This document shows positions 1 to 42,363 of a stretch of 42,363 nucleotides of DNA, piece by piece; position 1 is the first letter of the stretch; every line of letters starts with the position of its first letter. The notes below the pieces were generated by a model, which had not been told where the DNA came from, did not search any database, and worked only from the letters and a program-made list of their open reading frames with translations. A program made the position numbers and the translations under genes. Origin of the DNA: Moraxellaceae bacterium (GTDB lineage: Bacteria; Pseudomonadota; Gammaproteobacteria; Pseudomonadales; Moraxellaceae); the NCBI GenBank assembly GCA_030684415.1, contig JAUXNL010000035.1, forward strand, positions 1 to 42,363. Direction: 5' to 3'.

Positions 1-131
1 AGCGGCCCTTCGGTTCCCGGTTTGTCCTGGATTTTGGCCTCCGGAATGCCGGCCGCTTGAACCCGGGACACCAGGCCTGCGCTCAGCACGGCGGCGCCGG
101 CTCCGAGCAGAAAATCACGTCGATTGGTCAT
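1..131 (-). CDS. Multicopper oxidase, N-terminal part (cut by window edge)
   Basis: Only the first 43 codons are inside the window. They begin MTNRRDFLLGAGAAVLSAGL, a textbook twin-arginine (Tat) signal with RRDFLL followed by an Ala/Gly/Leu-rich stretch and an Ala-rich cleavage zone. The mature start (AGIPEAKIQDKPGTEGP) is like that of CopA-type multicopper oxidases found beside metal-efflux operons. Such enzymes are folded with copper in the cytoplasm, exported, and oxidise Cu(I) in the periplasm. The ATG at 131 lies 14 bp after the stop of the TolC-like gene, so the two are probably co-transcribed. The family is inferred from the signal and context, because no copper-binding motif is visible in this fragment. 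Confidence 0.62.
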   Translation of the reverse strand, partial: MTNRRDFLLGAGAAVLSAGLVSRVQAAGIPEAKIQDKPGTEGP

Positions 132-145
132 GGAAAAACTCTCGT

Positions 146-1558
146 TCAATGGTCGGCTGCGGCGGCATCAGTGGCCATCGTGGCCGCACGGGCTGGCGGG
201 CTCATGCCGCCCCCGGCACCCTGCAGCGTGCTGGTCAGGTCGGCCTCGGCCACCCAAAAATCCTCCAGCGCCGCCAGATAGGCATCGGTGCTGGCGGCCT
301 GATCCCGGGCCTGAGCCAGCAGCTCAAAGGTGCTGATCAGCATGCCGTTGTAGCGCAGCAACACCTCATCCGAGATTTGCTTCTGCAGCGGCACAATCTC
401 GTCGCGATAGTGCCGGCTCAGGTCGTAGGCGGTGCGGTAGCGGGTATAGGCATCCCGGGATTCGCTGCGGGCATTGACGGCGGTTTCCGCCACCTGGGCC
501 AGGGAACGACGGTAAATGGCTTCTGCCTGAGCCACGCGGGCGCTACCAAAATCGAACAGCGGCAACTCAAGGCTGACCTCAAAGCCGGTCTGTTTCGGTA
601 GCTCGTTCGAGGTGTTGTATTCGTAGCCCAGATTCAGCACGTTGATGAAGCGCGTGACCTTGGTCAGCCTGAGCGCACGCGCCGTGTTGTCGGCATTGCG
701 CTTGGCCATCTGCACGTCGATACGTTGATCCAGCGCCTGCTGCTCCACCTGGTTCAGCTCGCGGGGTGTGCCCGGTAGCTCAGGCAGGGATTCGGGCAGC
801 TTGACGGTGCCGGCATCCATGACGCCCAGCAGCCGTATCAACCGTTCCCGGGCGGCCAAAGCCTCGGTTTCAGCGCGGGCACGTTGCGCCGTGGCGGCGG
901 CATAGAAAGCCTGCTCCCGGGCGGCGTCCAAGCGACTGATGTTGCCGGCCTGCGCCAAGCTGCGGGCTAGGTCGCGACCAGCCTCGGCGGCTGCCTGCAC
1001 ATCGGCGGCGTAACGCGCGCGCTGGGCGCCGGCGACGGCCGCGAAATAGTTGCGGCGGGTTTCCCGCGCCAGATTCAGCACGGCCCGGGTCGTATTCAGC
1101 TTGGCGCTTTCCAGGCGCTGCTTTTCCAAGGGGGCTCGCGCTGGCAAGGTCAACAGGCCGATCAGGTCAAAGGTGATGCTGCGCTCGATTTCGCGCTCGT
1201 CGCCCTGGGTCAACCGGGCCACCGAGATACGAGGATTGCGCAGGCGCGTGGCAGCCACTACCTCGGCTTCGGTGAGGCGCAGCTCTGCGAAAGCCCGCTG
1301 CAGGCCCGGGTTGTTGATCAGGGCCAGGGCCACCGCATCTTCTACCCTCAGGGGCTGAGCCAGAAGCTCGTCACGGCGCTGGGCGCGGGTCTCGGCGCTC
1401 ATGGCTTGGGGCCGGGTCTCTTGTCCCATCAGGCGGCTGGCCTGCGCCCGCACCTCACCCTCTCCACCATCGGAGGACAGGGTGGCACAGGCGCCTAAGC
1501 TACCGGCCAGGACGGCCACCAGAATTGCGCGTGCCAACGGCTGGCGAGGCGCTCTCAT
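146..1558 (-). CDS. TolC-family outer-membrane efflux lipoprotein
   Basis: A 470-residue protein of the outer-membrane factor (TolC/CzcC-like) family. The N-terminus has a lipoprotein signal (LAGSLGAC lipobox, Cys about residue 23). The body is Ala/Arg/Glu-rich and helical with the two repeats usual for OMF proteins; the motif LINNPGLQRAFAELRLTEAEV is the first repeat's typical start and LELPLFDFGSARVAQAEA the second's. It would form the outer-membrane exit duct of a tripartite pump or act with the copper oxidase in periplasmic copper handling. Its ATG overlaps the stop of the small gene upstream by 4 bp (ATGA), so translation is coupled. No adaptor or permease is adjacent on this strand, which is unusual for an OMF. 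Confidence 0.85.
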   Translation of the reverse strand: MRAPRQPLARAILVAVLAGSLGACATLSSDGGEGEVRAQASRLMGQETRPQAMSAETRAQRRDELLAQPLRVEDAVALALINNPGLQRAFAELRLTEAEVVAATRLRNPRISVARLTQGDEREIERSITFDLIGLLTLPARAPLEKQRLESAKLNTTRAVLNLARETRRNYFAAVAGAQRARYAADVQAAAEAGRDLARSLAQAGNISRLDAAREQAFYAAATAQRARAETEALAARERLIRLLGVMDAGTVKLPESLPELPGTPRELNQVEQQALDQRIDVQMAKRNADNTARALRLTKVTRFINVLNLGYEYNTSNELPKQTGFEVSLELPLFDFGSARVAQAEAIYRRSLAQVAETAVNARSESRDAYTRYRTAYDLSRHYRDEIVPLQKQISDEVLLRYNGMLISTFELLAQARDQAASTDAYLAALEDFWVAEADLTSTLQGAGGGMSPPARAATMATDAAAADH

Positions 1559-1866
1559 CGGTTACCTCCATGCGGCATATCGCTGTCAGACGTGCCCGGC
1601 ATGTCGGCATCCTGTGATTCTTTGGGAGCCTCTTTTTGGGCATCAGGAGACGAACCCATGGTGTGACCGGCGTACCCGGAGGGCTCATCCATCACCAAGG
1701 CATGGGTCTCCCGCCAGTCACGTACGGCAGGCTCTGACCAGGCCTGATATCCGCTGAACGCACTGGTATGACTGGCAGGAGTCGGGAGGGACTCAGGGGC
1801 CGCCACTACGGCCGCCGGCATCCACAAGAGAGTGACCACGACGGGGAATCGCATGAAAAAATCCAT
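1555..1866 (-). CDS. Small exported Met/His-containing protein, unknown function
   Basis: A 103-residue protein with an N-terminal signal peptide (hydrophobic residues about 6-22, cleavage after VVAA). The mature part is short and polar; its second half contains GHTMGS, DMPGTSDSDMPHGG and other Met, His and Asp residues that could bind copper loosely. It is the first gene of the leftward copper operon and is translationally coupled to the TolC-like gene. An alternative ATG at residue 5 is possible. I do not recognise a named family; a periplasmic copper-binding role is inferred from position and composition. Confidence 0.6.
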   Translation of the reverse strand: MDFFMRFPVVVTLLWMPAAVVAAPESLPTPASHTSAFSGYQAWSEPAVRDWRETHALVMDEPSGYAGHTMGSSPDAQKEAPKESQDADMPGTSDSDMPHGGNR

Positions 1867-1925
1867 CAGGAAGCTCCGATGGGAAGATCATGCGACTGGG
1901 TGCAGGACAACAAGCTGACGTGGAA

Positions 1926-1941
1926 ATTACATTCCTGTCAT
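1926..1941. promoter_or_regulatory. Putative CopR/CusR-type operator (cop box)
   Basis: The dyad ATTACA-TTCC-TGTCAT (6-4-6, one mismatch between arms) lies in the 142-bp divergent region between the leftward copper operon and the response-regulator gene. TGACA/TGTAA half-sites are typical of heavy-metal two-component regulators (CopR, CusR). The position would let one site control both directions. I could not assign convincing -35/-10 hexamers around it. Confidence 0.5.
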
Positions 1942-2008
1942 CTTCGCTTAATCTTACAAAAAGTCGGTATTGTGATGGCCATATACCCTGGCATGAGACG
2001 AGCGCCCC

Positions 2009-2701
2009 GTGAAAATCTTGCTGGTTGAAGATGAAGCCAAGACGGGTGAGTACCTGAAACAAGGCCTCACCGAGGCCGGCTATACCACCGACTGGGTGAA
2101 AGACGGGCTGGCCGGGCATCATCATGCCCTCTCCGAAGATTACGACCTGGTGATTCTGGATGTGATGCTGCCCGAGATCAGTGGCTGGCAGGTGCTGGCC
2201 GCCATTCGCCGCGCCGGAAAATCCATGCCGGTGCTGTTTTTGACGGCCCGAGATCAGGTGGAGGACCGAGTCAAAGGTCTGGAGCTGGGAGCCGACGATT
2301 ACCTGGTCAAACCCTTTGCCTTCGCCGAACTTTTGGCCCGTGTCCGTACTCTGCTCCGGCGGGGCCGCAGTCGTGAGCCTGAGCTGTTGCAGGTGGCGGA
2401 TCTGGAGCTGGATGTCCTGCGCCGGCGTGCGGTGCGAGCGGGACGCCGCATCGACCTTACGGCCAAGGAATTCGCCCTGTTGGAGCTGCTGATGCGACGC
2501 CAGGGCGAGGTGCTGCCGCGCTCCCTCATCGCCTCCCAGGTCTGGGACATGAATTTCGACAGCGACACCAATGTCGTCGAGGTGGCCATCAAGCGCTTGC
2601 GCACCAAGGTGGAGACGGGCGTTGAAACCAAGCTCATCAACACCGTGCGCGGTATGGGTTATGTACTGGAGGCTCCTGCGGATGACGCTACTGATGCGTA
2701 A
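2009..2701 (+). CDS. copR: Heavy-metal two-component response regulator (CopR/CusR type)
   Basis: A 230-residue OmpR/PhoB-class regulator. The receiver domain (about 1-115) has the acidic pocket VEDE, the phospho-acceptor Asp51 in ILDVMLPE and the conserved Lys in YLVKPF. The C-terminal winged helix (about 125-223) has [12 protein letters not shown] and the recognition-helix region [14 protein letters not shown], ending with [11 protein letters not shown]. Translation starts at a GTG. It overlaps the kinase gene and faces copper genes on both sides, so it very probably senses periplasmic Cu/Ag through that kinase and activates the operons around it. Confidence 0.9.
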
Positions 2702-4109
2702 ATCCATCACGCTCCGTACCAGCCTCCTGTTCACTTTGCTGGCGGCGGTGGTATTTGCATTCATGGGGCTGGTTATCCGGGCTTCCGTCAGTCATCACTT
2801 CAGCGAGCAGGACAGCAGCGCCCTGGAAGGCAAGCTGGAGTTGATCCGGCACATCCTGCTCACGAACGAGTCAGGGGATGCCGAGCGACTGCGGCGTCAA
2901 CTGGGGGATGCCCTGGTCGGGCATCATGATCTGTCCGTACGCATTCGCCATTCGGGTGGCCCCGAGCTTTTTAGCTCCGGACACGCGTCCATTCCGGATG
3001 CTGTGCTCCAGAAGACGACTGTATTCCCTGCAAAGGGCGCACTGCCACTGCTCACCTGGTCTTCGGAGGACGCGACTTATCGTGCCGTTGCCGTTCGGGT
3101 CCTGACCCCCAATCCGCCTCAGAGCTGGGAAATCAGTATCGCCGTCGATACACGGCACCATGCAGAATTCCTGACGGTGTTCGAGCGCGAACTTCTTGTG
3201 ATCGGCGCAGGCGGTCTGCTGCTCATGGCCGTCCTGGGATGGCTGGCAACGCGCCGCGGTTTGCAGCCGGTGCAGCATATGGCGCATGTGGCCGAAGGCA
3301 TTTCGGCGCAACGACTGCAGGACCGGCTTCCAGCAACTGATGTGCCGGTTGAGTTGCAGCCGCTGGCCCGGGCCTTTAACGAGATGCTGGATCGCCTGGA
3401 AGACTCGCTGCGCCGGCTCTCTGACTTCTCCTCCGATCTGGCGCATGAACTGCGTACACCTATCAATAACCTGATGACGCAAACACAGGTTTCATTGGCC
3501 AAGCCGCGCAGTGCCGAGGAGTACCGCGAAGTGATGTACTCGAATCTGGAGGAGTTCGAACGTCTGGCCCGCATGATTGCTGACATGCTGTTTCTGGCCA
3601 AGGCGGATAACGGCCTGATGATTCCGCATCAGGAGCCGGTGAACTTGCGTCAGGAGATTGAAGCGGTTTTTGAGTTTTACGATGCACTGGCGGCCGAAAA
3701 AATGGTGGCCCTGTCACTGCAGGGCAATGCCATTGTCACAGGTGATCCGCTGATGTTACGTCGCGCCATCAGCAATCTCGTCTCCAACGCTGTTCGCCAC
3801 AGTCTGCCCGACACAACCGTCACGGTCAGATTGATAACGGAGCAGGAGATGGTGCGTCTGGTGGTGGAGAACACGGGGGACAGTATCACTCGCGACCAAC
3901 TGGACCGGGTATTCGACCGTTTCTACCGGGCCGATGCATCACGACGCCGCAGTGACGAAGGCGCAGGACTGGGGCTGGCCATTACTCGCTCCATTGTCCG
4001 AGCCCACTGCGGCCAAATTACGGTAGCCTCCAATGAAGGCAAGACCCGTTTTCAGGTGACCTTGCCGATCACGCCTGCGCCTTTGGAGGCGACGGGCGTG
4101 AGGGAATGA
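2682..4109 (+). CDS. copS: Heavy-metal sensor histidine kinase (CopS/CusS type)
   Basis: A 475-residue membrane kinase. The ATG at 2682 is chosen because GGAGG at 2668-2672 is well placed; it overlaps the regulator's end by 20 bp. Layout: first transmembrane helix about residues 14-34, periplasmic sensor region about 35-165, second helix about 172-190, HAMP, then DHp with His255 in [14 protein letters not shown]. The ATP-binding domain shows the N box (LVSNAVRH), a G1-like region ([11 protein letters not shown]) and the G box ([13 protein letters not shown]). This is the CusS/CopS/PcoS group of heavy-metal sensors. It would autophosphorylate on periplasmic copper or silver and pass phosphate to Asp51 of its partner. 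It overlaps the next gene by 4 bp. Confidence 0.9.
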
Positions 4110-4510
4110 GTATACTTAATGCCATGAGCCGCCCACTTCGCCAACGCATAGCTCTGTTCCTGAGCCTAATCATGGTCACCTTCACGGTGTGCCAGGGTAT
4201 GGCGTTGGCGGCAATGCCAAAGGGAGGCATGCCGGTCCCGATGCAATCGGCCGGCATGTCCTGCCATGAGGCGCCGGGCGTTGACCCCGCCATTGCAAAG
4301 CCGGACTGCCCCAGCGACTGTGAGCACGTGGTCAAGGCCTCTGATTCCGGACCGCAGTTTTGCCCCTTGAGTCAGGTGGTGGCCTTCGTGGCCTATCAAT
4401 GGCCTGACCTCAGTCGGGAGGCAGGTGCCATCCAGCTAGCCGCTTTGCCCTTACACGACCCCATTACCGATCCCCCTCCCACCCTCCGCTATCATCGCTT
4501 CCGCGAATAG
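4106..4510 (+). CDS. Small exported Cys/His/Met protein of copper operon, unknown
   Basis: A 134-residue protein starting at an ATGA overlap with the kinase gene, so it is translationally coupled. An N-terminal hydrophobic segment (about 16-36) is a signal peptide or anchor. The mature part carries MPKGGMPVPMQSAGMSCHE, CPSDCEHV and FCPLSQ, which gives Met, Cys and His residues suited to metal binding, and ends in an Arg-rich PPPTLRYHRFRE tail. Similar short proteins with DPP...RFR-type tails occur near Cus/Czc operons, but I cannot name the family with certainty. A periplasmic metal-binding or regulatory role is inferred. Confidence 0.62.
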   Translation: MSILNAMSRPLRQRIALFLSLIMVTFTVCQGMALAAMPKGGMPVPMQSAGMSCHEAPGVDPAIAKPDCPSDCEHVVKASDSGPQFCPLSQVVAFVAYQWPDLSREAGAIQLAALPLHDPITDPPPTLRYHRFRE

Positions 4511-4616
4511 CCCCTCCTGGCCGGCCCCGTGCCGGTGATTTCGCCTACCCGTCAGTTTTCACGCTGACACCCCGGTATTGGTTTTTACGCGAAATTCACA
4601 ACCCAGGAGTCTTATC

Positions 4617-5141
4617 ATGACAATTCGCATCCTCGCGCTCGCCTTACTGAGCGCCTCCCTGCTGTCTACCCCGGCCTTGGCTGAACCCGTTGACACCCAT
4701 GTCGATTACGGTGGCCCTCGGGCCGTGCCGCATGAGCACGGTGACATCTATTCCTTTGGCCGCCCCGGCCAGGAGAAATACGCCCGCCGCGCCATCACCC
4801 TGACGGCAAGTGACGACATGCGCTATTCCGAATCCACCCTGGACTTTGCGCAGGGCGATACGGTCAAGTTCGTGTTCACCAACGCCGGTAGCAATCCGCA
4901 TGAGTTCGTGCTGGCCGACAAACGCACCCAGGACAAGGTCGAAAAAGCCCGGCCCGATCCGGAGTCCGTGAAGAGTCCGCCGTATTCCCTGCTGCTGGCC
5001 CCGGGTGAGACCCGGACCCTGGTCTGGCAATTTGACCGGTTTGGGGTCTTCGAGGTCGCCTGCCATCTACCCGGGGCTTACAAGGCCGGCATGGTGACCT
5101 ACATCAGCGTCCCCATGGCGCCGAAGCGCGGCTGGCGCTAA
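4617..5141 (+). CDS. Periplasmic cupredoxin-domain protein with an altered copper site
   Basis: A 174-residue exported protein. The start is the ATG at 4617, preceded by AGGAG (4605-4609); the signal peptide ends at about PALA (residue 20). The cupredoxin fold covers about 60-172, with a first copper ligand in NPHEF (His95) and the C-terminal loop ACHLPGAYKAGM containing Cys149 and Met159. In most relatives this loop reads C-x-x-P-G-H, supplying the second His ligand; here that position is Ala154, although His150 lies next to the Cys. The protein may hold copper differently or not act as a classic blue copper protein. It sits between the two-component system and cusCBA, so a periplasmic copper carrier role is likely. 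Confidence 0.82.
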   Translation: MTIRILALALLSASLLSTPALAEPVDTHVDYGGPRAVPHEHGDIYSFGRPGQEKYARRAITLTASDDMRYSESTLDFAQGDTVKFVFTNAGSNPHEFVLADKRTQDKVEKARPDPESVKSPPYSLLLAPGETRTLVWQFDRFGVFEVACHLPGAYKAGMVTYISVPMAPKRGWR

Positions 5142-5159
5142 GCCTTCCCACTACGTACC

Positions 5160-5204
5160 GCAGCAGCCGGATGTGCCGGCTGCTGCTTCTGTCACTCAGT
5201 GACA
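5160..5204 (+). other. Two adjacent hairpins between cupredoxin gene and cusC
   Basis: GCAGCAGCCGG at 5160-5170 pairs perfectly with CCGGCTGCTGC at 5176-5186 across a 5-nt loop (11 bp). It is followed at once by a second perfect stem, TGTCACT (5190-5196) with AGTGACA (5198-5204). No U-tract follows, so this is not a standard intrinsic terminator. It could trim or stabilise mRNA and set the ratio of cupredoxin to pump transcripts. Confidence 0.55.
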
Positions 5205-5226
5205 CGGATTTGTGTGGGGAGACATC

Positions 5227-6492
5227 ATGCCCGCTGTATTTTCCCGGACCCGCTACGGGATCTGTTTAGGGGTGACCTTGCTGACCTTAGTCGGCCCTGC
5301 GGCCGCCGAAGGATTGCGCTTTGAAGCGGCCCTGCAGGCTGCCGAGGCTAGTACACCTCAGTTGCAAGCCCGTCGCGCGGCCGTGGCCAGTGCCACCGAG
5401 GCTGCGCCAGCGGCGGATGCCTTGCCCGACCCCAAGGCCTTTATCGGCCTCGACAACCTGCCTATCGACGGCCCGGATCGCTTCAGCACCAGTCGTGACT
5501 TCATGACCATGCAGAAGATCGGGCTCATGCAGGATTTCCCGAATGGCGGCAAGCGCCAGGCCCGGGCCGACGCCGCCCAGGCGCAGGTCAGTCAGGCCGA
5601 AGCCCAACTGCACCTGGACCGTGTCACGGTCCGGATCGAGACCGCGACGGCCTGGCTCAACCGCTATTACCTGGAGCGCCAGATCGGCCTACTCGATGAA
5701 CTCGACCGCGATAACCGGCTGCTGGCCGATGTCGTTAAGGCACAGCTCGCGGCCGGTAAAGGAATGGCGGCCGACGCTTTGCTGCCCAGCCAGGAAGGCA
5801 TTGCATTGGGCAACCGGCGTGACGAGTTGCAACGGGATCGGGCCAAGGCCGAAGCCGCGCTGCAACGCTGGGTGGGCAATGTGTCCCAGCTGGGGCTAGC
5901 GGGCGAGCCGCCGCAGTTCACTGTCGATGCTGCCCAGCTACGTCAGCATGTAGAACACCATCCCGAGCTGCTGCTGTTCCAGCCCATGGCGGCCCAAGCC
6001 ACGGCGGAGCTGCACACGGCCGAAGCCGCGCGCCGACCGGATTGGGGGGTGGAGCTGGCCTATCAGAACCGTGGCCCCGCCTTTAGCGACATGGTGTCCT
6101 TACAGGTCACTCTGGACCTGCCGCTGTTCACCGGCACGCGGCAAAACCCCCTGGTCCGTGCCCGGCAGCAGGCCCTGCTCAGCATTGAGGCGGAGCGGGA
6201 AGCCATGCTGCGCGAACACCGAGCCACGCTGGACGCTGAGGTAGCGGACTACGCCGCGCTCACACAACAACTGAACCGCCAGCAACAGGAGGCCTTACCC
6301 CTGGCCCGGCAGCGGGTCGAGCTGCAATTGGCGGCCTATCAAAGCGGCCGGGCCGATCTGACCCTGGTCCTGCAGGCGCGCCGCGAACTCCGGGACAGCC
6401 GGCTTCAGGCCATCGCCCTCGAAAACCAACAACAAGTGCTGGCCGCTCGCCTGCATTACCTCTTTGACGATCATGAGGAGACCGCGCCATGA
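5227..6492 (+). CDS. cusC: CusC-type outer-membrane factor of Cu/Ag efflux pump
   Basis: A 421-residue TolC-family protein. The ATG at 5227 is preferred because TGGGGAGA lies just upstream; a longer reading begins 5 codons earlier. A signal peptide ends at about VGPAAAEG. The two OMF repeats are visible as ALQAAEASTPQLQARRAAVA and QVTLDLPLFTGTRQNPLVRA, with long coiled-coil segments rich in Ala, Gln and Arg. It provides the outer-membrane channel for the CusBA pump. It overlaps cusB by 4 bp, and its order (C-B-A) matches Cus/Sil operons. It is shorter than E. coli CusC, as is usual for the CzcC-like forms in environmental operons. Confidence 0.86.
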   Translation: MPAVFSRTRYGICLGVTLLTLVGPAAAEGLRFEAALQAAEASTPQLQARRAAVASATEAAPAADALPDPKAFIGLDNLPIDGPDRFSTSRDFMTMQKIGLMQDFPNGGKRQARADAAQAQVSQAEAQLHLDRVTVRIETATAWLNRYYLERQIGLLDELDRDNRLLADVVKAQLAAGKGMAADALLPSQEGIALGNRRDELQRDRAKAEAALQRWVGNVSQLGLAGEPPQFTVDAAQLRQHVEHHPELLLFQPMAAQATAELHTAEAARRPDWGVELAYQNRGPAFSDMVSLQVTLDLPLFTGTRQNPLVRARQQALLSIEAEREAMLREHRATLDAEVADYAALTQQLNRQQQEALPLARQRVELQLAAYQSGRADLTLVLQARRELRDSRLQAIALENQQQVLAARLHYLFDDHEETAP

Positions 6493-7991
6493 AGCGGAAT
6501 TACCTGAAATTTGCGGCGATATTGCTTGCCGTGGCGAGCCTTAGCGGGGGCCTCGGCTATTGGCTCGCCCAGCGTCCGCCCACCATGCTGATGACTACCA
6601 CAGAAGCTCCTTCGGATCAGGAACGCAAGGTGCTGTATTGGTACGACCCCATGGTGCCCAACCAGCACTTTGACCAGCCGGGCAAATCGCCCTTCATGGA
6701 CATGCAGCTCGTGCCCCGCTATGCCGACGAGAGCGCCGATGAAAGCGGCAACGCGGGTGGCATCACAATCAGCAGTGCCCTGACCCAAAACCTGGGCGTG
6801 CGCTATGCCACGGTCGAGCGCGGCCAGTTGCCGTCAGCGGTGGAGGCCCCGGCCAACGTGGTCTTTAACGAGCGCGATGTGGCCATCGTGCAGACCCGGG
6901 CCGCCGGCTTTGTGGAACGCGTCTATGCGCGGGCGCCGGGTGACGTGATTGCCCAAGGGGCGCCCTTGCTTGACATTCTGGTGCCGGAATGGGCCGGCGC
7001 CCAGGCCGAGTATCTGGCCCTGCAACGCAGCGGCGATGAGGACCTGACACGGGCGGCCCGCGAGCGGCTGCGTCTCTTGGGCATGCCAGAGGCAGCCATT
7101 CAGCGCCTGGTAAAAAGCGGCCAGACGCAAACCCGCTTCACGGTGACGGCACCGATTGCCGGCGTCATCCAGGCGCTGGACATCCGCCAGGGCATGACCG
7201 TCAGCTCCGGTATGACCGTGGCCCGCATCAACGGCCTGGCCACGGTGTGGCTGGAGGCGGCCGTGCCCGAGACCCAGGGCGGCAGCCTTGCCGTGGGCCA
7301 GCCGGTGGCCGCGCTGTTGGCCGCCTATCCCGGCAAGTCCTTTGAGGGCCGGGTCATCGCCCTCCTGCCGGAGGTGAATCCCCAGAGCCGCACGCTGCGG
7401 GTGCGCATGGAGTTTGCCAATCGAAGGCAGGAACTGCGGCCCGGCATGTTTGCGCAGGTGCAGCTGGATACGAAGGCGCAGCAGCAAATGCTGCTGATTC
7501 CCAGCGAAGCCCTGATCCGTACCGGCAAGCGCAATATCGTCATCGTGGCGGAAGGGGACGGGCAATTCCGCCCCGTCGAAGTCACCCCGGGCAGCCAAGC
7601 CGGCGGCAAGACCGCCATTATGGCGGGCCTGGAAGCCGGCCAGAAGGTTGTGGCCTCGGGGCAGTTCCTGATTGATTCGGAAGCCAGCCTGACCGGTGTG
7701 CTGGCGCAGATGAAGACGACGGCGGAGCAAGAGCCGGAGTCACAGGCATCGGCAGCGTCGGGTCTCATCGAAGCAAGTGGCGTGGTTGAGGCTCTGGGCC
7801 ACCAGGACATCACACTCTCGCACGAGCCCATTCCCGCCTTGGACTGGCCGGCCATGACCATGCCCTTTGCCCTCGACAAGGCGGCGTCCACGCAGGGCTT
7901 GAGGAAGGGCCAGCGCGTGCAGTTCGCTCTGGAAAAACGGGGTGATGATCTGGTGGTTGTCCGCCTCCGCGCGATGGAGGGCCGGCCATGA
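6489..7991 (+). CDS. cusB: CusB periplasmic adaptor with fused C-terminal CusF domain
   Basis: A 500-residue membrane-fusion protein. Residues about 8-26 form the membrane anchor. A heavy-metal-binding domain follows at about 48-78 ([20 protein letters not shown], then MDMQLVPRY), giving the Met ligands known in CusB. Barrel-sandwich and beta-barrel domains occupy about 95-410. Residues about 420-500 are an extra CusF-like domain: the signature [16 protein letters not shown] holds the His, Trp and two Met residues that bind Cu(I)/Ag(I) in CusF. In E. coli CusF is a separate chaperone, so here metal delivery and the adaptor are one chain. The gene overlaps cusC and cusA by 4 bp each. Confidence 0.92.
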
Positions 7992-10900
7992 TCGGTCGTT
8001 TGATTCACTGGTCCATTGCCAACCGTTTTCTGGTCATCCTGGCCACGGTTTTTATGACCGCCTGGGGTATCTGGTCGATCAAGATGACGCCGGTCGATGC
8101 GTTACCGGATCTGTCTGATGTGCAGGTCATTATCCGCACGAGCTACCCCGGGCAGGCCCCGCAGATTGTGGAAAACCAGGTGAGCTATCCGCTCAGCACC
8201 ACCATGTTGTCGGTGCCGGGCGCGAAGACGGTGCGCGCCTATTCCTTCTTCGGTGACTCCTTCGTTTATGTGCTGTTCGAGGACGGCACCGACCCCTACT
8301 GGGCGCGCTCACGGGTGCTGGAATACCTGAACCAGGTGCAGGGTCGCCTGCCCGCCAGCGCCAAGCCCGCTCTGGGGCCGGACGCCACCGGAGTGGGCTG
8401 GGTGTATGAATACGCCCTGGTGGACCGCTCGGGGAACCATGATCTTTCACAGTTGCGTGCGCTGCAGGACTGGTTCCTGAAGTTCGAGCTCAAGGCTCTG
8501 CCCAATGTCGCCGAAGTCGCCACCGTGGGGGGCATGGTCAAGCAGTACCAGGTGGTATTGGACCCGGCCAAGCTTGTGGCCTATGGCATCCCACAGAGCA
8601 AGATCATTGGGGCCATCCAGCAGGCCAACCAGGAAAGCGGCGGTTCGGTGCTGGAAATGGCCGAAGCGGAGTACATGGTGCGTGCCAGCGGTTATCTCCA
8701 ATCCCTGGAGGATTTTCGCGCCATTCCCCTGGGGCTGGCCGCCGGGGGCATTCCGGTGCGGCTGGGAGATGTTGCCACGGTGCAGATCGGCCCGGAGATG
8801 CGTCGCGGCATTGCCGAACTGAATGGTGACGGGGAAACCGTCGGTGGCGTTATCGTGCTGCGCTCCGGCAAGAACGCGCGCGAAACCATTGACGCCGTCA
8901 AAGCCAAACTGGCCGAACTGAAAGCCAGCCTGCCGGCCGGCGTAGAGATCGTGCCCACTTATGATCGCTCAGCGCTGATCGACCGTGCCGTGGACAATCT
9001 CAGCCATAAGCTGCTGGAAGAGTTTCTGGTGGTGGCCCTGGTGTGCGTCGCCTTCCTCTGGCATCTGCGCTCCGCGCTGGTGGCCATCATTTCCCTGCCG
9101 CTCGGGGTGCTGATGGCCTTTATCGTCATGCAGCACCAGGGCCTCAACGCCAACATCATGTCGCTGGGCGGTATTGCCATTGCCATCGGCGCCATGGTGG
9201 ACGCGGCCGTGGTCATGATCGAGAACGCCCACAAGCGCATCGAGGCCTGGCAGCACGAGCATCCGGGCCAGACCTTGCAGGGCGAGGCCCATTGGCGGGT
9301 GATTGGTGAGGCCGCCAGCGAGGTCGGGCCGGCGCTGTTTTTCAGCCTGCTCATCATTACGCTGTCGTTCATTCCGGTCTTTACCCTGCAGGCGCAGGAA
9401 GGCCGCCTGTTCGGGCCCCTGGCCTTCACCAAGACCTATGCCATGGCTGCGGCGGCCGGCCTTTCCGTGACCCTGGTGCCCGTACTCATGGGCTTCTGGA
9501 TTCGTGGCCGCATCCCCGAGGAGCAGCGCAATCCGCTCAATCGTTTCCTGATCGCGATCTACCAACCCTTACTGGACAAGGTCCTGGCCCGTCCCAAGAC
9601 CACATTAGCTATCGCGGTGCTGATTTTCTTGACAGGGCTGTTCCCGCTCTCTCGTCTGGGAGGGGAATTCATGCCGACCCTGGATGAAGGCGATCTGCTC
9701 TACATGCCCTCGGCCCTACCGGGGCTGTCAGCGGCCAAGGCCTCACAGCTGCTGCAGCAGACGGACCGCATGATACGCACCGTGCCCGAAGTGCAATCGG
9801 TGTTCGGCAAGGCCGGCCGCGCCGAAACCGCCACCGATCCCGCGCCCCTGGAAATGTTCGAGACCACCATCCAGTTCAAACCCCGCGAACAATGGCGCCC
9901 CGGCATGACCCCGGAAAAATTGGTCGAGGAACTCGACCAGGCGGTGAAAGTACCGGGCCTCAGCAATATCTGGGTACCGCCTATTCGCAACCGCATCGAC
10001 ATGCTGGCCACCGGCATCAAGAGCCCCATCGGGGTCAAGGTCTCCGGCACCAAGCTGGCCGACATCGACCGTATCGCTCAGGATGTGGAGCGGGTCGCGA
10101 AGACCGTGCCAGGCGTTAGCTCGGCCCTGGCGGAGCGGCTGACCGGCGGGCGTTATGTGGATGTGCGCATTAACCGCGAAACCGCCGCACGCTACGGCCT
10201 CAACATCGCCGACGTGCAGTCCGTGGTGAGCTCAGCCGTGGGCGGCGAAACCATCGGGGAGACCGTCGAAGGCCTGGCGCGCTTTCCCATCAATGTGCGT
10301 TACCCGCGCGAGCTGCGCGATTCCCTGGAAAACCTGCGGCAACTGCCGGTGCTTACTGAGCTGGGGCAGCAGATCACGCTCGGCACCGTCGCGGACATCC
10401 AGGTCACCGATGGCCCGCCCATGCTCAAGAGTGAGAACGGCCGACCCTCGGGCTGGGTCTATGTGGATGTGCGCGGCCGCGACCTGGCCTCGGTGGTCGA
10501 GGATCTGCACCATGCCATCCAGCAGCGGGTCAAGCTCAGCCCCGGTATCAGCCTCAGCTACTCCGGTCAATTCGAGTTCCTGGAGCGCGCCAATGCCCGG
10601 CTGAAGATCGTAGTGCCCGCCACGCTGCTCATCATCTTCGTGCTGCTGTATCTGATCTTCCGCCGGGCCGACGAGGCCCTGCTCATCATGGCCACGCTCC
10701 CATTTGCGCTCACTGGCGGCATCTGGTTCCTCTACCTGCTGGACTACAACCTTTCAGTGGCCACCGGCATCGGCTTTATTGCCTTGGCCGGCGTGGCCAC
10801 CGAGTTCGGCGTCATCATGTTGCTCTACCTGAAGCACGCGCTTTTTGAGCGCCAGGAACAAGGAGTGGCGATCACTACGCCGGTGCTAGATGACGCCCTG

Positions 10901-11140
10901 CGGGAAGGCGCGGTGTTGCGCGTGCGGCCCAAGGCCATGACCGTCGCCGTGATCCTGGCCGGTCTGCTGCCCATCCTGCTGGGCAGCGGCACCGGCTCCG
11001 AGGTCATGAGCCGCATTGCCGCGCCCATGGTGGGCGGCATGATCACGGCGCCGCTGCTATCGCTCTTTCTGATTCCTGCGGCCTACCGACTGATGCGACA
11101 GCGCCGAGAACGTAGCGAGCCGGAGGCCTCTCATGATTAA
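7988..11140 (+). CDS. cusA: CusA Cu(I)/Ag(I) efflux RND permease
   Basis: A 1050-residue heavy-metal RND pump. It exports monovalent copper and silver from periplasm and cytoplasm through the CusBC channel using the proton gradient. The three methionines that bind metal in E. coli CusA fall at the same numbers: Met573 (LLYMPS), Met623 (PLEMFET) and Met672 (RIDMLATG). The TM4 signature [15 protein letters not shown] is that of the HME4 (Cu/Ag) class, not the divalent class. Twelve membrane helices are implied (first about 13-31, last group about 870-1035). The gene is intact. A diverged partial copy of its 3' part lies at 15294-16016. Confidence 0.95.
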
Positions 11141-11339
11141 GCGCTACCTTTAGCTCGGCAGACATGGAGAAAAGCACCATTACCGAACTCAAACCGGCGA
11201 AGTAAGTGGCGAGCTCCCTCAAGCACTCACTTTGGCGTGTTAGCGGAACGCCGATTGTGTGACCTGATTGAATTACTCCAAAACCTGCAGTAGCGGCCCC
11301 GAAGGGGGGCACAAGATGCTACGCAGGCCCCTGTGGTTG

Positions 11340-11363
11340 GGCAGGCTTCGGCCTGCCATTCTT
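11340..11363 (+). terminator. Intrinsic terminator, cus operon side
   Basis: GGCAGGC-TTCG-GCCTGCC (11340-11357), a 7-bp stem with a UUCG tetraloop, is followed by ATTCTTTTA on the plus strand. It lies 200 bp after cusA and immediately past the stop of the opposing GDCC gene, so it probably ends rightward cus transcription. The opposite strand lacks a U-tract. The rest of 11141-11339 shows no gene that I can support. Confidence 0.7.
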
Positions 11364-11582
11364 TTATGACTGCCCCGTGCAGCAACCGCCATCCTGCCTC
11401 GGTGGGCACGGTACCGAGCCAAACGAGCAAAACACGCAGCAGTCGCTGGGATGGGGACGCAACAGCACCTTGCAGTTGCTGCATTCGTAAAAGTACTGGC
11501 AGGCATCCGTGGGCATGGTCTCCTGCTTGGCGAAGCCGCAATGCGGACAGGTCAGCACCGATACAAGAATCTGGACACTCAT
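11364..11582 (-). CDS. GDCC-type cysteine-rich small protein of mer locus
   Basis: A 72-residue protein read from the ATG at 11582. It has nine Cys, in the pairs TCPHCG, ECSNC, and the cluster SDCCVFCSFGSVPCPP that defines the GDCCVxC small-protein family (Ser replaces the Gly here). This family is often found next to merT/merP-like genes. The arrangement suggests a zinc-ribbon or metal-thiolate fold. Its function is not established. It begins 7 bp after the merP stop and is the last gene of the leftward mer operon. Confidence 0.8.
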   Translation of the reverse strand: MSVQILVSVLTCPHCGFAKQETMPTDACQYFYECSNCKVLLRPHPSDCCVFCSFGSVPCPPRQDGGCCTGQS

Positions 11583-11589
11583 CAAGCGT

Positions 11590-11871
11590 TCACTTTGGTT
11601 TCTGCACGGTGGCGGGATAGCCCGCGCTCGTGGTTGCCCGGATCAGAATTTCCGGCCGGGTTTGGTCGGGGTCATAGCTGACCGTGGCCGTTTTCTGCTG
11701 AAAATCGACCGTGGCCGCGCTCACCCCCGGCACCTTTTCCAGTGCCTTGCGGACGGTGATCGGACAGAGTTGGCAGGTCATGTTTTGCACGGAAAGCACG
11801 ACCGTTTGTGGGGTTCCCGCCCAAGCCGGCAGGGTGAGTAGCGCGATGAGCAGCAGGATCAGGCGGCGCAT
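11590..11871 (-). CDS. merP: MerP-like periplasmic mercury-binding protein
   Basis: A 93-residue protein with a signal peptide (MRRLILLLIALLTLPAWAG) and a heavy-metal-associated domain. The metal site is MTCQLCPITVRKALEKVPGV, with the two Cys of the GMTCxxC motif. The ATG at 11871 follows an AGGAG sequence. In mer systems MerP scavenges Hg(II) in the periplasm and passes it to MerT. The gene lies 20 bp after merT. Confidence 0.88.
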   Translation of the reverse strand: MRRLILLLIALLTLPAWAGTPQTVVLSVQNMTCQLCPITVRKALEKVPGVSAATVDFQQKTATVSYDPDQTRPEILIRATTSAGYPATVQKPK

Positions 11872-11891
11872 GATGAGGTCTCCTCTTTTGA

Positions 11892-12239
11892 TCAATTGAA
11901 TAGCGGGACCAGCCAAGGCACGACCAACAGGCCCAGCAGTAGCGGTCCCACCAGCCAGAACAGCAGGCGCTGGCGGTGCAACACGGTGGGATCGGCACAG
12001 GGCGTGCCTGGCACGCAGACTGGCCGCTGGAGATAGAGCCGGTAAAAGGCCCAGCCCAAAAAACCCACAGTCAAGGCCACAAAAAGTGGCCGGTAAGGTT
12101 CCATGCGGGTCAGGTAGCTGACCCAGGCACCACCGATGCCCAAGGACAGCAGGATCAGGGGCGCGACGCAGCACAAGGAGGCGCCGATACTGGCCAGGGC
12201 TGCAGCCAGCAGGTACTTGGGGGAGGACCAACTTTGCAT
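11892..12239 (-). CDS. merT: MerT mercuric-ion transport protein
   Basis: A 115-residue inner-membrane protein with three helices (about 8-35, 45-62, 90-112). The vicinal cysteine pair in ASLCCVAPLILLSLGIGGAW on the first helix and the loop Cys pair in CVPGTPC are the expected Hg(II)-relay residues of MerT. It would carry Hg(II) from MerP into the cytoplasm. It is the first gene of the divergent mer operon, reading away from merR. No mercuric reductase gene accompanies it in this window. Confidence 0.92.
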   Translation of the reverse strand: MQSWSSPKYLLAAALASIGASLCCVAPLILLSLGIGGAWVSYLTRMEPYRPLFVALTVGFLGWAFYRLYLQRPVCVPGTPCADPTVLHRQRLLFWLVGPLLLGLLVVPWLVPLFN

Positions 12240-12260
12240 GGCTTACTCCGTGGTAGTGAT

Positions 12261-12300
12261 CAGGGTGTATGATAAACCCTGTACCGCGGTACGGAATCAA
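12261..12300 (-). promoter_or_regulatory. mer operator-promoter (MerR-controlled, for merTP)
   Basis: On the minus strand a -35 TTGATT (12295-12300) and a -10 TATCAT (12269-12274) are separated by 20 bp, the over-long spacer typical of MerR-activated promoters. The perfect palindrome GTACCGCGGTAC (12281-12292) fills the spacer, as in known mer operators. A second dyad, CAGGGT (12261-12266) with ACCCTG (12276-12281), overlaps the -10. A plus-strand TATGAT (12268-12273) could be the merR -10. Confidence 0.85.
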
Positions 12301-12310
12301 GAGGTGGGCC

Positions 12311-12754
12311 ATGAGTGACTTACTCTCCATCGGTCAGCTGGCGTCCGCCGGCGGGGTCGGCGTGGAAACCGTCCGCTACTACCAGCGGCGTGGCCTGCTG
12401 GCGGAGCCGAACAAGCCCTTGGGCGGCCACCGGCGCTATCCGGCAAGGATGATCCAGCAGCTGCGCTTTATCCGGCGCGCCCAGGCCCTGGGTTTCACGC
12501 TGGAGGAAATCGAGGTGCTGCTGCAACCGCATACGGATGTCTGCGGCGACACTCGGGCCCTCGCCGTGCACAAGCTCGACCTGATCGATCAGAAAATCCA
12601 AACGTTGACCGACATGCGCGCGGCGCTGGCGGGACTGGTCGTGCGCTGTGCCCAAGCACCGTCAGAGCAGTGCCCGATCATTGAAGCCCTGTTCGAGGCC
12701 AGCGCCGGCGACGCTTGGTTCCATGCAGATGCAGAACGGCGGCCCCATGATTGA
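12311..12754 (+). CDS. merR: MerR mercury-responsive regulator
   Basis: A 147-residue MerR-family activator. The DNA-binding region holds VETVRYYQRRGLL and GGHRRYP. The three Hg(II)-binding cysteines are present: Cys78 (VCGD), Cys113 (VVRC) and Cys121 (SEQCPI). The first spacing (35) matches Tn501 MerR; the second is one residue shorter. It represses and, with Hg(II), activates the divergent merTP promoter. The ATG at 12311 is used because earlier in-frame codons would run into the operator. Its last 8 bp overlap the start of the tyrosine recombinase gene, so the two are translated from one transcript. Confidence 0.92.
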   Translation: MSDLLSIGQLASAGGVGVETVRYYQRRGLLAEPNKPLGGHRRYPARMIQQLRFIRRAQALGFTLEEIEVLLQPHTDVCGDTRALAVHKLDLIDQKIQTLTDMRAALAGLVVRCAQAPSEQCPIIEALFEASAGDAWFHADAERRPHD

Positions 12755-13694
12755 CCAGTATCTTGATGCCGCGACCCGACCACAGACCCGCCGTAGCTAC
12801 CGGGCGGCCATTGAGCATTTTGAAGCGGAATGGGGTGGTTTCTTGCCGGCCACGGCCGACAGCATCGCCCGTTACCTAGCCACTTATGCGGGGCAACTGG
12901 CGGCCAATACGTTGAAACTGCGGCTGGCCGCCCTGGCCCAATGGCATATCGACCAAGGTTTTCCGGATCCGACTAAGGCGCCCGTCGTCAAAAAAGTCCT
13001 GAAAGGGATTCGTGTGCTGCATCCGGCGCGGGAAAAACAAGCCGTGCCATTGCAGTTGCACCAATTGGAGCAGTTGGCGGCCTGGCTCATGACCAAAGAG
13101 CAAGAGGCGGCCAGGGCAGATGATCAGGCTCAGCGGCTGCGTTGCTGCCGGGATCGGGCCTTGATCCTGTTGGGCTTCTGGCGGGCATTCCGGAGCGACG
13201 AACTCTGTCGATTGCGCATCGAGGACAATGCATTGCACCCCGGGCAAGGCTTGGCGCTTTTTCTGCCGCGCAGCAAGAGCGATCGACGCAACGAAGGAAC
13301 CCACTTCAAAGTACCGGCACTCAGCCGATTGTGTCCGGTGGAGGCGTACCAGTCCTGGATGGAGCTGTTGCCTCGACAACAAGGCCCCGTGTTCTGCGCC
13401 GTCGATCGCTGGGGACATGCTAGCGACAGCGCATTGCATCCCAACAGCATCATTCCCTTGCTGCGGATACGCTTACAAGAGGCGGGCATCAGCGATGCCG
13501 ATTTGTACAGCAGCCATTCCTTGCGCCGTGGCTTTGCCACTTGGGCCAATGGCCAGGGCTGGGATGTGAAAGCGCTGATGGAATATGTCGGCTGGAAGGA
13601 TATGAAGTCCGCCTTGCGCTACATCGACGCGACGCCTCATTTTGGTGACGCGCTTGCTCTTCATGCCGTTCCCGCCGTCCCGCTAGCAAAATAA
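12747..13694 (+). CDS. Tyrosine recombinase of Tn3-type transposon (module A)
   Basis: A 315-residue phage-integrase-type recombinase. The start at 12747 is set by alignment with the second copy at 28141 (MIDQYLDAATR against MTVDRYIDAATR). The N-terminal SAM-like DNA-binding domain spans about 1-105. Catalytic residues appear as Arg in AFRSDEL, Lys in PRSKSD, His and Arg in SSHSLRRGF, Trp in YVGWKD and the nucleophile Tyr in ALRYID. Its place just before a Tn3-family transposase suggests a TnpI-like cointegrate resolvase. It overlaps the end of merR by 8 bp and has no promoter or obvious resolution site of its own. Its extreme C-terminus differs from that of the second copy. Confidence 0.82.
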   Translation: MIDQYLDAATRPQTRRSYRAAIEHFEAEWGGFLPATADSIARYLATYAGQLAANTLKLRLAALAQWHIDQGFPDPTKAPVVKKVLKGIRVLHPAREKQAVPLQLHQLEQLAAWLMTKEQEAARADDQAQRLRCCRDRALILLGFWRAFRSDELCRLRIEDNALHPGQGLALFLPRSKSDRRNEGTHFKVPALSRLCPVEAYQSWMELLPRQQGPVFCAVDRWGHASDSALHPNSIIPLLRIRLQEAGISDADLYSSHSLRRGFATWANGQGWDVKALMEYVGWKDMKSALRYIDATPHFGDALALHAVPAVPLAK

Positions 13695-13717
13695 CCACAC
13701 GCGCCAGGCATGGAAGT

Positions 13718-15310
13718 ATGAGTAGCGTCAACGAAACCGCATATCCCCAGCTCAAAGCCGAATTTACCCTCAAGGAACTGCGCGGCATTTACACGCCGTC
13801 GCCAGCCGAACAGGGCTTTGTCTTCAGCCAGTATCGGCAGGCTCCTACACGTGCCTGCCTGCTGATCCAGCTCAAGGTGCTGCAACGCCTCGGCTACTTC
13901 ATGCCGCTTCGCCAGTTGCCACGACCAGTCGTCGAACACGTGTGCGAGTGTGCCGGTTTGCGGCCACCCACACCCTCGGCCCTGACCACCTATGACAAAT
14001 CCGGCAGCAAATCGCTGCATCAACAACGCATACGAACCCATCTCAACATTCGGCAAATGGATGCCGCCGCTTGGCGCTGGCTTGACAGCATTGCTCACAA
14101 GGCGGCCGCCACCAAGCAGGAGTTGCCAGACATTATCAATGTTTTGATTGAGGAATTGGTCCGACAGCGGTATGAGCTGCCTGGTTTTACGCGCCTGTCA
14201 AAACTTGCCGCACAGGCACGTGTCACGGTGAATGAACAAATCTATCAGCAGGTGATGGGGCGACTCACGCCGACCGACATCCAGCGTTTGGACCGCCTGT
14301 TACAGCCAGGCTCCAGCGGCAGTCGGTGGGATGATCTGAAGCGAGAACCCAAGCGCCCGACGGTTCGTGAAATAGCCAGCTTTCTCAAACATATTGCCTG
14401 GCTTCAGGAGTTAGCACAGGGACTGCCCGTCGTCACCGATATTGCCGCCACCAAACGTGCGCAGTTGACCCTGGAGGCCCGCGCTCTGGACCAGGCAGAG
14501 ATGCGTGACCTGCGGCCCGAGAAACGCTATACCCTCGAAGTGCTCTTGCTGCGTTCGCAGCTGCAGAAAGCGATGGACGATGTTACCGAGATCTTCATCA
14601 AAACACTGGCGGGCATGCACCGGTCTGCCGAACTTCGCCTGCAGGAGTATCGTCTGAAACAGGCCGAGCAGGTGGATCGCCTGGTCATCCAGTTCCGCGA
14701 TTTACTGTCCGTCATCGAGGATGACGAGACCGCCCAGAGCTTGTCCACGCGAATTGCCGGGGCGCTTCAGGGCGAGCCAGCAATATGGCTAGCCCAATGT
14801 GAGGAATATCTGGCCTATGCAGGCAATAATGCCTTTCCTTTTTTGCTTAAGCCCTACGGTACGCTGCGTTCTTTACTGTTTCAGTGCCTGGAAGTCTTGT
14901 CACTGAGGCCCAGCTCGCAAGACGACAGCGTGCTGCACGTCTTGGCCTGGCTGAAGCAATATCGCTCCAGCCATCGTGAGTTCATCGGGGTAGACCGCCA
15001 CAACCTTGCCGACTTGGAACTGTCCTGGCTGCCCGAAAAATGGCATCGCCTAGTGTTCGGCAAAAAACCTGACGAGGGGGACACACTATTTCTGCACCGG
15101 AAATACCTGGAGCTGGCTGTTTTTTCCCAGATCATGCAAGACCTGAAGTCCGGCGATCTCTATGTTGAGCACAGCGATCAATATGACGACTACCGGGAGC
15201 ATCTGGTGTCATGGGAGGAGTATGAGCAGGAAATCGCTCAGTTCGGCGAACTTGTCGGCCTGCCCGTGGACGGCCAAGAGTTTGTGACCGCCTCCCATGC
15301 TCAAGAGTGA
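13718..15310 (+). pseudogene. tnpA: Tn3-family transposase, C-terminally truncated (module A)
   Basis: The reading frame gives 530 residues matching the N-terminal half of the intact transposase at 29150-32113 (about 987 residues). Homology stops at about residue 525 (GQEFVTA), after which the frame runs into a cusA fragment and ends (SHAQE). The whole catalytic part with the D-D-E residues is missing, so it cannot transpose. It follows the recombinase gene by 23 bp. The N-terminal DNA-binding half could still bind transposon ends and interfere, but that is speculation. Sequence divergence from the intact copy shows that these are two related transposons, not a recent duplication. Confidence 0.9.
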
Positions 15311-16016
15311 GAACGGCCGACCCTCGGGATGGGTCTATATGGATGTGCGCGGCCGCGACTTGGCGTCGGTGGTCAAAGACCTGCGCCAAGCCATCCAGCG
15401 CCAAGTCAAACTAAGCCCCGGTATCAGCCTCAGCTACTCCGGTCAGTTCGAGTTCCTGGAGCGCGCCAATGCGCGCCTGAAGGTCGTGGTGCCGATGACG
15501 CTGCTCATCATCTTTGTACTGCTGTATCTGATCTTCCGCCGGGCCGACGAGGCTCTGCTGATCATGGCCACGCTGCCGTTTGCGCTCACTGGCGGCATCT
15601 GGTTCCTCTACCTGCTGGACTTCAACCTCTCGGTGGCCACCGGCATCGGCTTTATCGCGCTGGCGGGCGTGGCGGCCGAGTTCGGCGTCATCATGTTGCT
15701 GTACTTGAAGCACGCACTTTTCGAGCGTCAAGAACAGGGCTTGGAAATTACTACGCCGGTGCTCGACGACGCGCTACGTGAAGGCGCGGTGCTGCGTGTG
15801 CGGCCCAAGGCCATGACGGTAGCGGTGATCCTGGCCGGCCTGCTGCCCATCTTGCTGGGCAGCGGTACCGGGTCTGAGGTCATGAGCCGCATCGCCGCAC
15901 CCATGGTGGGCGGCATGATCACGGCGCCGCTGCTGTCGCTCTTCATCATTCCGGCGGCTTATCGGCTGATGCGGCAGCGCCGCGAACGCACCGAACAGGA
16001 GGCCTCCCATGGTTAA
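15294..16016 (+). pseudogene. 3' fragment of a second cusA (Cu/Ag RND permease)
   Basis: About 240 codons equal to the C-terminal part of the CusA encoded at 7988-11140, with roughly 16 differences in 239 residues (about 93% identical). It starts at [12 protein letters not shown] and ends at the same stop region (EASHG). The join to the truncated transposase lies within the shared bases CCCATGCTCAAG, which suggests a short-homology or template-switch event. The divergence means it came from another cus operon, not from the intact one here. It lacks the first three quarters of the pump, including the Met triad, and is not expected to be functional. Confidence 0.9.
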
Positions 16017-16277
16017 AGGCGACTTCGGCTACGCGAGCAGATCAACGTGCAAGGCAGTCGGGTGGTCATCCCGAGAAAGCTGAACTTACTCAAGGGCAAT
16101 GCCGATTTAGGCCGTGGCCTGTATCGGTATCGTCATTTGGTGAAAAGCGACTTTGCGCGTTTGAAGCAATACCGAGCCGTCGCCAGTCGTTTCGACAAGC
16201 TGAAGAGAAACTATGAAAGTGTGGTCGCTATGGGGTGTGTTGCCCTCTGGCTGCCCATGTGAAACGTCAACAGACCC
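16017..16277 (+). pseudogene. IS5-family transposase remnant with right end
   Basis: Read in frame from about 16020, the sequence gives the tail of an IS5-family transposase: GSRVVIPRKLN, then LYRYRHLVKSDFARLKQYRA and ASRFDKLKRNY, ending at ALWLPM (stop at 16260-16262). This is the usual C-terminal part with the Glu-containing region degraded or shortened. The bases after the stop, GAAACGTCAACAGACCC (16261-16277), look like the right inverted repeat. The 5' portion is missing and is replaced directly by the cusA fragment. The next bases (TAG) match the stop-codon end of the transposase gene in the intact transposon. Confidence 0.75.
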
Positions 16278-16328
16278 TAGCTATAACAGCTTGTATGACA
16301 CTTCCCTTGCCTGACTGAGGTATAGAGT

Positions 16329-17460
<1,132 letters not shown>

Positions 17461-17474
17461 CGATCACAGTCGCT

Positions 17475-17514
17475 TGTTAGATAGATTCCTGCGAAAATTC
17501 CACGAATCCCGGCC
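17475..17514. repeat. Right terminal repeat of Tn3-type transposon A (outer part)
   Basis: Read from outside inward on the minus strand it begins GGCCGGGATTCGTGGAATTT and ends with TATCTAACA. It aligns over its whole length with 32126-32165 behind the intact transposase, with one short indel. The inner continuation (TAGCTATAACAG, 16278-16289) is displaced by the IS110 element. Similarity to the other copy stops right after CCCGGCC, which places the transposon boundary at about 17514. Bases 17515-17599 beyond it show no gene I can support. I found no matching left end in the window. Confidence 0.68.
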
Positions 17515-17599
17515 TATTTGACCGGTCTTCATGCGGCGGCCTGCAGCGCTAAAATGGCGTAGTACTGCAGGGTCAGATTCATCATGGAATCGTGAAGGT

Positions 17600-17941
17600 T
17601 CAATATTTGCCGGTGTGATTGGCACCGATATAGTTGCCAACATCATCCAGCAGAATATAGATCGTTTGCTTTTCTTTATCTTTCTCGGCCGGATTGTTGA
17701 AACTGACGACCCAAAGTGCGCCAGCTGGCGTTACCTTGGATGCAACGTCCTTCAGTTTTTTCTGCTGCCAAGAGCTGGCCAGTTTTTTGTCCATCACCAG
17801 GGCTTCCAGAATCATTTCCCCGCGAGCGGTGGCAACTTCCTTGGTGATGGGCTCTTCGTCGATGTGATTGCCATGACTGAGGACCATGCCGGATACCAGC
17901 AAAAGCATGGCGCCTATGAGGAATTGCTTGATCATCTTCAT
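17600..17941 (-). CDS. DUF6488-like small exported protein
   Basis: A 113-residue protein with an N-terminal signal peptide (about 1-22) and a mature start SHGNHIDEEPITKEVATARG. It matches, as far as I can judge, the DUF6488 group found beside HupE/UreJ-family proteins and membrane-anchored partners. The HGNH segment could bind a metal. It is the last gene of the leftward HupE cluster, 69 bp after the anchor-protein gene. Function is unknown; a periplasmic role in metal transport with the two upstream genes is inferred from the conserved neighbourhood. Confidence 0.7.
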   Translation of the reverse strand: MKMIKQFLIGAMLLLVSGMVLSHGNHIDEEPITKEVATARGEMILEALVMDKKLASSWQQKKLKDVASKVTPAGALWVVSFNNPAEKDKEKQTIYILLDDVGNYIGANHTGKY

Positions 17942-18010
17942 GTAAAACTCTCCAGGTTGTAAAAATAAAAAGGGCTTTCAGAACACGATGGGATCGCCAT
18001 AAATATGCGG

Positions 18011-18616
18011 TCAGGGCCGATACAGCTTTTCGTAATAGCCACTGGTTCTGACCGTGACAGTGACCGGGCCAGAGTTCTTGTTGCGCCAGTACCAGCCATG
18101 AGTGCCGTTAAACGGTGCCTCAAAGGCGCCGTTGTCTGTCGTTTGATTGCGGCCTTTCCAAAAGCTGGTGAATTCGTCTGAGGTGGTGTTCAGCTTTTCA
18201 CCGTGCATGTCGAAATTCACCGCTCCACCTGCGGCTGACCACGTAAAGAAGAAACGATCCCCGGTCTTCATCAGGGCCTTGATCTCTGCGCCTTCGCCGG
18301 GTGCCAGCGTGACGGAAAGCTCATCGTTGCGGTAAGCAACCGTAGACTTCCAGACAGCATCCAGTACGGATACCGGTGCTGTAATGGATGGTTCGACTGC
18401 GGCGGCTTCTGTTTGCGGTAGCAGGCTGGTCTCACCGCCACTCAAAGCGGTTAGGCCTAGTCGTTGGCCGATGCCGGTCGGATCAATGCCGTACTCGGCC
18501 GGCAACACGGCTGTCAGCAGAATACCAATAGCCACCGCAAGAGCGAGGAGCGTGGCCTTCAGCAATTGGGCAACAGATGGCAATGCTCTGCGGTTGATAT
18601 GCGTTATATCGGTCAT
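18011..18616 (-). CDS. Membrane-anchored periplasmic protein ('transmembrane anchor protein')
   Basis: A 201-residue protein with a single hydrophobic segment (about 22-43), a short linker and a periplasmic beta-rich domain (about 85-201) that is rich in aromatic residues (GTHGWYWRNKNSG, TVTVRTSGYYEKLYRP). The ATG at 18616 is preferred because GGAG lies 10 bp upstream; a TTG at 18625 overlapping the HupE stop (ATGA-like) would add three residues. It resembles the group annotated as transmembrane anchor proteins, always next to HupE/UreJ-family genes. Its biochemical role is not known. It is probably part of one membrane complex with its neighbours. Confidence 0.72.
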   Translation of the reverse strand: MTDITHINRRALPSVAQLLKATLLALAVAIGILLTAVLPAEYGIDPTGIGQRLGLTALSGGETSLLPQTEAAAVEPSITAPVSVLDAVWKSTVAYRNDELSVTLAPGEGAEIKALMKTGDRFFFTWSAAGGAVNFDMHGEKLNTTSDEFTSFWKGRNQTTDNGAFEAPFNGTHGWYWRNKNSGPVTVTVRTSGYYEKLYRP

Positions 18617-18621
18617 GTTGT

Positions 18622-19356
18622 TCAAACTCCGAAGTGGGTGGCGTAACCCACCAGTTGATATCCGGTCAGCACAAATCCGGCCGACATAAGCGCGACGTTG
18701 GCCGCGAAGCTTTGGTGCTCAAACGTATCAGTGCGCCGCCAGAAACTTATGGCAATAAGGATGGCGCTCAAGGCCAGCAACTGCCCGATCTCAACCCCCA
18801 CATTGAAAGCCAGAATATTGGGCACCAGGCCTTCACTGGAAAACGTGAATTCCTGCAACTTGGTCGCCAGACCAAACCCGTGGAAAAAGCCGAAGATAAG
18901 CACCATGGCTTTGGTATTGGGCTGGAAGCCGAGAGCGCGCTTGAAAGCCCCGAGATTATCGAGCGCCTTGTAAACGACGGATAAGCCGATAATGGCATCG
19001 ACAATATAGGGGTCGACGTGTGTCCCGCTCAGCACGCCATAGAGCAGTGTCACGCTGTGACCTATCGCAAACAGCGTCACATAAATGCCGATATCCTTCA
19101 TGCGATAGAGAAAGAAAATCACCCCCACCAGAAAGAGCAGATGGTCATAGCCCGTGACCATGTGTTTGGCGCCGAGATAGATGAAGGGCAGCAACTGCAT
19201 GCCACTGCTTTGCTCAATGAAGGTCTTGTCATCATCGGCCACGCCGTGGGCAAATGCCTCCGGAGTCATGAAGGTGATCAAAAACAACATTACTAAAAAA
19301 CCAATAGCCCTCATCCAAAGTGGCCGTGGCCGCTGAAGAACTACATATTTATCCAT
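18622..19356 (-). CDS. HupE/UreJ-family membrane protein
   Basis: A 244-residue polytopic protein. The ATG at 19356 is chosen for its AGGAA; an upstream in-frame reading extends to 19395. A signal or first helix (about 12-33) is followed by AHGVADDD. The family core includes YLGAKHMVTGYDHLLFLVGV and AIGHSVTLLYGV, then FGFFHGFGLATKLQE, where His, Asp and Gly residues resemble the nickel-binding helices of HupE/UreJ. These proteins are thought to move Ni(II) or related cations across the inner membrane. It lies near Ni/Co genes, which supports nickel as cargo, but the direction of transport is unclear. It overlaps the next gene's upstream start. Confidence 0.82.
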   Translation of the reverse strand: MDKYVVLQRPRPLWMRAIGFLVMLFLITFMTPEAFAHGVADDDKTFIEQSSGMQLLPFIYLGAKHMVTGYDHLLFLVGVIFFLYRMKDIGIYVTLFAIGHSVTLLYGVLSGTHVDPYIVDAIIGLSVVYKALDNLGAFKRALGFQPNTKAMVLIFGFFHGFGLATKLQEFTFSSEGLVPNILAFNVGVEIGQLLALSAILIAISFWRRTDTFEHQSFAANVALMSAGFVLTGYQLVGYATHFGV

Positions 19357-19476
19357 CGCTTTATTCCTCATGCGCGAGATCCCACATAAATTCACGAATC
19401 ATCCTGTGTTATCTCTGAAAATGGCTGGGTGTTGGGGGCTCCATGGTATGAAACGGTTAAGTGCCCAGACTCAAAC

Positions 19477-19770
19477 TTAATGGGTGTGTCCTGGCGCGAA
19501 ATAGATAATCGCCATGCCCATCACCGCCACGAGCGCGCCGGCAATATCCCAAGGGGTGGGTTGTATCCCATCCACCCACCAAAGCCAGACGATGGCCGTG
19601 GCAATGTACACCCCGCCATAGGCCGCGTAGACCCGGCCGCTGGCGATGGGATGCAGGGTCAACAGCCAGACAAAGAGCCCCAGGGCCAGTGCTGCCGGCA
19701 ATAGCAACCAAATGGATTTTCCCTGCTTTAACCAGAGATAAGGCAGGTAGCAGCCCAGGATCTCGGCCAC
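19477..19770 (-). CDS. ynfA: YnfA-family small membrane protein, start codon lost or moved
   Basis: A small four-helix membrane protein of the UPF0060/YnfA family, with [38 protein letters not shown] and [15 protein letters not shown]. The family normally begins about 12 residues earlier with a hydrophobic stretch. That stretch is present in frame ([11 protein letters not shown], up to 19803) but opens with GTA directly after a TGA stop. The only canonical start giving the core is the GTG at 19770, which removes part of helix 1. Either translation uses a weak start or the gene is slightly damaged. YnfA proteins resemble small multidrug exporters and are common in resistance transposons. It lies after the terminator behind czcA. 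Confidence 0.78.
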
Positions 19771-19824
19771 AGCCGTCAGGGCATATAACGCGAAAACTTT
19801 TACTCACTCGCTCCCATCAACATC

Positions 19825-19852
19825 AACGAAAAGCCGGACTTCCCTGTCCGGC
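19825..19852 (-). terminator. Intrinsic terminator after czcA
   Basis: On the minus strand GCCGGAC-AGGGAA-GTCCGGC (19852 to 19833, perfect 7-bp stem, 6-nt loop) is followed by TTTTCGTT. It starts 4 bp after the czcA stop, so it should end the rcnA-czc transcript. The ynfA and HupE clusters downstream would then need readthrough or their own promoters. Confidence 0.8.
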
Positions 19853-19856
19853 ATCG

Positions 19857-23338
<3,482 letters not shown>

Positions 23339-23350
23339 GGTCTTGTCCCC

Positions 23351-24847
23351 TTAGTGGTCGTGTTCGGCTTCGCTCTTGCCGATATCGGCCTTGAGCAGAA
23401 AGCTGTTTTTGCCGACATACTCCTGACCGGCCACGAGGCCTTCCAGGATTTCCACACGCTGACTGCCGCGACGTCCCACAGTCACCGGTCTGACCTCGAA
23501 CTGATTCCCGTATTTGGCATACACCACGGTCCAGTCGCGGAAGGATTGCAGCGCCTCATTGCTCACCGAGACAGCGGCCGTCACCTCGGCGCGGGTGATG
23601 CGGGCCTTCACGAACTGTCCCGGCTTCCAATCGATGGCCTTGTCCAGGGCCACGTACACCGCAGCGGCCCGGTTGCTCTCGCTGAGTTGCGGGCTGACCA
23701 CTTGCACGCGACCGCCGCCCGTGACCGTGCCATTGACCTGCATTACACGCACGGACTGTCCTGCCTTAAGGCCGTCCAGTTGGGCCGGTGCAGCCGAAAG
23801 CACGGCCACCAGACGATCCAGATCCGCGATGGTGAATAAGGCCGATTCCGGGGTGACGCGCTGGCCGGGCGCCAGATCGCGCGCTGTGACCCGGCCACTG
23901 CGAGGAGCGCGCAATACCAGACGGGCCAGATTGCCGGGCTGCTCCAGGCTGAGGGACTTCAGGTCGCCTTCACTCAGGCCAAACGAGAGCAGAGCGGCCC
24001 GACTGCTGGCGAGATTGATGTCGGCTTCGACCTTGGCGCTTTTGGCCGCCAGATAGTCCTGCTCGGCCGTGATCTTTTCTTTCCAGAGCATGGCTTCGCG
24101 CTGAAAGGTGGATTCCGCCAACCGGCCTCGCTCACGTGCCTCCAGGTAATTGCGCTTGAGATCAGCCAGTTCTCGGCTCTCCAGGATGGCCAACGCCTCC
24201 CCAGCCTTAACTGACTGTCCCAAACCCACCGGCGCCGACACTACAATGCCGGCCACCGGGGCCAACACCACCGCCTCACTGTTGGGTGCGACGCGGATTT
24301 CACCTTGCAGCTCGACCTCATCCCCCAGCAGGGCCGGCTCCGCTTTCAGGATTTCCAGGCCAGCACCCTTGACCTGCTCCGGATTGAGTTCAACCCGCCA
24401 CTCGATTTGGTCGTACTGGAAGGCGTAGGATTTTTGCTGGTAGGTGGCGGCGAGCTTCACGGCGAAGGAATGCGGCTCATACACCACCTGATCGCCCAAC
24501 AGATAATCGGCCTTGGGCGCAAATCGGATGGTCTGTACGGCCCCCAGTCGCTCCAGAGTAATGGTCAGATTGACGCTCCTGGGATCCAGCGGCTTGTCGT
24601 TCAGCGTGGGGTAGACCCGGAACTCGGGTTCGACCCCGTCCTCGAAAATGGTGACCTCCAGGCCCAGACCCTCCTGTTCAAACAATTTGCCGCGATGCGG
24701 GCCGCGGGGAATCTCCTCCGCCTCGGCTTCGTGGCCATGGGCAGTGGCCTCGTGGCCATGCTCTCCCTCATGGTCATCCTGGCTTTGGCTGCAGGCTGCT
24801 AGCAAAACGACCATAAGGGCCGTAGTCATTAAAACGGGGATTTTCAC
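23351..24847 (-). CDS. czcB: CzcB-type periplasmic adaptor lipoprotein
   Basis: A 498-residue membrane-fusion protein. It has a lipobox (VVLLAAC, Cys about 19) followed by a His/Glu-rich segment DDHEGEHGHEATAHGHEAEA that should bind Zn, Co or Ni in the periplasm. A CzcB N-terminal domain (about 50-150) precedes the hairpin (about 215-300) and barrel domains (SGRVTARDLAPGQRVTPESA). It connects CzcA with CzcC. It overlaps czcC by 4 bp and is followed by the PII-like gene after 12 bp. A C-terminal His-containing tail (EAEHDH) may add a metal site. Confidence 0.9.
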   Translation of the reverse strand: MKIPVLMTTALMVVLLAACSQSQDDHEGEHGHEATAHGHEAEAEEIPRGPHRGKLFEQEGLGLEVTIFEDGVEPEFRVYPTLNDKPLDPRSVNLTITLERLGAVQTIRFAPKADYLLGDQVVYEPHSFAVKLAATYQQKSYAFQYDQIEWRVELNPEQVKGAGLEILKAEPALLGDEVELQGEIRVAPNSEAVVLAPVAGIVVSAPVGLGQSVKAGEALAILESRELADLKRNYLEARERGRLAESTFQREAMLWKEKITAEQDYLAAKSAKVEADINLASSRAALLSFGLSEGDLKSLSLEQPGNLARLVLRAPRSGRVTARDLAPGQRVTPESALFTIADLDRLVAVLSAAPAQLDGLKAGQSVRVMQVNGTVTGGGRVQVVSPQLSESNRAAAVYVALDKAIDWKPGQFVKARITRAEVTAAVSVSNEALQSFRDWTVVYAKYGNQFEVRPVTVGRRGSQRVEILEGLVAGQEYVGKNSFLLKADIGKSEAEHDH

Positions 24848-26097
24848 TGCGAGTTCTCCTGTGCCAGGCCCATGAGGGCATCCAGCCGATTGCGCTGACG
24901 GTGGTAGTCCGTCAGGGTGTCGAGATAGTCAAAACGGGTGTCGATAAGCGCGCGCTGGGCATCCAGCACATCGAGCAGGCCGAACTTGCCGAAGCGGTAG
25001 CCCTTGTTAACGGCCTCGAAGGCTTCTTCACTGGCTGGGAGTACTGTTTTCTCAAAAGCCGTCAGTTGTTGCTCCAGGCCCTGCACCTGCGGGTAGAGGG
25101 ACTCAAGTTCGGCCTGTAGCCCCTGGGCTGTGGCTTCCTGCCGGGCCTCGGCCTCACGCAAGCGCGCTTCTGCCGCGTGGGTGGCTCCCTGGTTGCGGTC
25201 AAACAGCGGCAAGGGCAGACCAATCCCCATTTGCCAAGCAGACTCTCCGGCATCCTCGAACTGGGTCTGGCCCACGCTCAGGGTTACGCTGGGCAAGCGA
25301 CCGGCTCGGGCGGCGCGCAGGCCGGCTTCCCGAGCCTGGGTTTGGGCCTCGGCTTCCTTGAGGGCGGGATTGCGGGTCAGTGCCTGGGACAGGGCTTCGG
25401 CCGGAGGCAAGGGCTGCACCGGCGGCAATTCCTCCGGCAAAGCCCCAAAATCCGGGGTGCGGAGCCCCTGCAAGGTGGCCAGCTTCTGCCGTGCCGCGAC
25501 CAGTGTGAGCCGGGCCCGTTGTTCACGTCGCTGCAGGGCGGCAGCGGCTACCTCAACGCGGGTCAACTCGACTGGTGACACCTTGCCAGCCCTTACCTGG
25601 GTGGCGACAGCGTCGCGGGTGCTGCTAACCACCTGACTCAGTTCCTCGGCAAAGGCCACGCGCTGCTGTGCCGCCAGCACGTCCACCCAGCCGCTACGCA
25701 CTTCGGCGAGCAGCAGACTCTGCTCTTGTCCTGCGCGTAGGCGTGCCGCCTCGGCGTCGCCTTGCGCGCTGTCACGGCGGGCGCTGCGTCCGCCTGTCAG
25801 CTCCAGGCGCTGGCTCAGTTGCCAGGTGGAGGTGGGGCCGTCGAGGCCGGTAAGCTTGTCGTTGCCCAGATTCTCGCGGTTGAAATTAAGCTCGGGGTTG
25901 GGCAGCAGGCCGGCTTGCTGGGCCTCGCCCTCGGCCGCCTCGGCCGCTGCACTGGCTGCAGACAGGTTGGGATTACGGGCCAAGGCCCGTTGTTCAGCCT
26001 CGGCCAGGGTCAAGCCCAGGCTCGCCGCCGGTAGTGAAATGCCACAGAGCAGCACGGCCAGATACAGGCCGCGCCGTTTAAACGGTATGACAGGCAT
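24844..26097 (-). CDS. czcC: CzcC-type outer-membrane factor
   Basis: A 417-residue TolC-family protein with a signal peptide (about 1-28). Family motifs are LTLAEAEQRALARNPNLSAA, LLPNPELNFNRENLGND and MGIGLPLPLFDRNQGATHAA, the usual CzcC landmarks. It forms the outer-membrane channel for the CzcBA pump. It begins 64 bp after a small His-containing protein gene and overlaps czcB by 4 bp. Sequence and length (about 420) are normal for the family. Confidence 0.9.
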   Translation of the reverse strand: MPVIPFKRRGLYLAVLLCGISLPAASLGLTLAEAEQRALARNPNLSAASAAAEAAEGEAQQAGLLPNPELNFNRENLGNDKLTGLDGPTSTWQLSQRLELTGGRSARRDSAQGDAEAARLRAGQEQSLLLAEVRSGWVDVLAAQQRVAFAEELSQVVSSTRDAVATQVRAGKVSPVELTRVEVAAAALQRREQRARLTLVAARQKLATLQGLRTPDFGALPEELPPVQPLPPAEALSQALTRNPALKEAEAQTQAREAGLRAARAGRLPSVTLSVGQTQFEDAGESAWQMGIGLPLPLFDRNQGATHAAEARLREAEARQEATAQGLQAELESLYPQVQGLEQQLTAFEKTVLPASEEAFEAVNKGYRFGKFGLLDVLDAQRALIDTRFDYLDTLTDYHRQRNRLDALMGLAQENSQ

Positions 26098-26161
26098 GAT
26101 GCCTCCCTCATTGGAAAACTCGGAGTCCGGCCACGGCCGGTGAGATCACCACGAGGAAGCT

Positions 26162-26581
26162 TTAATGCCGGAGCACGGTGCTCCGGATCAGGCGGGGTAA
26201 AGAGTTGCGATGCAGCAGGGGTGGCCATCGAAGCGTCAAACGCCGCAGCAGCGGCAGCTTCCAGGTCAGGAGTAGCGGCAAGAGAGCCAGGAGCAATCCC
26301 AGCAGGGATTTTGTCTTGGCATCCGGCGTGACAGGGTCGGCCGGCTTCAGATCCATGTGGTGGTGATCACTACAGCTGACCTGACAGCCGTCGTCAGCTG
26401 TTACGGGCGCAGCCGCAGCTTCATGGCTCAACATTACGTCATAGTGGCCGCCATGCCAGTTGCTGCTCACTTGGTGCCCGCTGAGACCCGCTAGAACCTG
26501 GACCAGCACCAGACCATTCTGGGCCAACAGATAGGCCAGAAGGATCAAGGGGGTCAAAAGTTGAAAGTGACGGCGGGTCAT
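26162..26581 (-). CDS. Small membrane/periplasmic His-containing protein (CzcI-like position)
   Basis: A 139-residue protein with a hydrophobic N-terminal segment (about 8-34), a middle part with WHGGHYDV, DGCQVSCSDHHHMDL (Cys, His and Met suited to metal binding), a second hydrophobic segment (about 90-106) and an Arg-rich tail (LRRLTLRWPPLLHRN). It lies between rcnA and czcC, where czc and cnr operons often carry a small regulatory gene (czcI, cnrY). I do not recognise homology to those proteins. A metal-binding accessory or regulatory role is inferred. Confidence 0.6.
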   Translation of the reverse strand: MTRRHFQLLTPLILLAYLLAQNGLVLVQVLAGLSGHQVSSNWHGGHYDVMLSHEAAAAPVTADDGCQVSCSDHHHMDLKPADPVTPDAKTKSLLGLLLALLPLLLTWKLPLLRRLTLRWPPLLHRNSLPRLIRSTVLRH

Positions 26582-26628
26582 GAGCAGCGTAGTGATTTTC
26601 CGTTAAAGGCGGCGTTACGCCGGCGCCA

Positions 26629-27765
26629 TCATACCACCAGGGCGTACCAGCCCTGATAGCCCACATACAGCCCGACCAAGAGGATCAAGCCGCCGGAGAA
26701 AAACGGCGCCTTGCGGGCAAACTCGCCAAAGCCGCTCCACCGTGAGCTGGCATGCTTCACGCTCAGCGCCGCCAGGATACCCGAGGCCACCATGGTCAGG
26801 GCCAGTCCAATACTGAAGCACAGCACCAGAACGGCTCCCAGTGTGAACTCCTTGAGCTGTAGGCAGAGCAGCAGCACGGTGATGGAGGCCGGACAGGGAA
26901 TGAGACCACCGGTCAGCCCGAACAATAGGATTTGCCCGTTGGTGATTTCCCGGTTGGCAAACCGACGACGAATGTCGTTGGCGTGCGCGAGCTCGTGCGC
27001 ATCCTGGTAGCCCGAACTCGCCTCCAACGCCGCGAACTCCTTCAGGGCGTGCGCGTGGCCGGGCTCGGTAAACTCCACATCAAAAGCATGGCTGTGATCG
27101 CCGTGGTGCATCGACAGGCGCACCAGAAACTCATGCGGTTCCGGAATCGTCTGCGATGACTCCAGATAATCCGATTTCTGCACGAGCGTGAACGGCATCC
27201 GGCTTCCGTCCGCGCGCTCGATCTCCAGCGAGTACGTTACCGGATGAGAGCGCAGCAGCCCGGTCTTTTGTGAGGCAGGTGCGTAGAGCCGGAAGCGTGG
27301 CGGCACATTATCTTCAAAAATCTCCAGCCGCAGCACGCCATGACCAGTATCGATCACCTTGGACGCCTCATGGGGGTGATCGTGATCATGTGAATGGTCG
27401 TGGTCATGGCCCGCCCCGTGCTGGTGGCGCCACGTCCGCCACAGCATCCAGGCTGCCACCCCCACGATCAGCACGGCCGAGGCCAGCTGAAAATACGGTT
27501 CCGAGGTCTCGGCATCCCAGCGTCCGCCAAAATGCAGGCCCACCAGCGCCACGATCCAGACCACGGCGGTATGCGAGAGAGTTGCCGCCAGCCCCAGCAT
27601 GACGGCCTGGCCGACGGTGCCGCGAATTGCCACGATGAAGGCTGCCATCATGGTCTTGCTGTGTCCCGGCTCCAGGCCGTGCAGGGCACCCAGCAGGATG
27701 GCACTAGGAATGAACAGCCAGGCATGGGCCGAGCCCTGCTGAAGCAAGGAAGCGAATTCAGTCAT
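26629..27765 (-). CDS. rcnA: RcnA/NicO-family nickel-cobalt exporter
   Basis: A 378-residue inner-membrane exporter of the NicO superfamily. The first helix has the motif LLGALHGLEPGHSKTMMAAF, the HxxExxH-type metal site of RcnA. A His/Asp-rich cytoplasmic stretch (HDHDHSHDHDHPHE, about 117-130) follows, then a long soluble insert (about 140-265) with more His, and four C-terminal helices including GGLIPCPASITVLLLCLQ. It exports Ni(II) and Co(II) from the cytoplasm. The insert is longer than in E. coli RcnA. It is the first gene of the leftward Ni/Co/Czc operon, driven from the RcnR-controlled region. Confidence 0.9.
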   Translation of the reverse strand: MTEFASLLQQGSAHAWLFIPSAILLGALHGLEPGHSKTMMAAFIVAIRGTVGQAVMLGLAATLSHTAVVWIVALVGLHFGGRWDAETSEPYFQLASAVLIVGVAAWMLWRTWRHQHGAGHDHDHSHDHDHPHEASKVIDTGHGVLRLEIFEDNVPPRFRLYAPASQKTGLLRSHPVTYSLEIERADGSRMPFTLVQKSDYLESSQTIPEPHEFLVRLSMHHGDHSHAFDVEFTEPGHAHALKEFAALEASSGYQDAHELAHANDIRRRFANREITNGQILLFGLTGGLIPCPASITVLLLCLQLKEFTLGAVLVLCFSIGLALTMVASGILAALSVKHASSRWSGFGEFARKAPFFSGGLILLVGLYVGYQGWYALVV

Positions 27766-27789
27766 GACGAATACTTGTGTAGAATGGGG

Positions 27790-27825
27790 TACTCCCCGGG
27801 AGTATATGTATACTACCCCCCACTA
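27790..27825. promoter_or_regulatory. Two RcnR-type operators between rcnA and rcnR
   Basis: TACTCCCCGGGAGTA (27790-27804) is a perfect 7-1-7 palindrome. TACTACCCCCCACTA (27811-27825) fits the E. coli RcnR consensus TACT-N-C6-AGTA with one mismatch. Their centres are 21 bp apart, two helical turns, so two tetramers would bind the same face. TATAC-type -10 elements for both directions lie between and within the sites, so RcnR would block rcnA-czc and its own gene until Ni or Co binds. Confidence 0.82.
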
Positions 27826-27843
27826 TATGCCGAGGTCTAGTCC

Positions 27844-28116
27844 ATGGCTCACATCCTCCGCGACAAGGACAAGCTGCTTGCCCGCATTCGCCGTATCCAG
27901 GGTCAGGCGGCCGGCCTCGAACGCCTGCTGGATGCGGGTAGCGACTGCCAGGAAGTGCTGCAGCAGATCGCCGCCATCAAGGGGGCCGTCAACGGCCTGA
28001 TGTACACCGTGCTGGAGGGGCACCTCGTCGAGCATGTAGTGCATGAGCCTGATGCCCGGCAGCGCGAGCAGGATTTTGAGGTGGTGCTGCAGGTGATCCG
28101 GTCATATTTGAAGTAA
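27844..28116 (+). CDS. rcnR: RcnR nickel/cobalt-responsive repressor
   Basis: A 90-residue CsoR/RcnR-family regulator, all-helical and tetrameric. The Ni/Co ligands of E. coli RcnR are all in place: the N-terminus plus His3 (MAHIL), Cys35 (SDCQE), His60 (EGHLV) and His64 (VEHVV). This fingerprint separates it from copper (CsoR) and formaldehyde (FrmR) members. It represses rcnA and itself by binding the G-tract operators upstream. The recombinase gene follows 24 bp after its stop on the same strand with no visible promoter or terminator between them. Confidence 0.93.
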   Translation: MAHILRDKDKLLARIRRIQGQAAGLERLLDAGSDCQEVLQQIAAIKGAVNGLMYTVLEGHLVEHVVHEPDARQREQDFEVVLQVIRSYLK

Positions 28117-28140
28117 AGGCAGGGAGGCCTCGGAGTTCCC

Positions 28141-29124
28141 ATGACGGTTGATCGCTATATCGACGCGGCGACTCGTGCCAACACCCGCCGCAGCTACCGC
28201 AGTGCCATTGAGCATTACGAGGCCGAATGGGGCGGTTTTCTGCCCGCGACGGCGGACAGTGTGGCGCGGTATCTCGCGGCCTATGCAGGTAACCTTTCGA
28301 TCAGCACCCTGAAGCTGCGACTGGCGGCGCTCGCACAATGGCATCTCGACCAGGGTTTTCCCGACCCGACCAAGGCGCCGATGGTCAAAAAGGTGCTCAA
28401 AGGCATCCGGGAATTGCATCCCGAACGTGAGAAGCAAGCGGCACCTCTGCAACTGAGCCAACTGGAACAGCTAGCGGCCTGGCTACTGCGGGAGGAGAGC
28501 ATGGCCAACGATGCGGGTGACAAGGCTCGCGGAATGCGCTGCCGCCGGGATCGTGCCTTGGTTCTATTGGGTTTCTGGCGTGCCTTTCGCAGCGACGAAC
28601 TTTGCCGCCTGCGCCTTGAGGACAGCGTGATTCATCACGGCCAGGGCCTGTCACTCTATCTGCCACGAAGCAAGGGGGATCGGCGTAACGAGGGGACGCA
28701 CTACAAGGTGCCGGCCTTGAGTCGCCTCTGTCCGGTAACCGCCTACCAGGCTTGGGCGGAATCAATGCCTCGGCAACACGGCCCGGTTTTCTGTGCCATT
28801 GATCGCTGGGGTCGTGTCAGCGACACGGCCATGCATCCCAACAGCATCATCCCCTTACTGCGAAGCCTTTTTCAGCAGGCCGGCATCGCCGATGCCGCGC
28901 TCTACAGCAGCCACTCCTTGCGCCGCGGCTTTGCCACTTGGGCCAATGGCCAAGGCTGGGATGTGAAAGCGCTGATGGAATATGTCGGCTGGAAGGATAT
29001 GAAGTCTGCCTTACGCTACATCGATTCGGCAGATCCCTTCCGACAGCAGCAGATCAACACCAGCCTGGCGCTCAGCGACCAGGTGTTAGTTGCGCTGACC
29101 GAGAATGCCGCCCCGATGGAATGA
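28141..29124 (+). CDS. Tyrosine recombinase of Tn3-type transposon (module B)
   Basis: A 327-residue phage-integrase-type recombinase, closely related to the one at 12747-13694. Catalytic positions are Arg (AFRSDELCRL), Lys (PRSKGD), His/Arg (SSHSLRRGF), Trp (YVGWKD) and Tyr (ALRYID). A C-terminal extension after the Tyr (QQQINTSLALSDQVLVAL) is longer than in the other copy. It starts 24 bp after rcnR and its stop lies 25 bp before the transposase start, so rcnR, recombinase and transposase form one transcription unit. It is probably the resolvase of a Tn3-type element (TnpI-like). No resolution site is evident upstream. Confidence 0.85.
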   Translation: MTVDRYIDAATRANTRRSYRSAIEHYEAEWGGFLPATADSVARYLAAYAGNLSISTLKLRLAALAQWHLDQGFPDPTKAPMVKKVLKGIRELHPEREKQAAPLQLSQLEQLAAWLLREESMANDAGDKARGMRCRRDRALVLLGFWRAFRSDELCRLRLEDSVIHHGQGLSLYLPRSKGDRRNEGTHYKVPALSRLCPVTAYQAWAESMPRQHGPVFCAIDRWGRVSDTAMHPNSIIPLLRSLFQQAGIADAALYSSHSLRRGFATWANGQGWDVKALMEYVGWKDMKSALRYIDSADPFRQQQINTSLALSDQVLVALTENAAPME

Positions 29125-29149
29125 TGTTGATCTTCTCGGACCACCGCTC

Positions 29150-32113
29150 ATGAGCCACATTGACGAAACTGCCTATCCGCAGCTGAAGGCCGAGCCGACT
29201 GCTCAGGAATTGGAGTCAATTTACACCCCCTCGGCGGCCGAGAAGACCTTTGTCTTTGCGCAATATCAGCGGCAGCAGACTCGCACCTTCCTGCTGATCC
29301 AGCTCAAGCTCATGCAACGCTTGGGCTACGTGCCGGCTTTGGCCACGGTGCCTGCGGACATCCTGCAGCATATCTGCAAGAAGGCCCGCCTGCCCAAGCC
29401 CGGCAAAGAGGCCTTGACACACTATGAACGCACTGGCCACAAAACCCGCCACATGCAGTGCCTGCGTAATTACCTGAAGTTGTCCGTTGTCGATGCTGAC
29501 GCACGAATCTGGCTCACGCAGCGCGCCGAACTGGCGGCACAGACAAAACAGGAACTGCCAGACATTATTAATGTGTTGCTCGAAGAATTGATCCGGCATC
29601 GTTACGAATTACCGGGCTTCACCGTTTTGTCGCGGCTTGCCCGGCAGGCCCGCACGGCCGTCAATGAGCGGTTGTATCTGGCGGTGGAAAAGGGATTGTC
29701 TCCGGTCACGATGTCACGGCTGGATCAGTTGCTGACGGGCCAGCCCGGCCGCAGTGGCTGGGATCAGGTGAAACGTGAACCGAAGCGGCCAACGGCCCGC
29801 GAGGTAGCGAGCTTTCTGCAGCACATCCAGTGGCTGATGGGTCTGGCCGAAGGGTTGCCGGCATTAAAGGATGTGGCTGTCACCAAACGCCAGCAACTGG
29901 TCTTGGAGGCGCGAGCCCTCGATATTGCCGAGATGCGCGCTCTCAAGGCGCCCAAACGATACACGCTTGCTGTGTTGTTGGTGCAATCGCAGATGCAAAA
30001 AGCCATGGATGATGTGGCCGAGATGTTCATCAAAACCCTGCGCAACCTACATCATGTTGCTGAGACTCGGCTGCAGCAATATCACCTTGAGCATGCCGAG
30101 CAGGTAGACAAGCTGGTGGGTCAGTTCCGGGAAGTGCTGAACGCACTACAAGACGTAAATGCGCCGGCCGAGCGCTTGGCGCGGGTGGAACAGGTCGTGG
30201 GCGATCCCGAGCCCTGGATTGCTCAGTGCGATGAGCATATTGCTTTCGCCGGCAACAATTATTATCCCTTTTTGTTGCAGCCGTACCGCGTTAAACGGGC
30301 CTTGCTCTTCCAGTGCCTAGAGGTACTGAGTCTGAAATCATCTTCGCAGGATGACTCGCTGCTGCAGGCCTTGTGTTGGCTGCGCCCCTATCGGAACAGT
30401 CATCGCGAATATATTCCGCTCGCCGGCCCGGACGAACTACCGTTGCACTGGCTGCCGGAAAAGTGGCGACGCTTGGTGCTGGGCAAAGGCAAGCCGAACA
30501 CACCGCCGGGGATGATCCATCGAAAATACCTGGAGTTATGCCTGCTCTCGCAAATCATGCAGGAGCTAAAATCGGGTGACCTCTATGTCGAGCACAGCGA
30601 CCAGTATGACGATTATCGGGAGCATCTGGTCAGCTGGGAAGATTATCAGCAAGAGCTGACAGCCTACGGCGAGATGGTGGGGCTGCCGGTAGAGGCCGAG
30701 GCATTTGTTAGCACCTTGCGGCAGGAGTTAGTGAGCCTGGCACTGCAGGTCGATGAGCGTTTTCCCGATAACGAGCATGTGGATATTGGCGAGTCGGGTT
30801 TGGTGATCCGCCGTACCGAGCGGGCACAACCACCGGCGCAGTTGGAGGCTATCGACCAAGCCATCATTCGGACCATGAAGGAGGTCAGCATCCTCGATGT
30901 GCTGACCGAGACCGAGCAGTGGTTGGACCTCTATCGCCTGTTCGGGCCGTTGTCCGGCTTGGAGGCCAAGATAGACGATCCGCGCAAACGGTTTCTCACG
31001 ACATTGTTCTGCTACGGCTGCAATCTGGGGCCCAGTCAAACTGCACGCTCCGTGAAAAGCCTGAGTCGCAAGCAGGTGGCTTGGCTCAACCTGCGCCATG
31101 TCACCGAGGAGCGTCTGGACAAGGCCGTGGTTAAAGTCATCAATGCCTACAATCGTTTTGCTTTGCCGCGATACTGGGGCACCGGCAAACACGTCTCAGC
31201 CGACGGCACGAAATGGAATGTCTACGAGCAAAACTTGCTTTCCGAGTACCACATTCGCTATGGAGGATATGGCGGCATTGGCTATTACCATGTCTCTGAC
31301 AAATACATCGCCTTGTTCAGCCGCTTCATTCCCTGCGGCGCCCATGAAGCGATCTATATTCTGGACCCCTTGGTGGATAACGAGTCCGACATCCAGCCGG
31401 ATACCGTGCATGGCGACACTCAGGCGCAAAGCGCCCCGGTCTTCGGGCTGGCCCATCTTCTTGGCATTAAACTGATGCCCAGGATTCGCGGGATCAAGGA
31501 GCTGACCTTCTTTAAGCCGGAGAAGGAGACGGAATACCAACATATCAGCCGGCTATTCACCGGCACCGTGGACTGGGACCTGATTGCCCGGCACTTGCCC
31601 GACATGCTGCGGGTCGTCATCTCCATCAAGGCGGGGAAAATCACCCCCTCCATGATCCTGCGTCGGCTCGGCACCTACAGCCGCAAGAACAAGTTGTACT
31701 TCGCCTTCCGCGAACTGGGGAGGGTGGTACGGACGCTATTCCTGCTGAATTACATCAACGACGTCGAGCTGCGCCGCACCATCCATGCAGCCACCAACAA
31801 GAGTGAGGAATTCAATAACTTCGCCAAATGGCTGTTTTTTGGCGGGGACGGCATCATTGCGGAGAACGTGCGTCACGAGCAGCGCAAGGTCATCAAGTAC
31901 AATCATTTGGTGGCCAACATGGTCATTCTGCACAACGTACAGTCCATGTCCCGGGTTCTGAAGCAGTTGCAGCAGGAAGGCCATCCGATTGACGAGGACA
32001 TTCTCAAGGGCTTGTCACCGTACCGGAACATCCATATCAACCGGTTCGGCGATTACATGCTGGATCTGCAGCGCAAGGTCGACCCCATCGATTTTAAAAT
32101 AACGTTTCATTAG
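29150..32113 (+). CDS. tnpA: Tn3-family transposase, full length (module B)
   Basis: A 987-residue replicative transposase, a normal length for Tn3 TnpA. The start at 29150 (MSHIDETAYPQLKAEPTAQE) matches that of the truncated copy. The N-terminal half binds the terminal repeats. The catalytic domain is in the second half: Asp in HVSADGTKWNVYEQ, Asp in VHGDTQAQSAPVFG and Glu in NKSEEFNNFAKWLFF form the DDE triad. The protein ends HINRFGDYMLDLQRKVDPID plus a short tail. It appears functional. Its stop codon (TAG) is the start of the 55-bp transposon end shared with module A. Confidence 0.95.
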   Translation: MSHIDETAYPQLKAEPTAQELESIYTPSAAEKTFVFAQYQRQQTRTFLLIQLKLMQRLGYVPALATVPADILQHICKKARLPKPGKEALTHYERTGHKTRHMQCLRNYLKLSVVDADARIWLTQRAELAAQTKQELPDIINVLLEELIRHRYELPGFTVLSRLARQARTAVNERLYLAVEKGLSPVTMSRLDQLLTGQPGRSGWDQVKREPKRPTAREVASFLQHIQWLMGLAEGLPALKDVAVTKRQQLVLEARALDIAEMRALKAPKRYTLAVLLVQSQMQKAMDDVAEMFIKTLRNLHHVAETRLQQYHLEHAEQVDKLVGQFREVLNALQDVNAPAERLARVEQVVGDPEPWIAQCDEHIAFAGNNYYPFLLQPYRVKRALLFQCLEVLSLKSSSQDDSLLQALCWLRPYRNSHREYIPLAGPDELPLHWLPEKWRRLVLGKGKPNTPPGMIHRKYLELCLLSQIMQELKSGDLYVEHSDQYDDYREHLVSWEDYQQELTAYGEMVGLPVEAEAFVSTLRQELVSLALQVDERFPDNEHVDIGESGLVIRRTERAQPPAQLEAIDQAIIRTMKEVSILDVLTETEQWLDLYRLFGPLSGLEAKIDDPRKRFLTTLFCYGCNLGPSQTARSVKSLSRKQVAWLNLRHVTEERLDKAVVKVINAYNRFALPRYWGTGKHVSADGTKWNVYEQNLLSEYHIRYGGYGGIGYYHVSDKYIALFSRFIPCGAHEAIYILDPLVDNESDIQPDTVHGDTQAQSAPVFGLAHLLGIKLMPRIRGIKELTFFKPEKETEYQHISRLFTGTVDWDLIARHLPDMLRVVISIKAGKITPSMILRRLGTYSRKNKLYFAFRELGRVVRTLFLLNYINDVELRRTIHAATNKSEEFNNFAKWLFFGGDGIIAENVRHEQRKVIKYNHLVANMVILHNVQSMSRVLKQLQQEGHPIDEDILKGLSPYRNIHINRFGDYMLDLQRKVDPIDFKITFH

Positions 32114-32165
32114 GAATAACAATTGGTTAGATAATAATTTGGCGCATTTTTCCAGAATCCCGGCC
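32111..32165. repeat. Right terminal repeat of Tn3-type transposon B
   Basis: From the transposase stop to GGCC at 32165 the sequence aligns with 16278-16289 plus 17473-17514 (transposon A after removing the IS110 element): TAG..ATAACA....GTTAGATA and GAATCCCGGCC are shared. Beyond it the two copies are unrelated, so this is the element's end. It starts GGCCGGGATTCTGGAAAAAT from outside, not the GGGG common in the Tn3 family. A matching left end was not found. Confidence 0.68.
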
Positions 32166-32648
32166 AACCCTCATTTCCCGGAAACCTGGCAAGAGGTCGT
32201 GCAATTCGATGACAGCGGCGAGAAGCATGTCGCTGATGTCCGCACCGCCAACGGCATGGTGATCGAGTTCCAGCATTCCGCGATCACCACCGCCGAGGCG
32301 CGCTCCCGCGAGCGCTTCTACAAGAAGATGATGTGGATCGTGGACCTGCACCGGAATCCCAACGAGTTCTACATGTTCAAGATGGGGCTGGAATTTGCCC
32401 TCTCCGGCATGCGGGACGGGGTGGTGGGCATGCCTTGGTACGGCCGCAGCAAGCTCCTGCACAACTGGTCATGGGCGTCCGTGCCCGTCCTCTTTGACCT
32501 GCGCATGGGTGACGACCTCTGGCTGTTCAAGGGCTTCGAGAAGGGGGAAACCATCGAGCACGTTGACCGCTACCTCGTGAAGCACATCTCCAAGCGCGCC
32601 CTCATCGAAAAAAACGGCGGCACCTATGCTGAAAGACAAGCTGATTGA
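32139..32648 (+). CDS. CoiA-like nuclease-domain protein, 5' end cut by transposon
   Basis: The reading frame (TTG start) gives 169 residues. From about residue 10 it matches the middle and C-terminal parts of CoiA-family competence proteins: HFPETWQEVVQFDDSGEKHV, then ADVRTANGMVIEFQHSAI with the D...E-x-Q nuclease core, and RERFYKKMMWIVDL. The zinc-finger-like N-terminal part of the family is missing. The first 9 residues are encoded by the transposon end, so the gene was broken by insertion at about 32165. The product may still be made but is probably not functional. The downstream gene overlaps its end. Confidence 0.7.
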   Translation: MAHFSRIPANPHFPETWQEVVQFDDSGEKHVADVRTANGMVIEFQHSAITTAEARSRERFYKKMMWIVDLHRNPNEFYMFKMGLEFALSGMRDGVVGMPWYGRSKLLHNWSWASVPVLFDLRMGDDLWLFKGFEKGETIEHVDRYLVKHISKRALIEKNGGTYAERQAD

Positions 32649-32928
32649 CACCATCGAGCCGCAAATCTACGGCCTTGCCGTGCGCTACCTGGCAGGGGAA
32701 ACCCTGCGTGCGCTGCAGCCGGAGTCCGGGCTGTCCTTTGCCCTCATGCACAAGAAAATGCTGCTGCTGTGTCGCCTCATCGGGCACCGCGAAGGCCTCA
32801 CGTTCGACTCCTTCCACGCCATGAAGCCGTGGAAGCTGAAGCTGATGCGCCTGATCGAGCGGGAGCACCAGGTCAGGTTTGCGCCGACGGACGCCGACGC
32901 TGCACCGCAACTTTCACCGGCCGGATGA
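32626..32928 (+). CDS. Hypothetical protein, 100 residues
   Basis: It overlaps the end of the CoiA-like gene by 23 bp and probably belongs to the same operon. The predicted protein is mostly helical (LKDKLIDTIEPQIYGLAVRY, then LSFALMHKKMLLLCRLIGHR) with a basic C-terminal half (KPWKLKLMRLIEREHQVRF). There is no signal peptide or membrane helix. I do not recognise the family. Being paired with a CoiA-like nuclease, it could be part of a DNA-processing pair, but nothing in the sequence proves this. Confidence 0.5.
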   Translation: MLKDKLIDTIEPQIYGLAVRYLAGETLRALQPESGLSFALMHKKMLLLCRLIGHREGLTFDSFHAMKPWKLKLMRLIEREHQVRFAPTDADAAPQLSPAG

Positions 32929-32946
32929 CGGCCCAAGGACCCGACC

Positions 32947-33303
32947 ATGTGCGGACGCTACAATGTCAGTGACCGGCCAGAGACGCAACAGCTGCTGACA
33001 GCTCTTCGGGTGGAGGGAAGGGCGGTCCCGCGACGCAACATCGCGCCCGGCGCCCATGGACAGTTCGTCATCGAGCGGGACGGGCAGCGCGAGCTCCTGG
33101 ACGGCCTCTGGTCGCTGCGTGTTCCTTCGCGGACGACACCGGCGCGCATCGTCAGCTGCCACCACCATTCGGCGCGGGTGCTGAACAGCAATCCCCAGGC
33201 GGCCGGCGAGAACATTGCCGTGTTCCGCTATGTAAGAGATCGTTGCGCTCGATTGAGCGGCGCTCACCAGCAGGACTGCAGAAGAGCAAGGACACCTACA
33301 TGA
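32947..33303 (+). pseudogene. SRAP-family (YedK/HMCES-like) gene fragment
   Basis: It begins MCGRYNVSDRPETQQLLTAL, the hallmark N-terminus of SOS-response-associated peptidase proteins, with catalytic Cys2 that crosslinks to abasic sites in single-stranded DNA. The next conserved blocks follow (RRNIAPGAHGQFVIERDGQR and DGLWSL). After about residue 57 homology stops; the frame continues with unrelated residues and ends at 118, about half the family length. The catalytic Glu and His regions are missing, so this is a truncated gene. The break lies at about 33117. Confidence 0.68.
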
Positions 33304-33620
33304 AAAAATCCCATTTGGCGGCGACCGCGGCCGTCCTCGCCACCGTCCTTCTCGGGGCGGGCGGCTATCTTCTCCTGAACGACGAGAGCGCAGCGCTACG
33401 CGCGGCCAAGAAGCAATACGGTTGGGGCGGCGCCGAGTTCGATTTTGTGGCTATCGTCCGGGACCGCGAGACCTCCCTCTGCGACAAAACCGCCGACATC
33501 GGCGCTACCAGCAAGCTGACGGGCGTGTCCCGCAACGTCGAGTTTTGCCACTACAAGCGTGAGCTAGGCTGGACCTCGAGCCCGGCACAGGCCGCAATCG
33601 ACATGAAGCGCTTCAGTTGA
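33300..33620 (+). CDS. Hypothetical exported or anchored small protein
   Basis: A 106-residue protein from the ATG at 33300 (MKKSHLAATAAVLATVLLGA). It has a signal peptide or membrane anchor (about 5-26), then a soluble part with two Cys (SLCDKT and EFCHYK) that could form a disulfide in the periplasm. I do not recognise the family. It starts within the tail of the broken SRAP reading frame, so its original upstream region may have been changed by rearrangement. Confidence 0.5.
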   Translation: MKKSHLAATAAVLATVLLGAGGYLLLNDESAALRAAKKQYGWGGAEFDFVAIVRDRETSLCDKTADIGATSKLTGVSRNVEFCHYKRELGWTSSPAQAAIDMKRFS

Positions 33621-33714
33621 TGCTGCTGTGCAGCTGCAGCGTCAGGCAGATGACTATGGCATCGACGCCAAATAACGCGAGCAATAGCCACGACAAGCTA
33701 TAAAAATGACGGCG

Positions 33715-34214
33715 CATCTGACATTTGAGTGGGTTGCCGGGTAGAGCTCAAGCCCGCCGCGGTGAAACAGGATGTCTGACTTGAAGTTGTCAATGTTACG
33801 ACAGCCGCGCGATTTGCAGATCAGTTTCTAAATCCTCGCATTGACACTTTCCGATTTCGCATTCGTGATCGGGTGCTTGTAGTAGTTCAGCAAACCCCTG
33901 AGATGACGCTTCACGGTTTTGGCGGCCGCGATGACGGCGGCCAAAATATTATGCGTGGCCCAATAGTATCAGCGATCAAAGAACTTGCGCGCCCACGCCT
34001 CACTGCGATAGCTCCACATATCCTTCAGCTGCTCTGTGATGTCCCAAGCCCGTAACGTCTTCAGGTTCATGCCCTTCAGGTCATTGAATGCCAAGCGCTG
34101 TTCGCTTCCTTTGTTCTCGACATTGCGGAACCACAGGTATTTCGAGCCCTTCAGGCGCGCGTTGCCATCTGTTGCCTCGTAGATAAACCGGGGCAGATGC
34201 TCCGATACACGCCC
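33715..34214 (-). pseudogene. Decayed ISL3-family transposase remnant
   Basis: The minus-strand translation gives the C-terminal half of an ISL3-family transposase: LKGSKYLWFRNVENK, TLRAWDITEQLKDMWSYRSE, WARKFFDR, HPITNAKSESVNARI and FHRGGLELYPATH. Two nonsense codons interrupt it, at the Trp after FFDR (TGA, about 33969) and at the Gln after NARI (TAG, about 33830). The N-terminal half is missing; the fragment abuts the end of the RND permease gene. Bases 33621-33714 contain nothing I can assign. Confidence 0.75.
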
Positions 34215-37200
34215 TTAATCCTCACGCCTCACCTTGAACCAGGCGGCGTACATGGCGGGCAGACTGAGCAGGGTGAGCGCCGTGGCCACGATCAGCCCGC
34301 CCATGATGGCCACTGCCATCGGCCCCCAGAAGGCGCTGCGCATCAGCGGGATCATGGCTAGCACCGCGGCGGCCGCGGTCAGCATGATGGGACGGAAGCG
34401 ACGCACGGCGGCATCCACAATGGCGGTCCAGCGATCCACCCCGGCGGCAATGTCCTGCTCGATCTGGTCGATCAGGATCACTGAGTTGCGGATGATCATG
34501 CCGTTCAGCGCGATGATGCCGAGCGTGGCCACGAAGCCCATGGGCTTGTTGAGCAGCAGCAGGGTGAGCGAGGCGCCGACGATGCCGAGCGGGCCGGTCA
34601 AAAAGACCAGCAGGCTGCGCGCGAAGCTGCGCAGCTGCAGCATCAGCAGCGTGAAGATGATGAAGAGCATGAGCGGCACCTTGGCGGCTATCGAATTCGT
34701 GCCGCGCTTGGATTCCGCCACCGTGCCGGCGATCTCGATCCGGAAGCCAGCCGGCAGCTTTGCCCGCAGCGCCTGCAGCTGCTCATCCAGGCGCAATGCC
34801 ACTGTCGCACCCTGTATGCCCTCGCGCACATCTCCCTGCACGGTGATGGCGTAGTTGCCGTTGTAGCGCCAGAGGATGCCGGGCTCCCAGTCGAACCGGG
34901 CATGGCTGACCTGCGCCGAGGCGATGGAGGTGCCGCTGGCGGTCGGCATATAGGCACTGGCAAAGGCGGTGATGGTGTTGCGCTCGGCTTCGGGCTGGCG
35001 CAGCACGATGGGAAGCTGGCGGTTGTCTTCGCGGTAGAGCCCGATCGGCAGGCCCGCCAGGATGGTTTCGCTGGCCCGGGCCACGCCTGCGTTGTCGACC
35101 CCAAGCGCCCGCGCGCGCGCCTGGTCGATGTCGAGGCTCAGGACCTTGATCTCCTCGTTCCAGTTGTCGTTGATGCCGCGCATGTCGGCGTCCAGGCGCA
35201 GCACGCCCTTCACGTTCTCGGCGATGGCGCGTACCTGCGCGGGGTCCGGGCCAACCACGCGAAACATCACCGGGTAGGGTACAGGCGGTCCATTGGGCAG
35301 CAGCTGGACGCGTGTGCGGACTTCCGGGAACTCCTGCGCCAGCAGGCGCGGCAGCTCGCGGCGGATGCGCTCGCGGTCCTCGTGCGAGGCCGGCAGCACA
35401 ATGAGCTGGGAGACGTTGTCCTGCGGGAAGATTACTTCCAGGGGCAGGTAGAAATGCGGCACGCCAGAGCCGATAAATGACGACACCGATGTCACGCCTT
35501 TGATGTCGTTCAGCCGCTTTTCGACGCGAGTGGCCAGGTTCTCGCTGGCGGCAAACGATGAGCCTTCCGGTAACCAGAGGTCGACGAGGATCTCGGGACG
35601 GCTGGAATCGGGGAAGAACTGCTTCTCCACCGCCTGCATGCCGGCGATGCCCAGCACCAGCGCGCCGACGGTGGCGCCGATAGTGAGCCAGCGGTGTTGC
35701 ACGCAGTAGTCCACGGTGCGCCGCACGCTGCGGTAGAAGGGGGTGTCGAACACTTCGCCGTGGCAATGCGGCTGATCGCGCAGCAGCTTGTAGCCGAGAT
35801 AGGGCACGAAGTAGATCGACACGAACCAGGAGATCAGCAGCGCCGCCGTGGTCACCGCGAAGATGGCGAAGGTGTATTCACCCACCGCGGAGTTGGCGAG
35901 GCCGATGGGCAGGAAGCCCGCTGCCGTGATCAGGGTGCCGGTCAGCATGGGCATGGCGGTGGCGCTGAAGGCATAGGTGCTGGCGCGCAGGCGGTCCAGG
36001 CCTTCCTCCATTTTACGCACCGTCATCTCGATGATGATGATGGCGTCGTCCACCAGCAGGCCGAGCGCGATGATGAGCGAGCCCAGTGAGATCTTGTGCA
36101 GGTCGATGCCGGCCCAGTTCATCACCAGGAAGGTGGCGGCGAGCACGGTGGGAATGGAGAGCGCCACCACGAGGCCGGGGCGGGTATCGATGCGCCAGGG
36201 GTTCTTGTGCAGGCCGAGCGCGAGAAAACTCACCCCCAGCACGATGATGAGCGCCTCGGCCAGCACGCGCAGGAATTCGTGTACGGACAGCGCCACTGCC
36301 GCCGGCTGGTCCTGCATCTGCTCGAGTTCGATACCAACCGGCAGGTGCTGACGCAGTTCGGCGGTGGCAACATTCAGGCTTTCGCCCAGCTTGATGATGT
36401 CGCCGCCCTTGGCCATGGAGATGGCCAGTGCGGTGACCTCGCGACCGTTGTGCCGTACTTTCGGCGCGGGTGGGTCTTCGTAGCCGCGCACGATGGTGCC
36501 GAGGTCGCCGAGGCGAAAGGTACGGCCGTTGAAGCGCAGTGGCAGCGCGCGCAATGCCTCGACGCTGTCGAACTGGCCCCCGATGCGCACCTGCAGCGTG
36601 TCGCTGGGGGTGTGCAGCTCGCCGGCGAACGCCACGGCGTTCTGTGCGTTCAGGGCGGCAACCATCTCGGGCAGGCCGATGCCGAGCCGTGCGAGCTTGC
36701 GCTGCGAAATCTCGACATGGATTTGCTCCTGCTGGAGGCCGAGCAGCTCAACCTTGGCCACAGTGGGCACTTGCAGCAGCCGCTGACGTATCAGATCGGC
36801 GTGATCGCGCAATTCGGCGGACGAGAAACCGTCACCGGAGAGGGCATAGATGACGCCATATACATCGCCGAATTCATCGTTGAACACCGGCCCCTGCACG
36901 CCTGCCGGCAGGTGCTGGCGCATGTCGCCGATTTTCTTGCGCACCGTATACCAGATTTGAGGAACGTCCCTGGCCTGGGTGGAGTCCGTGAGTTCTATCA
37001 GGAAGGTGGTCTCGCCGGGCTTGGAATAGTTGCGGATCCTTTCCATGCTCGGCATTTCCTGCAGCGTCTTCTCGATGGGGTCGGCGACCTGCTGGGCCAT
37101 CTGCGTGGCGGTGGCGCCGGGCCAGAAGGCGCGGATCACCATGATGCGGTAGGTGAAGGGGGGATCTTCGTCCTGGCCGAGCTGGAAGTAGGCGGCGCTG

Positions 37201-37334
37201 CCGGCGATAAGCAGCACGATGAGCAGGTAGAGGGTGATCGCCGGGTTCTGGATGGCGATGCGCGAGAGGTTGAAGCGCTCGGCGGTCCGGCCGGCAGCGG
37301 CGTTGTTGTGGTCAGGGTGGTGGTTGGTCGTCAT
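34215..37334 (-). CDS. RND-family efflux permease (HAE1-like)
   Basis: A 1039-residue inner-membrane proton antiporter of the AcrB/HAE1 type. TM1 is at about 31-49 (AITLYLLIVLLIAGSAAYF), followed by QDEDPPFTYRIMVIRAFWPG and the periplasmic pore domain. The TM4 proton relay is GLLVDDAIIIIEMTVRKMEE with the Asp-Asp pair. The last block (LGIIALNGMIIRNSVILIDQ, RFRPIMLTAAAAVLAMIPLM) is typical. It lacks the metal-pump signatures seen in CusA and CzcA, so it probably exports organic compounds such as drugs or solvents. The adaptor gene ends 15 bp upstream. No outer-membrane factor is adjacent. Confidence 0.9.
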   Translation of the reverse strand: MTTNHHPDHNNAAAGRTAERFNLSRIAIQNPAITLYLLIVLLIAGSAAYFQLGQDEDPPFTYRIMVIRAFWPGATATQMAQQVADPIEKTLQEMPSMERIRNYSKPGETTFLIELTDSTQARDVPQIWYTVRKKIGDMRQHLPAGVQGPVFNDEFGDVYGVIYALSGDGFSSAELRDHADLIRQRLLQVPTVAKVELLGLQQEQIHVEISQRKLARLGIGLPEMVAALNAQNAVAFAGELHTPSDTLQVRIGGQFDSVEALRALPLRFNGRTFRLGDLGTIVRGYEDPPAPKVRHNGREVTALAISMAKGGDIIKLGESLNVATAELRQHLPVGIELEQMQDQPAAVALSVHEFLRVLAEALIIVLGVSFLALGLHKNPWRIDTRPGLVVALSIPTVLAATFLVMNWAGIDLHKISLGSLIIALGLLVDDAIIIIEMTVRKMEEGLDRLRASTYAFSATAMPMLTGTLITAAGFLPIGLANSAVGEYTFAIFAVTTAALLISWFVSIYFVPYLGYKLLRDQPHCHGEVFDTPFYRSVRRTVDYCVQHRWLTIGATVGALVLGIAGMQAVEKQFFPDSSRPEILVDLWLPEGSSFAASENLATRVEKRLNDIKGVTSVSSFIGSGVPHFYLPLEVIFPQDNVSQLIVLPASHEDRERIRRELPRLLAQEFPEVRTRVQLLPNGPPVPYPVMFRVVGPDPAQVRAIAENVKGVLRLDADMRGINDNWNEEIKVLSLDIDQARARALGVDNAGVARASETILAGLPIGLYREDNRQLPIVLRQPEAERNTITAFASAYMPTASGTSIASAQVSHARFDWEPGILWRYNGNYAITVQGDVREGIQGATVALRLDEQLQALRAKLPAGFRIEIAGTVAESKRGTNSIAAKVPLMLFIIFTLLMLQLRSFARSLLVFLTGPLGIVGASLTLLLLNKPMGFVATLGIIALNGMIIRNSVILIDQIEQDIAAGVDRWTAIVDAAVRRFRPIMLTAAAAVLAMIPLMRSAFWGPMAVAIMGGLIVATALTLLSLPAMYAAWFKVRRED

Positions 37335-37349
37335 GTCGGATTCCCGTGC

Positions 37350-38429
37350 TCAGCGCTTGGGCGGTGTGAACGGGACGACCTTCTGGCCCTCCGCGAGCAT
37401 ATGCACGCCGGCCGTCACGACCTGCTCGCCGAAGGCGAGGCCCGCCACGATCATGTCGTTGCCGTCGGCGCCGACGATCTGCACCGCCCGCTGTTTCACG
37501 GTGGAGGAAGGCGCGTCGTAGACCCATACCAGTGATTGTCGGTTCTTGCCAAACACCGCTGACACGGGCAGGCGCACGCCACCGCCTTTCGGCGCGGGCA
37601 ACGTCAGGTACAGCGTGGCGGACTGGCCGAGGGCGAGGGCATCGGCCGGCGCCTTCACGGTGTAGCGGGCGCGGAAGGTGCGGGTGACCGGGTCGGCGGC
37701 GGCGGCGAGCTCGCGCAGCGTGGCTGGCAGTCTCATGTCAGGGCGCGCCCACAGCGACACTTCGGCCCTTGCTGCCCGGGCCAGCATCGTACGATTCTCG
37801 GGGAATTCCACTTCGATTTCGCGCGGGCCGTCCTGCGCGAGCCGGATCACCTGCTGGCCGGCCCCGACGACTTCGCCGACATCCGCCAGCACCGCCACCA
37901 CGATGCCGTCGCTGTCGGCGCGTAGCACGGTATCGGCGAGGCGGTTCTTTTGTAGCGAGAGGCCACTTTCTGCCTGTTGCATTTGTGCTTCCGCTGCAGA
38001 GAGTTCAACGCGCTTGCGCTCCAGGTCCGTGGCGGAAACGAAACCTTTTTTAGCGAGTTCTTGATAACGCGAATAGTCGGCGCGCGCGTTCTCCATCCGC
38101 GCGGTGGCAGCGGTGAGCGCCGAGTCGGCGGACTGGTCGGAGAGATGGAAGTCGCGTGCGTCAAGGCGAGCGAGCTCCTCGCCACGGCGCACGCGCTGAC
38201 CGCTTTCCACACGCCGTGAGATGAGCTTTCCGCCGACTCGAAAACCCAGGCCAGACTCCACGCGCGCCTTCACATCCCCGGCGAGTTCTGCCACGTTAAC
38301 GCCCTGGGTTTCACCTGCCGTCATCAGCTTGACCGGGCGAGGGGGCGAAAGAGGGGGATCTTCGCGACAGGCACAAAGGGCCATGGCAGCAGCAACGATG
38401 AGCAGGGAGGGGGAAATTGTTCTTTTCAT
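37350..38429 (-). CDS. RND periplasmic adaptor lipoprotein
   Basis: A 359-residue membrane-fusion protein. The ATG at 38429 gives a clean lipoprotein signal (SLLIVAAAMALCAC, Cys about 19); an in-frame ATG at 38450 is possible. The lipoyl-like halves are GLGFRVGGKLISRRVESGQR and LRADSDGIVVAVLADVGEVV, separated by a coiled-coil hairpin (about 95-155). It pairs with the permease 15 bp downstream. Family members link the permease to an outer-membrane channel, often TolC encoded elsewhere. Its upstream gap of 400 bp suggests its own promoter. Confidence 0.88.
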   Translation of the reverse strand: MKRTISPSLLIVAAAMALCACREDPPLSPPRPVKLMTAGETQGVNVAELAGDVKARVESGLGFRVGGKLISRRVESGQRVRRGEELARLDARDFHLSDQSADSALTAATARMENARADYSRYQELAKKGFVSATDLERKRVELSAAEAQMQQAESGLSLQKNRLADTVLRADSDGIVVAVLADVGEVVGAGQQVIRLAQDGPREIEVEFPENRTMLARAARAEVSLWARPDMRLPATLRELAAAADPVTRTFRARYTVKAPADALALGQSATLYLTLPAPKGGGVRLPVSAVFGKNRQSLVWVYDAPSSTVKQRAVQIVGADGNDMIVAGLAFGEQVVTAGVHMLAEGQKVVPFTPPKR

Positions 38430-38829
38430 TGACGTTTTTTCTTTTGTCATTTTAGTCGAAGGTGGAAGCCGTACCCGGGCTGCCAGCTGTAGGCACCTGC
38501 TCGCGGACAAAGGCGTGTTCAGAAATTATCGGCGGCGAGACGAATACGAGGCAGCATCCATCATCAAATGATGAGGGTCGGTAATCGAGCAATAGGACTG
38601 CACTCTGTTGAATTTCCTGACTGAAAACAAGTTGGCCTCGATAGCGAAGAATGCTTTTGCGGCGCTGCAATTGCTTGTGGCGGATCACAATGGCCCCCTG
38701 TGCATGGACGATGGTTTTTCCAAGTGCCCTGCTGGCAATTGCTCTATAGCTCTATAGCTCTATAGCTCTATAGCTTGTGCCTGCCATGAATCAGGCTGGC
38801 GCGTAATGCCACCGCCAAGCACTTCCACA
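38430..38829. other. 400-bp intergenic region between alcohol dehydrogenase and RND adaptor genes
   Basis: No gene is convincing here. A minus-strand frame at 38452-38688 (78 codons) has no recognisable family and no good ribosome site. The region contains the 8-bp tandem repeat at 38742-38773 and a minus-strand GATAAT near 38535 that could be a -10 for the adaptor-permease pair, although no good -35 is present. It probably holds the promoter of the efflux genes. Confidence 0.45.
38742..38773. repeat. Four perfect 8-bp tandem repeats (CTCTATAG)4
   Basis: The unit CTCTATAG occurs four times without change, followed by a partial CT. It lies 57 bp past the alcohol dehydrogenase stop and about 310 bp before the RND adaptor start, reading leftward. 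Each unit contains the palindrome CTATAG. Perfect short repeats of this kind can gain or lose units by slippage. Confidence 0.9.
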
Positions 38830-40041
38830 TCATGCGGACTGCATTGCCGCCAGGATACGATAAACATCAGCTTCATCCATGTAGCGGGGGACGGGATACA
38901 TGCCATGCGCCTCGTCCAGCGCCTTACGAGCGATGGCGGGATAATCGTTCGAGCGCAGCATGCTGGCGGATAGCTGCAGTGGCAGCGCCGCCAGAAGCGC
39001 ACCTACTCGCTGTATGAGGGCGTCGGCAGCGGCAGCATCGTTCGCTCTCAGGTCTGCCAGCCCCAGCATTCGCGCCAGACGGGCAAGCCGCGGTTCGCGG
39101 GCGGAAAGATTGAATCTGAGGACATGGGGCAGCACCATGGCATTTGCCCGGCCGTGCGGCACGGCATAGCAAGCGCCGAGCTGATGGGCAATCGCATGCA
39201 CATAGCCGATGGCCGAGGTATTCAGGCAGATTCCGGCGTAGTGGGACGCCAGCGCCATGGCTTCACGTGCCGCCAGGTTGGAGGGCTCAGTGCAGGCCCG
39301 CTCGAGATTATCCAGGATGAGCCGTATCGCCGTTCCGTTGAGGCGGTCGGTGTGCGGATTGGCAAACTCGCTCATCCAGCCTTCCAGCGCATGGGTTAGC
39401 GCATCGATGCCCGTTTCGGCGGTTACCGCGGCCGGCATGCCGGCCGTGATGCGCGGATCCAGGGCGGCGGCCAGCGGAATCATCGCGGGATCGACAACCA
39501 ACGCTTTTTCGTGGGTGACGCTATCCGAAATGACCGCCGCGATGCTGGCCTCCGAGCCCGTGCCGGAGGTGGACGGCACGACAAAAAGCGGCAATGCCGG
39601 CCGCCGGCCCTTGAGCACCCCTACCAGCTGACGCGGCGATTTGCCGGTCGACGCCGCCAGCGCGATCACTTTGCCGGTATCGATGGCCGATCCGCCCCCC
39701 ACCACCAGCACGGCATCTGCGTTGGCCGATCGACAGGCGCGCAGGCCCGCCTCCACGACTTCAAAGCTGGGATCCGGCCTCACGCCGTCATAAAGCGCGG
39801 TCGCCACGCCGCGGTCATGCAATGCGGTGGCAAGCGGCGTGATGACGCCCAGCCGTTTCAGCACATCGTCCGTCACGATCAGAACACGGCGATAGCCTTG
39901 GTCGGCAATGCTGTTGCAAAGCCGGAGGGCGGCGCCTTCCCCGATGAAGATCAGGGGCTGGCTGACGGGTAATACCTTGATGATCGCCTTGAGGGCACCG
40001 AGCTTGGGGAGGGCCGTGAGGCGGCTGAGCAATGCGGGCAT
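38830..40041 (-). CDS. Iron-containing (type III) alcohol dehydrogenase
   Basis: A 403-residue member of the Fe-ADH family, which oxidises alcohols with NAD(P) and a divalent metal. The nucleotide-binding motif is VLVVGGGSAIDTGK, followed by VVPSTSGTGSEAS. Metal ligands are the Asp and His of TGIDALTHALEGW and the two His of AHQLGACYAVPHGRAN, spaced as in FucO. The start at 40041 (MPALLSRL) fits the family; an in-frame ATG at 40080 adds 13 residues. It follows the diiron gene after 122 bp, including a long hairpin. It may oxidise an alcohol formed by the diiron protein. The substrate cannot be inferred. Confidence 0.88.
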   Translation of the reverse strand: MPALLSRLTALPKLGALKAIIKVLPVSQPLIFIGEGAALRLCNSIADQGYRRVLIVTDDVLKRLGVITPLATALHDRGVATALYDGVRPDPSFEVVEAGLRACRSANADAVLVVGGGSAIDTGKVIALAASTGKSPRQLVGVLKGRRPALPLFVVPSTSGTGSEASIAAVISDSVTHEKALVVDPAMIPLAAALDPRITAGMPAAVTAETGIDALTHALEGWMSEFANPHTDRLNGTAIRLILDNLERACTEPSNLAAREAMALASHYAGICLNTSAIGYVHAIAHQLGACYAVPHGRANAMVLPHVLRFNLSAREPRLARLARMLGLADLRANDAAAADALIQRVGALLAALPLQLSASMLRSNDYPAIARKALDEAHGMYPVPRYMDEADVYRILAAMQSA

Positions 40042-40088
40042 GGTAAAGAATCCGGAGCAGGCTGGACCTGCTGACTTCATGAAGGCGG

Positions 40089-40133
40089 TGGAGAAATCAC
40101 GCGCTCTCTGAAGGGGAGCGCGTGATTTCTCCA
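40089..40133 (-). other. Long perfect hairpin between diiron and dehydrogenase genes
   Basis: TGGAGAAATCACGCGCTC (40089-40106) pairs without mismatch with 40116-40133, an 18-bp stem with a 9-nt loop. It starts 30 bp past the diiron gene stop and 48 bp before the dehydrogenase start. No U-run of terminator quality follows, so it may be a partial terminator, an mRNA-processing site or a stabiliser that sets different expression for the two genes. Confidence 0.7.
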
Positions 40134-40163
40134 GAGGCCCGGCGCTAAACAAGGCATCGCTTC

Positions 40164-41400
<1,237 letters not shown>

Positions 41401-41408
<8 letters not shown>

Positions 41409-42162
41409 TCTGTTTCTCCTGTGCGGGCATGAGAGGGCTCTGCCCGCCGGCGAAGGCTTCGAGCAGGGCATTGATCTTGCGCTCGTGGCGCAAGGCGAAC
41501 AGCCGGTTGACGGCCGGCAGGACAACGTGCAGCAAGGGGGCGATCTCGTCATCGTCCAGAGAGGAAAGCTTTTCCTTGAACAGCTGAACCTCGGCGTCGA
41601 AAAGGCAATCCACCGCGTGGGTAATAAAACGCATGTCGTGCGGTGAGAGCCCTCGCGCCGGGCCGAGGCCGGTGCTGCGAATCGCCTGCCAAAGCTGCAG
41701 CACCTCGGCCTCGGCGGGATCGGGAACATCCTCGTCGTCTGAGCTGATCATGCCGGTCTCGCGCAGCGTCGCCACCTCCTGCGCCGGCAGGCCGATTTTC
41801 TTCGCAAGGGCGGCGACCGACACCTGTCCCGGCTGCGACGCTGCCAGGAGATCGGCGAGCCGCTGCTGGCGGATGCGTCCGATCAGGGCGCGTTGGGTGG
41901 GCGTGAAGTCATAGTTGTCGTGATCGTGGAGCAGCGCCTTGATCGCCTTGAGCGGCAGGAGGTGCTGCTCCTGGAGGTCGCGGATCACCCCCAGGGTGTG
42001 CACGTGCTGATCCGAGTACCAGCCCATGTTGCGCGCCGTCTTGTTGGCGGGCGGCAACAGGCCCTCACGGAGGTAGAAGTGGATCGTCTCTTTTGGAACG
42101 CCGGTGAGGCGCACCAGGTCGCCCATGCGCAGCTGTCCGGTGCCTGTGCCGTGGGGCGTCAT
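41401..42162 (-). CDS. MerR-family transcriptional regulator (non-metal type)
   Basis: A 253-residue regulator with an N-terminal winged helix (about 11-80): MGDLVRLTGVPKETIHFYLR and REGLLPPANKTARNMGWYSD. A long C-terminal effector part (about 110-253) follows, helical and without the Cys set of metal-sensing MerR proteins. It contains a second HTH-like stretch (SVAALAKKIGLPAQEVATLR). It is encoded between the ferredoxin (4-bp ATGA overlap) and diiron genes (8-bp overlap), so it should control its own operon. The size and tail point to an organic ligand. Confidence 0.87.
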
Positions 42163-42363
42163 GGCAGCCGCTCCCCGACGCTCACGGCCACCCGGCCATG
42201 CGGATAGGCGCAGCAGGCCAGCACGGCGCCAGAGGCAACCTCCGCTTCAGTCAGGCAGTTGGGCTGGTCCATGGCGATATCCCCACTTTGCCGGGTGACG
42301 CGGCAATGCCCGCATCCCCCCATGGTGCAGCTGAAGGGCAACGGCAGGCCGGCGCGCAGGCCG
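42159..42363 (-). CDS. 2Fe-2S ferredoxin, C-terminal part (cut by window edge)
   Basis: The visible 67 residues hold a plant-type 2Fe-2S site: PFSCTMGGCGHCRVTRQSGD gives the Cys-x4-Cys-x2-Cys cluster and the fourth Cys lies in VLACCAYPHGRV. The frame continues past 42363, so the N-terminus and any fused reductase domain are unknown. It could be a stand-alone ferredoxin or the end of a reductase with a ferredoxin domain. It would supply electrons to the diiron protein. Its stop overlaps the MerR start by 4 bp. Confidence 0.85.
   Translation of the reverse strand, partial: GLRAGLPLPFSCTMGGCGHCRVTRQSGDIAMDQPNCLTEAEVASGAVLACCAYPHGRVAVSVGERLP

Follow-up and report, generated by a model that had tools for sequence, protein, structure and literature searches.

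The window, the whole 42,363-nucleotide stretch analysed here from a Moraxellaceae bacterium, carries, within one metal-resistance region, two paralogous genes for tyrosine recombinases of the TnpS type, each belonging to a Tn3-family (Tn4651-like) element. The first, tnpS-A (12747..13694, forward strand; Pfam Phage_integrase, 1.1e-11), has the catalytic motifs; its longest open reading frame spans 12648-13694, with homology to the second gene starting at 12744 and an ATG at 12747. The second, tnpS-B (28141..29124, forward strand; Pfam Phage_integrase), encodes 327 amino acids. The two proteins are 79% identical, and both are TnpS-family tyrosine recombinases with their catalytic residues in place. 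The pWW0 recombinase that is paired with tnpT, its gene divergent to that of the DNA-binding protein, is 63% identical to tnpS-B; this match is TnpS of Tn4651. TnpS and TnpT are described as a pair with the site rst between them (PMC7157771). A and B share the recombinase family and the catalytic motifs of this system (Tn4651 on pWW0, TnXax1, TnHdN1), but they differ from it in having neither a divergent tnpT nor an rst, and in having a metal-sensor gene abutting tnpS. They also resemble the TnpI/IRS elements (Tn4430, Tn5401; PMC7157771), in which a tyrosine recombinase gene lies directly upstream of, and collinear with, tnpA, although the A and B recombinases group with TnpS.

A Tn3-family tnpA follows closely behind each tnpS, an arrangement also seen in TnXax1-type elements. 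Downstream of tnpS-B is a full transposase gene, tnpA-B (29150..32113, forward strand; the reading frame is 29105-32113, with a likely start at 29150), with a Tn3-type DDE domain (Pfam DDE_Tnp_Tn3, 1.9e-151; NF033527, 1.6e-223). Its counterpart tnpA-A (13718..15310, forward strand) is truncated: the N-terminal DUF4158 domain is present, the DDE domain is absent, and a fragment of an RND-pump gene takes over from about 15291. The two transposases are 60% identical in amino acids over 519 codons. The segment 15291-16016 duplicates 10415-11140 and is 88% identical to the 3' end of 7988-11140, an RND metal pump; the fusion of this fragment to truncated tnpA-A is the scar of a recombination by which element A lost its right end. 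Element B ends in a right terminal inverted repeat (GAGGGTTGGCCGGGATTCTGGAAAAATGCGCC...; 32133..32172, reverse strand) that recurs as the same end in relatives, and two complete elements (L077 and L078) carry it at both ends; a left repeat was not found within the window and could lie off the contig. A second copy of this right end, with the same 70 preceding bases of the tnpA end, sits at the start of another contig (G000:C289:71-88, L104), so the right end of element B occurs in the genome at least once more. At five other loci (L057, L073, L018, L020 and L025) the transposase that tnpS faces is of Tn3 type but only remotely related (20-25% identity), and it is encoded in the opposite direction.

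Both recombinase genes directly follow a co-directional metal-sensor gene: a merR-type regulator (12269..12754, forward strand) whose stop overlaps the tnpS-A start, and an rcnR-type metal repressor (27844..28116, forward strand) that ends 24 bases before tnpS-B. This arrangement is found well beyond the window. Of the 99 tnpS loci examined, 34, A and B among them, lack tnpT and have a collinear tnpA downstream. In most of these 34 another gene reading the same way runs into the tnpS start or stops no more than about 60 bases short of it; at the tnpT-bearing loci among the 99, no gene of that orientation was found at such close range. In at least 12 of the TnpT-less loci the upstream gene is a metal sensor: a MerR-family protein at A, L035, L039, L042, L044, L046, L038, L051, L087 and L097, and at greater distance at L063 (with L042, L051, L063 and L097 assigned by sequence likeness and not by the scan), RcnR at B, and a ModE-like HTH protein at L079. 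At several loci the sensor is divergent to a metal-transport gene, the corresponding genes in the window being an HMA-domain gene (11590-12330) and nicO (26629-27765). On the TnpS tree the sensor-beside-tnpS state requires nine changes, at least seven of them by well-supported branches; the sensor-tnpS-tnpA arrangement appears to have arisen repeatedly. We tentatively suggest, at somewhat less than even likelihood, that A and B represent a recurrent kind of Tn3-family module, from which tnpT and rst have been lost and in which tnpS-tnpA makes up the last part of a metal-sensor operon (merR, rcnR or modE-like, divergent from metal-transport genes), in which case expression of the recombinase and transposase would follow metal exposure. 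Many bacterial genes show operon-like spacing by itself, and metal cargo is frequent in the Tn4651-like/Tn3 transposon family; functional coupling to metal sensing is therefore offered here as a hypothesis.

The two recombinase genes share a patch of near-identity in their 3' parts. The sequence-only reading had reported that 13506..13627 in tnpS-A and 28903..29024 in tnpS-B (both forward strand) differ at only 5 of 122 positions, all silent, with identical runs of 53 and 26 bases, and we recover exactly this: the mismatches fall at 13517, 13529, 13556, 13610 and 13616 (copy A positions), every one of them silent, and separate identical runs of 11, 11, 26, 53, 5 and 11 bases. Outside the patch 226 of 774 bases differ over the tnpS core (about 71% identity); neighbouring parts had been put at about 70-80% identity, and the contrast holds, with homology elsewhere at 60-80%. 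That outside homology rules out a patch shared with tnpA or belonging to a longer segmental duplication, and no near-identical patch was found between tnpA-A and tnpA-B, whose closest 40-codon window has 29 differences. Where A and B share a degenerate amino acid, they use the same codon in 30 of 35 cases in the patch versus 81 of 189 outside. By the NG86 method dS is 0.24 in the patch versus 2.99, near saturation, outside it, and dN is 0 versus 0.16. The drop in dS is bounded, with a somewhat gradual left edge: silent divergence between A and B already eases somewhat at 13347-13526, upstream of the patch. The encoded protein, YSSHSLRRGFATWANGQGWDVKALMEYVGWKDMKSALRYI(D), is the HxxR...VGW...LRYI block of the recombinase catalytic domain; perfect protein identity is to be expected of such a catalytic HxxR...VGW...Y block, whereas identity at the silent sites is not.

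It had been argued that protein constraint alone would not keep the silent sites, and the excess of silent identity survives three controls, one of them using per-site conservation across 81 homologues, at P of about 1e-5 to 2e-4. An amino-acid-stratified shuffle of codon identity predicts 19.6 identical codons in the patch versus the 30 observed (P<5e-5). A column-specific expectation, drawn from 1478 homologue pairs of similar background divergence, gives 17.6 versus 30 (P=9e-6); in the same control, gene windows up to about 13433 match expectation and a mild excess appears from 13344 on. Finally, a whole-gene scan that weights each site by its conservation among homologues places the best A/B tract at 13518-13609 (P=2e-4), and ranks the pair 9th among 3299 tnpS pairs, strong but not unique. 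Site-specific family conservation, as tested by the column-specific and site-adjusted controls, falls short of explaining the patch. Partition trees place A and B as sisters both in the patch and in the rest of tnpS, with the A-B distance falling from 0.527 to 0.047 in the patch (11-fold), compared with a fall from 1.006 to 0.247 (roughly 4-fold) between A and its next relative.

The patch is likely, in our view, to be a short tract left by gene conversion or recombination, with one copy having replaced the corresponding stretch of the other, or a common donor having replaced both. This reading is backed by the confinement of the dS drop to the patch, by the placement of A and B as sisters in either partition, by the lack of silent conservation among homologues, and by similar tracts found elsewhere in the gene in other tnpS pairs. 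The earlier proposal was of recent gene conversion; the dS drop and the controls support conversion, but "recent" is too strong, since the tract has gathered five silent changes (dS ~0.24) and the event was thus not very recent. In the proposed course of events, the tnpS paralogues, or their ancestors in one cell, would first have diverged until their silent sites were saturated; the catalytic block, better conserved and hence more alike than any other part of the gene, would then have supplied the homology for overwriting, and the five silent substitutions would have been gained after the exchange. In genes that match at 70% elsewhere, strand exchange would be most likely to take place in the block of greatest similarity. 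We infer both the mechanism, homologous recombination, and the partners in the exchange, A and B themselves. Searches of 58 near genomes and of 369 from the same class found no relative closer than about 61-65% identity, and viral contigs yielded no relatives of copy A; with the nearest other relatives only about 60-65% identical, the exchange could have run in either direction.

The other tnpS pairs place the A/B tract in context. The strongest mosaic tract among all 3299 pairs joins two copies within one genome, that of Spongiibacter pelagi KMU-158 (L038 and L051), with 8 mismatches in 251 positions over the equivalent of 13053-13309, and another pair (L041 and L058) has 2 mismatches in 121 over 12750-12870. 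That these tracts fall at differing positions points to a general mosaic evolution of tnpS, as read from these alignments, and not to a special site. The A/B patch resembles the gene-conversion or mosaic tracts of bacterial paralogues in being a short tract with strongly lowered dS in an otherwise saturated pair, and in having similar tracts in other tnpS pairs; it differs in that its length and position coincide with the catalytic block. This coincidence weighs against conversion, since the tract falls where protein conservation is strongest and where, across the family, silent identity too is slightly elevated. So does the silent identity of other tnpS pairs, which reaches 0.83 in the patch versus 0.86 for A/B, and so does the inefficiency of exchange between genes only 70% identical.

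The alternative that survives best, though we regard it as unlikely, is that there was no exchange, and that protein constraint on the catalytic block combined with mild codon selection at conserved residues, shared host codon preference and chance to produce the patch. Silent identity in the patch is indeed raised by 0.037 across the family (P=0.006) and in pairwise bins lies about 0.08 above that of the remaining gene, and several unrelated pairs reach 0.79-0.83 there. The column-specific and site-adjusted controls described above allow for this, however, and leave the excess in place; moreover, other strongly conserved A/B blocks are without the effect, as in 12804-12923, where 10 identical codons are seen versus 12.8 expected.

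Much less probable is an assembly artefact in which reads from the two copies were mixed in a metagenome-type assembly. The genome is in 609 contigs, 84% complete and 5.5% contaminated, and the further right-end copy of element B lies at a contig start (C289), all of which would suit such an error; against it, five differences still distinguish the copies, and a single contig spans the two. The longest identical run, 53 bases, is probably also below the usual assembly word length, as commonly used words are probably longer than this.

We give least credence, and hardly any, to the other explanation that had been offered, in which a selected DNA site within tnpS, such as the missing resolution site, preserves the sequence of the patch. 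A substitute site is conceivable in a window that has neither rst nor tnpT: tblastn with two TnpT queries found no tnpT homologue there, and in a few relatives the rst matrix scores highest, though still weakly, within this part of tnpS. These scores (in L044, L045, L086, L087 and L090) were judged to be chance, the positions being silently variable. Between tnpT and tnpS, 20 relatives have in common a palindromic core that is plain to see and a second inverted repeat (GATAAT...TTATC); the core, exemplified by ATTACATACCATGTAATTACATAC and found with the repeat in L004, L006, L012, L017, L041, L092, L094 and others, provides a usable rst search profile. True rst sites score 37-63 bits with the core matrix, whereas the best score in the window is 2.6, within the shuffle range and outside the patch; the rst core is absent from the window. 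The silent conservation across homologues expected of an rst-like site is not seen either: degenerate patch positions vary throughout when A, B and 81 homologues (83 sequences) are aligned, with a family-wide excess in silent codon identity of only +0.037, and they vary in TnpT-less relatives too (silent identity of 0.473 in the patch vs 0.403 elsewhere). It had been foreseen that if silent sites in this segment varied freely in other homologues, only a conversion event would be left, and this is the outcome. The resolution site appears, from these searches, to be missing from the window, but the patch is not that site.

These results dispose of the notion that the recombinase gene conceals a resolution site; the A/B patch is real yet fairly ordinary. 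If it is the conversion tract that we favour, the paralogous recombinase genes of neighbouring transposons can swap short tracts of the catalytic core after saturating divergence, and such swaps distort trees of these genes. Should the metal-sensor reading be true, loss of the helper and the site, together with capture of a metal-sensor operon, would be a repeated route in this group of transposons.
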